64,000 nt of DNA from Ignavibacteria bacterium. GTDB taxonomy: Bacteria; Bacteroidota; Ignavibacteria; Tepidaquicellales; Tepidaquicellaceae. A model generated the notes under the pieces. That model saw nothing but the letters and a program-made list of their open reading frames with translations. It was not told the DNA's origin and did not search any database. Both the position numbers and the translations under genes were made by a program. Positions 1 through 64,000 of this stretch are shown piece after piece. Within the stretch, counting starts at the first letter, position 1. Each line of letters begins with the position of its first letter. The stretch spans positions 1-64,000 of the forward strand of contig JAQTLX010000007.1 in NCBI GenBank assembly GCA_028714695.1. The letters are read 5' to 3'.

Positions 1-1
1 A

Positions 2-91
2 GAAGCGATACGAGGAATTACCGGTCGGAGTTTGAAAGTTGTAAAAGAATATATTAAATTGTATAACGATTTACATCCAAAAAAACATTAA
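2..91 (+). CDS. 3' end of an unidentified gene
   Basis: An open frame enters from the left edge and stops with TAA, leaving 29 residues. The tail is basic and probably helical (ending NDLHPKKH). It could be the end of a helix-turn-helix or transposase-like protein, but nothing in so short a fragment identifies a family. It is followed 41 bp later by the YwbE gene on the same strand. Confidence 0.4.
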   Translation, partial: EAIRGITGRSLKVVKEYIKLYNDLHPKKH

Positions 92-132
92 AAAAGACCA
101 TAGGACAAATGTCCGTATAGTAAATAACATCA

Positions 133-330
133 TTGAACGGAAAAGAAAGAAATAATATTAAGATAGGCGCTGAAGTATCTATAGTACAAAAACAGCATCA
201 GGGTACAGGCGAACTGACTGAAGGCATTGTTTCGCGTATACTGACAAACAGCAAATCCCATCCCCACGGCATCAAGGTTCAACTCGAATCGGGCGAAATC
301 GGAAGAGTAAAAGAAGTGAAAGAAGACTGA
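133..330 (+). CDS. ywbE: YwbE family small protein (DUF2196)
   Basis: A 65-residue basic protein that matches the YwbE family along its whole length, with the conserved opening NGKERNNI and the HPHGIKV and GxxGRVK segments. The family is a small SH3/KOW-like beta-barrel of unknown function. The start is a TTG: an in-frame TAA lies only 12 bases upstream with no ATG between, and the TTG reading gives the family's MNGxER N-terminus. A weak hairpin (CGGC/GCCG, about 338-353) follows the stop. The family assignment is firm; no cellular role can be inferred. Confidence 0.85.
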   Translation: MNGKERNNIKIGAEVSIVQKQHQGTGELTEGIVSRILTNSKSHPHGIKVQLESGEIGRVKEVKED

Positions 331-511
331 TTTATTCGGCTTTGAAATGCCGATTCATATATTTTCCGATATCATCGGACTTGCTTGTATTCAAATCGTT
401 TCACCGTACTGAAATTGTCAATTATTATTTATGAAAGTTTTACTATCTTTATTTGCTATTTCCCGTTTATATTTTCTTTTCGGGATATTCACTTAACGAA
501 TAATAAACCGG

Positions 512-2023
512 ATGGTATTTAGTTCGCTTTCATTTTTGATTTTCATTATGGTCTTTTTTCCGCTCTTCTTTCTTTCGGGGAAAAGACTAAGACCTGCCGT
601 ACTTATGTCAGCAAGTCTTTTCTTCTATATGCACGTCCGGACGTTTTATATTATCGTAACTATAATATGGATATTTGTAAATTATTTTATATTGTTCAGA
701 CTCTACGCTGCGGTAAATTCCGGATGCGTTAACTCTCGCCGTAAAAAGTTTTATTTTGCTGCGGGACTCTGTTTTAATATTCTTGCTCTTATAGTTTTTA
801 AATACGATTATTTCCTGACCGATAACGCTAACGCGCTTCTGCACGCAATTAAACCGTCTATATCTTTGCCGTATGTCAATCTGCTTGTTCCGCTGGGAAT
901 ATCATTCATAACTTTTAAAAGCATAAGTTTCCTGATTGAAGTATATAACGGAAATTATAAAAATAAAATCGGTTTATTTAATTATTCGCAGTATATTCTC
1001 TTTTTCCCGGGAGTTCTTGCCGGACCTATAGACCGCCCTGCTAAATTAATGCCTCAACTTGAAAATCTAAACCGTGATTTCGATTCTGCTGATTTCAGAA
1101 AAGGACTGGGATTCATACTCATGGGATTGTTCCAGAAAGCCGTGATTGCCGACAGGATAAGTTTGCTGATAAGCGGCGGACTGAACAATCCGCGTAATTC
1201 CACAGGCGCAGAGTTGCTGCTTTTTGTGCTCTTATATTCCGTGCAGATATACTGCGATTTTGCGGGTTACTCGAATATGGCAATCGGCGCCGCAAAACTT
1301 TTTGGAATTGATATAATGCAAAATTTCGACAGACCTTATTTTGCAAAATCAATAAGCGAGTTCTGGAGAAAATGGCATATTTCGCTTTCGTCATGGCTGA
1401 GAGATTATTTATTCCTGCCCCTTGCTTTCAGATACACCCGCAAGTTTACCGAAAAAAGTTTTTCCGTTAAGAACATCGACAGATACAGTTATGTTATCGC
1501 CGTGCTTGTAACCATGCTTATTGCAGGCGTATGGCATGGCGCGGGCTGGACGTTTATCGTCTGGGGACTTCTGCTTGCTTTCTATATGATATTCGGATTT
1601 TATACTAAAAAAATCCGCCGCCGTATTTTTAAGAAAATCGGATTTGGTCAGAATTCACCTTTAAAATCATTCATTCAGATATCAGTTAATTTTATTCTAA
1701 TAACTTTTGCGTGGATATTTTTCAGGGCGCAGGATTTATCATCCGCGTTAATCACGATAAGAAAGATTTTGTACATTCCTTTCGGAAATTATTCTCCGGG
1801 AGCGGAACACCAGACGATTTTTTCTTTCGAAATGATTATCGCAATTGTACTTGTACTTGCATATTTTACTATAGAGTACCTGCAATACAGCGGACGCGAA
1901 ATAAATAAATCAATTAATTCCATGCCGGCAGTCTTGAGGTATTCGTTTTACTTTTTTGCGGTTTGTTTTATTTTAATAGCAGGATATTTTTCAACTATTC
2001 AGTTTATATATGCGCAGTTCTGA
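512..2023 (+). CDS. MBOAT family O-acyltransferase (AlgI/DltB-like)
   Basis: A 503-residue polytopic inner-membrane protein of the membrane-bound O-acyltransferase family. AlgI-type members pass acyl groups, usually acetyl, across the membrane to an extracytoplasmic partner that modifies exopolysaccharide. Visible signatures are FFPGVLAGPI near residue 170, FWRKWHISLSSWLRDY with His289, and AGVWHGAGW with His342, the two histidines expected around the active site. Length is normal for AlgI. The stop overlaps the next gene (AlgX/AlgJ-like) by 14 bp, the usual pairing for polysaccharide acetylation. The acyl donor and the glycan are not evident, and no glycan synthesis genes lie nearby. DltB-like D-alanylation is less likely without dltA/C/D. 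Confidence 0.9.
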   Translation: MVFSSLSFLIFIMVFFPLFFLSGKRLRPAVLMSASLFFYMHVRTFYIIVTIIWIFVNYFILFRLYAAVNSGCVNSRRKKFYFAAGLCFNILALIVFKYDYFLTDNANALLHAIKPSISLPYVNLLVPLGISFITFKSISFLIEVYNGNYKNKIGLFNYSQYILFFPGVLAGPIDRPAKLMPQLENLNRDFDSADFRKGLGFILMGLFQKAVIADRISLLISGGLNNPRNSTGAELLLFVLLYSVQIYCDFAGYSNMAIGAAKLFGIDIMQNFDRPYFAKSISEFWRKWHISLSSWLRDYLFLPLAFRYTRKFTEKSFSVKNIDRYSYVIAVLVTMLIAGVWHGAGWTFIVWGLLLAFYMIFGFYTKKIRRRIFKKIGFGQNSPLKSFIQISVNFILITFAWIFFRAQDLSSALITIRKILYIPFGNYSPGAEHQTIFSFEMIIAIVLVLAYFTIEYLQYSGREINKSINSMPAVLRYSFYFFAVCFILIAGYFSTIQFIYAQF

Positions 2024-3086
2024 TACAATAAAGAAAATATTGCTGACACTTATATTAGCAGCGGGTATCTTTGCAACATTATCCTCAAAAACATACTATT
2101 TGTGGAATTTGTTAATCATTCCGGAACTGGATTACAATTCATTTGAGAAATCTGTCAGATACGGCGATCTGTACAGGATGAGCAGAGTTACTGCATTTAA
2201 AGAAGATATACCGTATCCGCCGCCCGAACTAATATATAATTCAGTCGATGAATCGGATATCATTTCGGCAGGCGACTCATTTTTCCTACTGCCTATTAAC
2301 GGGCTAAAGTTTGCGGCTGCTCTCGAGAAATACTCCGGGAAAAAAATATATGATGCAACTCAATTTGACGTAGAGTATGGTAAAAGACCTGCGGCAATGT
2401 TAACGATTAAAGGTTTTAATAGAGATAAGGAAAAAATCTTTATTCTTGAATGCGTGGAAAGATATTCGCATGAAAGAGCAAAAACAAAATATCTTGCATC
2501 TGTAAATGAGGTCGTTTTCAAATATCTTTATCTGGATGCAAATATATTATCCTTAAGTTCTGCCGAAGAATGGCTGCAAAGATCGGTTATTTTGCGAACA
2601 CCTCTGGAATTCAAAGCAGATGCATATTTCAAGTTTTTCAGACGCCTTCCGGAAATTTCATCGATTTATACTCTAAACCCGCCTATGCTTTTCTACAACG
2701 AGGACAGAGATTATGCCGGTATTAAACCTGATTCGGTTTATATTGAAGAAACTGCAAACTCCCTGAAAAAACTTTCCGTTCTTTTAAAGGAAAAATATAA
2801 TCTTGTTTTGCTGTATGTAGTTATTCCAAATAAATACAGTCTATACGGCGAATATGTGAATCCGGATTTTAAATACAATAATTATATTCCCGCGCTGACG
2901 GAATCTCTGCGGAGCAAAGGCGTACATACTTTTGACACATACACATTGTTGAAAGAGAATTCAAACAATGAATTGCTGTACTACAGAAGCGATACGCATT
3001 TTAACGAGAAGGGCAGAGACTTGCTGGTGAAAGAATGCGCGAATATGATAAGCCTGATTTCCGGCGAATCGGAAAAAAGTAAATAA
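2010..3086 (+). CDS. AlgX/AlgJ-like SGNH-type acetyltransferase partner
   Basis: A 358-residue protein with an N-terminal membrane anchor or uncleaved signal (about residues 7-28) and an extracytoplasmic domain. It carries SGNH/DHHW-like motifs: a GDS block (Gly88-Asp89-Ser90, nucleophile Ser90) and a C-terminal SDTHFNEKG block with Asp328 and His330 as the rest of the triad. AlgX, AlgJ and related proteins place acetyl groups received from an MBOAT partner on polysaccharide hydroxyls. The 14-bp overlap with the MBOAT gene indicates translational coupling and a shared pathway. Sequence divergence outside the motifs leaves the substrate open. Confidence 0.82.
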   Translation: MRSSDTIKKILLTLILAAGIFATLSSKTYYLWNLLIIPELDYNSFEKSVRYGDLYRMSRVTAFKEDIPYPPPELIYNSVDESDIISAGDSFFLLPINGLKFAAALEKYSGKKIYDATQFDVEYGKRPAAMLTIKGFNRDKEKIFILECVERYSHERAKTKYLASVNEVVFKYLYLDANILSLSSAEEWLQRSVILRTPLEFKADAYFKFFRRLPEISSIYTLNPPMLFYNEDRDYAGIKPDSVYIEETANSLKKLSVLLKEKYNLVLLYVVIPNKYSLYGEYVNPDFKYNNYIPALTESLRSKGVHTFDTYTLLKENSNNELLYYRSDTHFNEKGRDLLVKECANMISLISGESEKSK

Positions 3087-3287
3087 AACAAACCGCATTG
3101 CATTGTTAACTTCCTCCTTCTTTTAACCGGGCTCCCACTTAGTCACACATACACCCTAATCCGGACAACCGAAACCCTAAAATTAATAAAACTTCCCGAA
3201 GGATTATGAAATATGCCGTGTCTAAAATATAAAGAGAAGAAATAAGGCACGGGAAGAGAAAATAAAAAAAGAAAGAAGGATGTTAAA

Positions 3288-4820
3288 ATGAACATTAAAT
3301 ACATAACAGCAGTATTGCTAATGTCACTTGCAGTCATCTTCTATCTGGGCACTGCAGGAGCAAAAAACACTCAAAAAGATAATGAACCGAAACTTGAAAT
3401 TCAGAAAGAAATAGAATCGACGCCTGAAGTTCAAACAATAAATATTGATACTTTTAAAAGTTCGCTTTCCTCATACGGCAAATGGGTTAAAGTAAAACCC
3501 GAAGAGGTCGACCCCGAAACAACAACATCAGATAATGTTGACCCAGAATCGACAACGTTAACGGATGAAGTTTCGTACGATGAGGATATGACAGAAACTG
3601 ATTTAGCAAATCTTGAAGCAGCATCGAACGCAGAGGAAACAGTAGTTTATGACGAAAATACAAACGTCGGCACTGATGTAAGTACAGATTATATCTGGGT
3701 GCCGGATAAGAAAAACATCAATGATAACTGGACTCCTTATACAAACGGAAGATGGGAATGGACAAATTACGGCTGGATGTGGGCTTCTGATTATCAGTGG
3801 GGCCGGGTAACTTACCATTACGGCAGATGGTGGTATTCGGAAAGATACGGATGGGTCTGGTCGCCGGGTTACAGATGGGCCCCTGCATGGGTTTACTGGA
3901 GTTACTCAAACGAATATACAGGATGGCATCCAATCGGTCCGCGCAGACATCATTATGAATGGAATCAGTGGAATCATAATAACGGAAACTGGAATCATAA
4001 CGGGAATCACCACATTGTTCACAACGGATGGGTGTTCGTAAACAATAATAATTTCACGAGTCAAATAAACAGCAGCACTGTCATTAATAGGAACAGAAAT
4101 CTTGAATTGCTGAAAAAGACAAAGGATTTTACATCCTTGAAAAAAACCGAGAACGGGATTACAAATCCCGGAATAAGCCTGAGTAAGAATGATAAAGTTA
4201 AGAACAATACAAACCCGATAGTCTCTTTGGGCAATAACGGAACGCGTTTACCGAATGCAATCGAATTAAAAAATTCAAAGGTAACTAAGAACACGAAACA
4301 GGAAAACGTTACAAGTGAAATTAATAATTCGAAGAACGCAAACGTAACAAAGGAAATAAACAACACGAAGAAACAAACGGTAAATAACGAACTCAATAAT
4401 TCGGTAAAAGTAAATAATACGGTCAAAACTGAAACTAAAAACAATACGAATAAGAAAACGGTTAACAACGGCACGGTAAATAATACTACGGTCAAGACCG
4501 AAACAAAGAATAATGTAAAAAATACCGAAATCAAAGTGAACGAAAACAATAAATCAAATAATACTTCAAAAAACGGCAATACGATTAATTCATATAATTC
4601 GGTTACAAAACTAAATCAGGAAAAAAGTGTTATAAATGCTGAAACGAAGAAGGAAAAAACGCAGCCGAAAGTTATTCAGACGCCTAAAGTCGAGAATACC
4701 GGAAAGAATATAAGTACGCAGAAAGTTGAAAATACACGGAAAAACGAAACGACAAAAACAGAATCGCTGAATAAGAGCACGAACCGGAATGAAAACACAA
4801 CGCTGAAAAGCGGTAAATAA
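3288..4820 (+). CDS. Exported Trp/Gly-rich (DUF6600-like, YXWGXW) protein with Asn/Lys/Thr-rich tail
   Basis: 510 residues: a signal peptide (1-25, ending GTAGA), an acidic linker (about 30-130), a Trp/Tyr/Gly-rich domain (about 134-222) with repeated units such as GRWEWTNYGWMW, YGRWWYSE and GWVWSPGY, then nearly 290 residues of low-complexity Asn/Lys/Thr/Glu sequence. The Trp-rich block is the DUF6600 / YXWGXW type found in exported bacterial proteins of unknown function. A GAAGGA ribosome site sits 8 bases before the ATG. A close paralogue lies at 6695-8188 and shares the motif SYGKWVK near the N-terminus. The tail's strongly biased composition suggests a disordered, possibly surface-attached region. 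Confidence 0.85.
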   Translation: MNIKYITAVLLMSLAVIFYLGTAGAKNTQKDNEPKLEIQKEIESTPEVQTINIDTFKSSLSSYGKWVKVKPEEVDPETTTSDNVDPESTTLTDEVSYDEDMTETDLANLEAASNAEETVVYDENTNVGTDVSTDYIWVPDKKNINDNWTPYTNGRWEWTNYGWMWASDYQWGRVTYHYGRWWYSERYGWVWSPGYRWAPAWVYWSYSNEYTGWHPIGPRRHHYEWNQWNHNNGNWNHNGNHHIVHNGWVFVNNNNFTSQINSSTVINRNRNLELLKKTKDFTSLKKTENGITNPGISLSKNDKVKNNTNPIVSLGNNGTRLPNAIELKNSKVTKNTKQENVTSEINNSKNANVTKEINNTKKQTVNNELNNSVKVNNTVKTETKNNTNKKTVNNGTVNNTTVKTETKNNVKNTEIKVNENNKSNNTSKNGNTINSYNSVTKLNQEKSVINAETKKEKTQPKVIQTPKVENTGKNISTQKVENTRKNETTKTESLNKSTNRNENTTLKSGK

Positions 4821-4841
4821 TGGTTTTTACGACTAATTACT

Positions 4842-4871
4842 ATGTCAGGTCTTCGGACCTGACATTTTTTT
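4842..4871 (+). terminator. Rho-independent terminator
   Basis: A perfect inverted repeat, ATGTCAGGTC-TTCG-GACCTGACAT, with a stable tetraloop is followed by seven Ts, 21 bp after the first Trp-rich gene. A nearly identical terminator follows the paralogue at 8214-8244. Confidence 0.92.
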
Positions 4872-5051
4872 GATATTATTTGTACTTTTATAATATAACA
4901 CGGAATCTTTGAGCAATGTCGAAGGTTTTTCGGTTATATAGTGTCTAATATGGTAAAGGAAATATTAATAATATTTGAATACAGAATTATTGTTTTTGAT
5001 TAATAAATCATGAATGATAAAAACAAAATAACGCGTAAACATAACACAAAG

Positions 5052-6653
5052 ATGAAAAAAGCAGTTATTGCAATTGCAGTTCTTTTCTTATCGGCCGGCG
5101 CATGTCTCCTAAGAGCGCAATCAATATCCGATTATCTTGAAAGCGGAAATAAGAAAAACACGGCAGGTGATTACAAAGGCGCAGTCGCGGATTATACGAA
5201 AGCAATAGAATTGAAATCCGATGACCCTGAATTGTATAATACAAGAGGTCTCGCAAAAGATAAACTCAAACATTATCACGGAGCAATCGCAGACTTCAAC
5301 AAAGCCGTTCAGTTGAATCCTGACTATGCCGAAGCATATAACAACAGAGGAGTTGCAAAAGATAATCTTCAGGATTATCACGGCGCATTATCCGATTATA
5401 ACAAAGCAATAAAATTAAAACCGGATTATGCCGAAGCATTCAACAACAGAGGAATTGTTAAAACGTATTTTCAGGATTTCGAAGGTGCGTTCAACGATTA
5501 TACTAAAGCAATCGAACTGAAACCCGATTATCCCGAAGCATATAATAACAGGGCGGTTACGGAAGTAAACATGCAGGATTTCAGAACTGCAATATCGGAC
5601 TGCAATAAGGCAATTCAACTTAAGCCGGACTATGCGGAAGCATTTAATAATCGCGGACTCGGACAGGACCATCTGCAGAATTATAATGATGCCGTTTCCG
5701 ATTATGATAAAGCAATCGAACTGAAACCAGATTATGCCGAAGCGTATAACAACAGAGGAGTCACTAAAAATAATCAGGAGAATTTTCAAGGCTCGCTTAT
5801 TGACCTGAATAAAGCAATCGAACTCAACCCCGCATACGCTGATGCATATAATAACCGCGGACTCGCAAAAGATAATCTTCTCGATTATCAGGGCGCGCTT
5901 GCGGATTATGACAAAGCAATTGAACTTGTGAGCAATTTTGCGGAAGCATATAATAACCGAGGACTTACAAAATGCGATATGCAGGATTACACAGGCGCGA
6001 TGCAGGATTTTGATAAAGCAATTGAGTTTAAACCCTATTATGCGGAAGCATTTAATAACCGCGGACTTACGAAAAATATTATGCGTGATTATGAAAATGC
6101 AATAAAAGATTTTAATAAAGCGATTGTCCAGAAACCTGATTATTCGGATGCATATATGAACAGGGGGAATGCAAGAGCCGCGGCGAAAGACTTCGTAAAA
6201 GCGATTACCGATTATAATACAGCGATAGAACTCCGTCCCGCTTTTACAGGCGCGATATATAACCGCGGAATTGCTTATTATAGTCTTGGTAAATACAGGG
6301 AAGCAATACTCGATTTCAGCAAGGCAGCCGAACTGAATCCCGAATACGGCGATGCATTTAACTATCTCGGAGACTGCTATTTCGAAACACACGACTTCGA
6401 TAAATCAGTTGAAAATTATAATAAATGCCTTAGCCTTAAAAGCAGCAACTGGGATGCAATGCTTGGTCTCTCGCTTGTGTATTTCGAAAAAAAGGACGCT
6501 GATAATTACAGGTTGTATTTCAACAAGGCAATCGGACTCGAACCTAAACTTAAAAAGGGTCTCGACGGAATTACCGCTCTTGAAAAAGAGGGATTTACAT
6601 ATTCTAATTACGACAAAGAAGTGCTGAAACAATTATTCAAAACACTAAAATGA
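5052..6653 (+). CDS. Exported tetratricopeptide repeat protein
   Basis: 533 residues from the chosen ATG: a signal peptide (MKKAVIAIAVLFLSAGACLLRA) followed by about 14 tandem 34-residue TPR units. Most units keep the AYNNRGxxK helix A and the DYxxAIxLKPDYAEA turn, so at DNA level this is a 102-bp periodic repeat. A start at 5010 is also open, but it would put 14 polar residues before the signal peptide, so 5052 is preferred. TPR arrays are protein-protein scaffolds, and the export signal puts this one in the periplasm or envelope. It lies between the two Trp-rich paralogues, so a shared envelope assembly is possible but not shown. Confidence 0.88.
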   Translation: MKKAVIAIAVLFLSAGACLLRAQSISDYLESGNKKNTAGDYKGAVADYTKAIELKSDDPELYNTRGLAKDKLKHYHGAIADFNKAVQLNPDYAEAYNNRGVAKDNLQDYHGALSDYNKAIKLKPDYAEAFNNRGIVKTYFQDFEGAFNDYTKAIELKPDYPEAYNNRAVTEVNMQDFRTAISDCNKAIQLKPDYAEAFNNRGLGQDHLQNYNDAVSDYDKAIELKPDYAEAYNNRGVTKNNQENFQGSLIDLNKAIELNPAYADAYNNRGLAKDNLLDYQGALADYDKAIELVSNFAEAYNNRGLTKCDMQDYTGAMQDFDKAIEFKPYYAEAFNNRGLTKNIMRDYENAIKDFNKAIVQKPDYSDAYMNRGNARAAAKDFVKAITDYNTAIELRPAFTGAIYNRGIAYYSLGKYREAILDFSKAAELNPEYGDAFNYLGDCYFETHDFDKSVENYNKCLSLKSSNWDAMLGLSLVYFEKKDADNYRLYFNKAIGLEPKLKKGLDGITALEKEGFTYSNYDKEVLKQLFKTLK

Positions 6654-6694
6654 ACTATATTACTTATAATGTGAAGAAGAAGAGGATATTTATC

Positions 6695-8188
6695 ATGAAT
6701 GCTAAATATATATTAATTTATCTGCTGTCTGCACTGACCGTGATTTATTACGCGGGATGCACAAGCGCGAATTATACCGATTCAAAAGATACTTCCGACT
6801 CGGTCTCGCAAAACATAGACGTAAATACATTTAAGGATTCACTTACATCATACGGCAAATGGGTGAAAATATCGCCCGATGAAATAGACCCCGAATCTGG
6901 ACTGTCGGACGAAATCGTTTACGATTCTCTCGATATGTCAAACGATTCTTTGAGCAATTCAGTCGATCCATCCTATGTGAATCTTGAAGAAACTATGAGC
7001 GGCAATGAATCGGTTACTTACAACCAGAACACAAATATCGGCGAAGACCTGAATTCGGAATATATCTGGATACCTAATCAGAACTATCTTTACGAAGGAT
7101 GGACTCCTTACACAAACGGCAGATGGGAATGGACGAATTACGGCTGGATGTGGGTCTCGGACTATCAGTGGGGCTGGGCAACATATCACTACGGAAGATG
7201 GTGGTACTCCGAAGCGTACGGATGGGTATGGTCGCCGGGATTCACATGGGCTCCCGCATGGGTTTATTGGTGTCATTCCGGTGAATATACCGGCTGGTAT
7301 CCTATGGGACCGCGCAGACACTACTATGAAGGAAATAATAATAACCACGAAAGAAATCATAATCACAATCACTGGGTATTCAATAACAATAATAACGGAA
7401 ACCCGAATATTCGCAACGGCAGCGGATGGGTGTTTGTAAACAATAATAATTTCACGACGCAGATTAATAATAATACTATGACGAAGAAGGACAAGAATAC
7501 AGAATTGCTGAAAAAAGCGACTGATTTTTCGTCAGTTAAAAAAATTAACGAACGCATTACCGATCCGGGTCCTGAAGTAAAGAAAATTGAAAAAGTACAG
7601 AACAGCACAATAAATACAGTCAATCTCGGTGAATCTGGTAAAAGACTGTCAACTGAATTAAACAATGAAACGACTAAAAAAGAAAACGGCAAGAAGGAAC
7701 CTGTATCAACTCAAACTAATAATTCGACAAAAGTAAACAATAGCAATACCGACCCGAAGTACAACACTAAAACCAGTACTGAAATAAATAATAATAATAC
7801 AAAGAAAACAGAAACGAAAAAGACGGAAACGAAAACGAACGAAAACAGTAAATCGAACTATAATACTTCCAAAACTTATAACAGCACAAAAACATATAAT
7901 ACAACGAAAACGAATCAGGAAGGAAGTTCGAATCAGAAAGGAACTGTTACAAAGACCGAAACCAAAACAAAGACGGAGAATACACAGCCGAAACAAAGTC
8001 CTCCGCCTAAAGTTGATCCTCCGAAAGTGAATAATCCGCCTAAAGTTGATCCTCCGAAAGTGAATAATCCGCCTAAAACAGAACAGCCGAAGGTGAATAA
8101 TCCTCCGAAGAACGAAGCGCCGAAAAACGAAGCACCGAAGAACGAGGCGCCGAAAAACAATAATCCTCCGAACAAAAGCGGCAAATAA
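6695..8188 (+). CDS. Trp/Gly-rich (DUF6600-like) lipoprotein with Pro/Lys/Asn-rich tail
   Basis: 497 residues, paralogue of the gene at 3288. The lipobox-like end YYAGC gives a lipoprotein signal; the acidic linker and Trp-rich domain (WTPYTNGRWEW to GWYPMGPRRH) match the paralogue almost position for position. The tail differs, ending in proline repeats (PPKVDPPKVNN units, then KNEAP units) and NKSGK, close to the paralogue's end LKSGK. An upstream in-frame ATG at 6650 overlaps the TPR stop codon, but 6695 aligns with the paralogue's start and has AGAGGA upstream. The tail's repeat DNA (PKVDPPKVNN) is prone to copy-number change. Function unknown. Confidence 0.85.
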   Translation: MNAKYILIYLLSALTVIYYAGCTSANYTDSKDTSDSVSQNIDVNTFKDSLTSYGKWVKISPDEIDPESGLSDEIVYDSLDMSNDSLSNSVDPSYVNLEETMSGNESVTYNQNTNIGEDLNSEYIWIPNQNYLYEGWTPYTNGRWEWTNYGWMWVSDYQWGWATYHYGRWWYSEAYGWVWSPGFTWAPAWVYWCHSGEYTGWYPMGPRRHYYEGNNNNHERNHNHNHWVFNNNNNGNPNIRNGSGWVFVNNNNFTTQINNNTMTKKDKNTELLKKATDFSSVKKINERITDPGPEVKKIEKVQNSTINTVNLGESGKRLSTELNNETTKKENGKKEPVSTQTNNSTKVNNSNTDPKYNTKTSTEINNNNTKKTETKKTETKTNENSKSNYNTSKTYNSTKTYNTTKTNQEGSSNQKGTVTKTETKTKTENTQPKQSPPPKVDPPKVNNPPKVDPPKVNNPPKTEQPKVNNPPKNEAPKNEAPKNEAPKNNNPPNKSGK

Positions 8189-8213
8189 AATATATTTGAA
8201 ATTCTATTCACTA

Positions 8214-8244
8214 AATGTCAGGTCTTGCGGCCTGACATTTTTTT
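8214..8244 (+). terminator. Rho-independent terminator
   Basis: Inverted repeat AATGTCAGG/CCTGACATT around a short GC-containing loop, followed by a T run. Same outer arms as the terminator at 4842-4871, which supports duplication of gene plus terminator. Confidence 0.9.
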
Positions 8245-8309
8245 GAACCTAATTTTAAACTATCCGTCAGCCTTGATTGTCTAATTAAAAAGACCTAAAC
8301 AAAAATATA

Positions 8310-8708
8310 ATGAAATTATTATCAGTTGTACTTCTATTCGTATTATTCATTTCAGGTTTCGCATATTCTCAGGATAAAGAAGGATTCCAAAAAAGCCCCG
8401 AAGACAGGGCGCGCATGGTAACGGATAAATTAAACAAAACACTTGTGTTTACAGGCGGACAGGACAGTCTCGTTTATAAGGCTGAACTCGATTTCTTCAA
8501 CTCTCTCGGCGTTTTCAATAAAGACATTCAGAACAGGGAAAGCGATATGTCGAAAGTAAGAGATATAGCAAAAAACGAACTCTACTCAAAAATGAAAATT
8601 ATTCTGACATCCGACCAACTCGACAAATACGATGACTTGCAGAAACAGATGGATAGACAAATGGATAAAAAAAGGGACGGTCAAAAAGGCAAACACAGAA
8701 ATCAATAA
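8310..8708 (+). CDS. Small exported Spy/CpxP-like or DUF4890-like protein
   Basis: 132 residues: a signal peptide ending AYSQ near residue 21, then a charged helical domain with SPEDRARMVTDKLNKTL and ILTSDQLDKYDDLQKQMD, and a very basic Lys/Arg/Gln tail. The pattern of RAxxxTxxLxxxL followed by LTxxQxxKY is seen in small periplasmic helical proteins related to Spy/CpxP or DUF4890, which act as envelope-stress chaperones. Here the role is inference from layout only. It follows the Trp-rich/TPR cluster on the same strand but has its own 120-bp leader after a terminator. Confidence 0.65.
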   Translation: MKLLSVVLLFVLFISGFAYSQDKEGFQKSPEDRARMVTDKLNKTLVFTGGQDSLVYKAELDFFNSLGVFNKDIQNRESDMSKVRDIAKNELYSKMKIILTSDQLDKYDDLQKQMDRQMDKKRDGQKGKHRNQ

Positions 8709-8864
8709 AACAAACACAGAAATCAGTAGCGCAATATTCTAAAGTTTTTATAAGCCCACATTCCTGTCGGCTGAAGGCATTGCGTGCGGCATCTAATAGG
8801 AAAAATTTTCATTTTAGATATTTTATACTTTATTCTTTATTCTTACTTTTTATATTTTTTGTAT

Positions 8865-9290
8865 TTGACTTTTCCAGCCCGCATCGCGGGCAAAATCTTG
8901 GTAGAAATAGGAATGCAAAAATATCCGAGCCCCATCGGGGCGATATCCAATAGAAAGTGATTGTTATACATTTCCAAACCCCGGAGGGGTGACATCTTAA
9001 TTATCACTTCTTTGTTGAAAAAGAGCCTAATAAAATATTTGACTTTTCCAGCCCGCATCGCGGGCGGCAGTTTGGTAAAAAGGCGCATTGATAATCTTTA
9101 AGCTCACCTGGGCGGGCGGCAGTTTGGTAAAAAGGCGCATTGATAATCTTTAATCTCACCTGGGCGAGCGGCATCTTGGTAGGTGAGTGAATACAAAAAT
9201 TTCCGAGCCCCGTAGGGGCGGTATCCAATAGTAAGAGATTGCTCTGCATTATCGAACCCCGTAGGGGTGACACCTTAATTATATTTTTTG
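8865..9290. repeat. Cluster of GC-rich palindromic (REP-like) repeats
   Basis: This intergenic stretch holds a module repeated about one and a half times. The module runs TTGACTTTTCCAG, a palindrome GCCCGCATCGCGGGC, then about 40 bp to CGAGCCCC-nnn-GGGGCG and TATCCAATAG, then about 35 bp to AACCCC-GGA/GTA-GGGGTGACA. Copies of the first palindrome are at 8878 and 9051, of the second at 8926 and 9204, and of the third near 8978 and 9255. The arms are conserved while the 3-base loops vary (CCCCATCGGGG, CCCCGTAGGGG, CCCCGGAGGGG), as expected for a structure-selected hairpin. No convincing coding frame is present. Confidence 0.75.
9062..9165. repeat. 52-bp tandem duplication inside the palindrome cluster
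   Basis: Two near-identical 52-bp units beginning GGGCGGCAGTTTGGTAAAA start at 9062 and 9114; a third, diverged start (GGGCGAGCGGCATCTTGGTA) follows at 9162. The duplication lies inside the larger palindromic module and accounts for its unequal spacing. Confidence 0.8.
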
Positions 9291-9313
9291 ATGAAAGAGA
9301 TCCGTATAAAATA

Positions 9314-9414
9314 TTTGATTCTTGATTCTTGCCCTCCGCGGCAGGTCTCCGATTCGATGACACGAATCTCCGAATTCTTGATACTTAATTCTTGATCCTT
9401 GATTCTAAATTTGA
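9314..9414. repeat. Degenerate TTGATTC short repeats
   Basis: Several copies of TTGATTC/CTTGATAC-like heptamers (TTGATTCTTGATTCTTG, then ATTCTTGATACTTAATTC and CTTGATCCTTGATTC) bracket a GC hairpin region. They separate the palindrome cluster from the converging membrane-protein gene. No coding potential seen. Confidence 0.5.
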
Positions 9415-9422
9415 CATCTCTA

Positions 9423-9770
9423 TCACGGCGCAAAATTCCCGTCAAAAAACACCGACGAAATAGTAAAAAGCACTATAATTAAAACCAGACTCAACAGCGG
9501 CAAAAGCGACACAATAACGGATATTTTATATTTTCTGAAAAAATAAAATATCCATGCCGAAAAGGAAAAAAAACACATAACCGGAAAAGACACAATGCTC
9601 GTGAAAAACGTTATAAGAAAAACATTCCCCGTCGAATCGGGAGCATCGAACAGCATAGCCGACCATGCCGCTATCCACACACCGGGAATAATCATCAGTC
9701 CGAATACTATCGTCGATATAATAAGCAGTATCAGCGTCCCCCTGCTTCTTTTATTTGTTTCCTGAGTCAT
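9423..9770 (-). CDS. Hypothetical three-helix membrane protein
   Basis: 115 residues with three long hydrophobic segments (about 13-37, 47-73 and 80-107) and a short polar N-terminus (MTQETNKRSRG). No motif ties it to a named family. It is divergent from the AraC regulator, separated by 180 bp of AT-rich DNA, and ends against the repeat cluster. The open frame, start context and hydrophobic pattern look genuine, but no function can be stated. Confidence 0.6.
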   Translation of the reverse strand: MTQETNKRSRGTLILLIISTIVFGLMIIPGVWIAAWSAMLFDAPDSTGNVFLITFFTSIVSFPVMCFFSFSAWIFYFFRKYKISVIVSLLPLLSLVLIIVLFTISSVFFDGNFAP

Positions 9771-9950
9771 ATGAATTGTATAACAAAATGCCGAAGAAAA
9801 AGTTTATTTCGAATAATTTTCAAAAAACTACAACATTCAATCTGCTACATTTTTTTAATACAAAAACCTTATATTATTTCTATTCCGTTTTTTGTAAATT
9901 AGAATAGAAATTATAAAATCATATTAACACGAAAATAACATTGATGTAAA

Positions 9951-10772
9951 ATGGAGAAGCCGTTTCATATTTTTAAACTGGATGAAAAGACCGTAAATGA
10001 TGTTATTAAATCTCCGCCCGAACCTCATCGTCACGACCATGAAGAACTTATTATCGTAACGAAAGGGGATTATGTGCATTTCGTCGATTTCAATAAAGAA
10101 TCAATGTCCGCCCCCGCTGTCGTTTATATAGCGCAGGGCAAAGTACATCAGTTTCTTCCTAATACTAATGCAAGAGGGTGGGTTATACGTTTCAAAACAG
10201 ATTTTCTTCCCGGCACTATGTTCCATTTTTATTCCTATTATCTTGACAGCATTAGATACGAAATTAATACCGATTTCTGTATTGATAATTTAGAATCACT
10301 GTGCAGCCTGATGTTCAGCGAATTTCAGCAGCGCCCTATAGACTTCAGTACAATCAAACATCTTCTCGGCGCTCTGGTTTCAAAACTTGAATCGCTTGGA
10401 AAAAGAAATGTTCTTCCAGATGAGAACACAAATAAATCCCAACTGATTACATTCAATAATTTTCTTAAAATTCTTGAAAGCAATTTCCGCCGCGATGAGG
10501 GCGTCGAATTCTATGCAGAAAAAATGAATATGTCCGTAAGGAATCTGAATCTGATATGCAAAAACATTCTTAAGAAGAGCATTACCGAAATCATAGAAAC
10601 ACGTAAACTCATCGAAGCGCGTCAACTGCTGATAGATACAAATAAGTCCGTTTCAGAAATAGGTTTTGAACTCGGTTATGCCGAAAAATCCTATTTTACG
10701 CGCGTATTCCGCAAAAAGACAGGGTCAACCCCATCGAAATTCCGCTCCGATATGCAATCCATGCTTGTATAA
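9951..10772 (+). CDS. AraC family transcriptional regulator
   Basis: 273 residues. The N-terminal half is a cupin-like sensor domain (PEPHRHDHEELIIVTKGDY near residues 23-42). The C-terminal 100 residues are a two-helix-turn-helix AraC DNA-binding domain, with VEFYAEKMNMSVRNLNLICKN and VSEIGFELGYAEKSYFTRVFRKK-type sequence followed by TGSTPSKFR. It is the first gene of a same-strand series (YceI, FMN reductase, dioxygenase, pirin, YceI), so it is the likely local regulator. A separate promoter-like -7 box lies between it and YceI. The effector is unknown; quinone or electrophile stress is a guess from the genes it precedes. Confidence 0.9.
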   Translation: MEKPFHIFKLDEKTVNDVIKSPPEPHRHDHEELIIVTKGDYVHFVDFNKESMSAPAVVYIAQGKVHQFLPNTNARGWVIRFKTDFLPGTMFHFYSYYLDSIRYEINTDFCIDNLESLCSLMFSEFQQRPIDFSTIKHLLGALVSKLESLGKRNVLPDENTNKSQLITFNNFLKILESNFRRDEGVEFYAEKMNMSVRNLNLICKNILKKSITEIIETRKLIEARQLLIDTNKSVSEIGFELGYAEKSYFTRVFRKKTGSTPSKFRSDMQSMLV

Positions 10773-10823
10773 AAGTACCACACATTTTCCTGAAAGTGTT
10801 ACCGTTTTATATGTAGGTACATG

Positions 10824-10831
10824 TATTTTTG
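10824..10831 (+). promoter_or_regulatory. Bacteroidota-type -7 box upstream of the YceI operon
   Basis: TATTTTTG matches TAnnTTTG exactly, 31 bp before the YceI ATG. It is preceded by the partly palindromic ATGTAGGTACATGTA, a possible regulator contact site. Confidence 0.5.
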
Positions 10832-10861
10832 TATAGTTGAATAAATTAAAACAAAAACAAA

Positions 10862-11395
10862 ATGGAAAAAACAAAATGGGTCATAGACCCTTCACACAGC
10901 AAAATTGGATTCAAAGTCAGACACCTGATGATTTCACACGTACTCGGCAACTTTAAGCAGTTCGAAGGTGTAGTTCTTACAGAGGGTAACGATTTCACAA
11001 AAGCCTCTGTAAATCTGACTATCAGTTCGGCATCTGTAGATACCGAAATTGCGGACAGAGATACGCATTTAAAAAGCGCTGATTTCTTTGACGTTGAAAA
11101 ATATCCTGAACTTACTTTCTCCGATTCTAAAATCGAGGATTTAGGCGACGATACTTATGAATTGACGGGAAACCTTACAATTAAAGGTATTGCAAAACCG
11201 GTAAAACTGACAGTCGAATTCGGCGGCGTTATGAAAGACCCGTGGGGCAATGAAAAAGCGGGATTCTCGCTTACGGGAAAAATTAATCGTAAAGACTGGG
11301 GCCTTAACTGGAATTCCGCGCTCGAAGCGGGCGGCGAACTCGTTGGGGAAGATGTGAAATTAATCTGCGACATCGAACTCGCAAAACAAGCATAA
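10862..11395 (+). CDS. YceI family protein, no signal peptide
   Basis: 177 residues covering a complete YceI lipocalin-like barrel: WVIDPSHSKIGFKVRHLMISHVLGNF at the start, then DRDTHLKSADFFDVEKYPELTF, GNLTIKGIAKPVKL and GFSLTGKINRKDWGL. YceI barrels bind polyprenoid or amphiphilic ligands. Unlike the second YceI at 13612 this copy has no signal peptide, so it should be cytoplasmic. It is 17 bp upstream of the FMN reductase and probably heads the operon. No Shine-Dalgarno sequence precedes the ATG, as is common in this group. Confidence 0.92.
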   Translation: MEKTKWVIDPSHSKIGFKVRHLMISHVLGNFKQFEGVVLTEGNDFTKASVNLTISSASVDTEIADRDTHLKSADFFDVEKYPELTFSDSKIEDLGDDTYELTGNLTIKGIAKPVKLTVEFGGVMKDPWGNEKAGFSLTGKINRKDWGLNWNSALEAGGELVGEDVKLICDIELAKQA

Positions 11396-11412
11396 CTTTA
11401 AACAAAATCAAA

Positions 11413-11973
11413 ATGGAAAAGAAATATAATTTTGCCGCAATATCCGGAAGTTTGAGAAAAGGCTCATATAACACTATGGTCCTGAAAGCAGCGCAAAAAC
11501 TCGCGCCTGAAAATATTACGATTGAACAGTTATCCATTGACGAAGTTCCATATTATAATTTCGATTTGCATGAGAAACAATTTCCGGATGCGGTTGAAAT
11601 GCTTAATGATAAAATCAAAGCGGCGGACGCGGTAATATTGGTTACTCCCGAATACAATTATTCCGTTTCGGGTGTGCTGAAGAACGCAATAGATTTTTTC
11701 TCGCGTTCTCCTAAGAAACCTTTCGACATGAAACCTGTCGGTTTAATGGGAGCGACTCCGGGAATGATGGGAACTGTCAGAGCGCAATATCAACTTAGGC
11801 AGATGATGATACCTTTAAATGCATACGTGATGAACAGACCCGAAATTATGATTTCGCAGGCGCATACAAAATTTGACGAAGAAGGTAATCTTATAGACAT
11901 AAAAACAACTGAATTTATTGAAAACTTTATAGCGTCGCTTGCCGCTTTCTCCGACATTTTTCAAAAACAATGA
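11413..11973 (+). CDS. NADPH-dependent FMN reductase family protein
   Basis: 186 residues of the flavodoxin-like FMN_red fold. The phosphate-binding loop is SGSLRKGSYNT (residues 11-21) and the flavin-contact loop is TPEYNYSVSGVLKNAIDFFSR (about 78-98). Members such as azoreductases, chromate reductases and quinone reductases move electrons from NAD(P)H to quinones, azo dyes or metals. The operon setting with a DODA-type dioxygenase and a pirin fits quinone/catechol handling, but the substrate is inferred. Confidence 0.92.
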   Translation: MEKKYNFAAISGSLRKGSYNTMVLKAAQKLAPENITIEQLSIDEVPYYNFDLHEKQFPDAVEMLNDKIKAADAVILVTPEYNYSVSGVLKNAIDFFSRSPKKPFDMKPVGLMGATPGMMGTVRAQYQLRQMMIPLNAYVMNRPEIMISQAHTKFDEEGNLIDIKTTEFIENFIASLAAFSDIFQKQ

Positions 11974-12006
11974 GGAACGAAAATACAAATTAAAGAGGTT
12001 TTATAA

Positions 12007-12825
12007 ATGAACTTGAACGAATTAAATAAACAACCGGATATGAAAAAGGATTCATCTAAAATGCCCGTACTTTTTGTAGGTCACGGCAGTCCGATGAATG
12101 CAATCGAAGATAACGAATTTTCAAAGGGATGGACGGCAATCGGAAATTCAATTCCGAAACCCGAATACATACTCTGTGTTTCCGCACACTGGGAAACTAT
12201 GGGCACATACGTTACCGCAATGGAAAACCCGCAGACGATTCATGACTTCGGAGGCTTTCCGAAAGAATTGTACGAGGTCGAATATCCCGCTCCCGGCAGT
12301 CCAGAACTTGCAAGGAAAACGGTAAATAATGTTGAAAAAACGGAAGTTAAACCCGACAAAAAATGGGGACTTGACCACGGAACGTGGAGTATTTTAAAGC
12401 ACATGTATCCCGATGCCGATATCCCTGTCATACAGTTGAGTTTGGACTACGGAAAAAATCCGCAATACCATTATGAACTCGCGAAGGAACTTGCATTTTT
12501 AAGAAAGAAAGGCGTTTTAATAATAGGAAGCGGCAACATTGTACACAATCTCAGAGTCGTTGACTGGAGAAATACGAACGGCGGATATGATTGGGCAGTC
12601 GAAGCCAATTCAAAAATTAAAAACCTGATATTGAACAACGAACATATGCAGTTAACAGAATACAACAAACTTGGAAAGGAGTTTGAACTGGCAGTGCCTA
12701 CGCCGGAACATTTTTTGCCTCTGCTTTATGCGCTGGCATTAAAAGAAGAAAATGAAAACGTCGTTTTCTTCAACGATAAAACGGTTCTGGGCTCGCTTTC
12801 CATGACATCCGTTATTATTAATTAA
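12007..12825 (+). CDS. Class III extradiol ring-cleavage dioxygenase (DODA/YgiD-like)
   Basis: 272 residues, homologous to 4,5-DOPA extradiol dioxygenases such as E. coli YgiD. Hallmarks are VLFVGHGSPMNAIEDN at residues 21-36, SAHWET near 61, the LDHGTWS block, and GSGNIVHN near 178, which together supply the metal-binding histidines. The ribosome site AGAGG precedes the ATG. Position between an FMN reductase and a pirin (quercetinase-like) suggests a small aromatic-compound operon. The natural substrate of this family is often unknown. Confidence 0.92.
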   Translation: MNLNELNKQPDMKKDSSKMPVLFVGHGSPMNAIEDNEFSKGWTAIGNSIPKPEYILCVSAHWETMGTYVTAMENPQTIHDFGGFPKELYEVEYPAPGSPELARKTVNNVEKTEVKPDKKWGLDHGTWSILKHMYPDADIPVIQLSLDYGKNPQYHYELAKELAFLRKKGVLIIGSGNIVHNLRVVDWRNTNGGYDWAVEANSKIKNLILNNEHMQLTEYNKLGKEFELAVPTPEHFLPLLYALALKEENENVVFFNDKTVLGSLSMTSVIIN

Positions 12826-12841
12826 TTAAAATTTTCAGACT

Positions 12842-13561
12842 ATGTCAAAAACAATAATTCACAAAGCGGAAAGCCGCGGTCACGCGAATCACGGCTGGCT
12901 TGACACGCATCATACTTTTAGTTTCGCGAATTACTATGATCCCGAACGCATGCATTTCGGCGCTCTCAGAGTTTTGAACGACGACCGTGTTAATCCCGGA
13001 ATGGGTTTCGGAACACATCCGCACGATAACATGGAGATAATTTCAATTCCGCTTGAAGGCGACCTCGAACACAAAGACAGCATGGGAAACGTTGCCGTCA
13101 TTAAACACGGGGATATACAGGTGATGAGCGCAGGAACGGGAATCAGGCACAGCGAATACAACAGGAATAAAGAAATGCTCGTAAAGTTTCTTCAAATCTG
13201 GGTGCTGCCTAATAAGAAAAACGTAACTCCTCGCTATGACCAGATTACATTAAATGCCAAGGACCGTCATAACAAATTGCAGCAGATAGTATCGCCGAAT
13301 CCTGACGACGAAGGAGTATGGATACATCAGGATGCATGGTTTAATCTCGGTACTTTCGATAAGAATATAACCGCGGAATATAAAATAAAGAAAGAAGGCA
13401 ATGGTGTTTATGCATTTGTGCTGAAAGGAAATTTTGGAATCGAAGGCGCGGAATTAAATGAACGCGACGGTATCGGAATATGGGACACGGATGCAGTTAC
13501 TATTGAGTCGGATACGGACGGTTCAGAAATACTTTTGATGGATGTACCGATGAAAATCTGA
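12842..13561 (+). CDS. Pirin family protein (YhhW-like quercetinase type)
   Basis: 239 residues of the bicupin pirin family. The metal site is visible as GTHPHDNMEI (two His and a Glu) and GTGIRHSEYN (His and Glu). Short length and the N-terminal HGWLDTHHTFSFANYYDPERM are typical of YhhW, which cleaves quercetin in vitro. The gene starts 16 bp after the dioxygenase. A second, longer pirin lies divergently at 14253-15107 and is not a recent duplicate. Confidence 0.92.
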   Translation: MSKTIIHKAESRGHANHGWLDTHHTFSFANYYDPERMHFGALRVLNDDRVNPGMGFGTHPHDNMEIISIPLEGDLEHKDSMGNVAVIKHGDIQVMSAGTGIRHSEYNRNKEMLVKFLQIWVLPNKKNVTPRYDQITLNAKDRHNKLQQIVSPNPDDEGVWIHQDAWFNLGTFDKNITAEYKIKKEGNGVYAFVLKGNFGIEGAELNERDGIGIWDTDAVTIESDTDGSEILLMDVPMKI

Positions 13562-13611
13562 AAACAAACAAATAAATCAAAAACGATTTTTAAACTAAAA
13601 TACCATAAAAA

Positions 13612-14184
13612 ATGAAAAAATTTCTTGTTGTATTTCTGGTTCTTGCAATGTCTTCCTTTGCATCGACAGTCAATAATTATTCTTTCGACAAAAACCATGC
13701 AAGACTGTCATTTAGCGTAATGCATTTCGGAATATCACACGTTGAAGGAATTTTTAAATCCTTTACGGCAACAATGAATTCATCGAAAGAAGATTTCACC
13801 GATGCCGATATCGAAATGAATGCCGATGTGAATTCGATTAATACTGAAGTGGAAATGAGAGACAAGGACCTCAGAGGCGAAAACTGGTTCAACGCCGATA
13901 AATATCCGACTATCAATTTCAAAAGCACTTCGTTCAAAAAAACCGCAGGCGGTAATTACGAACTGGCTGGGAATTTTACGATGTGCGGCGTTACAAATCC
14001 GATAGTGTTCAATGCGGTTTATAACGGCAAAGCGGAAAACCCGTTTTACAAAACAACGTCTGTAGGTTTTACAATCACGGGTAAACTAAATCGCACCGAT
14101 TACAAATTGGGCGGAGCGCCTATGGCGACGGGCGTAGGCGACGAAATTGAACTGAAGTCAAACGTAGAATTTTACGTCAAGTAA
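13612..14184 (+). CDS. YceI family protein, exported
   Basis: 190 residues: a signal peptide (MKKFLVVFLVLAMSSFAST) followed by a full YceI barrel (NNYSFDKNHARLSFSVMHFGISHVEG at its start, DKDLRGENWFNADKYPTINF, GNFTMCGVTNPIVF, GFTITGKLNRTDYKL). It is a periplasmic counterpart to the cytoplasmic YceI that begins the operon, so the cluster may handle an amphiphilic or isoprenoid ligand on both sides of the inner membrane. It is the last gene before a strong terminator. Confidence 0.92.
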   Translation: MKKFLVVFLVLAMSSFASTVNNYSFDKNHARLSFSVMHFGISHVEGIFKSFTATMNSSKEDFTDADIEMNADVNSINTEVEMRDKDLRGENWFNADKYPTINFKSTSFKKTAGGNYELAGNFTMCGVTNPIVFNAVYNGKAENPFYKTTSVGFTITGKLNRTDYKLGGAPMATGVGDEIELKSNVEFYVK

Positions 14185-14203
14185 TTAAATTTTTATCCGT
14201 AAT

Positions 14204-14231
14204 AAAGCCGGAACATTATGTTCCGGCTTTT
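14204..14231. terminator. Bidirectional terminator between convergent genes
   Basis: AAAGCCGGAACA-TTA-TGTTCCGGCTTT is a perfect 12-bp stem with T tracts on both sides. It ends the YceI operon on the plus strand and the second pirin gene on the minus strand. Confidence 0.9.
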
Positions 14232-14252
14232 GTCAATTTCAGAATTCACATT

Positions 14253-15107
14253 TTATACTTTAAGAAACGTGCCGTTCGAATATTCCTTAAAAGCAATTTC
14301 GAGTTCTTCGCGCGTGTTCATTACTATCGGACCGTACCATGCAATCGGCTCCTTCAAAGGCTTTCCGCCGATGTAAAGAAACCTTACATTCTCATTTTTT
14401 GTTTTTATGTATATACTATCGCCTTCTCCGAATATGAGCAATTGCCCTTTCTTGTATTCCTTGTTTTCTTTTCCGAATTCCGCAGAACCTTCGAATATAT
14501 AAATAAGAACATTGTGTCCGGGATTTGATTTTATATCTGCCGCCGTGTTCTTCGTAATTTCAAAATCCATATACTCAACATCAACTTCGAGATCATTAAC
14601 CGGACCTTTATTATTCTCATACACGCCGCATATAATTCTTACTTTCATATCTTTATCTTCATAAACAGGAATATCTTTTGAATTTATATCCCTGTAACGC
14701 GGGTGCATCATCTTGCTTTTCGCCGGAAGGTTCACCCACAACTGGAATCCGCGCATTCCCTTGCCGGTGTTCTTCGGCATTTCCTGATGAATGATGCCGC
14801 TTCCCGCCGTCATCCACTGCACGCCGCCTGAATGAATCGAACCTTTATTCCCGAGCGAATCTTCGTGTTCCACTTCGCCCTCGAGCATATACGTTACCGT
14901 TTCAATTCCCCTGTGCGGATGCCACGGAAATCCCGCTATATAATCATCCGGATTATCCGACCCGAAATTATCGAGAAGAAGAAACGGGTCGGTAATATTC
15001 TTATCCGAATTTCCGAATACGCGATGCAACTTTACTCCCGCCCCTTCGGTCACAGGCTTTGCCGTAAAACTTGAACTTACATCTCTTGATTTTTTCATAG
15101 TACGCAA
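14253..15107 (-). CDS. Pirin family protein
   Basis: 284 residues, a typical full-length pirin. The N-cupin has FPWHPHRGIETVTYMLEGEVEHEDS and GSGIIHQEMP, giving the metal ligands; the C-cupin ends with PIAWYGPIVMNTREELEIAFKEYSNGTF, the usual pirin C-terminus. ATGs at 15107 and 15098 are both possible (MRTMKKS). Bacterial pirins act as redox-sensing regulators or quercetin dioxygenases. It is divergent from the carbonic anhydrase gene across 127 bp. Confidence 0.92.
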   Translation of the reverse strand: MRTMKKSRDVSSSFTAKPVTEGAGVKLHRVFGNSDKNITDPFLLLDNFGSDNPDDYIAGFPWHPHRGIETVTYMLEGEVEHEDSLGNKGSIHSGGVQWMTAGSGIIHQEMPKNTGKGMRGFQLWVNLPAKSKMMHPRYRDINSKDIPVYEDKDMKVRIICGVYENNKGPVNDLEVDVEYMDFEITKNTAADIKSNPGHNVLIYIFEGSAEFGKENKEYKKGQLLIFGEGDSIYIKTKNENVRFLYIGGKPLKEPIAWYGPIVMNTREELEIAFKEYSNGTFLKV

Positions 15108-15169
15108 TAAGTTAATTCTCTTTGTATAGTCAAAAAATTCTTTTAAATTATCAAGATACTTCTAAGGAA

Positions 15170-15201
15170 TTAAATGCATTAATTCACTGTTAAATGCATA
15201 A
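15170..15201. promoter_or_regulatory. Direct repeat TTAAATGCATWA, possible operator
   Basis: TTAAATGCATTA at 15170 and TTAAATGCATAA at 15190 are exactly 20 bp apart, and each holds the ATGCAT palindrome. They lie in the divergent promoter region, 34-65 bp before the carbonic anhydrase ATG. The two-turn spacing suggests a dimeric regulator binding one face of the helix. Confidence 0.5.
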
Positions 15202-15234
15202 ACACAAAAAAAACAATTAAAAGAGGGGAAAACT

Positions 15235-15939
15235 ATGAAAAATCTGAAATCTTACATCTTACTGCTTGTTTTGTCCGTAATGCTGACTTCATGCGGACAA
15301 AAGAAAGCCGAAACCGACAATTCTCATTCAAACGACTCAAAGGAAAAAAAGCATGAGCATGTTGTAATTAATACTCCCGACGACGCGGTGAATGAACTTA
15401 AAAACGGAAACAAAAGATTTGTCGACGGCAAACTTGAAAACACTGATTACAAAGAGCAGGTACAGGCGACTAAAGAAGACCAGCATCCGCATTCCGTAAT
15501 TTTATCATGCCTCGATTCGCGTGTTCCGCCTGAAATAGTATTTGACCAGGGTTTCGGAAATATATTCGTTGCTCGTGTGGCGGGTAATATCGAAGACGAT
15601 AACATACTCGGAAGTCTTGAGTTTGCGACAAAAATAAAAGGGAGCAAACTTATAGTCGTTCTGGGTCACAATAAATGCGGTGCGGTGAAAGGCGCTGTTG
15701 ATAACGCCGAACTCGGAAATCTCACTCAACTTGTTAATCAGATAAAGCCTGCAATCACAGGCGATAAATCAAATCCGGATAAATTGCTTGATGAAACATC
15801 AAGAAAGAACGTGAAACTTACAATCGAAAATATTTTAAAACACAGTGATGTGATTTCCGGTCTTGTTAAAGAAGGCAAAGTTAAAATAGTCGGTGCGTAT
15901 TACGATTTAAACACCGGCAGAGTCGAGTTCATGAATTAA
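15235..15939 (+). CDS. Beta-class carbonic anhydrase, lipoprotein
   Basis: 234 residues. A lipoprotein signal (MLTSC, Cys20) precedes a His/Asp/Lys-rich linker and a complete beta-carbonic anhydrase domain. The zinc ligands are Cys92, His145 and Cys148 (SCLDSR, GHNKCGA), with the Asp94-Arg96 dyad intact, so the enzyme should interconvert CO2 and bicarbonate. Exported beta-class enzymes are less common than cytoplasmic ones; the lipobox puts this on the periplasmic side. An AGAGGGG ribosome site precedes the ATG. Confidence 0.92.
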   Translation: MKNLKSYILLLVLSVMLTSCGQKKAETDNSHSNDSKEKKHEHVVINTPDDAVNELKNGNKRFVDGKLENTDYKEQVQATKEDQHPHSVILSCLDSRVPPEIVFDQGFGNIFVARVAGNIEDDNILGSLEFATKIKGSKLIVVLGHNKCGAVKGAVDNAELGNLTQLVNQIKPAITGDKSNPDKLLDETSRKNVKLTIENILKHSDVISGLVKEGKVKIVGAYYDLNTGRVEFMN

Positions 15940-15969
15940 AAATAAAACGCAATAAATATTTGTTCTTAA

Positions 15970-16004
15970 GAAAGGCACATAGTAATATTTTATGTGCCTT
16001 TTTT
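15970..16004 (+). terminator. Rho-independent terminator
   Basis: AAAGGCACATA and TATGTGCCTTT form an 11-bp stem around an AT loop, followed by Ts, just after the carbonic anhydrase stop. Confidence 0.9.
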
Positions 16005-16048
16005 AACTGTTTCGGGTAAGAAGAAACCGAACCTTCCTTTTTAGCATA

Positions 16049-16067
16049 TAGTCCATTTATAGTCCAT
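16049..16067 (+). promoter_or_regulatory. Tandem regulator motif, copy 1 (upstream of response regulator)
   Basis: TAGTCCATTTATAGTCCAT: two identical TAGTCCAT half-sites with an 11-bp period, 138 bp before the response regulator ATG. The half-sites here are perfect, making this the cleanest copy. The bases after it (AAGAACTATAT) also match copy 6 (GAGAACTATAT) upstream of the sigma factor. Confidence 0.7.
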
Positions 16068-16186
16068 AAGAACTATATGAAAATTAGCCCCTAATATTTA
16101 TATTGTTGTAATTAAGTCTTAAATATTTCTTGCTATTATTCTAATATTTGAATTGTGTGCAGTTACCTATTTATTCATAGATTTAT

Positions 16187-16888
16187 ATGAAAAAAACCAG
16201 AATAATTATAATCGAAGATAACCGTCTTCAGCGTGAAGGTCTGAAATTGATGTTCAAAGAACACTCCGAATTTAGTATTGTAGCAGCGCTGGACGATTCC
16301 GAATCAATAATCGAAAAAATCGAATTACTGAGACCCGACATTCTCTTGCTGGATCTCAGTCTGACGAACATTAACAGTCTGAGTCTCGTAAAGTCCATAA
16401 GAAAGAAATTTACAGATACTAAGGTGATTGTAATGGACATTGTCCCTATACAGGAAGACGTAATCCTGTTTGTGGAAGCGGGAGCATCGGGATTTATTCT
16501 CAAAGATGCGTCTGTTGCTGAATTTTTGAATACAATAAAGTCAGTTGCTGGAGGGGAAAAAGTATTGCCGCCAATACTGACAGGGTCCCTCTTTTCACAG
16601 ATAATCAGCAACGGTTTAAAAGAACTGGGGACTCCGAAAGTCATCCAGGAAGTACTTATGACACGGCGTGAGCGCGAGATAGTCGAGTTGATTTCCGGTG
16701 CACTGTCAAATAAAGAGATTGCATTCAAACTTAATCTCTCCGTATATACCGTAAAGAGTCATGTTCACAATATACTTGAAAAAATGGCGCTTAACACGCG
16801 TCTTCAGATAGCCATGCATTCACGTTCCGGTGAAAATTATTCCGACAAAGTTCCCGGGATAAATGATCTTTCTCCGCATAAACAATAA
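16187..16888 (+). CDS. NarL/FixJ-type response regulator with atypical receiver
   Basis: 233 residues. The receiver has the acidic pair Glu10-Asp11, phosphoacceptor Asp56 (DILLLDLS) and Lys106 (FILKDAS). The LuxR helix-turn-helix is at about 163-218 (TRREREIVELISGALSNKEIAFKLNLSVYTVKSHV in pieces). Two features are odd: the conserved Ser/Thr after strand 4 is Asp84 (VIVMDIV), and the usual PGxxG loop after Asp56 reads LTNINS. No histidine kinase is adjacent, so it is an orphan. A perfect copy of the tandem motif shared by the following genes lies upstream, suggesting autoregulation and that this protein is a candidate regulator of the set. Confidence 0.92.
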   Translation: MKKTRIIIIEDNRLQREGLKLMFKEHSEFSIVAALDDSESIIEKIELLRPDILLLDLSLTNINSLSLVKSIRKKFTDTKVIVMDIVPIQEDVILFVEAGASGFILKDASVAEFLNTIKSVAGGEKVLPPILTGSLFSQIISNGLKELGTPKVIQEVLMTRREREIVELISGALSNKEIAFKLNLSVYTVKSHVHNILEKMALNTRLQIAMHSRSGENYSDKVPGINDLSPHKQ

Positions 16889-16904
16889 ACTAACACCGCA
16901 GATG

Positions 16905-16923
16905 TAGTTCCTTTTTCATCCCA
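16905..16923 (+). promoter_or_regulatory. Tandem regulator motif, copy 2 (upstream of NBR1-like gene)
   Basis: TAGTTCCT, three Ts, then TCATCCCA: half-sites with an 11-bp period, 147 bp before the ATG. A -7-like TTTGTTTG at 16945-16952 lies 40 bp downstream of the motif start, which would place the motif over the -35 region. Confidence 0.65.
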
Positions 16924-17051
16924 TTGCCTTATTGATATACCTTCTTTGTTTGCATAGTTTATATAAAACAAAGGTATAAGTTTACGTGAAGGGCATTCAC
17001 GAAATCTCTTCAGAACGAATATCACAATTTTAAACATTCAAAGATAAAAAA

Positions 17052-17861
17052 ATGAAAACATTTAATTTAACAACAGCGCTGATTGTTGCTTGTTTGTTCC
17101 TGGCTTTCAATATACAGGCACAGGAAAAAGCCAACGGCACGGCAGCAAGATTTAATAATTCGGTTTATATATCCCAGTCTATTCCGGGAAACATGAATTC
17201 GGGTCAGATTTATAACGTTTCCGTTTCAATGAAAAATTCGGGAGAAAGCGTATGGAAACAGGGAAATTACACGCTTAAAATGACTAATCTTTCCGAATCT
17301 TATATTAAGACATGGAACATAAGCAGTGTTGATGTCAACTCAACGGTTAATAACGGAGATGTCATAGTGTTCAATTTCGCAGTGACAGCACCGCTAACAG
17401 AAGGAAATTATTCAATGCAATGGCAGATGGCAGACGGTAATTCATATTTCGGCGAACCTACGGTAAATGCACCGGTTGTAGTTTCCGGAATGACAATCAG
17501 AGAAAAGGAAACTGATTTCATAAACATCAATTCGAAATTTGTTTCTCAAAACGTTCAGAGTGAAATGGATGCGGGGCAGACATACGATATGACGGTTATT
17601 ATGAAAAACACGGGAAGCGTGATATGGAAACCGGGAGATTATAAACTAAAAGTATCGACAAAAGGCGGCGATAATACAGGCGATTGGTCGGTAGCCAATG
17701 TCGAACTGTCGAGTGATGTATATCCGAATTCCGAAGTTACTTTTAATTTCAAGGTAACTGCTCCGGCAAAAGACGGCACCTATAATTTTCAGTGTCAGAC
17801 TGTAAAAGAAGGTAAATATTTCGGCGAACCTACAACTAACGTAATAGTAAAAGTGAATTAA
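17052..17861 (+). CDS. Exported protein with two NBR1-like (FW) Ig-type domains
   Basis: 269 residues: a signal peptide ending NIQA near residue 24, then two similar domains of about 115 residues (about 35-145 and 155-268). Both have the NBR1/ILRUN four-tryptophan layout: YNVSVSMKNSGESVWKQGNYTLKM then WNISSVDV, FNFAVTAPLTEGNYSMQWQM and YFGEPT; and YDMTVIMKNTGSVIWKPGDYKLKV then WSVANVEL, FKVTAPAKDGTYNFQCQ and YFGEPT. This domain is known from autophagy receptors and from exported bacterial proteins, where it is an Ig-like module. No catalytic site is seen. It carries motif copy 2 upstream. Confidence 0.78.
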   Translation: MKTFNLTTALIVACLFLAFNIQAQEKANGTAARFNNSVYISQSIPGNMNSGQIYNVSVSMKNSGESVWKQGNYTLKMTNLSESYIKTWNISSVDVNSTVNNGDVIVFNFAVTAPLTEGNYSMQWQMADGNSYFGEPTVNAPVVVSGMTIREKETDFININSKFVSQNVQSEMDAGQTYDMTVIMKNTGSVIWKPGDYKLKVSTKGGDNTGDWSVANVELSSDVYPNSEVTFNFKVTAPAKDGTYNFQCQTVKEGKYFGEPTTNVIVKVN

Positions 17862-17897
17862 GTAAGTGAAGTACTAATGAAATCGAAAATACACATT

Positions 17898-17926
17898 GAA
17901 AAGAGAGAATATGCCTCTCTTTTCTT
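17898..17926 (+). terminator. Rho-independent terminator
   Basis: GAAAAGAGAG and CTCTCTTTTC flank a 7-base loop, giving a perfect 10-bp stem with a T-rich end downstream of the NBR1-like gene. Confidence 0.85.
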
Positions 17927-17967
17927 CGTTTTCAGCCGGTTTATTACTTTTACTACATCTTATGGAT

Positions 17968-17986
17968 TAGTTCGTTTTTCATCCCT
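17968..17986 (+). promoter_or_regulatory. Tandem regulator motif, copy 3 (upstream of kaiC-like gene)
   Basis: TAGTTCGT and TCATCCCT half-sites, 11-bp period, 157 bp before the KaiC-like ATG. Nearly the same distance as copy 4 (158 bp). Confidence 0.65.
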
Positions 17987-18124
17987 TTGATTAATTTAAT
18001 CATAGTAAATTTCTTCGTAAATTGATTGGAATACAAAATACGAATACCCAAAAATCCCAGGATGTAAAATCAAAGATATAGAGGTAAGATAGAGGTAAGA
18101 AAGAAATTATAAAATTAAAGTATA

Positions 18125-19873
18125 ATGAAGAAATTGAAATCGCGGAATAAAAGACGAAATATATTTAAGCCTCAAACGCTTCCTAAATCTCCGACCAGCA
18201 TTCAGGGGTTGGATGAAATTACCGGCGGAGGACTACCGAAAGGCAGACCGACACTGATATGCGGAAGTGCGGGCTGCGGGAAGACGCTGTTTGCTATGGA
18301 ATTTTTAGTCCGCGGAGCGACGCTGTATGATGAACCGGGTGTATTTATTTCTTTTGAAGAAACCGAAAAAGAACTGACAGCAAATGTGGCTTCTCTTGGA
18401 TTCGATTTGAACGGTCTTGCAGCAAAGAAAAAACTCCGGCTTGAACATATTAACATCGATAGGGGAGAGATTGAAGAAAAAGGCGAATATGATTTAAAAG
18501 GATTATTCGTGCGTATTCATAATGCAATCGAAAGTATTGGTGCAAAGCGCGTAGTGCTCGATACAATCGAATATCTTTTTTCTGCTCTGCCTAATCCGAT
18601 AATATTACGTACGGAATTGCGAAGATTATTCGGTTGGCTGAAAAAAATGGGAGTTACGACTATAATAACAGGTGAACGAGGCGATGGTAGTCTGACCCGT
18701 CAGGGATTGGAAGAGTATGTTTCCGATTGCGTAATTCTTCTTGACCATCGGGTAAAAGATCAATCGTCCATAAGACGGCTGCGGATAGTAAAATACCGGG
18801 GTTCGACACACGGAACCAATGAATATCCTTTCCTGATTGACGAAGACGGCTTCTCCGTTTTGCCGGTCACTTCTCTTGGATTAAATCACACATCAACGAG
18901 AGAAAGAATTTCTACGGGTATTCCGCGTCTTGATACAATGCTGTCAGGCAAGGGATACTTTCGCGGCAGCACAGTGCTTGTGTCCGGTACGGCAGGTACG
19001 GGCAAAACAAGTCTTGCGGCTCAATTTGTAGAAGCGGCGTGCAAACGCGGCGAAAAGGTTCTTTACTTCGCTTTTGAAGAATCACCAAGCCAGTTTATGA
19101 GAAATATGTCTTCTATCGGAATAAACTTAGAACAATGGGTGAAAAAAGGATTACTTTACTTTCATGCAACGCGTCCTACGCTTCATGGATTGGAACATCA
19201 CCTAACAACAACCATTAAAATAATTACAAGAGTTCAGCCTCAAATAGTAATTCTTGATCCTATTGATGCATTTGTGATAGGCGGAAACCAGACTGAAGTT
19301 AAAATTATGCTACTGCGTCTTGTTGACTTCTTGAAGATGAGAAATATTACCGCTTTCTTTGCAAGTCTCACAAATTCAGGCGAAGAACAGGAACTTACGG
19401 ATATGTCAATATCATCTCTTATCGATACGTGGCTGCTACTTCGTGATATTGAGATTGGAGGCGAGCGAAACAGAGGACTTTATATACTTAAATCGCGCGG
19501 TATGGATCATTCAAACCAGATAAGGGAGTTTATACTCACTGACCACGGCATTGAATTATTGGATGTTTATGTCGGACCTGAAGGCGTATTGACAGGTTCT
19601 GCAAGGCTGACGCAGGAAGCCAAAAACGATGCGGAACAGTTATTGCGCAAACAGGAAATTGAAAGCAGACAATTCGGACTCGAATTGAAACGCGCGGCAA
19701 ATGAAGCGCATATTGTTGTCCTGAAATCCGAATTCAAAGAAGAAGAATCAGAAACACTAAAGATAATTAAGACAGAAAAAGCAAAAGTTGAAATGTTTGC
19801 TCAAGATAAGAAAAAAATGGCAGAAAGCCGAAAAGCGGACGTTATTCCCAAAAAAAAGGCGCGTAAAGTGTAA
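18125..19873 (+). CDS. kaiC: KaiC-like double RecA-domain ATPase
   Basis: 582 residues with two KaiC/RecA domains. Walker A motifs are GSAGCGKT (47-54) and GTAGTGKT (about 287-294); paired catalytic glutamates appear as SFEET and AFEES. In the second domain the KaiC autophosphorylation segment is kept as LTDMSISSLIDT: Ser430-Ser431 align with cyanobacterial Ser431-Thr432, and Thr425 with Thr426. A 65-residue charged, coiled-coil-like extension follows residue 515 and makes the protein longer than the 519-residue KaiC. No kaiA or kaiB is adjacent. Orphan KaiC proteins are linked with stress signalling in other bacteria. Motif copy 3 lies upstream. Confidence 0.88.
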   Translation: MKKLKSRNKRRNIFKPQTLPKSPTSIQGLDEITGGGLPKGRPTLICGSAGCGKTLFAMEFLVRGATLYDEPGVFISFEETEKELTANVASLGFDLNGLAAKKKLRLEHINIDRGEIEEKGEYDLKGLFVRIHNAIESIGAKRVVLDTIEYLFSALPNPIILRTELRRLFGWLKKMGVTTIITGERGDGSLTRQGLEEYVSDCVILLDHRVKDQSSIRRLRIVKYRGSTHGTNEYPFLIDEDGFSVLPVTSLGLNHTSTRERISTGIPRLDTMLSGKGYFRGSTVLVSGTAGTGKTSLAAQFVEAACKRGEKVLYFAFEESPSQFMRNMSSIGINLEQWVKKGLLYFHATRPTLHGLEHHLTTTIKIITRVQPQIVILDPIDAFVIGGNQTEVKIMLLRLVDFLKMRNITAFFASLTNSGEEQELTDMSISSLIDTWLLLRDIEIGGERNRGLYILKSRGMDHSNQIREFILTDHGIELLDVYVGPEGVLTGSARLTQEAKNDAEQLLRKQEIESRQFGLELKRAANEAHIVVLKSEFKEEESETLKIIKTEKAKVEMFAQDKKKMAESRKADVIPKKKARKV

Positions 19874-19893
19874 TACTATTAATTGCTTTGATC

Positions 19894-19930
19894 AAAAAGA
19901 AGAGGGTGATACTGCTCTCTTCTTTTTTTT
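19894..19930 (+). terminator. Rho-independent terminator
   Basis: AAAAAGAAGAG pairs with CTCTTCTTTTT around a 13-base loop and ends in eight Ts, 20 bp after the KaiC-like stop. Confidence 0.85.
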
Positions 19931-19986
19931 ATGCATTTTCTGTGCAATTGATATGTGCCATACGTTTAAGACTCGCTCCAGTGGTG

Positions 19987-20005
19987 TAGTCCCTTTTTCA
20001 TCCCT
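19987..20005 (+). promoter_or_regulatory. Tandem regulator motif, copy 4 (upstream of ytxH-like gene)
   Basis: TAGTCCCT and TCATCCCT half-sites, 11-bp period, 158 bp before the YtxH ATG. A perfect TAnnTTTG box lies 42 bp downstream of the motif start. Confidence 0.68.
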
Positions 20006-20028
20006 TTAGCGGATTTACATTACTCCGG

Positions 20029-20036
20029 TATGTTTG
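20029..20036 (+). promoter_or_regulatory. Bacteroidota -7 box for the ytxH-like gene
   Basis: TATGTTTG matches TAnnTTTG. With transcription starting about 7 bases later, the leader would be about 100 nt and the tandem motif would occupy roughly -56 to -38, a position typical of an activator. Confidence 0.5.
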
Positions 20037-20144
20037 TAGATTAGAGCATGAAATAATTATAGAAAATTGAGTAATCCGGTATGTATTTCGGGAATTATTG
20101 ATTCTATTTTGAACACAATTAATTATTAAAACAGAAAGAACATT

Positions 20145-20453
20145 ATGAGTGAAAAAATAAAAATAAAAGGGCTCTTTGCGGGATTTATTCTTGGCGGGGC
20201 AATCGGAGGTACAATAGCATTGCTGTATGCGCCTAAATCCGGGAAGCATCTTAGAAGTGAAATAAGTTGGAAGGCAAAGGAACTTACCGAAGACTGGAAA
20301 AAAAATGCAGATTGTATGTCTAAGAATGTAAAGGAAAATGCGGAAAATATGCTTGACGGTGCAAAAGAACTTCTTAATGCAGGCAAAAAGAAAATTGCAG
20401 CCGACACGGAAAATTTAAAAACAAAAGAAAAAAATCATAATAAATTTTTGTAA
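20145..20453 (+). CDS. YtxH domain protein
   Basis: 102 residues. The N-terminal hydrophobic glycine-rich segment GLFAGFILGGAIGGTIALLYAPKSGKHLR is the YtxH (PF12732) signature. A Lys/Glu/Asn-rich amphipathic helix fills the rest (ELTEDWKKNADCM, NVKENAENMLDGAKELL). YtxH proteins are small membrane-anchored proteins often induced by general stress. The shared upstream motif (copy 4) fits that picture. Confidence 0.85.
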   Translation: MSEKIKIKGLFAGFILGGAIGGTIALLYAPKSGKHLRSEISWKAKELTEDWKKNADCMSKNVKENAENMLDGAKELLNAGKKKIAADTENLKTKEKNHNKFL

Positions 20454-20552
20454 TATCTAATCCCTTTTCGGGTTCAGGGATTTACACAGAGTTATAATAT
20501 TAATGATTAATAAAAGTAAATTTATTATAAACGTAAGTAAAAAAATATTTAT

Positions 20553-21056
20553 ATGAAAAAAATAATGATAGTTGTATTGTTTCTTATTGTTCCTTTCCTG
20601 GCATCGCAGGCTCAACTAAAAGAACGCGACAATCTGCTCGGAGGTACAATAGGATTCTGGACATACCATAATTCGCCTACATTCGGCGTAAATTATGAAA
20701 ATGAAGTCACACAGGCGGGTATAGGAACAATAGGCGTAGGAGGCTTGCTCAGGTTCTCCAGTTATAAAAATGATTATTACAATGATAATAATTCGAATTT
20801 ATTCATTGGAGCACAGGGCAACTTTAACTTCAACGAAATAGGAAGCGGAAAATTCGTACCATTCCTTGGGCTGGTACTGGGATTTTATTCCTCTTCGCCC
20901 GGAAATGATTTCGAGTCCAAAAACAGCGGACTGTGGCTCTCGGGTCAGGGCGGAATGAGATACTTTTTCAGCGAAAATGTCGCGGGTGTCGTAAGAATCG
21001 GTTTTGGAAGTTTCAATTTTAATGCTCTCGAACTGGGTGTTGATTTTAAGTTTTAA
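20553..21056 (+). CDS. Small outer-membrane beta-barrel protein
   Basis: 167 residues with a signal peptide (MKKIMIVVLFLIVPFLASQAQ) and alternating aromatic/glycine strands ending in Phe (LELGVDFKF), the pattern of small eight-stranded OmpX/OmpW-like porin-family barrels. No enzymatic motif. It lies between motif-bearing genes; the sequence before it has a hairpin-like AATCCC/GGGATT element instead of a clear copy of the motif. Confidence 0.72.
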   Translation: MKKIMIVVLFLIVPFLASQAQLKERDNLLGGTIGFWTYHNSPTFGVNYENEVTQAGIGTIGVGGLLRFSSYKNDYYNDNNSNLFIGAQGNFNFNEIGSGKFVPFLGLVLGFYSSSPGNDFESKNSGLWLSGQGGMRYFFSENVAGVVRIGFGSFNFNALELGVDFKF

Positions 21057-21116
21057 AGCAAAGCGCAATATAAGTTTGTGTACTGAATCAGGTCTGTTCT
21101 CATTGGGCGGACAGGG

Positions 21117-21150
21117 ACCGGCGAATTAAAAATTAAAGTGATTCGCCGGT
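21117..21150 (+). terminator. Stem-loop after the barrel gene
   Basis: ACCGGCGAAT and ATTCGCCGGT form a perfect 10-bp stem with a 14-base AT loop, 61 bp after the stop. It has no clear T run, so it may be an mRNA 3'-stabilising hairpin instead of an intrinsic terminator. Confidence 0.55.
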
Positions 21151-21285
21151 AGTGCATTTGTTTACAATTTAAAATAAATGAATATAAAAATACCTCTGTA
21201 TCAATCACGGTTTACGTTCCCCTCGTTTTTTTCCCTGTAATATTAATTGCTTTGCATTCAGCGCGGATATCTACACCATCGGGAT

Positions 21286-21304
21286 TAGTCCGTTTTTCAA
21301 CTGT
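21286..21304 (+). promoter_or_regulatory. Tandem regulator motif, copy 5 (upstream of small membrane protein)
   Basis: TAGTCCGT and TCAACTGT half-sites, 11-bp period, 100 bp before the ATG at 21386. The second half-site is weaker than in other copies. Confidence 0.6.
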
Positions 21305-21385
21305 TAGGACTATTTAAATTACAATCAATCATACTTACATTGTTAAAGTCAGATAACGAAATTATAAATTTAAAAATATATTAAA

Positions 21386-21703
21386 ATGAGAAAAATTATT
21401 TTCGCAGCCATCATAGTGTTATTCTACACTCAACTTGTAAGCGCTCAGAGTACTGTCAAAAAAGAAAATTATTTGGTTTCTATGAAAGGCGCGCATACAT
21501 TCGAGGAAGTCTATACATCTCTAGCGGATGCATACGGAATTAAAAACATTCAATTCGTCGAACTAAAAAACGGCAGTTATATTCCCGTAAGAACTGATGA
21601 AGTAAAAGGTATAAATCAGGTTCAGGTAAGCATGGAAGTTATAACGATATTTGCAATAATAGGCGCTGTCCTTGTTGCAGTCTTAATACTAAGGGCTATA
21701 TAG
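21386..21703 (+). CDS. Small exported protein with C-terminal membrane anchor, unknown function
   Basis: 105 residues: a signal peptide (MRKIIFAAIIVLFYTQLVSAQ), a short soluble domain of about 60 residues (SMKGAHTFEEVYTSLADAYGI onward) and a C-terminal hydrophobic helix (about 83-105, VITIFAIIGAVLVAVLILRAI in pieces). The layout suggests a periplasmic domain tethered by its C-terminus. I recognise no family. Motif copy 5 upstream places it with the response regulator/KaiC set. Confidence 0.7.
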   Translation: MRKIIFAAIIVLFYTQLVSAQSTVKKENYLVSMKGAHTFEEVYTSLADAYGIKNIQFVELKNGSYIPVRTDEVKGINQVQVSMEVITIFAIIGAVLVAVLILRAI

Positions 21704-21723
21704 AAATGACAATTTATTAATCG

Positions 21724-21750
21724 TGCTGCCCCGGAATTGCCGGAGGCAGC
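21724..21750. terminator. Stem-loop between convergent genes
   Basis: GCTGCC and GGCAGC arms enclose a second CCGG/CCGG pairing, giving a GC-rich hairpin between the small membrane protein and the sigma factor gene. T tract is weak on the plus strand. Confidence 0.5.
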
Positions 21751-21830
21751 CGTATTAATAAAAATAGTTTTGAATAGAAAAGGCAGGGGTTTATAAATTT
21801 TCAAAGACGGTTCTTTATGTCTTTTAACCA

Positions 21831-22397
21831 TTATCCCGATAATGAATACTGTTCGACATTATATCCTTTGGATTTGCCGTATTCCGATAGTTTCTGACCG
21901 AGTAGTTTTCTTCCTCTGTGCAGCCTGCTTCTAACCGTTCCAACCGGACAAAGAACAAATTCCGAAATTTCTTCGTAACTAAGACCTTCAAGGTCACACA
22001 GTATGATTACTGTTTTGAAATCATCTCTCAGGGAATTTAATGCGTTGACAACATCATCGTCAAGCAAGTTTGAAAAAACGTTTTCCTGAAGATCGTTAGT
22101 TTCATAATTAACCGATCTGATATTGTCAAAGAAATTTTCGATGTCTTCGTACGATATCATTCCCGGTGTTTTCGAGTTTTTCCTGTGGCCATTGATGAAA
22201 AGATTCTTCATTATTTTAAAAAGCCAGGCTCTGCAATTAGAACCTCTTTCATATTTGTGGAAAAAACGGTAAGCCCTTATATAAGTGTCCTGAAGTAAAT
22301 CATCAGCGTCCAGGTGATTCCGCGTGTTTTTATATGCGAAGTTATATAATGTCTTCATGTGCGGAAGGGCTATGCTTTCAAACTCTTCTTTCATATC
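21831..22397 (-). CDS. ECF-type RNA polymerase sigma factor
   Basis: 188 residues from the chosen ATG. Region 2 is seen in LDADDLLQDTYIRAYRFFHKYERGSNCRAWLFKIMKN (in pieces) and region 4 in LEGLSYEEISEFVLCPVGTVRSRLHRGRKLL. An upstream in-frame ATG at 22448 is possible, but starting at MKEEFES fits the family and puts motif copy 6 about 105 bp upstream, close to the distance in copy 5. No anti-sigma (zinc-finger HC2) gene follows, which is unusual for this kind of ECF factor. It sits at the edge of the motif-linked set and may be part of its control. Confidence 0.92.
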   Translation of the reverse strand, partial: DMKEEFESIALPHMKTLYNFAYKNTRNHLDADDLLQDTYIRAYRFFHKYERGSNCRAWLFKIMKNLFINGHRKNSKTPGMISYEDIENFFDNIRSVNYETNDLQENVFSNLLDDDVVNALNSLRDDFKTVIILCDLEGLSYEEISEFVLCPVGTVRSRLHRGRKLLGQKLSEYGKSKGYNVEQYSLSG

Positions 22398-22483
22398 CTT
22401 GATTATTAAATGGTTAATAAATAAAATTTTGTTTAAATCTATTATCAATTTAATAAGTTATACACGGAAAATATATAGTTCTC

Positions 22484-22502
22484 AAAGACGATAAATGGAC
22501 TA
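22484..22502 (-). promoter_or_regulatory. Tandem regulator motif, copy 6 (upstream of ECF sigma gene)
   Basis: Read on the minus strand: TAGTCCAT then TCGTCTTT with an 11-bp period, followed by GAGAACTATATA. The extension matches copy 1 (AAGAACTATATG), so the response regulator and sigma promoters are the closest pair. Confidence 0.65.
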
Positions 22503-22638
22503 ATCCGTTAGGGCTAGTAAATTCTATTATATATAAAAGCAGGGTTAAACAGGACTTAACAAATATTCAAACATATAAAATTTTCGATTTATATGCATGC
22601 ATAAATGCAAAAAATAAACTTATTATAAACGCCCGATA

Positions 22639-23712
22639 TTAGTTTTCGATTTTCAGCAGGAGCATTTCATTTGAAAAACCCGGTCCTAAAGCCAGCATTA
22701 ATCCGTAACCGTTCTTGAATCCGTTACTGATGAATTTATCCAGCATATACAGAACAGTTACGCTCGACATGTTTCCGTAGTTTCTTAGAATATCCCTGCT
22801 TATTTTCAGTTCGCCGTTTTTGAATCCCAGGGATTCTTCGTAGGCATTTAAAACTTTTGCACCGCCGGGGTGGAAAATGAAGTTAGTGATATCGTTTATG
22901 TCAAGATTATTCTTTCCGAGGAACAGGTCTATGTCTTTCTTCAGGTCACGGCGTATAATATCGGGTATTTCCTTTCCGAAAATTACTTTAAAACCCGAGT
23001 CTATGATTTCCCATCCCATAACACCTGCCGCATCGTAATATAATTTGCTTTCGGAAAAAATAATGTCAATTTTGGTTTTTGCATTTTGGCAGTATCTGTC
23101 AAATGCTTTATCGCCGGCAACGAGTACGCAAGCAGCACCGTCTGAAAATAAACTTGCGGCGATGAAATTGCTTTTTGAAAATTCATCATCAATAAATGTG
23201 AGAGAACAGAGTTCAACGGCTGCAATAACTATCACCGCATCGGGATTTGCTTTTGCAATAGTGTTTGCCTTCGCAAGTGCGGATACTCCTCCCGCGCACC
23301 CCAGCCCCCATAAAGGCATTCGGTTAATGTTCTTGTTTAAACGCATTTTGTTTGTAATAAGAGAATCAATGCTCGGCGCTGCAAGTCCTGTTGTGTTGAC
23401 GTAAATTATATCGGTAATAACGGATTTGTCGATTGAGGCTTTTTTGAGACAATCCTCGACCGCTATTACCGAATAATCAAGCGCTATGTTCTGATATATA
23501 CGGTTTTTCTCAGAAAAAGACGGCTTGCCGCCGTATTGTATTATAGGCCGGCATAAATTTCTTCTGTCAATTTCGGAATTATCGAATACGGAAAGCATTT
23601 TATCAATGTTTGAATAGGCATTTTGAAATATTATTCCTGCCGCTTGTTTTACGGTATCCTGCGGGACCGAATTCTCAAAATCAGTTTTTGAAACTGCTAT
23701 TATTTTTGGCAT
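22639..23712 (-). CDS. Type III polyketide synthase (chalcone/stilbene synthase-like)
   Basis: 357 residues, the usual length of bacterial type III PKS. The catalytic triad is complete: Cys139 (WGLGCAGG), His281 (FIFHPGG) and Asn314 (NYGNMSS), with a C-terminal GYGLMLALGPGFSNEMLLL block. Such enzymes condense a starter acyl-CoA with malonyl-CoA to alkylresorcinols, alkylpyrones or similar. Bacterial homologues often sit beside a methyltransferase or oxidase; none is present here, so the product is unknown. It lies upstream of the sigma gene on the same strand, 242 bp apart. Confidence 0.92.
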   Translation of the reverse strand: MPKIIAVSKTDFENSVPQDTVKQAAGIIFQNAYSNIDKMLSVFDNSEIDRRNLCRPIIQYGGKPSFSEKNRIYQNIALDYSVIAVEDCLKKASIDKSVITDIIYVNTTGLAAPSIDSLITNKMRLNKNINRMPLWGLGCAGGVSALAKANTIAKANPDAVIVIAAVELCSLTFIDDEFSKSNFIAASLFSDGAACVLVAGDKAFDRYCQNAKTKIDIIFSESKLYYDAAGVMGWEIIDSGFKVIFGKEIPDIIRRDLKKDIDLFLGKNNLDINDITNFIFHPGGAKVLNAYEESLGFKNGELKISRDILRNYGNMSSVTVLYMLDKFISNGFKNGYGLMLALGPGFSNEMLLLKIEN

Positions 23713-23835
23713 TTATCTATGTTATACTATTAAAACATTTTTTGCATGTTTAAAATTACGTGCGCCTATTTATATATGTTGTTCATTCGGAATATTATAT
23801 ATTATTTTCAAATATGTTTTAAAGAAAGGAGCGTT

Positions 23836-24070
23836 ATGAAAAGCGGCGTATGCGTTAAATGCTCGAACAAGAGCGTGTATAAAAGCAAAAAGGGCGTTAA
23901 GTGGGCAACAGGCGGCGGGCATGTACGTTGAAAATCTAAAAAGTATTCTTGTATTTCCTGCCGAGTATGATTCGTATATTTGCACCACCTGCGGATATGT
24001 TGAAACGTATCTGACGGACGATAGCAAATTCCCTGAAATAGAAAAAGCAGATAAATGGACAAAGGTCTGA
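23836..24070 (+). pseudogene. Small zinc-ribbon protein gene with a frameshift
   Basis: The first frame begins MKSGVCVKCSNKSVYKSKKG and stops at 23931. Removing one G from the GGCGGCGGGC tract near 23916-23923 joins it to a second frame with YVENLKSILVFPAEYDSYI and CTTCGYVETYL, ending WTKV at 24070. The joined product (about 77 residues) has CxxC pairs at each end and matches the small zinc-ribbon proteins that end in CTTCGYxE. An AAAGGA-type ribosome site precedes the ATG. The break may be a true frameshift or a sequencing error in the G/C tract. Confidence 0.72.
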
Positions 24071-24194
24071 TGAAGCACAAGGAACCACTCTGCAATTTTT
24101 TATGATAAGAATTGTTCCATATATAAACCCGGATTTTTTTTATCTTATTAAAAATAAATTGCTTTAATATACTTATTACTTTATTTTACTTTTG

Positions 24195-24524
24195 ATGGTT
24201 AAGTACACTTATATTGCAATATTTATATTGAGTCTTGTTTCGGGCATTATCCTATATGGCTGCGACGGCTTGTTTCCTTCCGCTTCCAAACCTACTGTCC
24301 CCGGCGATCACACTGTAAACTACGGAGGCTTTCTTCATAAAGGCGGCGAAAGCGGAAACGGAAAAGGGATTACGCCCGATGAGTGTGAAGACTGCCATTC
24401 CCTTGACCTGAAAGGTAAAGTCAGTAAAATTAACGGTGTATATACATGGGCGCCTTCCTGCCTACAGTGCCACGGCGAAGTATGGAAAAGAGGCGGCAAT
24501 AACGGAAATAATACAACACAATAA
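24195..24524 (+). CDS. Small diheme c-type cytochrome lipoprotein
   Basis: 109 residues with a lipoprotein signal ending LYGC (Cys near residue 23) and two CxxCH heme sites, CEDCH and CLQCH, in the C-terminal half. It should be a membrane-anchored periplasmic electron carrier. A TTG three bases earlier is possible, but the ATG at 24195 is preferred. It is the first gene of the TlpA-DUF4266-DUF3570-NusG II-ApbE series, so its hemes may exchange electrons with a flavinylated partner. Confidence 0.85.
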   Translation: MVKYTYIAIFILSLVSGIILYGCDGLFPSASKPTVPGDHTVNYGGFLHKGGESGNGKGITPDECEDCHSLDLKGKVSKINGVYTWAPSCLQCHGEVWKRGGNNGNNTTQ

Positions 24525-24534
24525 TTTTGTAAAT

Positions 24535-25026
24535 ATGAAAAAATTATTTTTAATTTATATGCTGGCGTTTATTCCCCTGTTCGTTTATTCTCAGGATATA
24601 GGAAAAAGCGCTCCTTTGTTTTCGGGCAAAAGTTCAACAGGCGAAAGTATAAGTCTATCCGACTATAAAGACAAGGTGGTCATTCTTGATTTCTGGGCAA
24701 GTTGGTGCAAACCATGCAAAGAAGAATTTCCTTTCCTAATAGATTTCTACGGTCAAAATTCCGGAAAGGATTTTTCAATTCTTGCAGTGAACATTGACAA
24801 CGAATCTTCCAATGCTGTCAAATTTCTTAATTCTTTGAACAAAGAGATTCCCTATAAAATTATATTCGACTCCGAATCAAAGATTCCGCCTTTATATAAT
24901 ATTGAATCAATGCCAAGCGTTTTCGTTATCGATAAAAAAGGAATCGTGCGGTTCGTACATATCGGATTTACAAGCGGCGACAAAGAGAAATACAAAAACG
25001 AAATCGAAAAACTTTTAAGTGAATGA
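24535..25026 (+). CDS. TlpA-like thioredoxin family protein, exported
   Basis: 163 residues: a signal peptide (MKKLFLIYMLAFIPLFVYSQ) and a thioredoxin fold with the redox pair in WCKPCKEEFP and the cis-proline segment ESMPSVFVID. TlpA/ResA proteins reduce periplasmic disulfides, often for cytochrome c maturation or metal delivery. The ATG is 10 bp after the cytochrome stop, and the gene's last bases overlap the DUF4266 start (ATGA), showing tight coupling. Longer upstream starts would run into the cytochrome gene and lose the signal peptide. Confidence 0.92.
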   Translation: MKKLFLIYMLAFIPLFVYSQDIGKSAPLFSGKSSTGESISLSDYKDKVVILDFWASWCKPCKEEFPFLIDFYGQNSGKDFSILAVNIDNESSNAVKFLNSLNKEIPYKIIFDSESKIPPLYNIESMPSVFVIDKKGIVRFVHIGFTSGDKEKYKNEIEKLLSE

Positions 25027-25241
25027 AAGCAAAAATATTATATATATTATTGTTTTTCGTTTTCCTGCTTATAACCGGCTGTGCCGTTGTTCAGCCATGG
25101 GAAAGGGAAAGGCTTGCCGACCCGAATATGATATTTGACGAAAACCCGATACAAAAAGGCGTTCAGGACCATTATATAAATATCAGAGAAGGTTCCGAAG
25201 GCGGAAACGGTTCCGAAAGCGGAGGATGCGGCTGTGGTTAA
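25023..25241 (+). CDS. DUF4266 lipoprotein with Gly/Cys tail
   Basis: 72 residues. The lipobox is ITGC near residue 20, followed by the DUF4266 core (VQPWERERLADPNM, then HYINIREGSEGG). It ends with a Gly/Ser-rich tail and a terminal GGCGCG. It overlaps the thioredoxin gene by 4 bp and the DUF3570 gene by 8 bp. DUF4266 has no known function but is repeatedly found next to DUF3570. The Cys-Gly end could bind a metal or be modified; this is inference. Confidence 0.85.
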   Translation: MKAKILYILLFFVFLLITGCAVVQPWERERLADPNMIFDENPIQKGVQDHYINIREGSEGGNGSESGGCGCG

Positions 25242-26376
25242 AAAATTATTTATAATAATTTTATTCCTGTACCCCGTAATATCTTTTTCCCAGACGGAGC
25301 CCGAAAACGAAATTCAGGTTAATATGAATTCGTATTTCGATAATTTCAGGCTGATTGTTCTGTATCCTTCAGTGAACGTCACGAAAAGCCTGGACAACAA
25401 TACAAGCATATCAGGCTCTTACCTCGTTGACGCTATAAGTTCAGCATCAATGAAAATGACTTTCAAGGTTGACGGAATTACATCGGCTACCGCGAATAAA
25501 CAAGGCGGTTCCGACAATACTCCCGATGAACTCCGACATCAATTTAATCTCGGACTGTCAAGAAATATTTCAGGCGTAACTGTCGCTGCCGACGGCATGT
25601 ACAGCATAGAGCACGATTATTCGTCAAAGACGTTTGCTGCAAACATTACGGTTCCTTTCGCGAAGAAGAATACAATCTTTAAATTCGGTTATGCAGGCAA
25701 CCGGGATAAGATATTTCCGCAAACAAGATTCTGGACAAAAAACAGAAATACGTCCACACTAAATATAGGTCTTACACAGATTCTTTCCAAAAAGTTAATT
25801 GCTCAGTTTGATTTTTCGTTTATAAATATTGACGGATATATGCTCGACGGATATCAGGTTGTAAGGATTATTAATTCTTCAAATGTGAGTTTTCTTGAAC
25901 CGGTTGAACCGGAAAAAAGAATCAGAAAAGCAGCGGGCGTAAGAACAAATATCGCGGTATCAAAACTTTCTACACTTCTGCTTGGATACAGATATTACTG
26001 GGATACATGGGATATTAAATCCCACACTTTCGATGTAGAATATAAAACACATCTGAGCCAGTCTCTAAACCTGTCGCTTGCTTTCAGGCAATATATACAG
26101 ACGCAGGCGTATTTTTTCAAACCCGAATATTTTACGCCTGAACCATTCATGGCGGTTGACAGTAAATTAAATTCCGGATATACAAATGATTTATCGGCAA
26201 GCATAACTCTTAAAGGCAGCAGGGATTTAAAATTACCGTTCCTGAATAATGAGAATCTGACTTTCCTTGCGAGTCTTGGGATTTACCACAGGCATACGGA
26301 TTCGCCGGACTGGGCTTTGAGAATGTCCGAATTATATGCTTATTTAATTTCACTTGGATTAAAAATATCAATATAA
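25234..26376 (+). CDS. DUF3570 outer-membrane barrel with two flavinylation-like motifs
   Basis: 380 residues: a signal peptide (ending ISFSQ, residue 20) and a beta-barrel-like DUF3570 domain. Near the N-terminus are two spaced sequences, DAISSAS (66-72) and DGITSAT (80-86), which resemble the D-x-x-[ST]-[GS]-A-[ST] motif where ApbE attaches FMN to Ser/Thr. The apbE gene is two genes downstream, so covalent flavin on Ser72 and Thr86 is plausible. The start is a GTG overlapping the DUF4266 stop; the upstream frame gives no better choice. The family is firm, the flavin idea is inference. Confidence 0.85.
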   Translation: MVKKLFIIILFLYPVISFSQTEPENEIQVNMNSYFDNFRLIVLYPSVNVTKSLDNNTSISGSYLVDAISSASMKMTFKVDGITSATANKQGGSDNTPDELRHQFNLGLSRNISGVTVAADGMYSIEHDYSSKTFAANITVPFAKKNTIFKFGYAGNRDKIFPQTRFWTKNRNTSTLNIGLTQILSKKLIAQFDFSFINIDGYMLDGYQVVRIINSSNVSFLEPVEPEKRIRKAAGVRTNIAVSKLSTLLLGYRYYWDTWDIKSHTFDVEYKTHLSQSLNLSLAFRQYIQTQAYFFKPEYFTPEPFMAVDSKLNSGYTNDLSASITLKGSRDLKLPFLNNENLTFLASLGIYHRHTDSPDWALRMSELYAYLISLGLKISI

Positions 26377-26382
26377 AATAAA

Positions 26383-27024
26383 ATGGATCGCAGAGATTTT
26401 TTAAAAACATCATCGATGTTTATTGCCGCGGGCATGGTTTTGCCTTCAGCCGTAAAATCGATGTTATCAAAGCCTGCTGCAAAATCAGCGGATAGTTTTT
26501 CGCTTGAAGTAATTACTGATAATCCCGATAAGGCTTCATCGCTAATTCAGCAGTTCGCTAAAAACGGATTTCAGGGATACAATGATTTAAAATATTCGGA
26601 GTTTCCCGTTTCAGGAAGTGTAATGGGCGACCTTGTGTATGTGCAGAACGGGCAACTCTGCGATTACACAAAATCATACGATGATGAAAGCCTGCTCCTG
26701 AAAGAAATCAGAAGTAAATTGAGTCTTCCGTCAGTGCTGTCAAATCCCGTACGAATAAGATTGTACAGAAACAACGGCTCTGATTTAAGAAAAGTTTTTG
26801 TCGCAAGGAAAGGGCAAATTATTCAGACACTGGACCCGTTCACTGCTGACAGCGTTACGCTGCACGGGAAATCCGGCAAACTAATTCTGAACGTAAATAA
26901 CGGAATTATAAATGTATCGGATTCGGATTGCAAACATAAAATCTGCAAACAAATGAGTTCAATCCGGAAAAACGGAGATTATATTACCTGCATACCAAAT
27001 GAATTACAGATATTCGCGGAATAA
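26383..27024 (+). CDS. Exported protein with NusG domain II (Tat-like signal)
   Basis: 213 residues. The N-terminus MDRRDFLKTSSMFIAAGMVLPSA is a twin-arginine-type signal, suggesting folding before export. The last 60 residues (SVTLHGKSGKLILNVNNGI, then DCKHKICKQM and YITCIPNELQI) form a NusG domain II-like fold, with three cysteines that could form a disulfide or metal site. The middle part (about 40-150) is unassigned. It begins 6 bp after DUF3570 and overlaps ApbE by 26 bp. NusG II proteins are often found beside ApbE or Rnf genes. Confidence 0.8.
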   Translation: MDRRDFLKTSSMFIAAGMVLPSAVKSMLSKPAAKSADSFSLEVITDNPDKASSLIQQFAKNGFQGYNDLKYSEFPVSGSVMGDLVYVQNGQLCDYTKSYDDESLLLKEIRSKLSLPSVLSNPVRIRLYRNNGSDLRKVFVARKGQIIQTLDPFTADSVTLHGKSGKLILNVNNGIINVSDSDCKHKICKQMSSIRKNGDYITCIPNELQIFAE

Positions 27025-28045
27025 AAACAACATGCTTATAATTCTCGAAACAGCAGTGACTTTTTTACTGCTGTTTTTTATTGCCGGCGAAACTCACGCG
27101 CAGGACAGCATCCCTGTATTCGAAATGTCGGCAAAAAAATATCTGATGGGCACTGAATTCGAAATAACGGCAGTACATCCGTCGGTTGATACCTGCAAGC
27201 GGGCAATGTATCTTGCATTCAGGGAAATAGAAAGAATTGAAAAAGTCACGAGCAATTATAAGGACTCGACGGAAATAAGTTATGTTAACAGAAATGCTTT
27301 TTTATCGCCGGTAAAAATGAGCCCTGAACTTTTCGGAATAATTGAGCGAAGCATAAAATATTCCGTAATGTTCGACGGCTTTTTCGATATTACAGTCGGA
27401 CCGCTGACCGATTACTGGGGATTTAATTCCGAGCATCCGCTGGAAACTGAGCCCGATTCGTCGAAAATAAAATCACTGCTCGGATTTGTGAATTATAAAC
27501 TGGTTGCACTTAATACTGTTGATTCAACAATTCGATTTCTGAAACACGGTATGAAAATCGACCTCGGCGGCATCGCAAAAGGATATGCGCTCGACCGTGC
27601 GGTTGATGTCCTTAGAAAAAGCGGAGTGAATAATTTTCTCATAAGCGGAGGAGGGGATATTTATGCAAGCGGTCATAAACCAAACGACGTAAAATGGACG
27701 GTCGGCGTAAAAGACCCGAGGGACAACGAAAACCTTGCGGCGAAACTTGAAGTCGAAAACACGGGCGTAATAACGAGCGGGGATTACGAACGATACAGAA
27801 TCATAAATGGAATAAGGTATCATCATATATTCAATCCTAAAAACGGATTCCCGGCGAATCTCTCGCAGAGCGCCTCGGTTATTTATAACGAATGCGAAAA
27901 GGGCGTGGTGCTCTCTAAAATATTGTTCATACTTCGTGAGGATTCCAACGATTATTTCGACGGCATACCGTATTATCTGATAAATCAAAAGGGGAATGTT
28001 ATCTATAATACGCTGTTAAAACCCTATCTCGTAATTAGTAAATAA
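26999..28045 (+). CDS. apbE: ApbE family FAD:protein FMN transferase
   Basis: 348 residues. The ApbE hallmarks are YLMGTEFEITA, DGFFDITVGPL, DLGGIAKGYALDRAV, SGGGDIYASG and TSGDYERYRIINGIRYHHIFNPKNG. The enzyme transfers FMN from FAD to a Ser/Thr of an exported protein using Mg2+. The start at 26999 supplies Arg/Lys residues before the hydrophobic signal segment, whereas 27032 would leave none, so the longer form is preferred. The likely acceptor is the DUF3570 protein in the same operon; no classical FMN-bind domain is present in the window. Confidence 0.93.
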   Translation: MNYRYSRNKNNMLIILETAVTFLLLFFIAGETHAQDSIPVFEMSAKKYLMGTEFEITAVHPSVDTCKRAMYLAFREIERIEKVTSNYKDSTEISYVNRNAFLSPVKMSPELFGIIERSIKYSVMFDGFFDITVGPLTDYWGFNSEHPLETEPDSSKIKSLLGFVNYKLVALNTVDSTIRFLKHGMKIDLGGIAKGYALDRAVDVLRKSGVNNFLISGGGDIYASGHKPNDVKWTVGVKDPRDNENLAAKLEVENTGVITSGDYERYRIINGIRYHHIFNPKNGFPANLSQSASVIYNECEKGVVLSKILFILREDSNDYFDGIPYYLINQKGNVIYNTLLKPYLVISK

Positions 28046-28058
28046 AAATTACAAAAAA

Positions 28059-28604
28059 TTGAAAACTTACATATCAATATTGCGCGGAATAAATGTCAGC
28101 GGAAAAAATATAATAAAAATGGATGAACTGCGGCGGGCGTTTGCTGAATTGAATTTCGAAAATATCAGAACTTATATTCAAAGCGGGAATGTTGTATTTA
28201 ATTCGAAATTATCCGGTACAAAAAATTTAGAGAAAAAAATCTCAAAGAAAATACTTGAATATTTCGGCTTCAATATGCCTGTAATAGTAAAGGAAATAAC
28301 GGAGATAACGGAAGTATTTAATAATAATCCATTTGTAAACGAAAGAAACGAAGGACTTAATTTCTTACATGTAACATTCCTATCGGATTTACCGCGAGAA
28401 GAAAATCTGAGTAGAATTCATCAGATTCAGAATGACTCCGATGAATTCATTGTTTCGGGAAAAAACATTTATTTATTCTGTCCGAATGGTTACGGAAACA
28501 CAAAATTATCTAACACTTTTTTTGAAAATAAATTAAACGTATCTGCGACTACAAGAAACTGGAAAACCATAAGTGAACTTATAAATATTGCCGGCAGGGA
28601 CTGA
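28059..28604 (+). CDS. DUF1697 family protein
   Basis: 181 residues that match DUF1697 throughout: KTYISILRGINVSGKNIIKMDELR at the start, NIRTYIQSGNVVFNS, and KLSNTFFENKLNVSATTRNWKTISEL at the end. The start codon is TTG, which gives the family's normal N-terminus; no ATG fits. Function unknown. It follows ApbE by 13 bp but has no evident link to it. Confidence 0.88.
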   Translation: MKTYISILRGINVSGKNIIKMDELRRAFAELNFENIRTYIQSGNVVFNSKLSGTKNLEKKISKKILEYFGFNMPVIVKEITEITEVFNNNPFVNERNEGLNFLHVTFLSDLPREENLSRIHQIQNDSDEFIVSGKNIYLFCPNGYGNTKLSNTFFENKLNVSATTRNWKTISELINIAGRD

Positions 28605-28789
28605 TATAAATACGCTGCATTTCTTCCGCGCCTTAAATAACCTGTCTAATCCGCCGCTTTTATCTAATCGTATTCCGCCGCTTTTGCATGTTTTTGAATG
28701 TCGAATAATTCATGCTCAAAAATACAATTGATTTTTCGTTAAAGATTATTAAATTAACATAAGTCTAACCTAAACCCAGGAGTAATAAT

Positions 28790-30307
28790 ATGAAAAAATT
28801 ATTAACATTTTTTTTAATTGTTATGTTCTCGCCGTGTGTTTTTGCTCAGATTCCCTCAACAACAATTTATAATCCGCCGCTTCCGTTCACTCAAAACTTT
28901 TCCGATTGGGGCACTGACCTCGTAGTTTCTCCTAATGAACCGTTAGGAAGACCTTCGGGGGTTTACAGGGCATCGAACTCAACCATTTATGTCGCAGTTC
29001 CCGATACAACAATACTTCCAAATGCCTGTATTGTCGTTTTAATGTCATCTAACAATGGCGCTAACTGGTCTATCGGCGCTAATGTGAGTACGTCTTCTGT
29101 CATTTCTAAAACTAAAATGGTTGCGAAAGGCGATTCCCTTTATTGTGTCTTCCTGTACGGAACATCCGTTTATTGCTGGAATGTGATTACAAATAATTTT
29201 AACGCTTTTACCAATTACACCAGTATCCGCGATTTTGATGTAACTATTTCTTCTACTGCCAGTCTGTACCTGATTGTTGATATTCTTACAAACAACGATG
29301 TTAGAGTATTCGGCTCTATAAACGGAGGACAAACCTGGCCGAACGCTGTATATTTGACAGCCACAGGTGTATTCCCGAGAATTTATATGTCGGGTTCCGG
29401 TGATACAAGTCTTATAAATTATTACGGTGTCTCGATTACCGCCGATACTATTTCATCGGCTATAAGAAGTGTAAGATACAGAGAATCTGCTCCCGGAACT
29501 CTTGCGATAGTCGGTTCATTCAGCACGCCTGTCGCTGCAGGGACTCCGAAAGATCAGATGATGGCTGTTAGAAACTTTGATAAAGCATGGCTGTTCTATA
29601 CGACCGGAACAACCGGTAATATTGACCTGAACTGCATGGTAAGTTCAGACGGAGGAACTTCGTTCGGAACGGCATTTACAATAGGTTCGCTTCCTTCGAG
29701 GGATGAATACTGGTTCGATGCAAAATGCTATAATCCGGGCGTCGACCTGATTTATTATTCGGATTCAATACAGACAGGCGCCCCGACTGCTCAGTCCGAT
29801 AAAATGTTTAATTGTTTTGCTACCGCTGTTGCACCTTCGACATTTTCAACACCCGTTTCATTTTCGCAGAAACCGCCGTCATGGTCGGCAAGGGGATATA
29901 TCCCGACTCTTATCGAATATTATAATACAGGTAACGACGCCGGCGCAATCTGGGTGGGTGTAGACGGCGCAAACAGAAGACTTTATTTTGACAGATATTC
30001 TGCCGTAACAAGAATTTCAAATAATGAGTCTCTTGTCCCCGATAAATATTATCTTGGGCAGAACTATCCTAATCCGTTCAATCCCGAAACTAAAATTGAT
30101 TTCACGATTCCCAAAAACGGATTTGTTTCAATCAAAATTTTCGATATTACCGGAAAAGAAATTACAACACTTGTCAGTACTTCTATGAATAAAGGAAGTT
30201 ATACGGTTAACTATAATGCATCTCAGTTATCTTCGGGAGTCTATTTCTATAAACTTTCCGCCGGCAGTGATTTTTCCGAGTCAAGAAAAATGATACTTAT
30301 AAAATAG
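28790..30307 (+). CDS. T9SS-secreted BNR-like beta-propeller protein
   Basis: 505 residues with a signal peptide ending VFAQ and several Asp-box-like turns (SSNNGANWS, SINGGQTWP, SSDGGTSFG), typical of sialidase-type propellers. The last 75 residues are a type IX sorting domain: QNYPNPFNPETKIDFTIP, then VSIKIFDITGKEITTLV and SSGVYFYKLSAG, ending SRKMILIK. The protein is likely cell-surface or secreted. No catalytic sialidase residues were identified, so an enzyme activity is not claimed. An AGGAG ribosome site precedes the ATG. Confidence 0.85.
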   Translation: MKKLLTFFLIVMFSPCVFAQIPSTTIYNPPLPFTQNFSDWGTDLVVSPNEPLGRPSGVYRASNSTIYVAVPDTTILPNACIVVLMSSNNGANWSIGANVSTSSVISKTKMVAKGDSLYCVFLYGTSVYCWNVITNNFNAFTNYTSIRDFDVTISSTASLYLIVDILTNNDVRVFGSINGGQTWPNAVYLTATGVFPRIYMSGSGDTSLINYYGVSITADTISSAIRSVRYRESAPGTLAIVGSFSTPVAAGTPKDQMMAVRNFDKAWLFYTTGTTGNIDLNCMVSSDGGTSFGTAFTIGSLPSRDEYWFDAKCYNPGVDLIYYSDSIQTGAPTAQSDKMFNCFATAVAPSTFSTPVSFSQKPPSWSARGYIPTLIEYYNTGNDAGAIWVGVDGANRRLYFDRYSAVTRISNNESLVPDKYYLGQNYPNPFNPETKIDFTIPKNGFVSIKIFDITGKEITTLVSTSMNKGSYTVNYNASQLSSGVYFYKLSAGSDFSESRKMILIK

Positions 30308-30324
30308 AATTTGTTTAAAAACAA

Positions 30325-30362
30325 AAAGCGGATTTCCATATTTGGAAATCCGCTTTCTTTTT
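30325..30362. terminator. Bidirectional terminator
   Basis: AAAGCGGATTTCCA pairs with TGGAAATCCGCTTT around a 4-base loop and has T-rich flanks on both strands. It serves the propeller gene and the convergent S46 gene remnant, whose original stop is at 30374. Confidence 0.92.
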
Positions 30363-30373
30363 ATCCGATTAAA

Positions 30374-32431
30374 CTATTTACTTAATTTGCCGCTCTCAAT
30401 TTCGTCCGCAAGTCTTTTTGCTTTATACATATTTTTTACCGCTTCCAGAAGTCCGCGTGAATCTACGGCAATCGTTCTGTTGTATTCAGTAGTATAAATG
30501 TAACGTCCGGGAAGACTCTCTATGTTGCCGTCAAATACAAGTCCGACAATTTCTTTTTTTGTATTAATGAGTGCGCTTCAGGAATTGCCGCCGATTATAT
30601 CATTTGTTGTTACAAGATTGAACGGAGTCTCAAGTTTGAATTCAGGCGGAGGATTTTTCCATCTTTCGGGCACGACCCACGGAGACTTTTTCAGATGACC
30701 GAAATATCTCTCGTATAATCCGAAGAATGTCGTGAACGGCTGCGCAATGGTTCCGTTATATTCGTATGTCTTGATTTCTCCGTCCGATATTCTAAGCGTT
30801 AGTGTCGCATCGGGCGGTATTGTAGTGCCGTATATATCGAATATTATCCTGCCGAGCATCTGCGCGTTTACGTCTATCCTTGCCTGATATTCTTTCTGCT
30901 TTGCAGACAATTCATCGAATCTTAACTTTGATTCCGAGAGGAATTTTATGAGCGGGTCCCCCGACTTCAGTAATTCTTCCTTGCTCATGGCTGCGAGTTT
31001 CAGCGCGCCTTCCCTGCTCGCAGTCAGCGAATTTTCAAGAATAAACGAAACCATTTTATCCGCAGTCTTTCCGCCGAAAACATTTTTTACGGCAGCGCTG
31101 TTTCCAATATGCGACAAAATAGATTCGCAGTCAAATCCGAGAAGCACTTTGTTGTATTCCGCGTCAAGATTATTATACTGTGTATTTATAAGCGAATCTT
31201 TTACAGGCTTGTCTTCCATTTTGTTTTTGAAGATTGTCCGTGCAGTTGCAAAATACCTTGAAGTATATCTGCCTCCGCCTTCGTATCCCGAAAGTTCATT
31301 GAATATCTTTGCATAATCTCCGCATCCAGCCGCTATTTCGTCCCAGATATTTCCGTATTTGCTCTTTAGTTCCGGCTTCGAATTTACGATTGTTCTAATA
31401 TGATTTTCGAAATCTTTTTTTCTCGCCATCATAACCGGGTCATTGAGCGCTTTCATCTGACCCTTGAAAACTTTTTGCGAGTTTGCCGCTCCCAGATATG
31501 CATCCTGATATCTCCGGTGTTTTTCCGGACTTTCGTTAATATATTTTTCCAAAAATCCCGCCATGAAATTCAATCCTTCGAGACGCTGCGGAATCTGATA
31601 GTCCCTTGCAAATTCAAGTTGCGCATAAGTCTTGAGCCGTTCAGTACTTCCCGGATTACCGATTACAAAAAGCGGTTCGCCGACTTCCGCTCCGTTGCTG
31701 CTCCATTTGAAATAATTCGTTGTTTTGTAAGGCTGTCCGTTTTCATAAACTCTGAAATACGCCACATCGAGTCCGTATCTCGGAAATGTGAAATTATCCG
31801 GGTCGCCGCCGAAATGCGCGATGTTATTCTCAGGAGAAAAAACCAATCTGACATCGTTATATCTTTTATAACAATACAGCATATACATTCCTCCGTTATA
31901 AAATGTAATTACACTGCACTGCATTCCGGTTTCGTTTTTGTATCCGGTCTCGATTTCTTTTATTTTGTCGTTTTTAAGTTTCGTTTTATCCGTGTTAGTC
32001 TTGCCTGCTTCTATTGCCCCCTGAACTTCCTTAGTAACGTCAATTGTGTTTATCAATTGGTCGACCCAGAGTCCGGGAACGGGTCTTTCATCCAGAAGTG
32101 TCTCCGCCCAGAAACCGGTTATGCTGAAATCTTCTCCGGGTTTTGTAATTGAAGTGACGTATCCTCTACCGCAATGATGATTTGTCATAACGAGTCCGTC
32201 TTCAGAGATAAAAGAGGCGGAACAGCCGTTTCCGAACCGCAGGGCGGAAAGTTTTACATCGTTTAACCATTCTGCATCAGGCATAAATCCATATATCTGC
32301 CGGAAATAATCCACGGGAGCGTGTTCGAAAGTCCACATCTTTCCAAGGTCGAATTTGTCGGAATTGACCTGTGGAATCGTAGTTCCTATGAATAGTAAGT
32401 AGAATAAAAATAAGGTAATGAATTTTTTCAT
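30374..32431 (-). pseudogene. S46 family dipeptidyl-peptidase interrupted by in-frame TGA
   Basis: The reading frame codes for an S46 (DPP7/DPP11-type) exopeptidase with signal peptide, His motif MTNHHCGRG, and Asp region FGGDPDNFTFPRYG. At residue 618 (30578-30580) a TGA falls directly after the catalytic serine in GGNS. The frame stays open behind it for another 67 codons (SALINTKKEIVGLVFDGN and onward) to TAG at 30374, giving the family's normal 685 residues. The family has Gly here (GNSGS), so one G-to-T change (GGA to TGA) explains it. The truncated product would end with the nucleophile and lack the last strands. Sequencing error, real nonsense mutation or readthrough are the options. 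Confidence 0.85.
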
Positions 32432-32535
32432 GGGATTTATTATTTTTTTTGGTTATTTACAAATATAGATTTCTTTTGTGAAATTTATTATGATAAAGTA
32501 AGTATGCTGCCCGTATAGATTTTAAGAAAAATTAA

Positions 32536-32599
32536 AGGGGCTGTTTTCGAAGCATCTCATCCTGATCAGGTCCAGCCTGATCCACTTCAAACAGCCCCT
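32536..32599 (-). terminator. Two-tier terminator hairpin
   Basis: AGGGGCTGTTT pairs with AAACAGCCCCT over 64 bp, and a second stem, ATCAGG/CCTGAT, forms inside. On the minus strand it ends in a T-rich run and follows the gene at 32650-34587 by 51 bp. Confidence 0.75.
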
Positions 32600-32649
32600 G
32601 AGGGTAGTTAAGAGAACACACTCTTTTAGAAAGGCGGGTGCACTTGCTT

Positions 32650-34587
32650 TTACTTCACAATCAGCATTTTCTTTGTACTTAAAAACTCACCCGCCGTTAT
32701 CTTATAAAAATAAATTCCGCTTGTTAAATTACTTCCGTTAAAATTAACTTCATATGTGCCCGGCGTCAGATTTTCGTTTACCAGTGCGGCTATTTCTTTT
32801 CCTGTTATATCGTATATTCTCAATGTTGTGTGTAATCCGGATCCGTTTCCCTGTAACGGGGAAGACTTTGGAATGTCAAACTTTATTTTTGTTACAGGGT
32901 TAAACGGATTCGGATAATTCTGGTATAACACACAGATTGATGGTACGCGGGCATCAATCTGCTTTATACCAATAATGAGCCTGTTAAGGTAAAAATTTAT
33001 GGAATCAATGTTGCTTGTTGATGTTACGTTAACCGTTGTACTGTCGCCTTTATAGCCAAACCTGTCGACTACAATTTTTATATTACCCGTCGGCAGTGAT
33101 TGAATATGGTAAACTCCGTTTTCATCTGATACCGCACAGCCGACGTAGTTAGTATCCTTTTTTGCATATAAGACAGCGTCTTTAAGATTGCTTTCAGACG
33201 ATAAACTCAATTTCATTACTTTTCCGCTGACTGAATTGCTTGCGGTGTAGTTTATCATCCTGCGCACATATACGTTAATATTCGTAAGATTTCCTGTCGG
33301 GGTTAATATTATTGTCTGCTGCCAGTATTGTGTTGCAGGGAAATATGTAACGGGGTAATCTCTTATTGGAGTTGAATTAGGGTATACACCAATATCAACT
33401 GTATCCTGAGGGATGTGTCCCAGAATGTATGTTCCGTTTGCTTGAATTGCAGTTGAGTCAAAAACAGTTATATTTCCCGTGCTTTTGTTTAGTTTGAATG
33501 CCTTTACGATGCCTGAATTAACCGTCACGCCGTTATCAAGATATCTTACGATACCGGAAATCGAAAAAGAAGGAGGCGGTATGGTCATTGAGGTCCAGTT
33601 AACGCCGCTGTTTGTCGATTTAATAAGTAAACTATTGTTGTTCCCAAAACCGCCTACTAAAAAAATATTACCTTTAATATCCATTGTGTACGGTGAGGCG
33701 GTAATTGGGATGTCGTAATAATATTGGTCCCAGTGTCCGCCGAAGTCACCTGTTCGTAATATTTTGCTGTAATCGCCGATAACGTAAAACGAGTTTCCGG
33801 AATATTTCACGGCATTATTTTCAGTCTCGGGTATCCATCTGGCCTCCCACGATATACCTTTGTTTGTTGTTGCCCCGAAATTCAGATACCAACTTTTGTC
33901 TTTTGTTCCTGAAGTTTTTTCTCCATTCTTTTGGAACGGGGAGCCTGAACAGAATACGCCGGTATTCTGATTTACAAAATATACGTCCGCTACATCATCA
34001 TTCATTCTTGTGTCAAGATACGTCCAGCCGGTTCCGCCGTTTGATGTATAGAGAATGTATCCGTTTGTTAGTGCCGCATAAACATGATTTGTATCAATTG
34101 TAAATATACTCTTTACATCGAACGGGAGTTGATAAATATTTGTTCTAAACCAGTTAAGCCCTCCGTTTGTTGTCTTGTATATTGAGGAATTTAAAAACTG
34201 ACTGCTGCCGTACAGGTAACCTATCCGTTCATTGGCAAACGTCATAGGAGAAACACCTGATAATACCGGTGCGTCAATTCTGATCCAGGTTAAACCGCCG
34301 TCAGTCGTTCTCGATAAATAACTTTCAAGAACTGGCGAAGCACCCGCTACTATGCCCGTTGTGGAATTGAAGAAACAGCAATCCCACAGATTATAAAACC
34401 CGTCTTCAAGATATCTCGAGGTCCAGTTCTTCCCCGAATTTGTAGTCTTTATGAATAAACCATTATAACCAACGGCATACCACTCGTTAGAATTCAGCAT
34501 CCTGACTTTCGTGACGCCTTTCATCGAGTACCCCTCTGCGCAAACCGTTAATGTAAGAAGCAAAAAAATTGTGATAATGTGTCTCAT
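32650..34587 (-). CDS. T9SS-secreted YCF48/BNR-like protein with carboxypeptidase-regulatory-like domain
   Basis: 645 residues: a signal peptide, about 320 residues of YCF48-like repeats (KTTNSGKNWTS, RTTDGGLTWIR, KTTNGGLNWFR, TSNGGTGWT), then a region resembling CarboxypepD_reg/Ig-like modules (VSGKVMKLSLSSESNLKDA and ENGVYHIQSLPTGNIKIVV). It ends with a type IX sorting domain (QNYPNPFNPVTKIKFDIP to KKMLIVK). A PLQGNGSGLHTT insertion, encoded by a GC-rich inverted repeat, interrupts the sorting domain. A secreted or surface beta-propeller; no enzyme site recognised. Confidence 0.85.
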   Translation of the reverse strand: MRHIITIFLLLTLTVCAEGYSMKGVTKVRMLNSNEWYAVGYNGLFIKTTNSGKNWTSRYLEDGFYNLWDCCFFNSTTGIVAGASPVLESYLSRTTDGGLTWIRIDAPVLSGVSPMTFANERIGYLYGSSQFLNSSIYKTTNGGLNWFRTNIYQLPFDVKSIFTIDTNHVYAALTNGYILYTSNGGTGWTYLDTRMNDDVADVYFVNQNTGVFCSGSPFQKNGEKTSGTKDKSWYLNFGATTNKGISWEARWIPETENNAVKYSGNSFYVIGDYSKILRTGDFGGHWDQYYYDIPITASPYTMDIKGNIFLVGGFGNNNSLLIKSTNSGVNWTSMTIPPPSFSISGIVRYLDNGVTVNSGIVKAFKLNKSTGNITVFDSTAIQANGTYILGHIPQDTVDIGVYPNSTPIRDYPVTYFPATQYWQQTIILTPTGNLTNINVYVRRMINYTASNSVSGKVMKLSLSSESNLKDAVLYAKKDTNYVGCAVSDENGVYHIQSLPTGNIKIVVDRFGYKGDSTTVNVTSTSNIDSINFYLNRLIIGIKQIDARVPSICVLYQNYPNPFNPVTKIKFDIPKSSPLQGNGSGLHTTLRIYDITGKEIAALVNENLTPGTYEVNFNGSNLTSGIYFYKITAGEFLSTKKMLIVK

Positions 34588-34695
34588 AACTTCCCCTGTA
34601 CTACCGTAAAAACGCTCTGGAAAAAACCCGGTAGATATTATTTTTTGAAATATTGAAAATTCTCATATTATATCGCATGAATATATATGATAAAA

Positions 34696-35535
34696 TTATT
34701 TTTTCTTGTAATCTTCGAGAGTCAGCGATCTTTCCCACACATTACTGAAAACTTCCGCCATGCTCTCCGCGTAGTCCCTGTTCTTTACTATTATATCCGC
34801 TTCATTATATCTCGGCACGGTTTTGTCGGTTATGTTCATAAACACAACCTCCCTGTCGAATATTGTGAAATTCGGAATTTTTTTCTTGCTGAGCCTTACC
34901 TGCTCTCCGTAGTTCTGGAATTTTTTAAAAATTTCTATAACTTCCGATGTAAGTACTTCGGTCCATTTATCGTTTCTTCTTACCTTAAATGTACCGTTTA
35001 CTTCATATATAGATTTTATAACACCGCCGTTTCTTATGAATGCTGCCGCCGTTTCATCAACTTCTTCGGATATATACATCTCAAGCCGTATCATGAAAAG
35101 AATTTCCTTCTTTGCATTCTTCAGTAGTTCAAAAAACTTCGCTTCCCTGTGCTGATTATATCCTCTTATTAATTCAATGTGCGAGGTCTTGCTTTCTTCC
35201 GATTTTGAACGGAAGTGCGGTTTCAGGTTTTTAAATGTTTCGTTGAAATTTTTTATCTGCTTCTCTTTCTCGTTCTGTATGTTAAGCAGAATTTTGTCGA
35301 GTATCACATCGGGATCTATCAACTCATACTTTAATATAGTATTCGTGTCAATCTCGTTGCAGTATCCTTTTTCAACAAATGATTTTAATATCGGATAAAC
35401 ATCTGTGCGGCGTACACCTGCGGAATCCGCTATCTCAGAAGCGGACATTTGATGACCCTGGAATAATCCTAAAAATATCTTGGCTTCGTAATCCGTGAAG
35501 CCAAGTGTCTTTAATCTTATTACAAAATCATCCAT
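34696..35535 (-). CDS. TrmB-type transcriptional regulator
   Basis: 279 residues from MDDFVIRLKTLGF. The N-terminal winged helix (LGFTDYEAKIFLGLFQGHQMSASEIADSAGVRRTDVYPIL in pieces) is the TrmB DNA-binding domain, followed by a coiled linker and a C-terminal phospholipase-D-like or TrmB sensor-type domain ending with ERSLTLEDYKKK. TrmB proteins in archaea sense sugars; the ligand here is unknown. An upstream in-frame ATG at 35577 would put the palindrome at 35545-35566 inside the coding region, so the shorter start is preferred. Confidence 0.82.
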   Translation of the reverse strand: MDDFVIRLKTLGFTDYEAKIFLGLFQGHQMSASEIADSAGVRRTDVYPILKSFVEKGYCNEIDTNTILKYELIDPDVILDKILLNIQNEKEKQIKNFNETFKNLKPHFRSKSEESKTSHIELIRGYNQHREAKFFELLKNAKKEILFMIRLEMYISEEVDETAAAFIRNGGVIKSIYEVNGTFKVRRNDKWTEVLTSEVIEIFKKFQNYGEQVRLSKKKIPNFTIFDREVVFMNITDKTVPRYNEADIIVKNRDYAESMAEVFSNVWERSLTLEDYKKK

Positions 35536-35544
35536 ATTAAAATG

Positions 35545-35566
35545 TTGTAGGTTTAGTCTACTACAA
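35545..35566. promoter_or_regulatory. Palindromic operator candidate upstream of TrmB-type gene
   Basis: TTGTAG and CTACAA arms are separated by 10 bases, with an inner GTAG/CTAC register. The site ends 10 bp before the chosen start of the regulator, a position that suits autorepression. Confidence 0.55.
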
Positions 35567-35760
35567 TTTATAAACAAATTTCGTTTTTGTCAAGTATTAT
35601 TTTCAAACACCCCTAAACTTCTGTTTTGACAGTGTTCAAAAGTTGAATTTAATATAAAAAACCATACCTGCTACGAAATATTTTGCATTTTAACTGAATT
35701 TTATCTCTTATAATCATGTATTAATATGTCCTTTTCTTTATAGATATTTTAAATTATTCC

Positions 35761-35802
35761 CCTAACTTCTAACTCCTAACTTCTAAATTCTTTCTAATTT
35801 TG
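35761..35802 (+). promoter_or_regulatory. Short repeats and -7 box in the carA leader
   Basis: The 302-bp gap before carA is AT-rich. CTAACTTCTAACTCCTAAC repeats at 35762-35786 run into TAATTTTG (35795-35802), an exact TAnnTTTG box 78 bp before the carA ATG. I see no other feature in 35578-35879. Confidence 0.4.
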
Positions 35803-35879
35803 TTATATCCGATTTTATAAAAATACATTATATTGCCACGACGAAATTTTTAACAGTTAATTCTGTTTATATGTGACGA

Positions 35880-36965
35880 ATGCGGATTAGCCAAAACATG
35901 AAACTGATTCTTGAAAACGGACTGGAAATCAAAGGGAAATCGTTCGGATTCCCGGGTTCAACGTCCGGAGAAGTGGTTTTCAATACAGCAATGACGGGCT
36001 ATCCCGAATCTCTTACAGATCCCTCTTACAAAGGACAAATTCTTATTCTAACTTATCCCCTTATAGGAAATTACGGCGTACCTTCTTCCGAAACTGAAGA
36101 CAATCTTCTCACTAACTTCGAATCTGAAAAAATCCATGTCTCGGGTCTGATTATCTCCGATTATTCATTCGATAACAGTCACTGGAAATCGACTAAATCA
36201 CTTGCCAAATGGCTCGATGAGAATAAGATTCCCGCCGTTTACGGTGTTGATACAAGAATGCTGACAAGGATTATACGCGAACACGGAACAATGCTTGGGA
36301 AAATTGTTTTTGATAATCAATACCCGGATTCGGATATTAATTCGGCAGTTAACCCTGCAGCAGATGTGAGTACAAAGTCGAAAATTACTTACGGCAGCGG
36401 AAGCAATAAAATTCTTCTTGTCGACTGCGGCGTGAAGTTCAATATTATAAGAAGACTGCTCAAACGAAACACTACCGTTATTAGAGTGCCGTGGGATTAT
36501 GATTACAGCAATGATGAATACGACGGGCTTTTTATTTCGAACGGTCCGGGTGACCCGAAAATATGCGCGCCGGCAATTCAACACCTAAGCAAAGCGATAA
36601 AAAACGATAAGCCTATTTTCGGTATATGTCTGGGAAACCAACTGCTGTGCCTTGCTGCGGGCGGAGATACGTATAAACTCAAATACGGACACAGAAGTCA
36701 TAACCAGCCTGTGATAAGGAACGGCACCAACAGGTGTTACATCACATCTCAGAATCACGGTTATGCGGTAAATCCTGCATCGCTCAACGATGACTGGTCG
36801 CCGCTTTTTACAAATCTGAATGACGACACAAACGAAGGCATTATTCATAAAAAGAAAATGATTTTCTCTACACAGTTTCACCCCGAGGCTTCAAGCGGTC
36901 CGACGGATACGGATTTTCTTTTTGATTTATTTCTCGAAAATATTGCAAAGTATAAAAATTCATGA
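35880..36965 (+). CDS. carA: Carbamoyl-phosphate synthase small subunit
   Basis: 361 residues. The N-terminal domain (LILENGLEIKGKSFG, MTGYPESLTDPSYKGQI) and the class I glutaminase with nucleophile Cys (GICLGNQLL), plus SQNHGYAV and FHPEASSGPTDTDFLF, are complete. It supplies ammonia from glutamine to CarB for pyrimidine and arginine synthesis. The YGHRSHNQPV and TSQNHGYAV segments resemble eukaryotic CAD more than E. coli CarA. A start at 35898 (MKLILENG) is also good and may be the true one. The stop overlaps carB by 4 bp. Confidence 0.95.
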   Translation: MRISQNMKLILENGLEIKGKSFGFPGSTSGEVVFNTAMTGYPESLTDPSYKGQILILTYPLIGNYGVPSSETEDNLLTNFESEKIHVSGLIISDYSFDNSHWKSTKSLAKWLDENKIPAVYGVDTRMLTRIIREHGTMLGKIVFDNQYPDSDINSAVNPAADVSTKSKITYGSGSNKILLVDCGVKFNIIRRLLKRNTTVIRVPWDYDYSNDEYDGLFISNGPGDPKICAPAIQHLSKAIKNDKPIFGICLGNQLLCLAAGGDTYKLKYGHRSHNQPVIRNGTNRCYITSQNHGYAVNPASLNDDWSPLFTNLNDDTNEGIIHKKKMIFSTQFHPEASSGPTDTDFLFDLFLENIAKYKNS

Positions 36966-39900
36966 GAAGCGGTTTTAATAAAATATTAATGCTCGGTTCA
37001 GGCGCTCTTAAAATAGGCGAGGCAGGCGAATTCGATTATTCGGGTTCGCAGGCGCTTAAAGCGCTTAAAGAAGAAGGCATTAAAACCGTTTTGATAAATC
37101 CGAATATTGCTACTGTCCAGACATCAGAAGGCGCGGCAGATGAAATATATTTCCTTCCCGTAACTCCGTATTTCGTAGAGAGAGTAATTGAAAAGGAAAA
37201 GCCGGACGGCATAATGCTTTCCTTCGGCGGGCAAACTGCGCTTAACTGCGGCATAGAATTGCATGAATCTGGAGTTTTGCAAAAATATAACGTGAAAATT
37301 CTCGGCACACCGATCGATGCGGTAATGGAAACCGAAGACAGGGATTTGTTTGCAAAGAAACTTGCCGAAATAAACGTAAAGACTATAGACAGTTTCGCTG
37401 CCGAATCTATTGATGATGCGGTTTCATTTGCGGAAAAACTCGGTTATCCCGTTATTATAAGAGCGGGATTTACTCTCGGCGGACAGGGCAGCGGGTTCTG
37501 CAATAATAAAGCCGACCTGATAAATCAGGCGGATAAAGCGCTGTCATATTCTAAACAGATATTGATTGAAAAATCATTAAAGGGTTGGAAGGAAATTGAA
37601 TACGAGGTTGTAAGGGATAAATATGATAACTGCATCACCGTATGCAATATGGAAAATTTCGACCCTCTCGGAATTCACACCGGTGAAAGCATTGTTGTCG
37701 CTCCTTCGCAAACCCTATCCAATAATGAATATCACAAACTCCGGGAAATTGCAATCAAGATTGTACGAAGCGTTGGTATAGTGGGCGAATGCAATGTGCA
37801 GTATGCACTCGATACGGAATCGGATGATTACAGAGTAATTGAAGTAAACGCAAGGCTCTCGCGTTCCAGCGCACTTGCTTCAAAAGCAACGGGTTATCCG
37901 CTGGCTTTCGTCGCAGCCAAACTTGCACTTGGTTACGGATTATTTGAATTGAAAAATTCCGTTACTAAAACCACTTCGGCGTGTTTTGAACCCGCACTCG
38001 ATTACATTGTTTGCAAAATTCCAAGATGGGACCTTGGTAAATTCAAAGGTGTATCACGCGCAATAGGCAGCAGCATGAAAAGCGTAGGAGAAGTAATGTC
38101 AATCGGCAGAACTTTCGAAGAAGCCGTCCAGAAGGGACTCCGTATGATAGGTCAGGGAATGCACGGATTTGCAGGGAATAATGAACTTGATCACGGCAGT
38201 ATAGAATCGCTTGAATCCGAATTAAGCAATCCTACAGATACGAGAATATTTTCTATAGCCGAAGCATTAAGAAGAGGGATGACTGTCGAAAAGATTCACG
38301 AATTGACAAAAATTGATTTGTGGTTTCTTTATAAATTACAGAACATAAATTCATTCGCGCTCGAAATAAGGAATTACAAACACATAGAAGATATCCCGGA
38401 TTATTTTTTGCTGGAACTTAAGAAAAACGGTTTCTCCGATTTTCAGATTTCTAAAATACTAAACGAAGATAACGATGAAGATGTAACCGAATATTCTCTG
38501 AAGATAAGGGATTACAGAAAATCACGGAATATCATTCCATGCGTAAAACAAATTGATACGCTTGCTGCCGAATATCCTGCTGTAACAAACTATCTTTATC
38601 TCACTTATCACGGAAGCGAAAACGATGTTGGTTTTGAAACCGATAAAAAAATTGTTGTGCTCGGCTCGGGAGCGTACTGCATCGGAAGCAGCGTCGAATT
38701 CGATTGGTGTTCAGTCAACGCACTGAATACAATCAGAAAGAACGGATATAAAGGCACAATGATAAATTACAATCCCGAGACAGTCAGTACGGATTATGAT
38801 ATCTGCGACAGGCTTTACTTCGAGGAATTATCTTATGAACGTGTTATGGATATTCTCGATTTTGAAAACCCGGACGGAGTTATTGTATCAACGGGCGGAC
38901 AGATACCGAACATACTCGCGCCCCGCCTCGATAAAGCAGGAATAAAAATTCTCGGCACGTCAGCAAAAAGCATAGACACAGCCGAAGACAGGCATAAGTT
39001 TTCTACACTGCTTGACAGGCTCGGAGTTGACCAGCCGAGATGGCAGGAACTTACAAGCATTGAAGATATCCGAAAGTTCGTGTCCGCTGTAAGTTATCCT
39101 GTCCTCGTAAGACCGTCTTACGTTCTTTCGGGCGCGGCAATGAATATAGTTTCGAATGATTCCGAACTTGAGCAGTTTCTTAACCTTGCATCTAAAGTAT
39201 CAAAAAAATATCCGGTCGTCGTTTCGGAATTTATCGAGAACGCGAAAGAAATTGAAATGGATGCCGTATCCAGAAACGGCGATATAATTGCTTATGCTAT
39301 CTCCGAGCATATAGAATTCGCAGGCGTTCATTCAGGCGATGCGACAATTGTTTTTCCCGCGCAGAAATTATACATAGAAACAATCAGAAGGATAAAAAAA
39401 ATTACCAGACAAATCTCGAATGAACTGAATATTTCGGGTCCATTTAATATCCAGTTTCTTGCAAAAGATAACGATATAAAAGTTATTGAATGCAATCTGC
39501 GAGCGTCAAGAAGTTTTCCTTTTGTTTCAAAAGTCCTGAAAACAAATTTCCTCGAGATTGCTGCGGAAATTATGATGGGCAAAAAAATTGAGAAACCCGT
39601 TAAATCAATTTTTGACCTCGACTATGTAGGAATTAAAGCGCCGCAGTTCTCATTCTCCAGACTTCATAAAGCCGATCCCGTTCTTGGTGTTGAAATGGCG
39701 TCCACAGGAGAAGTGGGATGTATAGGCGAAGATTATTACGAAGCAATACTTAAAGCAATGCTCTCGGTCGGATATACAATTCCTAAAAACAATATTTTGT
39801 TCTCAACAGGTCCCGCAAGGTCAACAATCGAACTTCTCGGCTCGGCAAGAATGCTCTCGGAAAACAAATATAATTTGTTTGCGACAGAAAACACTCATAA

Positions 39901-40180
39901 TTTTCTTAATGCAAACGGAATCGAATCCACACTGCTGTATCTGCCTGAAGAAAAGAAAAATCCTAACGTTTACGAATATCTGAAAAACAGGGTGATTGAT
40001 CTGGCGGTGAATATTCCATCGGGACTTTCAAGCGATGCTCTTAATAACGATTATAAAATAAGAAGAGCGGCTGTCGATTACAACATACCGCTCTTAACTA
40101 ACTCTCGTCTCGCTGCTGCTTTTATTTACGCGTTCTGCAAAAGAACGGACATATCCGTAAAAAGTTGGCAGGAATTTTAA
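36962..40180 (+). CDS. carB: Carbamoyl-phosphate synthase large subunit
   Basis: 1072 residues with both ATP-grasp halves and a C-terminal MGS-like allosteric domain (NIPSGLSSDALNNDYKIRRAAV region). The opening GSGALKIGEAGEFDYSGSQ and later LKGWKEIEYEVVRD and GIHTGESIVVAPSQTL are CAD-like; the E. coli type reads GPIVIGQACEFDYSGAQ instead. It makes carbamoyl phosphate from bicarbonate, ammonia and two ATP. It overlaps carA by ATGA and ends directly against typA on the other strand with no spacer. Confidence 0.96.
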   Translation: MRSGFNKILMLGSGALKIGEAGEFDYSGSQALKALKEEGIKTVLINPNIATVQTSEGAADEIYFLPVTPYFVERVIEKEKPDGIMLSFGGQTALNCGIELHESGVLQKYNVKILGTPIDAVMETEDRDLFAKKLAEINVKTIDSFAAESIDDAVSFAEKLGYPVIIRAGFTLGGQGSGFCNNKADLINQADKALSYSKQILIEKSLKGWKEIEYEVVRDKYDNCITVCNMENFDPLGIHTGESIVVAPSQTLSNNEYHKLREIAIKIVRSVGIVGECNVQYALDTESDDYRVIEVNARLSRSSALASKATGYPLAFVAAKLALGYGLFELKNSVTKTTSACFEPALDYIVCKIPRWDLGKFKGVSRAIGSSMKSVGEVMSIGRTFEEAVQKGLRMIGQGMHGFAGNNELDHGSIESLESELSNPTDTRIFSIAEALRRGMTVEKIHELTKIDLWFLYKLQNINSFALEIRNYKHIEDIPDYFLLELKKNGFSDFQISKILNEDNDEDVTEYSLKIRDYRKSRNIIPCVKQIDTLAAEYPAVTNYLYLTYHGSENDVGFETDKKIVVLGSGAYCIGSSVEFDWCSVNALNTIRKNGYKGTMINYNPETVSTDYDICDRLYFEELSYERVMDILDFENPDGVIVSTGGQIPNILAPRLDKAGIKILGTSAKSIDTAEDRHKFSTLLDRLGVDQPRWQELTSIEDIRKFVSAVSYPVLVRPSYVLSGAAMNIVSNDSELEQFLNLASKVSKKYPVVVSEFIENAKEIEMDAVSRNGDIIAYAISEHIEFAGVHSGDATIVFPAQKLYIETIRRIKKITRQISNELNISGPFNIQFLAKDNDIKVIECNLRASRSFPFVSKVLKTNFLEIAAEIMMGKKIEKPVKSIFDLDYVGIKAPQFSFSRLHKADPVLGVEMASTGEVGCIGEDYYEAILKAMLSVGYTIPKNNILFSTGPARSTIELLGSARMLSENKYNLFATENTHNFLNANGIESTLLYLPEEKKNPNVYEYLKNRVIDLAVNIPSGLSSDALNNDYKIRRAAVDYNIPLLTNSRLAAAFIYAFCKRTDISVKSWQEF

Positions 40181-42001
40181 TTATCTGTTATGCATAGAAT
40201 ACCTTGTTGCTGCCGACAGCACCGTCTTTCTTAATCTAATATTCTTCGGTGTGATTTCCACCATCTCGTCTTCGTTGATGAATTCGATTGCCTTCTCAAG
40301 TGTCATCGGAGTTACAGGTGTTAATATTATCCCTTCGTCCTTGCTCGATGCTCTCATGTTCGAAAGTTTTTTCGGTCTGCATGCATATACATTGATGTCG
40401 TTGTCCTTGTTGTGTTCTCCTACTATCATTCCTTCATAAACCGATTCTCCCGGTTTAACGAATAAAACTCCTCTCGGCTCAAGATTGAAAAGCGCATAAC
40501 CTGTCGTTTCTCCCGTCCTGTCGGAAACAATAGAACCCGTAAGTCTTAAAGGGTAATCGCCTCTGTATTCCTCGTATCCGTGCAGATAACTGTTCATAAT
40601 ACCCGTACCTTTTGTGTCAGTGAGAAATTCATTCCTGTAGCCGATTAAACCTCTTGAAGGAATCGAGAATTCGATTCTGACTCTTCCCGTGCTGTGATTT
40701 ACAAGATTTATCATTCGTCCTTTGCGCTGCGACAGTTTATCGGTGACAACGCCGATGAAATTTTCTCCGCAGTCAATGAATAAATGTTCTATAGGCTCAA
40801 GTTTCTTTCCGTTCTTTTCTTTGTATATTACGTGAGGTCTTCCTACGCTCAACTCATATCCTTCGCGCCTTAACGTTTCAATTAGTATAACCATCTGGAA
40901 TTCGCCGCGTCCTTTTACGATGAACATATCGGCAGTATCTCCGTCTTCAAGTTTTAAAGCAACATTTCTAAGTGTTTCCTTAAATAATCTTTCTCTAAGT
41001 TTTGTCGATTGTACGTATTTTCCTTCCATTCCTGAAAACGGCGATGTGTTGATTGAAAACACCATCGAAATTGTCGGTTCATCTACCGCCACACGTTTTA
41101 AAGGTAACGGGTCTGATGATGTGCATATTGTATCTCCAATATGCGCATTTTCTATTCCCGCCAGTACTACAATGTCGCCTGCTTCCGCCGACTCGACTTC
41201 AGTAAGCGAAACACCCTGATACACCTGAAGTTTTGTTAACTTCAACGGAATAGCGGCTCCTTCCTCGTTTATGCAAACCAGATTGTCGTTTATCTTTGCC
41301 GTACCGTTTGCAACTTTTCCTATTGCGAGCCTGCCGATGTAATCCGAATAATCAAGATCCGCTACAAGCATCTGAAACGGGTGTCCGGGAACATGCGTAG
41401 GTCCGGGTATAACTTTTAATATTTCGTCAAATAAAGGCTGAAGATCTTTTCCGTCGTCTGTAAGTTTATGCATCGCAATTCCCTGTTTGCCCACAGCGTA
41501 TAATATTGGAAATTCAATCTGTTCTTCCGTCGCATCGAGGTCAAGAAATAAATCGTAAATTTCATTCAATACTTCTGCGGGACGGGCGTCTTTTCTGTCA
41601 ATTTTATTTATGACGACTATAATTTTCTTCTTTGATTCAAGCGCTTTTTTCAGGACAAATCTCGTCTGAGGCAATGGACCCTCCGATGCGTCAACCAGAA
41701 GAATTGCTCCGTCAACCATCATCAGCGCTCTTTCAACTTCTCCGCCGAAATCCGCGTGACCCGGCGTATCAAGTATGTTAATCTTTATTCCGTTCCATGA
41801 TACGGAACAGTTCTTAGCCGCAATCGTGATACCTCTTTCTCTCTCGAGGTCCATATTGTCCATCAATCTTTCTTCTACTTCCTGATTTGAACGGAATAAA
41901 CCGCTCTGCTTGAACATAAAATCCACAAGTGTCGTTTTTCCATGGTCAACATGGGCTATAATAGCAATGTTTCTTAAATTTTCGTTAGTTATTCTGTTCA
42001 C
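40181..42001 (-). CDS. typA: Ribosome-associated GTPase TypA/BipA
   Basis: 606 residues, full length. G1 is AHVDHGKTTL, G3 DTPGHADFG, G4 NKIDRKDARP, followed by the EF-G-like domains and the TypA C-terminal domain (GMIVGEHNKDNDINVYACRPKKLSNMR in pieces, LTPVTPMTLEKAIEFI). It acts in late 50S assembly and stress growth. The stop codon abuts the carB stop; no terminator separates the two convergent genes. Confidence 0.96.
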   Translation of the reverse strand: MNRITNENLRNIAIIAHVDHGKTTLVDFMFKQSGLFRSNQEVEERLMDNMDLERERGITIAAKNCSVSWNGIKINILDTPGHADFGGEVERALMMVDGAILLVDASEGPLPQTRFVLKKALESKKKIIVVINKIDRKDARPAEVLNEIYDLFLDLDATEEQIEFPILYAVGKQGIAMHKLTDDGKDLQPLFDEILKVIPGPTHVPGHPFQMLVADLDYSDYIGRLAIGKVANGTAKINDNLVCINEEGAAIPLKLTKLQVYQGVSLTEVESAEAGDIVVLAGIENAHIGDTICTSSDPLPLKRVAVDEPTISMVFSINTSPFSGMEGKYVQSTKLRERLFKETLRNVALKLEDGDTADMFIVKGRGEFQMVILIETLRREGYELSVGRPHVIYKEKNGKKLEPIEHLFIDCGENFIGVVTDKLSQRKGRMINLVNHSTGRVRIEFSIPSRGLIGYRNEFLTDTKGTGIMNSYLHGYEEYRGDYPLRLTGSIVSDRTGETTGYALFNLEPRGVLFVKPGESVYEGMIVGEHNKDNDINVYACRPKKLSNMRASSKDEGIILTPVTPMTLEKAIEFINEDEMVEITPKNIRLRKTVLSAATRYSMHNR

Positions 42002-42309
42002 ATTATTAGTTTTTTTTGAAAATACTCTATATAAACTACAATATATATGTAATATGCGTTCATGAAGTTAAGAATTTTTTGACTTTCATATAACGATTTC
42101 ACGAAAACCCTCCCAAATTGATGAATTTTACGCCTTTTCCTATATTATTATAACTTAAAAGTGAATAATTCATATTATTTATACATTAACTTTATTTCTT
42201 TAAATTGAGATCAGGGCTATTTAATTACTAATCGGAAAAAATTGCTTGTTAAAATTTCGGTAGCAGGTTAAATTCAATAAGCATATTTTTGAAATAAATA
42301 CAAATTTAT
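42002..42309. other. AT-rich divergent intergenic region
   Basis: The 308 bp between the typA and ada start codons hold no convincing open frame, RNA gene or hairpin. Two promoters are expected here by orientation. I see no clear TAnnTTTG box. Confidence 0.4.
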
Positions 42310-43353
42310 ATGCTTACTGACAAAATAATGTATAAGGCTCTGCTCGAAAAAGATTCTTCGTATGAAGGATTGTTTATCGTTGCGGTTAAAACAACGGGTA
42401 TTTTCTGCAGACCTACATGCCCTGCAAGAAAACCAAAAAAGGAAAACGTTGAATTTTATAAGACACCGCGTGAAGCAATAACGCACGGTTACAGACCCTG
42501 TAAAGTATGCACGCCGCTTGAAGTTCCTGCAAAGGCTCCGGTTTATATTAATACACTCATAAAGGAAATTAATGCCGACCCGTCCGTGAAAATTAAAGAT
42601 TACGATTTGCGCAAAAGGGGACTTGAACCGAATGGTATCAGAAGATGGTTTAAGAAAAATCATAATATGACGTTCCAGTCTTTCCAGAGAATGATGCGTC
42701 TTAACAGCGCGTTTAACAAACTGCAATCGGGAGAAAACACGACAAACACTGCTTTCGATTCGGGATATGAATCTCTGAGCGGATTCAACGACTCGTTTAA
42801 AAATGTTATAGGCGATACACCGTCAAAGACTGCCGGAAAGAATGTAATTAATATTAAACGTATCGAAACTCCTATCGGACCTATGTATGCGGCGGCAACG
42901 GCTAAAGGAATCTGCATGTTCGATTTCACGGACAGGCGCATGCTTGAGACCGAATTTAAAGAACTCAGAAATTATCTAAAGGCTGTCATACTTCCCGGCG
43001 AAAGCAGATTTTTTCCTTTGCTCGAAAAAGAAATGAATGAATACTTCGAAGGCAAAAGACAAACATTCACAGTTCCTCTCGATGCACCCGGAACCGAATT
43101 TCAGAAATCCGTCTGGGAAGTACTTAGAAAAATACCTTACGGCAATACGGTATCTTATAAACAGCAATCCATCAATCTCGGCAAACCCGAAGCGGTGCGC
43201 GCCGTAGCAAATGCAAACGGACACAACAGAATATCCATTATAATTCCCTGCCACAGGGTAATAGGAGAGAACGGTATGCTGACAGGCTATGGCGGCGGAC
43301 TCTGGAGAAAAAAATGGCTCCTTGATATGGAAAAGGAAAATCTGAAGAAATAA
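42310..43353 (+). CDS. ada: Bifunctional DNA methylphosphotriester/O6-alkylguanine repair protein and activator Ada
   Basis: 347 residues with three Ada modules. The zinc domain has Cys33, Cys37, Cys64 and Cys67 (IFCRPTCPARKPKK, YRPCKVC), of which the first accepts methyl groups from phosphotriesters. An AraC-type helix-turn-helix (about 100-175) follows, then the alkylguanine-transferase domain with Cys314 in IIPCHRVIGENG. It repairs alkylated DNA and should activate its own response. It stands alone; alkA or alkB is not adjacent. Confidence 0.95.
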   Translation: MLTDKIMYKALLEKDSSYEGLFIVAVKTTGIFCRPTCPARKPKKENVEFYKTPREAITHGYRPCKVCTPLEVPAKAPVYINTLIKEINADPSVKIKDYDLRKRGLEPNGIRRWFKKNHNMTFQSFQRMMRLNSAFNKLQSGENTTNTAFDSGYESLSGFNDSFKNVIGDTPSKTAGKNVINIKRIETPIGPMYAAATAKGICMFDFTDRRMLETEFKELRNYLKAVILPGESRFFPLLEKEMNEYFEGKRQTFTVPLDAPGTEFQKSVWEVLRKIPYGNTVSYKQQSINLGKPEAVRAVANANGHNRISIIIPCHRVIGENGMLTGYGGGLWRKKWLLDMEKENLKK

Positions 43354-43396
43354 ATACTGGTGCGCGGAATATTTTAATCGGTTTTATGAATAATCT

Positions 43397-44197
43397 CTAA
43401 TTATTTAATAAGCCGTCGATTTTTTCTATGTATTCTTTTGTGTAAAGCGGCATTGCTTCAAGATGCCCGCCTTTGAACAGCCAGAATATTTTCGGCTCCA
43501 TTGCGTTTTGATAAATCGTATCCGCCATGTATACGGGGATTACTTCATCCTCTCTGCTGTGTACTATAAGTTTGGGTACGGACTCTATATATTTTATATC
43601 CTCTTTGACCGAATAAGGACTCTTCAGGAATTGCGTAATATATTCCCTCTGTTCTGCAGGAGCAATCTCGCATGCGATATCGGTAAATGATGTAAAAGCG
43701 CCGTCAAGTACGAGCGCGCTGATTGATTTTTGATTGTCACGTGTTATTTTTGCCGCTATCTGACACCCTAGAGATGCTCCGAATATTATTAATTTGGTGT
43801 TCTTAAATTTTTCCCGCTTAGTTACATAATCAAAGATAAATTGAGCATCATCGGCAATATTAATGTGACCCGGACTTCCGTTTGATTTTCCGTATCCCCT
43901 GAAATCGACCATGAATACCTGATACCCGTTCTCGGATAACGGTTTTGTAATGAATGTATATGTTGATATGTTCCCGCCGGCACCGTGAAAAAACAAAACG
44001 GTTCCTTTCGGCGATTCCTTAGTCTTGATAAAAAGACAACTAAGTTGTATGCTGTCTCTTTGAATCATTAATTCTTCGTAATCATTCAAATCGAGCGGCT
44101 TCAGTTCTTTGCTTGGTTTGTAAAATTTGTTGTCAAACTGCGCTTCGGTTATTCCCGAAAGGCATAATAGCAAAATGAGGAAATAAAATTTTTTCAT
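43397..44197 (-). CDS. Exported alpha/beta hydrolase
   Basis: 266 residues with a signal peptide (MKKFYFLILLLCLSGITEAQ). The hydrolase fold has oxyanion loop FFHGAGGN, nucleophile Ser in FGASLGC, Asp in SREDEVIP and His in KGGHLEA. It resembles the BAAT/S9-like hydrolases with the segment VDFRGYGKSNGSPG. Substrate unknown. It is convergent to ada, 43 bp apart. Confidence 0.88.
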   Translation of the reverse strand: MKKFYFLILLLCLSGITEAQFDNKFYKPSKELKPLDLNDYEELMIQRDSIQLSCLFIKTKESPKGTVLFFHGAGGNISTYTFITKPLSENGYQVFMVDFRGYGKSNGSPGHINIADDAQFIFDYVTKREKFKNTKLIIFGASLGCQIAAKITRDNQKSISALVLDGAFTSFTDIACEIAPAEQREYITQFLKSPYSVKEDIKYIESVPKLIVHSREDEVIPVYMADTIYQNAMEPKIFWLFKGGHLEAMPLYTKEYIEKIDGLLNN

Positions 44198-44426
44198 ATA
44201 TGCTGTACGGTTGAATTGATTAATGCAAAATAATAATAGTTTAATTAAAAGAATAGTTCTTGATGTTATAAGTTTGTTAAGTTTTGACCATTCCTGCGGC
44301 TATTATTGTAATGTTTGTTGATTTTTCTATTTCATTATTTTATTTTTCACTATTAAATCAAAGTTAGATTTTCTTAATACGATTCTCCTGTTTCTGCCGC
44401 TGATACAATCGAATAATTTTATTATT

Positions 44427-46553
44427 ATGAAAAAAGTCATTCTAATTTTATTCGCATTATCCCTGTCATCAAATTTACTGTCACAATCAGGATGGTACTG
44501 GCAAAACCCTTTGCCGCAGGGTAACCATCTTTATTCAGTTCGTTTTGTAAATTCCCAGACCGGATGGACTGTTGGACTTTCCGGTACTATACTGAAGACA
44601 ACAAACGGAGGCGCTAACTGGATTACGCAGACAAATACGTCTTACAATATTCTAAATTCTGTTTATTTTGCCGATTCCCAGACCGGATGGATTGCAGGAA
44701 ATACAGGTGCGATAATAAAAACAGTTAACGGGGGTTCTGATTGGATTTTGCAGACATACGGAACTTCGAAGAATTTGAGATCTGTATATTTTACCGATGC
44801 TCAAACCGGATGGGCTGTCGGCGACAGCGGTATTATATTGAAAACTGTTAACGGAGGCTCTAACTGGACGCTGCAGACGAGTCCGAATGTTAAGAATCTA
44901 CGTTCGGTTTGTTTTGTCGATTCTCAGACCGGATGGGCTGCTGGATTTACAGGAACGATTATTAATACTACGAACGGCGGGACAAACTGGTCCCTGCAGG
45001 GAATATCCTTAACCACAAATTATTTGTATTCAGTATTCTTTATCGATTCTCAAAAAGGCTGGGCTGCGGGAGACGGCGGAAAAATTTTGAGAACAACTAA
45101 CGGCGGTATAAACTGGCTTGCGGATACAGTCGGAACCTATCAATACTCAAGAGTGCAATTCGCAAATTCAATGACCGGCTGGATTGCAGGCGCCGACGGA
45201 AAAATTATTAAATCCACAAACGGTGGTGTTAACTGGTTTGCACAGTCGAGCGGCAGTCCTAACTGGTTCTCCGATGCAAATTTTATGGATACACAAACAG
45301 GCTGGGCTGTCGGGTATTCCGGTAATATTCTTAAAACCACAAACGGCGGAACGAACTGGTCATTTCAGTCAAGCGGTGCATTAAAATTAATGATTAATGT
45401 AAACTTTAAAGACGCAATGACGGGCTGGATAGCAGGAGAAAAGGGGAATATGTTCAGAACTAACGACGGGGGAAATTCATGGACTTCTTCTATTGTTGAT
45501 TCCGTTGCTGATTTTTGGTCATCGTCTTTTATAGATGCAATGACAGGTTGGATTGCCGGTTCCGGAGGAAAAATAATGAAAACTACAAACGGCGGAATAA
45601 ACTGGGTACAGCAAATCAGCGGTACGCCGCGATTCCTGTTTTCGGTTACATTCATTGATGCTCAAACCGGATGGGCTGCAGGTGACAGTGCTGTTATTCA
45701 GAAAACCACAAACGGAGGTACAAACTGGATTGCTCTTTTTCCTGCTTCAAATGCTTACTTCCGTTCGGTAAAATTCTTTGACAATCAAACAGGCTGGGTC
45801 GCCGGCAATAACGGCACTATTCTTAAAACTACAAACGGCGGATTGAACTGGACTCAACAAACAAGCGGAACAACGAAATCACTTCGCTCGCTCTTTATGC
45901 TTGACTCGCAGAACCTCTGGACAGTCGGCGATGGAGGCGCTATATATAATACTACAAACGGCGGTGCAAACTGGAACTCGCAGTCTGTTTCGTCTTCTTA
46001 CTATTTCCGATATGTATTCTTCAATAACAATCTCACCGGATATGCCGTCGGCGATAATGCCGCGCTGAACGGCATGATTATGAAGACTACAAACGGCGGC
46101 GCAAATTGGTTTGTTCAGGCAACACCTACCACTCTTGCCCTGATTTCAATATGTTTTGCTAATTCTCAAACAGGCTGGACAGTCGGTTATTACGGTTCTA
46201 TTCTTAAAACAACTAACGGAGGAGTTTCGTTTATTACAAAGTTAACGACAGCCGTACCTAAAAAGTATTTTCTTTTCCAGAATTTTCCGAATCCTTTTAA
46301 CCCGTCCACTGTCATAAAATTTTCAATACCTGAACACGGCAATTTCCGGAGTAAACCGGTCACTCTGAAAATATTCGATATGCTCGGCAGAGAAGTCGGT
46401 ACTCCGGTGAACGAATATCTTTCACCGGGTACTTATGAAGTAGTGTTTTCAACTGACCAATTCGGAAATAAAATTAATTCAAGCGGAGTTTATTTCTATA
46501 AACTTTCAGCAGGTGATTATTCCGAAACACGTAAAATGCTGCTGATAAAATAA
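44427..46553 (+). CDS. T9SS-secreted YCF48-like repeat protein
   Basis: 708 residues. After a signal peptide, about 14 repeats of 43-45 residues follow the pattern FVDSQTGWAAGxxGxILKTTNGGxNW, the YCF48/photosystem II assembly-factor type beta-propeller unit. The end is a type IX sorting domain (QNFPNPFNPSTVIKFSIP to TRKMLLIK) with a small insertion at HGNFRSKPVT. Probably a surface or secreted scaffold; no enzyme site. DNA-level repeats of about 130 bp could recombine. Confidence 0.88.
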   Translation: MKKVILILFALSLSSNLLSQSGWYWQNPLPQGNHLYSVRFVNSQTGWTVGLSGTILKTTNGGANWITQTNTSYNILNSVYFADSQTGWIAGNTGAIIKTVNGGSDWILQTYGTSKNLRSVYFTDAQTGWAVGDSGIILKTVNGGSNWTLQTSPNVKNLRSVCFVDSQTGWAAGFTGTIINTTNGGTNWSLQGISLTTNYLYSVFFIDSQKGWAAGDGGKILRTTNGGINWLADTVGTYQYSRVQFANSMTGWIAGADGKIIKSTNGGVNWFAQSSGSPNWFSDANFMDTQTGWAVGYSGNILKTTNGGTNWSFQSSGALKLMINVNFKDAMTGWIAGEKGNMFRTNDGGNSWTSSIVDSVADFWSSSFIDAMTGWIAGSGGKIMKTTNGGINWVQQISGTPRFLFSVTFIDAQTGWAAGDSAVIQKTTNGGTNWIALFPASNAYFRSVKFFDNQTGWVAGNNGTILKTTNGGLNWTQQTSGTTKSLRSLFMLDSQNLWTVGDGGAIYNTTNGGANWNSQSVSSSYYFRYVFFNNNLTGYAVGDNAALNGMIMKTTNGGANWFVQATPTTLALISICFANSQTGWTVGYYGSILKTTNGGVSFITKLTTAVPKKYFLFQNFPNPFNPSTVIKFSIPEHGNFRSKPVTLKIFDMLGREVGTPVNEYLSPGTYEVVFSTDQFGNKINSSGVYFYKLSAGDYSETRKMLLIK

Positions 46554-46791
46554 TGAAATTAGTTAATAGGGAATACATCTGTCTTTTGGGGCGGAATTTT
46601 ACCGGGATAAACTAATATTACGTGCAGTCTTTTATATTACTATTTTAAATCAAAGGCAGGATTTTGTTTCTCCCGCCGAACATACGTTTTCACTTCACGA
46701 TTATTTAGATTAAATAGCGTTGAAAATTAAACTACCATGTTATTATTAAATCACATAAATTTAGTAATCTTACAAGTTTATGGAGGTAAAC

Positions 46792-48540
46792 ATGAAAAAA
46801 TTTTATACTCTTTCCATTCTATTCATTTCGTTGTTTTTAGTTAATATAAATTTAACTTTCTCTCAGGCAGCATGGCAGATAGTCGGAATCGGCACATATG
46901 AAAACCTGAATAGTATCTCTTTCCCGAATCCCTATACAGGATATGCGGCGGGAAATAATTCTAAACTATATAAATCCACTAACGCCGGTCTTAACTGGAC
47001 TGCTTTGACTTCTCCGGCAACAGGCAATAACTACTTCGTGTATTTTGTTGACCCTTCCGTCGGATTTGTTTCCAATCAGACAGGCTTTTTCAAAACCACA
47101 AACGGCGGCGGCAGTTGGGCTCAGATTACTCTGCCCTCTGCTTATAATGTAACTTCCGTTCAGTTTTCTTCCGCGTCAACCGGCTGGCTTGGAAATTACT
47201 ATGGCGAAATAATGAAAACCTCTGACGGAGGAAATACCTGGGCTACGGTTTATACTATGCAGGGATATAATTCAAAAGTGTTTTTTATTAATGACCTTAA
47301 CGGATGGGCGGTTGATACGTACGGCTATGTTGTTAATACCGCAAACGGAGGAACGTCGTTTGCGTCGCAGAGAATTCTTACCGATACACTCTCGGACGTA
47401 AAGTTTATTACTTCTTCAATCGGCATGATAGCAGCCGATAGCGGCAGAGTATTTAAAACAATCAACGGAGGTTCGTCATGGACTCTGATAAATACCGGAT
47501 ATGATAATAAACTTACAGGTATATATGTTCAAAGTCCGTCTGTCGCTTTTGCTTCGGCTTTTAACGGACGTATAATTACTTCATATAACGGCGGCGGCTC
47601 ATGGATTAATGATGATATTTCAGCCAATGACCTTTATCAGATTACTTTCGCTTCCGGTACCTCGGCAGGCTGGGTGGTCGGTGAATTAGGCACGATTGCA
47701 AAAAGAGTTAATGCGGAAAGTATGACCTGTATCGGTACGGGCTCTGTCAGCATCGGATATCCGTTCTACTCATATTATGACGACTCCAGAACGGACTTGC
47801 TCTACACCGCAAGCGAAATCACAAATGGCGGCGGAGGCATGGGCGCTATTACTCAGATTGGTTTCTATTTCGATACTGTCCGGACTCAACCTCTAAACGG
47901 TTTTACGATTAAAATGCAGAATACAAGCATGACATCCCTTACGGATTTTACAAGCACAAACTGGACGACATGTTATTCGGGTACGTATGTACCTTCAGGA
48001 CTCGGTTTGCAGTTCATCCTGCTTAATAATCCGTTCGTTTATACTGCCGGTTCTAATTTGCTGATTGAAGTTTGTTACAATAATAATTCATATACACTGA
48101 ATTCCTATGTGCTGGGAACAAATGCCCCAGGAAAGACATTCCATAATCATCTGGATTTACCGACAGGAGACGGATGCACGGATATTACAACAGGTTCGCT
48201 TCAAACTGTGAGGCCGAATATATGTTTTGTTTCTAATGTCATTACAAACAACGGCGGCAGTCAAAACGGTGTTCCGTCTGCATATAAACTTCATCAGAAT
48301 TTTCCCAATCCTTTCAATCCTGTGACGAAAATTAAATTTGAAGTTCCGAAAAGTACATTCGTTACGCTGAAAGTATATGATATTCTCGGAAGAGAAGTAT
48401 CGGTTCTTGTAAACGAAAATAAACTACCGGGCGCTTACACTGTTGATTTCAATGCATCATCCCTCACAAGCGGCGTATATTTTTACAGACTCGAAACGGC
48501 ATCATTTACAGACGTAAAAAGAATGATTCTTGTAAAATAA
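46792..48540 (+). CDS. T9SS-secreted YCF48-like repeat protein
   Basis: 582 residues from the preferred ATG, which has GGAGG 6 bases upstream; the ATG at 46780 overlaps that ribosome site. The signal peptide ends NLTFSQ. YCF48 repeats occupy about residues 25-300 (KSTNAGLNWTA, KTTNGGGSWAQ, KTSDGGNTWAT, KTINGGSSWTL), then an Ig/lectin-like region of about 180 residues, then a type IX sorting domain (QNFPNPFNPVTKIKFEVP to VKRMILVK). Confidence 0.87.
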   Translation: MKKFYTLSILFISLFLVNINLTFSQAAWQIVGIGTYENLNSISFPNPYTGYAAGNNSKLYKSTNAGLNWTALTSPATGNNYFVYFVDPSVGFVSNQTGFFKTTNGGGSWAQITLPSAYNVTSVQFSSASTGWLGNYYGEIMKTSDGGNTWATVYTMQGYNSKVFFINDLNGWAVDTYGYVVNTANGGTSFASQRILTDTLSDVKFITSSIGMIAADSGRVFKTINGGSSWTLINTGYDNKLTGIYVQSPSVAFASAFNGRIITSYNGGGSWINDDISANDLYQITFASGTSAGWVVGELGTIAKRVNAESMTCIGTGSVSIGYPFYSYYDDSRTDLLYTASEITNGGGGMGAITQIGFYFDTVRTQPLNGFTIKMQNTSMTSLTDFTSTNWTTCYSGTYVPSGLGLQFILLNNPFVYTAGSNLLIEVCYNNNSYTLNSYVLGTNAPGKTFHNHLDLPTGDGCTDITTGSLQTVRPNICFVSNVITNNGGSQNGVPSAYKLHQNFPNPFNPVTKIKFEVPKSTFVTLKVYDILGREVSVLVNENKLPGAYTVDFNASSLTSGVYFYRLETASFTDVKRMILVK

Positions 48541-48564
48541 TATTTATTAAATCGCAATTTATTT

Positions 48565-48598
48565 GCCGGGCAGATACCGCATTTGTCCGGCATTTTTA
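48565..48598 (+). terminator. Rho-independent terminator
   Basis: GCCGGGCA and TGTCCGGC pair with one mismatch and end in ATTTTTATT, 25 bp after the YCF48 gene stop. Confidence 0.75.
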
Positions 48599-48907
48599 TT
48601 GTGTTTTCGCACTTTTCGTGATACAGGACGATATATTAAGTATCTATTCCTTACAAAATCTTATAATTAATGAAACTCGATGTCATTTTTTGCGTATAAT
48701 TAAACAAAGAGATAATTTTTTTTCAAAATTCTTAATTTATCTATTGACATATTTAACAAATTCACATATATTCGTAAAAGTATTCCGGATATTCCGCGTT
48801 CTCGTGAAAATTAAAACACTTACAGAAGGTCCGGAAATAAAATAAATGAAGTAGAAGAAGCGCATAAGCGTTTCGCCTGTCAATAAGGGAGAACAGTCTA
48901 CTAACAA

Positions 48908-48951
48908 GGTGAATGAAAATTCACCACTCTTCCCCGCACAGCGGGGAAGAG
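48908..48951. repeat. Paired perfect inverted repeats
   Basis: GGTGAAT/ATTCACC (48908-48925) is followed at once by CTCTTCCCCGC-ACA-GCGGGGAAGAG (48927-48951), an 11-bp perfect stem with a triloop. The small loop and CCCC/GGGG arms resemble the palindromes at 8.9-9.3 kb. Confidence 0.7.
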
Positions 48952-49117
48952 ATTTTAAAATCTGTTGAGGAGAAAATGAAATTGAAAACAAAAATAAGGA
49001 ATGAATTTACTTTTATTCGGTTGTTTTTCTTTAAATCGCATTTCTCTTTACCTATAACCCTAATTTAATATAAAAACGAAGAACGGAATAATTAATGACC
49101 CTAATTATCCTGTACTT

Positions 49118-49158
49118 CCTCCTTGTCCCCGCTCCCCGCGGGGATGAGGATTTTTTTT
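49118..49158 (+). terminator. Terminator-like GC hairpin with T8
   Basis: TCCTCCTTGTCCCC can pair imperfectly with GGGGATGAGGA around CCCGC, followed by eight Ts. No gene on the plus strand ends nearby, so what it terminates is unclear. Confidence 0.5.
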
Positions 49159-49207
49159 AATACGTTTCTTAATGAAAATAGCCGCCTCATTCTTCCGATA
49201 TTTAGTA

Positions 49208-49238
49208 TAAAAAAAAGTCCGCCTTTTTAAGGCGGACT
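49208..49238 (-). terminator. Terminator of the DEAD-box helicase gene
   Basis: AGTCCGCCTT-TTT-AAGGCGGACT, a perfect 10-bp stem; on the minus strand it is followed by a T tract. It lies 64 bp past the helicase stop. Confidence 0.88.
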
Positions 49239-49301
49239 ATTGAATTTCATTATCTTAAACTAAAATTGCATCAGCATCTGTTTCTGCATCTGCAACTGCT
49301 C

Positions 49302-51209
49302 TTATCTTCTTTTCCTGAATTTATCGAACCAGTTCTTTTTCTTTCTGAATGATTCTTCGGAATTCCTCATTTCTTCTTTTCTGTTTCTTTTCTTTCCTGT
49401 ATCGGATGTAGTATCGGCTGTTCTGAAATCTCTGAATGATTTTTTCTTGGCGCCTTCTTCACTTTTGAATGGCAGTTCTCTCAACTTTGAAATTTCCTCC
49501 AGAAGTGATTTTTCGAAATCATGCGAATTTTCGTTTCTTGCCTTATCAAATGTTTTAGGTGCTCTTTTGAATTTCGGCTCTTCTTTAAAGTTCTTTTCGC
49601 TTCTACCTGTAAACTTCTTTTCATATCCGCCGGACCTCGGTTCTCTTTCTCTTCCGTAAGATTTGCTTTTGTCGTCCCTTCTTCTGTCACTGAATGGTTT
49701 TTCATATCTTGAAGAACGTCTGTCCGGTCTTTGCTCTCTTTCTTTGCCGAATGAATTTTCTTTGTCGTCTCTTCTTTTATCGTTGAAGGGCTTGCCTACG
49801 TTTGCACGTCTTTCCGACCTTGATTCTCTATCTTTGCCGTATGAACTGTTTTTATCATCTCTTCTCCTGCCGCTGAACGGTTTTCCTTCTCTCGAAGATG
49901 ATCTTCTGTCGTTGTATGGTTTTTCGTCTCTTGATGATGATCTTCTCTCGCTGAACGGTTTTGCATCCCGCGAAGAACCTCTTTCTGACCGAGGTTCCCT
50001 GTCCTTTTTGAACGAACTGCGTTTATCGTCTCTTCTTCTTTCGCTGTATGGTCTGTCATATCTCGATGGTTTGTCTGACCTTGACCTTTCTTCTTTCGGC
50101 GGTTCAGGATACTTATCGGCGTACTTCATCGTTATAATGCCTTTGTAGGTGAAAAGTATGTTCCTGAAGAATTTTTCATCCTCGCCGCCTGTAACGAATG
50201 AAATTGCTTCGCCTTTTTTCCCTGCTCTTGCAGTTCTGCCGATTCTGTGCGTGTATGATTCAACGTCACGCGGTATTTCGTAATTGTAAACGTGTGATAT
50301 ATCTTCTATGTGAAGTCCGCGCGATGCAACGTCCGTTGCTATAAGTATATTAAATTTCTTTTCCTTGAACTGTCTCGTAACTTTTTCGCGATGAGCCTGT
50401 GTCATGTCTCCGTTAAGACATGCGGCTTTTAAACCCTGCTCTTTCAGTTCATCCGCAAGTTCTTCCGTTATCCTTTTGCGGTTGCAGAATATGAGTACGA
50501 GGTCTCTTTCTTTCATCAGCAGGTCAACTAACAGCAGCGGTTTCTGCTTCTTCGTTACCCTGTAATACGTTTGTTTTAAAAATTCGGGTTTAACTGATGA
50601 TTCGAATGATACTTTGACGGGGTCATTAAGATATTTCTTTGTAAGTCCTGAAATTTCTTTTGAGATTGTTGCGCTGAAAAGCATCGTCTGCCTTTTTTCC
50701 GGTATGTGAGTCAAGATATTTTCTATATCTGCAATAAATCCCATGTCGAGCATCCTGTCTGCCTCGTCGAATACAAGAAATTTCAAATCATTCAGTTTGA
50801 TGGCTTTCCTGTGCATTATATCGAGAAGTCTGCCCGGAGTTGCAACAACTACGTGCGACCTTCTGAGTTTAAATATCTGCTTGTCAATCGAAACACCGCC
50901 GTACACAGAACTTATGCCGATTTTCCTGTTTGCGAATTTTACAAACTCTTCCGCTATCTGTACGCATAATTCTCGAGTCGGTACAAGTATTAAGGCTGTG
51001 ATGCTTGTTGACTTTTTATCGATTGATTCGATTATTGGAATTGCAAAACTTAGTGTCTTTCCGGATCCCGTTTCTGATTGCGCCAATATGTCGCGCCCGC
51101 TGATGATAGCCGGTATGATTTTTTTCTGTACAGGGGTGGCAATAGTAATATTGTTTCGTTCCAACCTCGCAAGCGTTTCTTCGCTCAGATTGAATTCTTC
51201 AGTCTTCAT
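49302..51209 (-). CDS. DEAD-box ATP-dependent RNA helicase with long repetitive basic tail
   Basis: 635 residues. The helicase core (about 1-370) has the Q motif TPVQKK, Walker A AQSETGSGKT, PTRELC, DEAD in VFDEADRMLDMGF, SAT in FSATISKE, and YTHRIGRTARAG. It is of the RhlE/DeaD kind and unwinds short RNA duplexes in ribosome assembly or decay. The remaining 265 residues are Arg/Asp/Ser/Lys-rich repeats (KPFSDRRRDDKxxSYGKxREPRS units), probably disordered and RNA-binding. The tail is much longer than in E. coli RhlE. It is transcribed alone and ends at the 49208-49238 hairpin. Confidence 0.93.
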   Translation of the reverse strand: MKTEEFNLSEETLARLERNNITIATPVQKKIIPAIISGRDILAQSETGSGKTLSFAIPIIESIDKKSTSITALILVPTRELCVQIAEEFVKFANRKIGISSVYGGVSIDKQIFKLRRSHVVVATPGRLLDIMHRKAIKLNDLKFLVFDEADRMLDMGFIADIENILTHIPEKRQTMLFSATISKEISGLTKKYLNDPVKVSFESSVKPEFLKQTYYRVTKKQKPLLLVDLLMKERDLVLIFCNRKRITEELADELKEQGLKAACLNGDMTQAHREKVTRQFKEKKFNILIATDVASRGLHIEDISHVYNYEIPRDVESYTHRIGRTARAGKKGEAISFVTGGEDEKFFRNILFTYKGIITMKYADKYPEPPKEERSRSDKPSRYDRPYSERRRDDKRSSFKKDREPRSERGSSRDAKPFSERRSSSRDEKPYNDRRSSSREGKPFSGRRRDDKNSSYGKDRESRSERRANVGKPFNDKRRDDKENSFGKEREQRPDRRSSRYEKPFSDRRRDDKSKSYGREREPRSGGYEKKFTGRSEKNFKEEPKFKRAPKTFDKARNENSHDFEKSLLEEISKLRELPFKSEEGAKKKSFRDFRTADTTSDTGKKRNRKEEMRNSEESFRKKKNWFDKFRKRR

Positions 51210-51394
51210 TTCTTACTTCTTTCTTCCGCACAGCGGAATAAAGATATTTCCCCGGCAGATTGGTTTTTGTTGCTTAAAATAAACTACAATCCTAATTTAC
51301 GCAAATTCAAGTTAAGAAGTCAGTCAAAGCGGCGTCTTTAAGCCGCTTATCATCTGCTAAATTGCGTGTTTTCGGAGGTTTCTAATGAATAACG

Positions 51395-52036
51395 CTAAAA
51401 TCCGCATCCTAATTTGAATTCAAACGCGTTGCTCTTTGCTTTTCCGTTTGTATCTTCGTAGGCATTGAACAGGTCTGGGCAAAAATGCGCTTCGACAAAT
51501 AAGTAATAATCACTGCTTCTTATGAAATCAACGCCTGCGCCTAAATTGAAACCGAAACCGAATTTTTTATAATGGTCCGATATCATTTCTTTATATGAAG
51601 GCGTTAGAGGATAACTTGCTTTATCTATATCATCGCCAAGATAAAAATTTAAACGCGGTTCTGCAAATATGTATGGTCTGAATGAATGAAGGTCGAATTT
51701 GTATTTCCCGGTTATACCGTAAATTAAATAGTCTACGCTCTGTGTAAGTGAAAATGTTGAATACGATCCGTATTTGTATGTGAAATCTGTCCGCTTGTTA
51801 GTGTAATATAACTCCGAAGATAAAGTAAAGTTGTTTACCCTTATGACATCGACCGATACTCCGACATTAAATCCAAGCCCGCTCTTTGCATCAATGTTGT
51901 AATTGCCGTTCGGCTCAATTGAAGGATTTGACAACGTTAGCCCCGCTTTTATTCCGAATATCAGGTTATTCTGTGAAATTGCTAATGACGTAAAAGCGAA
52001 AACAAATAATACGGATAATAAAATTTTTAATTTCAT
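51395..52036 (-). CDS. Outer-membrane beta-barrel protein (porin family)
   Basis: 213 residues: a signal peptide (ending LAISQ near 22) and alternating strands with FGIKAGLTLSNPSIEP near the start and a final FELKLGCGF. This is the common Bacteroidota OmpA-like eight-stranded barrel type (PF13568-like). It lies 7 bp after the next upstream barrel gene (52044-52661), so the two form an operon and may be distant paralogues. Confidence 0.8.
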   Translation of the reverse strand: MKLKILLSVLFVFAFTSLAISQNNLIFGIKAGLTLSNPSIEPNGNYNIDAKSGLGFNVGVSVDVIRVNNFTLSSELYYTNKRTDFTYKYGSYSTFSLTQSVDYLIYGITGKYKFDLHSFRPYIFAEPRLNFYLGDDIDKASYPLTPSYKEMISDHYKKFGFGFNLGAGVDFIRSSDYYLFVEAHFCPDLFNAYEDTNGKAKSNAFEFKLGCGF

Positions 52037-52043
52037 ATATGTT

Positions 52044-52661
52044 TTAAAACTCCTTTCCTAAGTTGAGTCCAAGCGAAATTATGTTGTCCGCGAATATTCC
52101 GATTGAATATGATTTAATTCTGTAATTTACACCAAGAGAATAATACGGTCTTAGTATATCCTTTTTAAGAAGTGACATATAAGTATCGTCAATAGTTAAA
52201 TCAGATTTATTTAAAACGGTACTGCCGCTGGGTTTCGAGAAAAATACATCGAAGTTGTAATATCTGAAATCCCGGTAATATTTTACTCCGAAGGAAGCAT
52301 CTAAGGACAATTTATTGGATAAATTGTAAGTGCCGTATAGCGCTGCAACGTATGTGGAATGCTGAACAGGAAAACCCGAAAAACCGAATATATATGTTCC
52401 CGCACTCAGTCCGGAATATACCTTGTTGATTTCGTCGTATATACGGTCAAGTCGATTTTCATCGTATCCGTAAATACCTCCTTTTATTCCAAGGAAAAAA
52501 TCTTTGCTGATTTCAGTACTTACACCTACGTAAAATGCCGGTCTCGATTCCTTAAAACCAAATCCAGCCGAATTTGAAAGTTGAAATTTCGGGCTTGCGA
52601 TTTGCCCGTATGAGAGGGAATAAAGCAACAGACTTAAAAAGAGAATGCAGATTCTTTTCAT
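52044..52661 (-). CDS. Outer-membrane beta-barrel protein
   Basis: 205 residues with a signal peptide (ending SLSYGQ near 20), alternating Gly/aromatic strands (YVGVSTEISKDFFLGIKGGIYG, YKIKSYSIGIF-like segments) and a final Phe (LNLGKEF), as expected for outer-membrane assembly. No function beyond the barrel can be read. It is the first gene of a two-gene unit with 51395-52036. Confidence 0.75.
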   Translation of the reverse strand: MKRICILFLSLLLYSLSYGQIASPKFQLSNSAGFGFKESRPAFYVGVSTEISKDFFLGIKGGIYGYDENRLDRIYDEINKVYSGLSAGTYIFGFSGFPVQHSTYVAALYGTYNLSNKLSLDASFGVKYYRDFRYYNFDVFFSKPSGSTVLNKSDLTIDDTYMSLLKKDILRPYYSLGVNYRIKSYSIGIFADNIISLGLNLGKEF

Positions 52662-52800
52662 TGTTAATTATTTCCATAAATATGGAAATAAATTTTGACA
52701 TATTCCATGCTAAAGATATAATAAAACAATTATAATGAAAACAACCGTTGAAATTAAAATCAAAAAGGTTCACTTCCGAAATGCTAAAATATATTTTTAA

Positions 52801-52842
52801 TTTAAAATTTAATTTTGTCCGCCCGGACGGATAAATTTTAAA
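52801..52842. repeat. AT-armed inverted repeat with GC core
   Basis: TTTAAAATTTA pairs with TAAATTTTAAA, enclosing GTCC-GCCC-GGAC. It lies in the 361-bp gap between the barrel genes and alanine racemase. A second small hairpin, AAACCGTT/AACGGTTT, is at 52940-52958. Either could end the racemase transcript on the minus strand. Nothing else is seen in 52662-53022. Confidence 0.6.
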
Positions 52843-53022
52843 ATTTAAATTTAAACAGGAATGTTTTTCGAAAAGTTAAAATTTTATCTTTTCGGTACAG
52901 CCCACGGCTTCGGCGTGAGTAAATAAATGAAAATATCTAAAACCGTTTTTAACGGTTTACAAATATTTATTTTCAATTTAATATTTGAATTTTGGAGTTA
53001 AACAGATGAACCAATAGAAAAG

Positions 53023-54165
53023 TTAAATATAAATTCGTTGTACTCTGTCCGCTACCGCGCAGAGAATTTCATATGGAATCGTCTTTAGTATTTTCGCGAG
53101 TTTGTCCGCCCCCAAATAATTGCCGTTCTCGCTTCCCATCAGCAATACATCATCACCTATTCTTACGGTGCTCTTTACACCCAGATAAATCATAAGCCAG
53201 TCCATCGTAATCGCTCCCGCAATCGGATAAAATTTATTTCCGATGCTTACTTTTCCTATGTTCGATAACGATCTCCAGTAACCGTCGCCGTATCCGATAG
53301 GTATCGACCCTATGAAACTTTTCTTTTCCGTGAAATATTTCCTGCCGTATGATATGCTCGTGTTGGCATCAACCCTCTTTATGAATGTAACCTTCGACTT
53401 TAAATTCATAATAGGCTTCAGGTCTATCTTTTGTTTTAAATCGTCCGAAGGATAATATCCGTATAAAAGCAGCCCCGGTCTCACCATGTCAAAATATGAA
53501 TCTTTCAGATTTATTATCGCTCCGCTGTTTGCACTGTGGACTATCGGGATTTTCATCCCGCCTTTTCTAAGCATTTCAAGCAGGTCGTAAAACTTATTCA
53601 ACTGATATTTTGCAAATGACTTGTCAGCGCTCTCTGATGTTGCGAAATGCGTGTAGATTCCCTCTACTATAAGATTTTTGTATGTAAATATCTGTTCTAT
53701 GTTTTTATATGCCCGCTTTACATCAAGCCCAATTCTCTTTAAGCCCGTGTCAACTTTGATGTGTATCCTGAACTTTCTTCCGAGTTTGCCGCTGTAATAA
53801 TCCAGAAACTTTGCAGTGTCCAGCGATGCAACCGTCGCTATAAGATTATATTTGAGAAGTTTGCTTACGTATGCCGATGGTTTCAGTTTTGAGTGTATAA
53901 GAGTTCCGAAAACCAGTATATTTGCATCGGGAATAACGCTTCGCAGTTTAATTGCCTCGTCATAATTTGCAACTCCAAGATAATCAGCGCCAAGCGAAAT
54001 CAATTTTCTGCTGATTTCCTGTATTCCGTGTCCGTAAGCATTTGCTTTTACTATGCCGCAGATTTTTACTTTTTTGCGCGGGTTTTCCTTGTGTATGTAA
54101 TTCCTTATGGAGTTATAGTTGTATTCTAATTTGTTTAAATCTATTTCTGCCCTGGTCGGATTCAA
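53023..54165 (-). CDS. alr: Alanine racemase
   Basis: 380 residues, normal length. The pyridoxal phosphate lysine is in GIVKANAYGHG (about residue 40) and the catalytic Tyr in SYGRKYF of the C-terminal half; IPIGYGDGYWR and GAITMDWLMI are family motifs. It converts L- to D-alanine for peptidoglycan. It is preceded by the divergent-facing lipoprotein gene on the same strand and appears to be single. Confidence 0.95.
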   Translation of the reverse strand: MNPTRAEIDLNKLEYNYNSIRNYIHKENPRKKVKICGIVKANAYGHGIQEISRKLISLGADYLGVANYDEAIKLRSVIPDANILVFGTLIHSKLKPSAYVSKLLKYNLIATVASLDTAKFLDYYSGKLGRKFRIHIKVDTGLKRIGLDVKRAYKNIEQIFTYKNLIVEGIYTHFATSESADKSFAKYQLNKFYDLLEMLRKGGMKIPIVHSANSGAIINLKDSYFDMVRPGLLLYGYYPSDDLKQKIDLKPIMNLKSKVTFIKRVDANTSISYGRKYFTEKKSFIGSIPIGYGDGYWRSLSNIGKVSIGNKFYPIAGAITMDWLMIYLGVKSTVRIGDDVLLMGSENGNYLGADKLAKILKTIPYEILCAVADRVQRIYI

Positions 54166-54219
54166 GTATTATTCTTTTTGTATTAAATTTAACTATTATG
54201 AAAATCGAATAATATGAAT

Positions 54220-55245
54220 TTATTCGCCTGCAACGAAATAATTTCCCGCGTCAAGCCTGAATATGGAAAATAGATTTCCGTTTGCACTGTCTATACTGCT
54301 TGTATTCCATGTCTCGCCCAGATCGTATGACCGGATAATTATCTTGCTTCCCGCAGCCATGCAGACCTCATTTGTATAAACTACTGCAAAAAGATTATTC
54401 GGAATATTCGCGTATCTTTGAGTCCAAGTCCACCCTGCATCTGTCGTTTTCAGTATTGTTCCCGCGGACCCTACCGCCATTCCGTTAAGTGAATCCAGAA
54501 AACTTATACTGTATAAATATATGCCGTTGAGAGGAGGATATGAAGCGGGACCCCATGTCAGACCGCCGTCCACCGTAAGTAAAAGAAATGCTTTGCCTGT
54601 TGCGCCAGAATCTCCTGCGATTGATGCCGTTTTAGAAGTCGCGAATGCAGCATTCCTGTAAACAATAGAACTCCCCGGATTCGAGAATATCAGATTCCAT
54701 GAATAACCCCTGTCAGAACTGCCTATAAGCGTACCGTTTCCGCCCGTTGCAAAACCCACCCCGGAAAACGCATCGAACTTTACTGATAATAAATCTACTG
54801 ACGTTGGTCCCGTAACTTTAGTCCAACTGCCGCCGTCAGTATTTGTCAGAAGAATTGTTCCGCCGTTTCCGACTGCGACACCGTTCAGGTCAACGCCTGT
54901 ACCGCTCATACTCCTGATGCTCTGCTTTCCGGCCGATGTTGTATCGACAGACCATGTTCCGCCGCCGTCAACGGATTTGATTATTATTCCTTTGTCCCCG
55001 CCCGCAATTATTGAAGAATAAGGATCGGCATTGAAAGAAATAATAGAGTTGATGGCGTTTGAATAATCAAGTTGGTACATATACCAGAAATTACCCGTGT
55101 TGTCAGTGTACATCCACGTCGAGCCGTTTGAAGAATCGGTTGTGATTGGACCGTTTTGTTCCGGCTGTTTTACTGCATTTTCGCAGCCTGCTAATAGAAC
55201 CAGTGAAAATATTATTACGATACTAAGATAGTATGAAATTCTCAT
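54220..55245 (-). CDS. YCF48-like repeat lipoprotein
   Basis: 341 residues. A lipoprotein signal (LLAGC, Cys near residue 21) replaces the type IX sorting domain found in the related secreted proteins. YCF48/BNR repeats fill the rest (KSVDGGGTWSV, LTNTDGGSWTK, GSSDRGYSWNL, KTTDAGWTWTQ), consistent with a single seven-bladed propeller. It is likely anchored in the inner or outer membrane. No enzyme motif. Confidence 0.83.
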   Translation of the reverse strand: MRISYYLSIVIIFSLVLLAGCENAVKQPEQNGPITTDSSNGSTWMYTDNTGNFWYMYQLDYSNAINSIISFNADPYSSIIAGGDKGIIIKSVDGGGTWSVDTTSAGKQSIRSMSGTGVDLNGVAVGNGGTILLTNTDGGSWTKVTGPTSVDLLSVKFDAFSGVGFATGGNGTLIGSSDRGYSWNLIFSNPGSSIVYRNAAFATSKTASIAGDSGATGKAFLLLTVDGGLTWGPASYPPLNGIYLYSISFLDSLNGMAVGSAGTILKTTDAGWTWTQRYANIPNNLFAVVYTNEVCMAAGSKIIIRSYDLGETWNTSSIDSANGNLFSIFRLDAGNYFVAGE

Positions 55246-55406
55246 AATAGTTTGTTGGTTGTGCTAAAATATAAGGTATTTGATTTTTATATAAAATCAA
55301 TAATTTAGAATCGAAATTTACATTTAATTTATGTAAATCCCTGTTTCCTTAAGGGATTGATTTATAATTATTAATGAATAATATTTACACACAATAAAAA
55401 AGAACA

Positions 55407-56483
55407 ATGAAAATTTTAACTAAAATAATTTTAATCCTGCTTATGGCAGGCTCCGTATATTCCCAGACTGCATCTACCTATTTTCCTGCATCGACGGGAT
55501 ATAAATGGTATTATAAGAATATACCGCTCGATTCAAACAACGTGCCCCAGCAGAATCTTGCAAGATACAGAGTCGATACTTTCGCTGTTGTTGCAAATTA
55601 CAAAGGCTTGCCCGCAAATGTCGTCAGAATTAAAGATAATCTTCTGACTATTAATCAGAATACGCCTTACTACGATACAAACTATTACAACTTCCAGACA
55701 ACTAACGGCTGGAAATTCCTGTCCGTAGCAATGCTTCCGGACTCTGTTCCTATTCCCGGGATCATGAACTTCTTCCGTTCTCTCGAAAACTGGTACAGTA
55801 TGTACAGATTCGCTCAGGCGGTAAATTCGGAATACGTGATTGTACAGAAAGACACAACTATATCTTATGACACGCTTACAATTCCGCTGAGAGTAAAAGT
55901 TAAATCAAAAAGACTTAACGACGAGACGGTTTCAACCGTAAACGGCAATTATCTATCCAAGAAATTCGTAACAACTTTCGGTTTGTATTTTCATGTCTTG
56001 ATTTTTGATTACCCGATTGTCGAAAGACCTGATACCACATGGTTTGCGCCTGATGTCTGGATGGTAAAAGAAGTTGCGCCTTCGGTAAATGTCAGCCTGT
56101 CTTCTCTCGGTATACCATTTATTTTCAATATACCGGGAAATATTTACGAACTGACAAATCCGAACGTGGGTATAACAAATATATCTTCGGAAGTTCCGGG
56201 TTCGTTCAAACTTTATCAGAACTATCCCAACCCGTTTAATCCGTCAACAAAAATAAAATTTTCAGTTTCCGAAAACGGAAAATCGAAATCCGAAAACGGC
56301 GTCTTAAAACTTACGGTGTATGATGCATTGGGAAAAGAAATAAAAACTCTCGTGAATGAAAAACTGCAGCCCGGCACATACGAAGTATCGTTCGACGCGC
56401 ACAATCTCTCGAGCGGAGTTTACTACTATTCAATTGAATCGGGTTCCTATAAGGAATCAAAAAGCATGCTGATGATTAAATAG
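55407..56483 (+). CDS. T9SS-secreted protein of unknown function
   Basis: 358 residues with a signal peptide (MKILTKIILILLMAGSVYSQ), a central region of about 240 residues with no recognised domain (YFPASTGYKWYYKNIPLDS near its start), and a type IX sorting domain (QNYPNPFNPSTKIKFSV, LTVYDALGKEIKTLV, SSGVYYYSIESG, ESKSMLMIK). The sorting domain has the insert ENGKSKSENGV at the same loop that varies in its relatives. YFPxxxGxxWxY openings occur in other Ignavibacteria cargo. Confidence 0.83.
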   Translation: MKILTKIILILLMAGSVYSQTASTYFPASTGYKWYYKNIPLDSNNVPQQNLARYRVDTFAVVANYKGLPANVVRIKDNLLTINQNTPYYDTNYYNFQTTNGWKFLSVAMLPDSVPIPGIMNFFRSLENWYSMYRFAQAVNSEYVIVQKDTTISYDTLTIPLRVKVKSKRLNDETVSTVNGNYLSKKFVTTFGLYFHVLIFDYPIVERPDTTWFAPDVWMVKEVAPSVNVSLSSLGIPFIFNIPGNIYELTNPNVGITNISSEVPGSFKLYQNYPNPFNPSTKIKFSVSENGKSKSENGVLKLTVYDALGKEIKTLVNEKLQPGTYEVSFDAHNLSSGVYYYSIESGSYKESKSMLMIK

Positions 56484-56502
56484 CAGGACTGTTTAATCGA
56501 AA

Positions 56503-56528
56503 GCCCGCCAATTTATTTGGGCGGGTTA
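56503..56528 (+). terminator. Hairpin terminator 1 after the T9SS gene
   Basis: CCCGCC and GGGCGGG arms around an AT loop, 20 bp after the stop, followed by a weak T run. Confidence 0.65.
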
Positions 56529-56565
56529 CTTTTAAAATTAATCTTAAAAAGAAATTAATAAATTC

Positions 56566-56593
56566 AAAACCCCTGTAATTCAGGGGTTTTTTA
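56566..56593 (+). terminator. Hairpin terminator 2 after the T9SS gene
   Basis: AAAACCCCTG-TAATT-CAGGGGTTTT then more Ts: a perfect 10-bp stem. It backs up the weaker hairpin at 56503. Confidence 0.88.
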
Positions 56594-57096
56594 TTATTTA
56601 AATATAATCAGACGAGCGGAGATTATACATAGACTCATGCAAATACTTTCTTGAAAACGAACAAATTGGTAACAGTATCCGCAATAATATCACCTGCCAA
56701 AAAGGATTACCATGACTTATAATTTATATAAATAGAAAAATTTATATGGTGTATCTATTATTTAACAACAGCAAATATAAACGATATTAAATTCGCATGA
56801 TTATTAATCTATCGATGAAGGAGATTTAATAAATTATTTGCAATTAGTTAATATATTGCAGCGATTATACAATAATTTAAGAGTAGAGTATTGAATAATA
56901 TTCGTTTTTTATTTTTTGTATTGCAGATATATTTATTATTAGCGAACTTCTGATACTTAACATGGTTAATTAAGGGTAATGATATATTCAGAATATAGTC
57001 TTTTTATAAACCGGTCTAATATATTAAAATCAGCGCTGTGTTTTTCTTGCCATGGCTTTTGTTTCCAATCTGAAGAAAATTTTTCAAATTATTTAT
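56594..57096. other. AT-rich intergenic region
   Basis: About 500 bp with no convincing gene, RNA structure or repeat. It should hold the promoter of the gene at 57097; a TAGTC-containing stretch near 56995 resembles half of the 16-22 kb motif but does not meet its pattern. Confidence 0.4.
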
Positions 57097-58677
57097 ATGT
57101 ATAAAACATTTTTTTTAATATCGTTTTTGCTGGCAACTGCAATAATACAGGCACAGGTAACTCAAGAGTGGGCTAATCTTTACTTCAACTCTACGAAGAA
57201 TGTTCAGGGTAAAGTCATCGCTCTTGATTCGACGGGGAATGTGATAGTCGCAGGGCAGGGCGGAAACATATCATGGCTTGTTGTGAAATACAACAGCGCG
57301 GGCACAAAACTCTGGGAAAAGAGATTTTATGTCGCCTCGGAGTTCCCTCAGCATATAGCGGTTGATAGAACGGGGAGTATATATCTTGCAGGGACTGATT
57401 GGGCTTGTATGCTGCTGAAGATTTCTTCAGTCGGCGATTCGCTTTGGGTAAGACATTATCCATTATCTGGAGGATACGGTGGGTATACAGGCATAGTCGT
57501 AACACCGGATAATTGTCCAGTAGTAACAGGAGTAGACAGGGCATCTACAAGAGACGACATAGTAACAGTTAAATATAATCCGAACGGGGATACACTTTGG
57601 GCGCGCCGGTACAATTCTATTTACAACAGGGATGATTCTCCGGCATCCATATCTCTTGGAAGAGACGGCTCTATACTTATAGCGGGATACAGTTACGATC
57701 CGAACTGGCACTGTCAGTTCCTGACATTGAAATACGATTCGACAGGAACACTTAAATGGGTGCAGCGGTATGGAACAAGTGATTCGGTGAGCACAATTCT
57801 TGACGGAGCCTTTGACGGAAACGGGAACGCTTATGTTGTAGGTAACTTAAACCTGACATCTTACTGCACTATTAAATACGATTCGAACGGAAATCTGAAA
57901 TGGGCTAGGGTTTATTCGGACACTCATTCGGACGCTTATCCTTATTCATTGAAAATAGATAATAGAAATAATGTAATAGTTTCCGGTACAAGCATGCTCA
58001 ACAATTATGCCTTATATGTTACAACCATTAAGTACGACTCACTTGGAAATCGGCAATGGATAAAGTACTTGAACAATTTTAATGATAGTTCAACATATAT
58101 AAACAACAATTATTCTCTTGCTGTAGATTCTTACAATAATACATATATAACAGGATTATATGAGATAAGAAATACGCCTGTCAGACAAACAGGTCTTTTT
58201 GCAATAAAATATACGAATGAAGGGGTATATTCGTGGGGAATGACCTATTATAGGGGCATCGACCTTGATGGAGGTTCAGGAATAAAAGTTGACAATAACA
58301 GCAATGTGTATGTTATTGATAATACTCAGGATTCGGTTTTAGGTTATGGTATGGTCACCATCAAATATTCGCAGACAACCGGAATAACGATAGCGGGAAA
58401 CGGATTGCCCAACAATTGCATATTGCACCAAAACTATCCCAATCCATTTAATCCCGTTACAAAAATTAGTTATGCATTGCCGAAAGACGCAAAGGTTTCT
58501 CTTGTTGTTTACGATATACTCGGAAGAGAAATCACGAAACTTGTAAATGCGGAATTCAAAAAAGCGGGTTCATATACTATTGAATTCAACGCGTCGATTT
58601 ACGCATCAGGAGTTTATTTCTACAGAATTCAGGCCGGCGATTTTGTGCAAACAAAGAAGATGTTGATGATTAAATAG
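57097..58677 (+). CDS. T9SS-secreted SBBP-like beta-propeller protein
   Basis: 526 residues from the ATG that gives a clean signal peptide (MYKTFFLISFLLATAIIQAQ); an earlier ATG at 57052 would add 15 residues. At least six repeats of the type VKYNSAGTKLWEKRF, VKYNPNGDTLWARRY, LKYDSTGTLKWVQRY and IKYDSNGNLKWARVY, separated by about 50-60 residues, mark the SBBP/NHL-like propeller. A type IX sorting domain closes the protein (QNYPNPFNPVTKISYALP to TKKMLMIK). Confidence 0.86.
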   Translation: MYKTFFLISFLLATAIIQAQVTQEWANLYFNSTKNVQGKVIALDSTGNVIVAGQGGNISWLVVKYNSAGTKLWEKRFYVASEFPQHIAVDRTGSIYLAGTDWACMLLKISSVGDSLWVRHYPLSGGYGGYTGIVVTPDNCPVVTGVDRASTRDDIVTVKYNPNGDTLWARRYNSIYNRDDSPASISLGRDGSILIAGYSYDPNWHCQFLTLKYDSTGTLKWVQRYGTSDSVSTILDGAFDGNGNAYVVGNLNLTSYCTIKYDSNGNLKWARVYSDTHSDAYPYSLKIDNRNNVIVSGTSMLNNYALYVTTIKYDSLGNRQWIKYLNNFNDSSTYINNNYSLAVDSYNNTYITGLYEIRNTPVRQTGLFAIKYTNEGVYSWGMTYYRGIDLDGGSGIKVDNNSNVYVIDNTQDSVLGYGMVTIKYSQTTGITIAGNGLPNNCILHQNYPNPFNPVTKISYALPKDAKVSLVVYDILGREITKLVNAEFKKAGSYTIEFNASIYASGVYFYRIQAGDFVQTKKMLMIK

Positions 58678-58713
58678 TGGCGGCTGATTATTCAGATGCC
58701 CGCCAATTTTTTT
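58678..58713 (+). terminator. Rho-independent terminator
   Basis: TGGCGG and CCGCCA arms directly after the stop, followed by ATTTTTTTGG. Confidence 0.7.
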
Positions 58714-58756
58714 GGGGTGCTGCTTAAATAGTATAATAATTATTCGATAAAACTTT

Positions 58757-58786
58757 TCAGGGCTGTTAGTAAGGGACAGCCCTTTT
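58757..58786. terminator. Bidirectional terminator
   Basis: AGGGCTGT and ACAGCCCT with a 9-base loop and T/A-rich flanks, between the propeller gene and the convergent TspO gene. Confidence 0.82.
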
Positions 58787-58826
58787 ACTATTATCTTATT
58801 AACATTATTTCTTAATCTATGAAATT

Positions 58827-59288
58827 TCAGTTCAGCATCCAGATTTTGAAATTAAGCACGGATGCAAAACTGACCCATAACAGATAAGGTATCAACAAAT
58901 ATGCCGCGGGCTTTGAAATACTGTAAAATGAAATAATTGTCAGTAATATAAATACCCACATTACTACTACTTCAATGAATGCAGGCAAAGGCATCTTTAA
59001 TCCGAAAAATATTATTGACCACAATGTATTCAGCAGAAGTTGCGTGAAAAATAATATCAGCGCAGCCCTGTTGTCTCCGCCTTTTTTCCATATAAGGAAA
59101 AGCGATATTCCCATTAACAGATAAAGAATCGTCCACACGGGTCCGAATAAATAATTCGGCGGATTGAATGAGGGTTTGTTCAGCCCTGCAAACCATGTAG
59201 GTATGCTGCTCACTGTGAATATTGAGCCGATTATTCCTGCAAGTTCACAGATTATTACACTTAACAACAACTTAAAGAAATTTTTCAT
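58827..59288 (-). CDS. tspO: TspO/MBR family membrane protein
   Basis: 153 residues with five hydrophobic helices. The TspO signature is present (PTWFAGLNKPSFNPPNYLFGPVWTILYLLMG in pieces, then LNTLWSIIFFGLK, PYLLWVSFASVLNFKIW). TspO binds porphyrins and cholesterol-like ligands and is tied to tetrapyrrole and stress responses. It is divergent from the LTA-synthase-like gene. Confidence 0.92.
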   Translation of the reverse strand: MKNFFKLLLSVIICELAGIIGSIFTVSSIPTWFAGLNKPSFNPPNYLFGPVWTILYLLMGISLFLIWKKGGDNRAALILFFTQLLLNTLWSIIFFGLKMPLPAFIEVVVMWVFILLTIISFYSISKPAAYLLIPYLLWVSFASVLNFKIWMLN

Positions 59289-59376
59289 GCCGGGAAATTG
59301 TTTAATTTATTAGGATAAGAAAAAAAAACACAAAAACAAACACTGAATTTTGACTTAATTTTTATGATATATGTTA

Positions 59377-59384
59377 TATTTTTG
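59377..59384 (+). promoter_or_regulatory. Bacteroidota -7 box next to the LTA-synthase-like start
   Basis: TATTTTTG matches TAnnTTTG. Transcription starting about 7 bases later (near 59391) would almost coincide with the TTG start at 59393, implying a leaderless or very short-leader mRNA. Confidence 0.45.
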
Positions 59385-59392
59385 TAGATTAT

Positions 59393-61375
59393 TTGCAGTA
59401 CGCATTATTGAACAAAAACAGGGAAAATAAAAGTGCGAAAAATCCTTTAGTACCGCTCCACATAAACTATCTTTTCCGGATTTTTCTATCAGGTATGGTG
59501 CTTTTTATGCTCTTTCGTCTTCTTCTGCTCAATCTAAATTCAGGACAGGCAGAAGGCATATCGGCATCGGTAATATTCTATGCCCTTTTTAACCGCGGCT
59601 GCCTATTCGATGCGGCTGTCAATTCTTATGCGCTTATTATTCCTTTCCTGTTCTTGTCAATCGGCTATTTTATCCCGTCAACGAAAAAAGTATTTTCCTT
59701 TCTGGCGTTTTATTTTCTTGTGATATTCTATGCATTCGCTATTGCCGTTCATTCAGCCGATATTCCTTATTTTGAGTATTTCAATTCAAGACTTACTAAC
59801 GGTATTCTGAGTTGGACAGAAGATTTATGGATTATGGTGAAATCAAGATTCTCTACTCCCGTTTATTATCCGTTTATCGGTCTGTTTGTAGTTGTTGCGA
59901 TTTTGTTCGTGTTTCTTATGAAACGTATGGCAAACAAAACTATTCTCGGTCTAAAATATTATAATGAACCGGTTCTTAAAAAAATATTATTTACCGCGGC
60001 CGCCGGATTTTTTTTGATTCTCGGCGCAAGAGGGGAAATCAGAAAAGATATAATGCCGCTCGGAATCGCCAATTCGTTTTTCTCGAACTTTTCTTTCTCA
60101 AATCAGTTGGGACTTAATCCCGTTTACAGTTTTTTCTCAAGTTATAAAGATAAAAAACTTTCTTATTTGAATGACGAAGACGCGGTTAAAAACGTACAGA
60201 AATATCTCAACATAACGAAAAAATACAGTTCGCCGATTGCAAGAGATGTTTTCTTTTCGAGTGAAACCACAAAACCAAACGTGGTTGTTTTTCTTGTCGA
60301 AAGTCTGAGCGCCTTTAAACTGAAAAGATACGGATACCCGCAGAATATTATGCCGTTTATTGACAGCCTTATGAACGTTTCCGCTACTTTCGATAATGTT
60401 TATACGGATGGAATGCATACTCATAACGGACTTTATTCCGCGCTTTTCGGAATGCCTTCAGTGCTGAAATATAAAGCAATGAGTTCTCCGCTTACAGCAG
60501 GTCAGAAACATTCAGGTCTCTCCAACGTTTTGAATGAATACGGATATAAAAGCGTGTTCTTCTGTTCGGGTGATAAAGGTTTCGATAATATGAACGGATT
60601 TTTTCTCAATAATGAATTTGAATCAATTATAAGTTACGAAAATTATACCGAAAAAGGCGAAACGATGGAGTGGGGTGTTCACGATAATGTAATGTTCGAT
60701 TATGGTCTGAAAAAAATGGACACACTTGCGTCTTCAGGCAAACCTTTTCTGTCCGTTATGCTTACTGTTTCAACACACGAGGCTTTATTGCCTCCGGAAA
60801 AAGTCGCTTTTAAACCCGATGCAGAAGATAGTTATGACCGATGCTACCAGTATACCGACTGGGCTTTCTCGGAGTTTTTCAGAAAAGCAAAAAACACGTC
60901 ATGGTTCGATAATACGGTTTTTGTTTTTGTCGGCGACCACGGTCAGAATTTCGACAAGACTTATGAACTGCCGCTGTCATATCATCATGTGCCGATGATT
61001 TTCTATTCACCCAAACTTATAAAACCGCAGGCGTACGATAAAATAGGACTGCAACTGGATTTGTTCCCAACGCTTATGGATTTTATCTCGCTTTCATATA
61101 TTAACAATACGCTCGGAATAGACTTATTAAAAGAAGACAGACCGTTTGCGTACTTTTCGGCTGATAATAAAATCGGATGCCTGAATAATGATTTCTTCCT
61201 TATATTAAGAGGAAATGGTCCCGAAACTTTATATAAATATAAAAATAATGACGTTACAAATTACATGTCCGAAAACAGTAAACTTGCACTTGAAATGAAA
61301 ACTTATGTTTATTCAATGCTTCAAACATCAACCTTTATGGCAGTGAATAAATATCTCGGACTTCCGGGTAAATAA
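59393..61375 (+). CDS. LTA synthase family sulfatase-fold membrane protein
   Basis: 660 residues: five membrane helices in the first 220 residues, then an extracytoplasmic alkaline-phosphatase/sulfatase domain. Motifs are VVVFLVESLS (metal Glu), YTDGMHTHNGLYSALFGMPS (candidate nucleophile Thr), WGVHDNVMFDYGL and FVFVGDHGQNF (metal Asp-His). Such enzymes transfer phosphoglycerol or phosphoethanolamine to glycans or lipids. A Gram-negative host makes true lipoteichoic acid unlikely, so the acceptor may be membrane glucan or lipid A. The only starts before the first helix are TTG (59393 or 59408). Confidence 0.85.
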   Translation: MQYALLNKNRENKSAKNPLVPLHINYLFRIFLSGMVLFMLFRLLLLNLNSGQAEGISASVIFYALFNRGCLFDAAVNSYALIIPFLFLSIGYFIPSTKKVFSFLAFYFLVIFYAFAIAVHSADIPYFEYFNSRLTNGILSWTEDLWIMVKSRFSTPVYYPFIGLFVVVAILFVFLMKRMANKTILGLKYYNEPVLKKILFTAAAGFFLILGARGEIRKDIMPLGIANSFFSNFSFSNQLGLNPVYSFFSSYKDKKLSYLNDEDAVKNVQKYLNITKKYSSPIARDVFFSSETTKPNVVVFLVESLSAFKLKRYGYPQNIMPFIDSLMNVSATFDNVYTDGMHTHNGLYSALFGMPSVLKYKAMSSPLTAGQKHSGLSNVLNEYGYKSVFFCSGDKGFDNMNGFFLNNEFESIISYENYTEKGETMEWGVHDNVMFDYGLKKMDTLASSGKPFLSVMLTVSTHEALLPPEKVAFKPDAEDSYDRCYQYTDWAFSEFFRKAKNTSWFDNTVFVFVGDHGQNFDKTYELPLSYHHVPMIFYSPKLIKPQAYDKIGLQLDLFPTLMDFISLSYINNTLGIDLLKEDRPFAYFSADNKIGCLNNDFFLILRGNGPETLYKYKNNDVTNYMSENSKLALEMKTYVYSMLQTSTFMAVNKYLGLPGK

Positions 61376-61420
61376 TCTTTATCCGTTCTTATTAATACTC
61401 CCCGTTGCTCTGAAAATATA

Positions 61421-61834
61421 CTATGGCTGTTTTATTTCTTTCTTTCCGTAAATCAGTCCGATTATTATACAGGTTATAAGGATTCTAAATCCCATACCCG
61501 CTCCATCGGCGATTACGGCTTTGTACTTTACAAGATAGTTTGCCCACATGAAAAATATATATGGTACCGACATGAGTAATCCGAAAAGCAAACCGAACAT
61601 AAAACCTTCTTTGAACGGCGAAACACCCTTGTAATAATACTTGTAAATAAAACTAAGGAAGAATCCTTCCATTATTGAACCTACTATGTCAGCCCAGATT
61701 TTTGGGTCCTCCGGCCCGCGCATTATATGCACGTAACTTGCCATATGACCCGTTGAAAATATCGCTGCATAAAATAGGAATGCAAGTAATAGTAACACAA
61801 TTGCAGAAACGATTGTGGAAATTACAAGCTTCAT
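61421..61834 (-). CDS. Hypothetical four-helix membrane protein
   Basis: 137 residues with four hydrophobic segments: residues 4-28, 47-66, 78-102 (FMFGLLFGLLMSVPYIFFMWAN) and 113-131. The layout resembles small DUF-type membrane proteins seen in Bacteroidota, but I cannot name the family with confidence. It sits between the LTA-synthase-like gene and cydA and is transcribed against both. Confidence 0.6.
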   Translation of the reverse strand: MKLVISTIVSAIVLLLLAFLFYAAIFSTGHMASYVHIMRGPEDPKIWADIVGSIMEGFFLSFIYKYYYKGVSPFKEGFMFGLLFGLLMSVPYIFFMWANYLVKYKAVIADGAGMGFRILITCIIIGLIYGKKEIKQP

Positions 61835-62026
61835 AAACCTTTTGTTTAAGTTAATAAAAGTTTTAACGCTTGAATCTTATCACGAATTTTAATAAATATT
61901 TTTTAGATAATAAAGTGTAATACTGTCTCTATGTTTAATGATAAAGACTTGTTTTATCCCATTTTAACATCAAACGAAGTGAATAATTTGTTCCCGATTT
62001 TCCTGTTTCTGAGACTTTCTTTTTGA

Positions 62027-62034
62027 TAATTTTG
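62027..62034 (+). promoter_or_regulatory. Bacteroidota -7 box for cydAB
   Basis: TAATTTTG matches TAnnTTTG, 29 bp before the cydA ATG. I see no FNR-type TTGAT-N4-ATCAA site near it. Confidence 0.45.
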
Positions 62035-62062
62035 TTCTCATAACTGAATGAATTAAACTACT

Positions 62063-63433
62063 ATGGACACAGAATTTTTATCACGGATGCAATTTGCTTT
62101 CACAATCGCTTTTCATTATATATACCCGCCTCTCAGTATTGGACTTGGCGTACTCCTTGTCTTTATGGAAGGGATGTATATCGGAACAAAACAAAAAGTC
62201 TATGAAAATATTACCAGATTCTGGATTAAAATATTTGCTCTGATTTTTGCTATTGGCGTGGCTACGGGTATTGTAATGGAATTTGAATTCGGAACAAACT
62301 GGGCAGCGTATTCACGTTTTGTCGGAGATGTATTCGGAAGCGCGCTTGCCGCTGAAGGTATATTTGCGTTTTTTCTCGAATCGGGATTTCTCGCGATACT
62401 CGTTTTCGGATGGAATAAGGTTTCGCCGAAAATGCATTTCTTCTCCACAATTATGGTATCATTGGGTTCTATGATGAGCGCGGTCTGGATTGTTGTCGCG
62501 AATTCATGGCAGCAAACACCTTCGGGATATCATCTTGTAACAAATAACGGAGTGCTCAGAGCCGAGATAACAGATTTCTGGGCAATGGTTTTTAATCCGT
62601 CATCGGTTGACAGACTGCTTCATACGCTTTCAGGCGCATGGCTTACAGGTGCATTCTTTGTCCTTAGCGTTTCGGCTTTCTATATTCTTAAAAACAGACA
62701 CCTTGATTTTGCCAAGAAATCTATTAAACTCGCACTGGTTCTTGCAATATTCGCATCACTATTTCAGTTGTTTACGGGACATATGAGCGCGCAAGGAGTC
62801 AGTAAAAACCAGCCCGCTAAACTTGCCGCGTTCGAAGGTCACTACGATACAAAACCTGCGCCGATGTATTTATTCGGATGGGTAAATGAACAAGATGAAG
62901 AAGTTAAATTCGGAGTATCAATTCCCGGTATGCTGAGTTATCTGATTCACGGCGATACTCAGACTCCGGTTACGGGATTAAATGAATTCAACCCCGGAGA
63001 CCGTCCGCCCGTTAATGTTATCTTTCAGACTTATCACATGATGGTAGCAATCGGATTTACTCTTATTGGTATTAGTATATTATCAATCATACTGCTTAGA
63101 AATGAAAAGTTGTTCAAAAAGAAGTGGATGCTGAGAGTTCTTGTGGTTTCGGTCTGGCTGCCGCAGGTTGCAAATCAACTCGGCTGGATATCCGCCGAAA
63201 TCGGCAGACAGCCGTGGATAGTTTATAATTTGCTGAGAACGAAAGACGCTTTATCGAAATCAGTCGGAAAAGGTGAAGTTGTGTTTTCTCTTATTCTTTT
63301 TACTCTTATCTATGCATTGCTTCTGGTGGTTTTCGTATACCTTCTTGATAAGAAAATAAAGCACGGTCCTGATGAACCCGATGACTCTAACGAAGTTTAT
63401 TCGGAACAGAAAACAATATTCGAAAAAAATTAA
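62063..63433 (+). CDS. cydA: Cytochrome bd ubiquinol oxidase subunit I
   Basis: 456 residues with nine predicted helices. Near the N-terminus SRMQFAFTIAFHYIYPPLSIGLG carries the axial heme ligand His18. GTNWAAYSRFVGDVFGSALAAEGIFAFFLES, GFxAILVFGW and GWISAEIGRQPWIVYNLLRT are subunit I hallmarks. The quinol-binding Q-loop is of the short kind. The oxidase reduces O2 to water with quinol and has high affinity, suiting microaerobic growth. cydB follows 13 bp later. Confidence 0.96.
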   Translation: MDTEFLSRMQFAFTIAFHYIYPPLSIGLGVLLVFMEGMYIGTKQKVYENITRFWIKIFALIFAIGVATGIVMEFEFGTNWAAYSRFVGDVFGSALAAEGIFAFFLESGFLAILVFGWNKVSPKMHFFSTIMVSLGSMMSAVWIVVANSWQQTPSGYHLVTNNGVLRAEITDFWAMVFNPSSVDRLLHTLSGAWLTGAFFVLSVSAFYILKNRHLDFAKKSIKLALVLAIFASLFQLFTGHMSAQGVSKNQPAKLAAFEGHYDTKPAPMYLFGWVNEQDEEVKFGVSIPGMLSYLIHGDTQTPVTGLNEFNPGDRPPVNVIFQTYHMMVAIGFTLIGISILSIILLRNEKLFKKKWMLRVLVVSVWLPQVANQLGWISAEIGRQPWIVYNLLRTKDALSKSVGKGEVVFSLILFTLIYALLLVVFVYLLDKKIKHGPDEPDDSNEVYSEQKTIFEKN

Positions 63434-63446
63434 AGTCTGAAACAAT

Positions 63447-64000
63447 ATGGATTTGAATATAATTTGGTTTGTTCTTATAGGTGCCCTTTTGACAGGTTAT
63501 GCAATTCTCGATGGTTTTGATCTGGGTGTCGGCGCGCTTCATTTATTCACAAAAACGGATATGGAAAGAAGATTGACTTTGAATTCTATCGGACCGGTCT
63601 GGGACGGAAATGAAGTGTGGCTCGTAACAAGCGGCGGCGCTCTCTTTGCAGCATTTCCGGATATATATGCAACCGTTTTTTCAGGCTTCTATCTTGCGTT
63701 TATGACTCTGCTGTTCGTATTGATATTCAGGGCTGTCGCAATAGAAGTGAGAAGCAAACATGATAATCCGCGCTGGCGCTCCGCCTGGGATATTGCTTTC
63801 AGTGTTTCAAGCATTATTATCGCGCTTCTTATGGGCGTCGCTCTCGGAAATATAATAACAGGTATACCGCTCGATAGTTCAAAAGAATTCACGGGTACAT
63901 TTCTGAGTCTGCTGAATCCGTATTCTCTTATGGTCGGAATAACGACAGTCTCTTTGTTCACTATGCACGGGGCAATTTACCTTGTCATGAAAACAGAAGG
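63447..64000 (+). CDS. cydB: Cytochrome bd ubiquinol oxidase subunit II, 5' part
   Basis: 184 residues before the window edge. The opening MDLNIIWFVLIGALLTGYAILDGFDLGVG and then GPVWDGNEVWLVTSGGALFAAFPDIYA are unmistakable subunit II sequences. The ATG is 13 bp after the cydA stop, so the two are co-transcribed. The 3' end lies outside the window. Confidence 0.95.
   Translation, partial: MDLNIIWFVLIGALLTGYAILDGFDLGVGALHLFTKTDMERRLTLNSIGPVWDGNEVWLVTSGGALFAAFPDIYATVFSGFYLAFMTLLFVLIFRAVAIEVRSKHDNPRWRSAWDIAFSVSSIIIALLMGVALGNIITGIPLDSSKEFTGTFLSLLNPYSLMVGITTVSLFTMHGAIYLVMKTE

Follow-up and report, generated by a model that had tools for sequence, protein, structure and literature searches.

What is built by a compact gene cluster that encodes both a flavin transferase of the ApbE family and an outer-membrane barrel with two flavinylation-like motifs, and on which side of the membrane would the flavins sit? 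This question is raised by positions 24195-28045 (+ strand) of the window, a 64,000-nucleotide stretch of DNA from an Ignavibacteria bacterium (contig JAQTLX010000007.1 of assembly GCA_028714695.1). Here, six genes follow one another with overlaps or with gaps of no more than about 10 nt. The initial annotation had described them as a tightly spaced series of diheme cytochrome, TlpA, DUF4266, DUF3570, NusG II, and ApbE genes, and this description is confirmed by the coordinates, by Pfam matches for five of the genes, and by the CXXCH motifs of the cytochrome. The features are as follows.

24195-24524, + strand: heme c lipoprotein with two CXXCH motifs and the lipobox LYGC; conserved first gene of the cassette
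24384-24398 and 24459-24473, + strand: the CXXCH pair of this cytochrome (residues 64-68 and 89-93)
24535-25026, + strand: TlpA/ResA-like thioredoxin (Pfam AhpC-TSA, 5e-25; alignment)
24706-24717, + strand: CKPC of the TlpA motif WCKPC
25023-25241, + strand: DUF4266 small lipoprotein (Pfam 1.3e-19), overlapping the TlpA gene by 4 nt
25227-25238, + strand: C-terminal CxC of the DUF4266 protein (CGCG), conserved in the alignment
25234-26376, + strand: DUF3570 outer-membrane barrel (Pfam 1.7e-41), overlapping the DUF4266 gene by 8 nt
25429-25449, + strand: flavinylation motif 1, DAISSAS (residues 66-72, putative acceptor Ser72), invariant or nearly so
25471-25491, + strand: flavinylation motif 2, DGITSAT (residues 80-86, putative acceptor Thr86), invariant or nearly so
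26383-27024, + strand: NusG_II-domain protein (Pfam 1.3e-13)
26389-26400, + strand: Tat-like signal RRDF of the NusG_II protein
26929-26946, + strand: conserved CxHxxC of the NusG_II protein, in which C203 (26989-26991) is also conserved (alignment)
26999-28045, + strand: ApbE flavin transferase with a signal peptide (Pfam 8e-73), overlapping the NusG_II gene by 26 nt
27905-27919, + strand: altered metal site of ApbE, VVLSK, with Val303 at the place of FmnB Asp301 and Lys307 at that of FmnB Thr305

The heme c lipoprotein has no Pfam match, and cytochrome c assembly proteins are present in the genome. The TlpA-like protein matches the NCBIfam ResA-like family below its cut-off. ApbE scores 246 bits against the PF02424 profile (cut-off 25.6) and is encoded by a single copy in the 96%-complete genome; its gene and that of DUF3570 flank the NusG_II gene. 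Promoter and terminator scans returned no more matches than scans of shuffled sequence. Just upstream, a gene on the - strand (22639-23712) encodes a chalcone/stilbene synthase-like type III polyketide synthase (Pfam 2e-20).

Part of the answer is already in the literature. In Chlorobium luteolum, ApbE was shown to attach flavin to DUF3570, and this is abolished only when both serines are changed (Méheust et al., 2021; PMC8238504). Clusters of this kind include a thioredoxin-like protein and a DUF4266 protein that ends in a CxC tail; DsbD often accompanies them, although its presence beside the cluster is typical and not obligatory, as 316 clusters lack it (PMC8238504). NusG is not mentioned in that paper, and a search of the open-licence literature found no other paper that names DUF3570 or DUF4266. 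The window likewise encodes DUF3570 together with ApbE, two motifs in the barrel, a thioredoxin-like protein, and DUF4266 with its C-terminal CxC. The central idea of the initial annotation, a DUF3570 protein doubly flavinylated by ApbE, is thus right but already published, since it was demonstrated for C. luteolum (PMC8238504). What goes beyond the published system are the additions to the cassette, the substitutions at position 5 of the motifs, and the altered metal site of ApbE.

Both motifs were found at the residues given for them beforehand. Only 12 of 200,000 shuffles of the window DUF3570 contained at least two motifs of the form D-x-x-[ST]-[GSATP]-A-[ST], which together with the invariant columns rules out a chance origin of the pair. 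In an alignment of 12 DUF3570 homologues, Asp66, Ser69, Ala71, Asp80, Gly81, Ser84, and Ala85 are invariant. All 27 DUF3570 proteins encoded in cassettes carry at least two D-x-x-[ST]-x-A-[ST] motifs, with three in L063 and L089, so that the conservation proposed earlier as a check holds for both motifs in the alignment and in the cassette members (27/27). Position 5 is the exception: Ser, Ala, or Thr replaces the canonical Gly in 27/27 cassette barrels, Ser stands there in both motifs of the window protein, and the strict [ST]GA[ST] form is absent from all 27. In another protein, flavinylation fell by half when a Gly was replaced by Ala (PMC12052999).

As the annotation had noted, no classical FMN-bind domain accompanies these genes; a search of the 96%-complete genome found none of the other known acceptors FMN_bind, DUF2271, and NqrB/RnfD. 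Among the 44 genomes of the order, ApbE is encoded in 11/11 with DUF3570 versus 3/33 without it (Fisher 4.7e-8); two of these three ApbEs lie at broken contig ends, and the remaining one, L137, belongs to the ordinary Asp/Thr type. Taken together, the C. luteolum experiment (PMC8238504), the conservation of the motifs, the joint occurrence of DUF3570 and ApbE, and the failure to find any other known acceptor in the genome support DUF3570 as the acceptor of two flavins, and the window protein very probably carries both covalently.

The transferase itself is unusual, in its active site, a point on which the initial annotation had not remarked. Its residues were mapped by alignment to FmnB (7esa; phmmer 7.6e-47), and Ser260 and His276 are conserved, whereas the Asp and Thr ligands of a Mg2+-dependent, FmnB-like mechanism are replaced. 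Given Val303 and Lys307, what is claimed here is homology to ApbE, not the metal mechanism of FmnB. The replacement is not an error of assembly, because the same change is present throughout a single branch of 19 ApbEs drawn from separate genomes. Lys occupies the place of the ligand Thr in 19/19 members of this branch and the Asp place is always Val or Thr; the catalytic Ser, Glu, Arg, and His are intact in all 19. In each of the six cassette ApbEs of the Asp type, the ligand place is Thr, and, besides residue 122, Lys307 is the sole column fixed in one ApbE type and rare in the other. On the ApbE tree the Lys-type branch has a single origin (support 92/90), with one change of state compared with 16.1 in shuffles. 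In a DNA-pattern scan for further Lys-type ApbEs, reversed-pattern controls also matched, and because of this background the in-frame matches alone were retained. A tie between the Lys-type transferase and motif position 5 was ruled out, because Asp-type cassette members likewise lack the Gly. Elsewhere, in L064 (5790-8387) and L067 (5138-8187), ApbE has Glu at the place of the ligand Thr and keeps the Asp, and the neighboring DUF3570 lacks proper motifs (DVYASAS, LSSPS); this may reflect a joint drift of enzyme and acceptor.

Both Mg2+ ions of FmnB are bound by Asp301, and substitution with alanine at this site reduces or eliminates activity (PMC8906456). With both the Asp and the Thr replaced in 19/19 clade members, the window ApbE might be dead or altered, transferring no FMN without the Asp, and the motifs might be kept for another reason. 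Such a loss is nevertheless highly improbable given that the active site is otherwise intact, the gene is retained in the cassette in every member of the family, and the acceptor motifs remain invariant. Moreover, the Asp is also missing from the ApbEs of Chlorobiaceae, which have Gly at this place in 20/20 and keep the Thr (branch support 100/100). One of these genomes, L133, with one DUF3570 gene and an adjoining DsbD gene, is very probably that of C. luteolum DSM 273, so its ApbE is presumably the published active enzyme. Loss of the Asp, then, need not abolish flavinylation of DUF3570, and loss of this metal-binding residue need not mean loss of ApbE function. The window ApbE is accordingly taken as active without the usual Mg2+-binding Asp; that Lys307 does part of the work of the metal is a guess. 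In Chlorobiaceae (L019-L046, L066, L133), only 8-12 residues precede the fold in most of the DUF3570-linked ApbEs, which thus apparently have no signal peptide; the cytoplasm may be where they act on the unfolded DUF3570 chain.

The initial annotation had seated the two flavins near the periplasmic mouth of the barrel, and it is on this point that the model departs from it. AlphaFold2 with 57 homologues predicts DUF3570 as a 16-strand porin-like barrel (mean pLDDT 87, pTM 0.82), and with 12 homologues the layout is identical. One side of the barrel holds both termini and the short turns, and the opposite side holds loops 69-98, 202-227, and 290-314, giving the features of an outer-membrane barrel: an even strand count, termini together, short inward turns, and long outward loops. 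Both motifs fall in the long loop after strand 3, opposite the termini. The termini of such barrels lie in the periplasm, and the loop that carries the motifs is thus predicted to be extracellular, as the second such loop of the barrel, which gives no support to a place near the periplasmic mouth. The model can be aligned along its full length with OmpG, CymA, PgaA, and PelB, and the structure searches match a wide variety of porins and transporters; these matches are read as informative on the predicted fold and orientation, not on function. Outward loops are usually the most variable part of a porin; in DUF3570, conservation is 3.03 bits in outward loops, 2.80 in strands, and 2.27 in inward turns.

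The motif loop is poorly resolved, with pLDDT below 50 at residues 75-83 and 91-95 and little definition over 75-95, and it might therefore fold into the lumen, as loops of porins commonly do. DUF3570 would then still be flavinylated, and its flavins would exchange electrons with the periplasmic side, where the proteins encoded by all the genes beside it reside; this arrangement would come close to that of the initial annotation. Against this placement, the start of motif 1 coincides with the outer end of strand 3, and residues 68 and 99, which bound the loop, both lie at the outer rim of the modeled barrel. The C. luteolum system also points outward: in L133, one motif stands at the end of strand 3 as in the window, and the other, read from sequence, lies in the preceding outward loop, so that the second site, in loop 2 in the window protein and loop 1 in C. 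luteolum, appears to have moved yet stayed on the outside. A loop folded into the lumen is, on this evidence, unlikely, and the extracellular placement is preferred.

The order cytochrome-TlpA-DUF4266-DUF3570-NusG_II-ApbE recurs across the family and order of the window genome, whose nearest named relatives are metagenome-assembled genomes (MAGs) labelled Ignavibacteriae or Bacteroidetes, and in MAGs labelled Kapaibacterium, Chloroherpetonaceae, Caldithrix, and Latescibacterota; the flanks of the recurring cassettes are mostly unlike one another. A few cassettes lack TlpA (L050, L052, L054, L060), and in L080, L087, and L090 NusG_II and ApbE are non-adjacent, with ApbE encoded elsewhere in those genomes. 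In the Ignavibacteria and their allies, the DUF3570 core is thus embedded in a conserved six-gene cassette with a heme lipoprotein and a Tat-type NusG_II protein. The pairing of NusG_II with ApbE is wider than the cassette, since L137, L138, and L143 have NusG_II directly before an ordinary ApbE and no DUF3570 in the stretch read. A Chloroherpetonaceae MAG (L089:3998-5176) encodes a cassette cytochrome of 392 residues with 11 CXXCH motifs, beside the DUF3570 with three motifs. Genomes of family f25 (G246, G227, G192, G250, and others) hold several DUF3570 copies, some in tandem, compared with one in the family of the window genome. Viral relatives of DUF3570 were looked for, and none were found.

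Overall, the cassette probably builds a double-flavin redox protein of the outer membrane, with its flavins on an outward loop and in electron exchange with periplasmic partners. First, ApbE would attach FMN to Ser72 and Thr86 of DUF3570, as demonstrated for the C. luteolum homolog. Flavinylation would precede insertion of the barrel, because sites on an outward loop would afterwards be out of reach of a periplasmic enzyme; the apparent lack of a signal peptide in Chlorobiaceae ApbEs lends support to this order. The 16-strand barrel is then predicted to be inserted with its flavin pair in the second extracellular loop, beside the other well-conserved outward loops. Finally, electrons may reach or leave the flavins via the TlpA-like thioredoxin, the CxC lipoprotein DUF4266, and the heme lipoprotein, through which the barrel would serve electron transfer at the cell surface. 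These three proteins are candidate electron partners by gene linkage, and the exchange between the flavins and the cytochrome that the annotation had envisaged is plausible on the same grounds. The conserved thiol proteins of the cassette, together with the DsbD adjoining the Chlorobium cluster, could instead indicate a system mainly for thiol redox or barrel assembly, in which disulfides are the substrates of TlpA and DUF4266 and the flavins play a secondary part. This is very unlikely, as the window DUF3570 has no cysteine, and hence no disulfide to form, and the heme lipoprotein is part of the same conserved gene order. Counting against the surface redox protein are Ser at position 5 of both motifs, the crippling effect of Asp301 changes in FmnB, and the poorly resolved motif loop. 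The more specific proposal, a porin-flavin route in which the surface flavin pair is made by a transferase without the Mg2+-binding Asp and with a lysine replacing part of the metal site, is possible but tentative.

If the flavins are outside, Ignavibacteria and green sulfur bacteria could exchange electrons at their surface without a multiheme wire, and the function of DUF3570 becomes testable. The change in ApbE offers a natural test of which metal ligands are truly needed for flavin transfer, and it could be relevant where ApbE is employed to label proteins.

Among known systems, Pcc/MtrCAB likewise has an outer-membrane barrel encoded with redox proteins, and the barrel of the Mtr complex is one of the many structural matches of the DUF3570 model (6r2q, Z 16.5, rmsd 8.2). 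Unlike Pcc/MtrCAB, the window system has a predicted 16 strands and, as proposed, covalent flavins instead of a heme wire; the window encodes no multiheme cytochrome, and the single cytochrome of its cassette has two CXXCH motifs. With FmnB of Listeria monocytogenes (7esa), the window ApbE shares the fold and the equivalents of Ser257, Glu261, Arg262, His273, and Ala187, but differs in Val303 for Asp301 and Lys307 for Thr305. The closest likeness is to L133, in the core order TlpA-DUF4266-DUF3570-ApbE, the two motifs, and the CxC tail of DUF4266. In contrast to the Chlorobium cluster, DsbD does not adjoin the window cassette, and DsbD_TM genes lie on other contigs. Position 5 of the motifs is Ser, Ala, or Thr in the cassette and Gly in the published system, and the window ApbE has a signal peptide and a Val/Lys metal site, unlike the C. 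luteolum system. A heme lipoprotein and a Tat-type NusG_II protein are added to the clusters of Méheust et al. (2021). The window system is real and well conserved, with a known core and with heme and NusG_II parts, motifs, and a transferase that differ.
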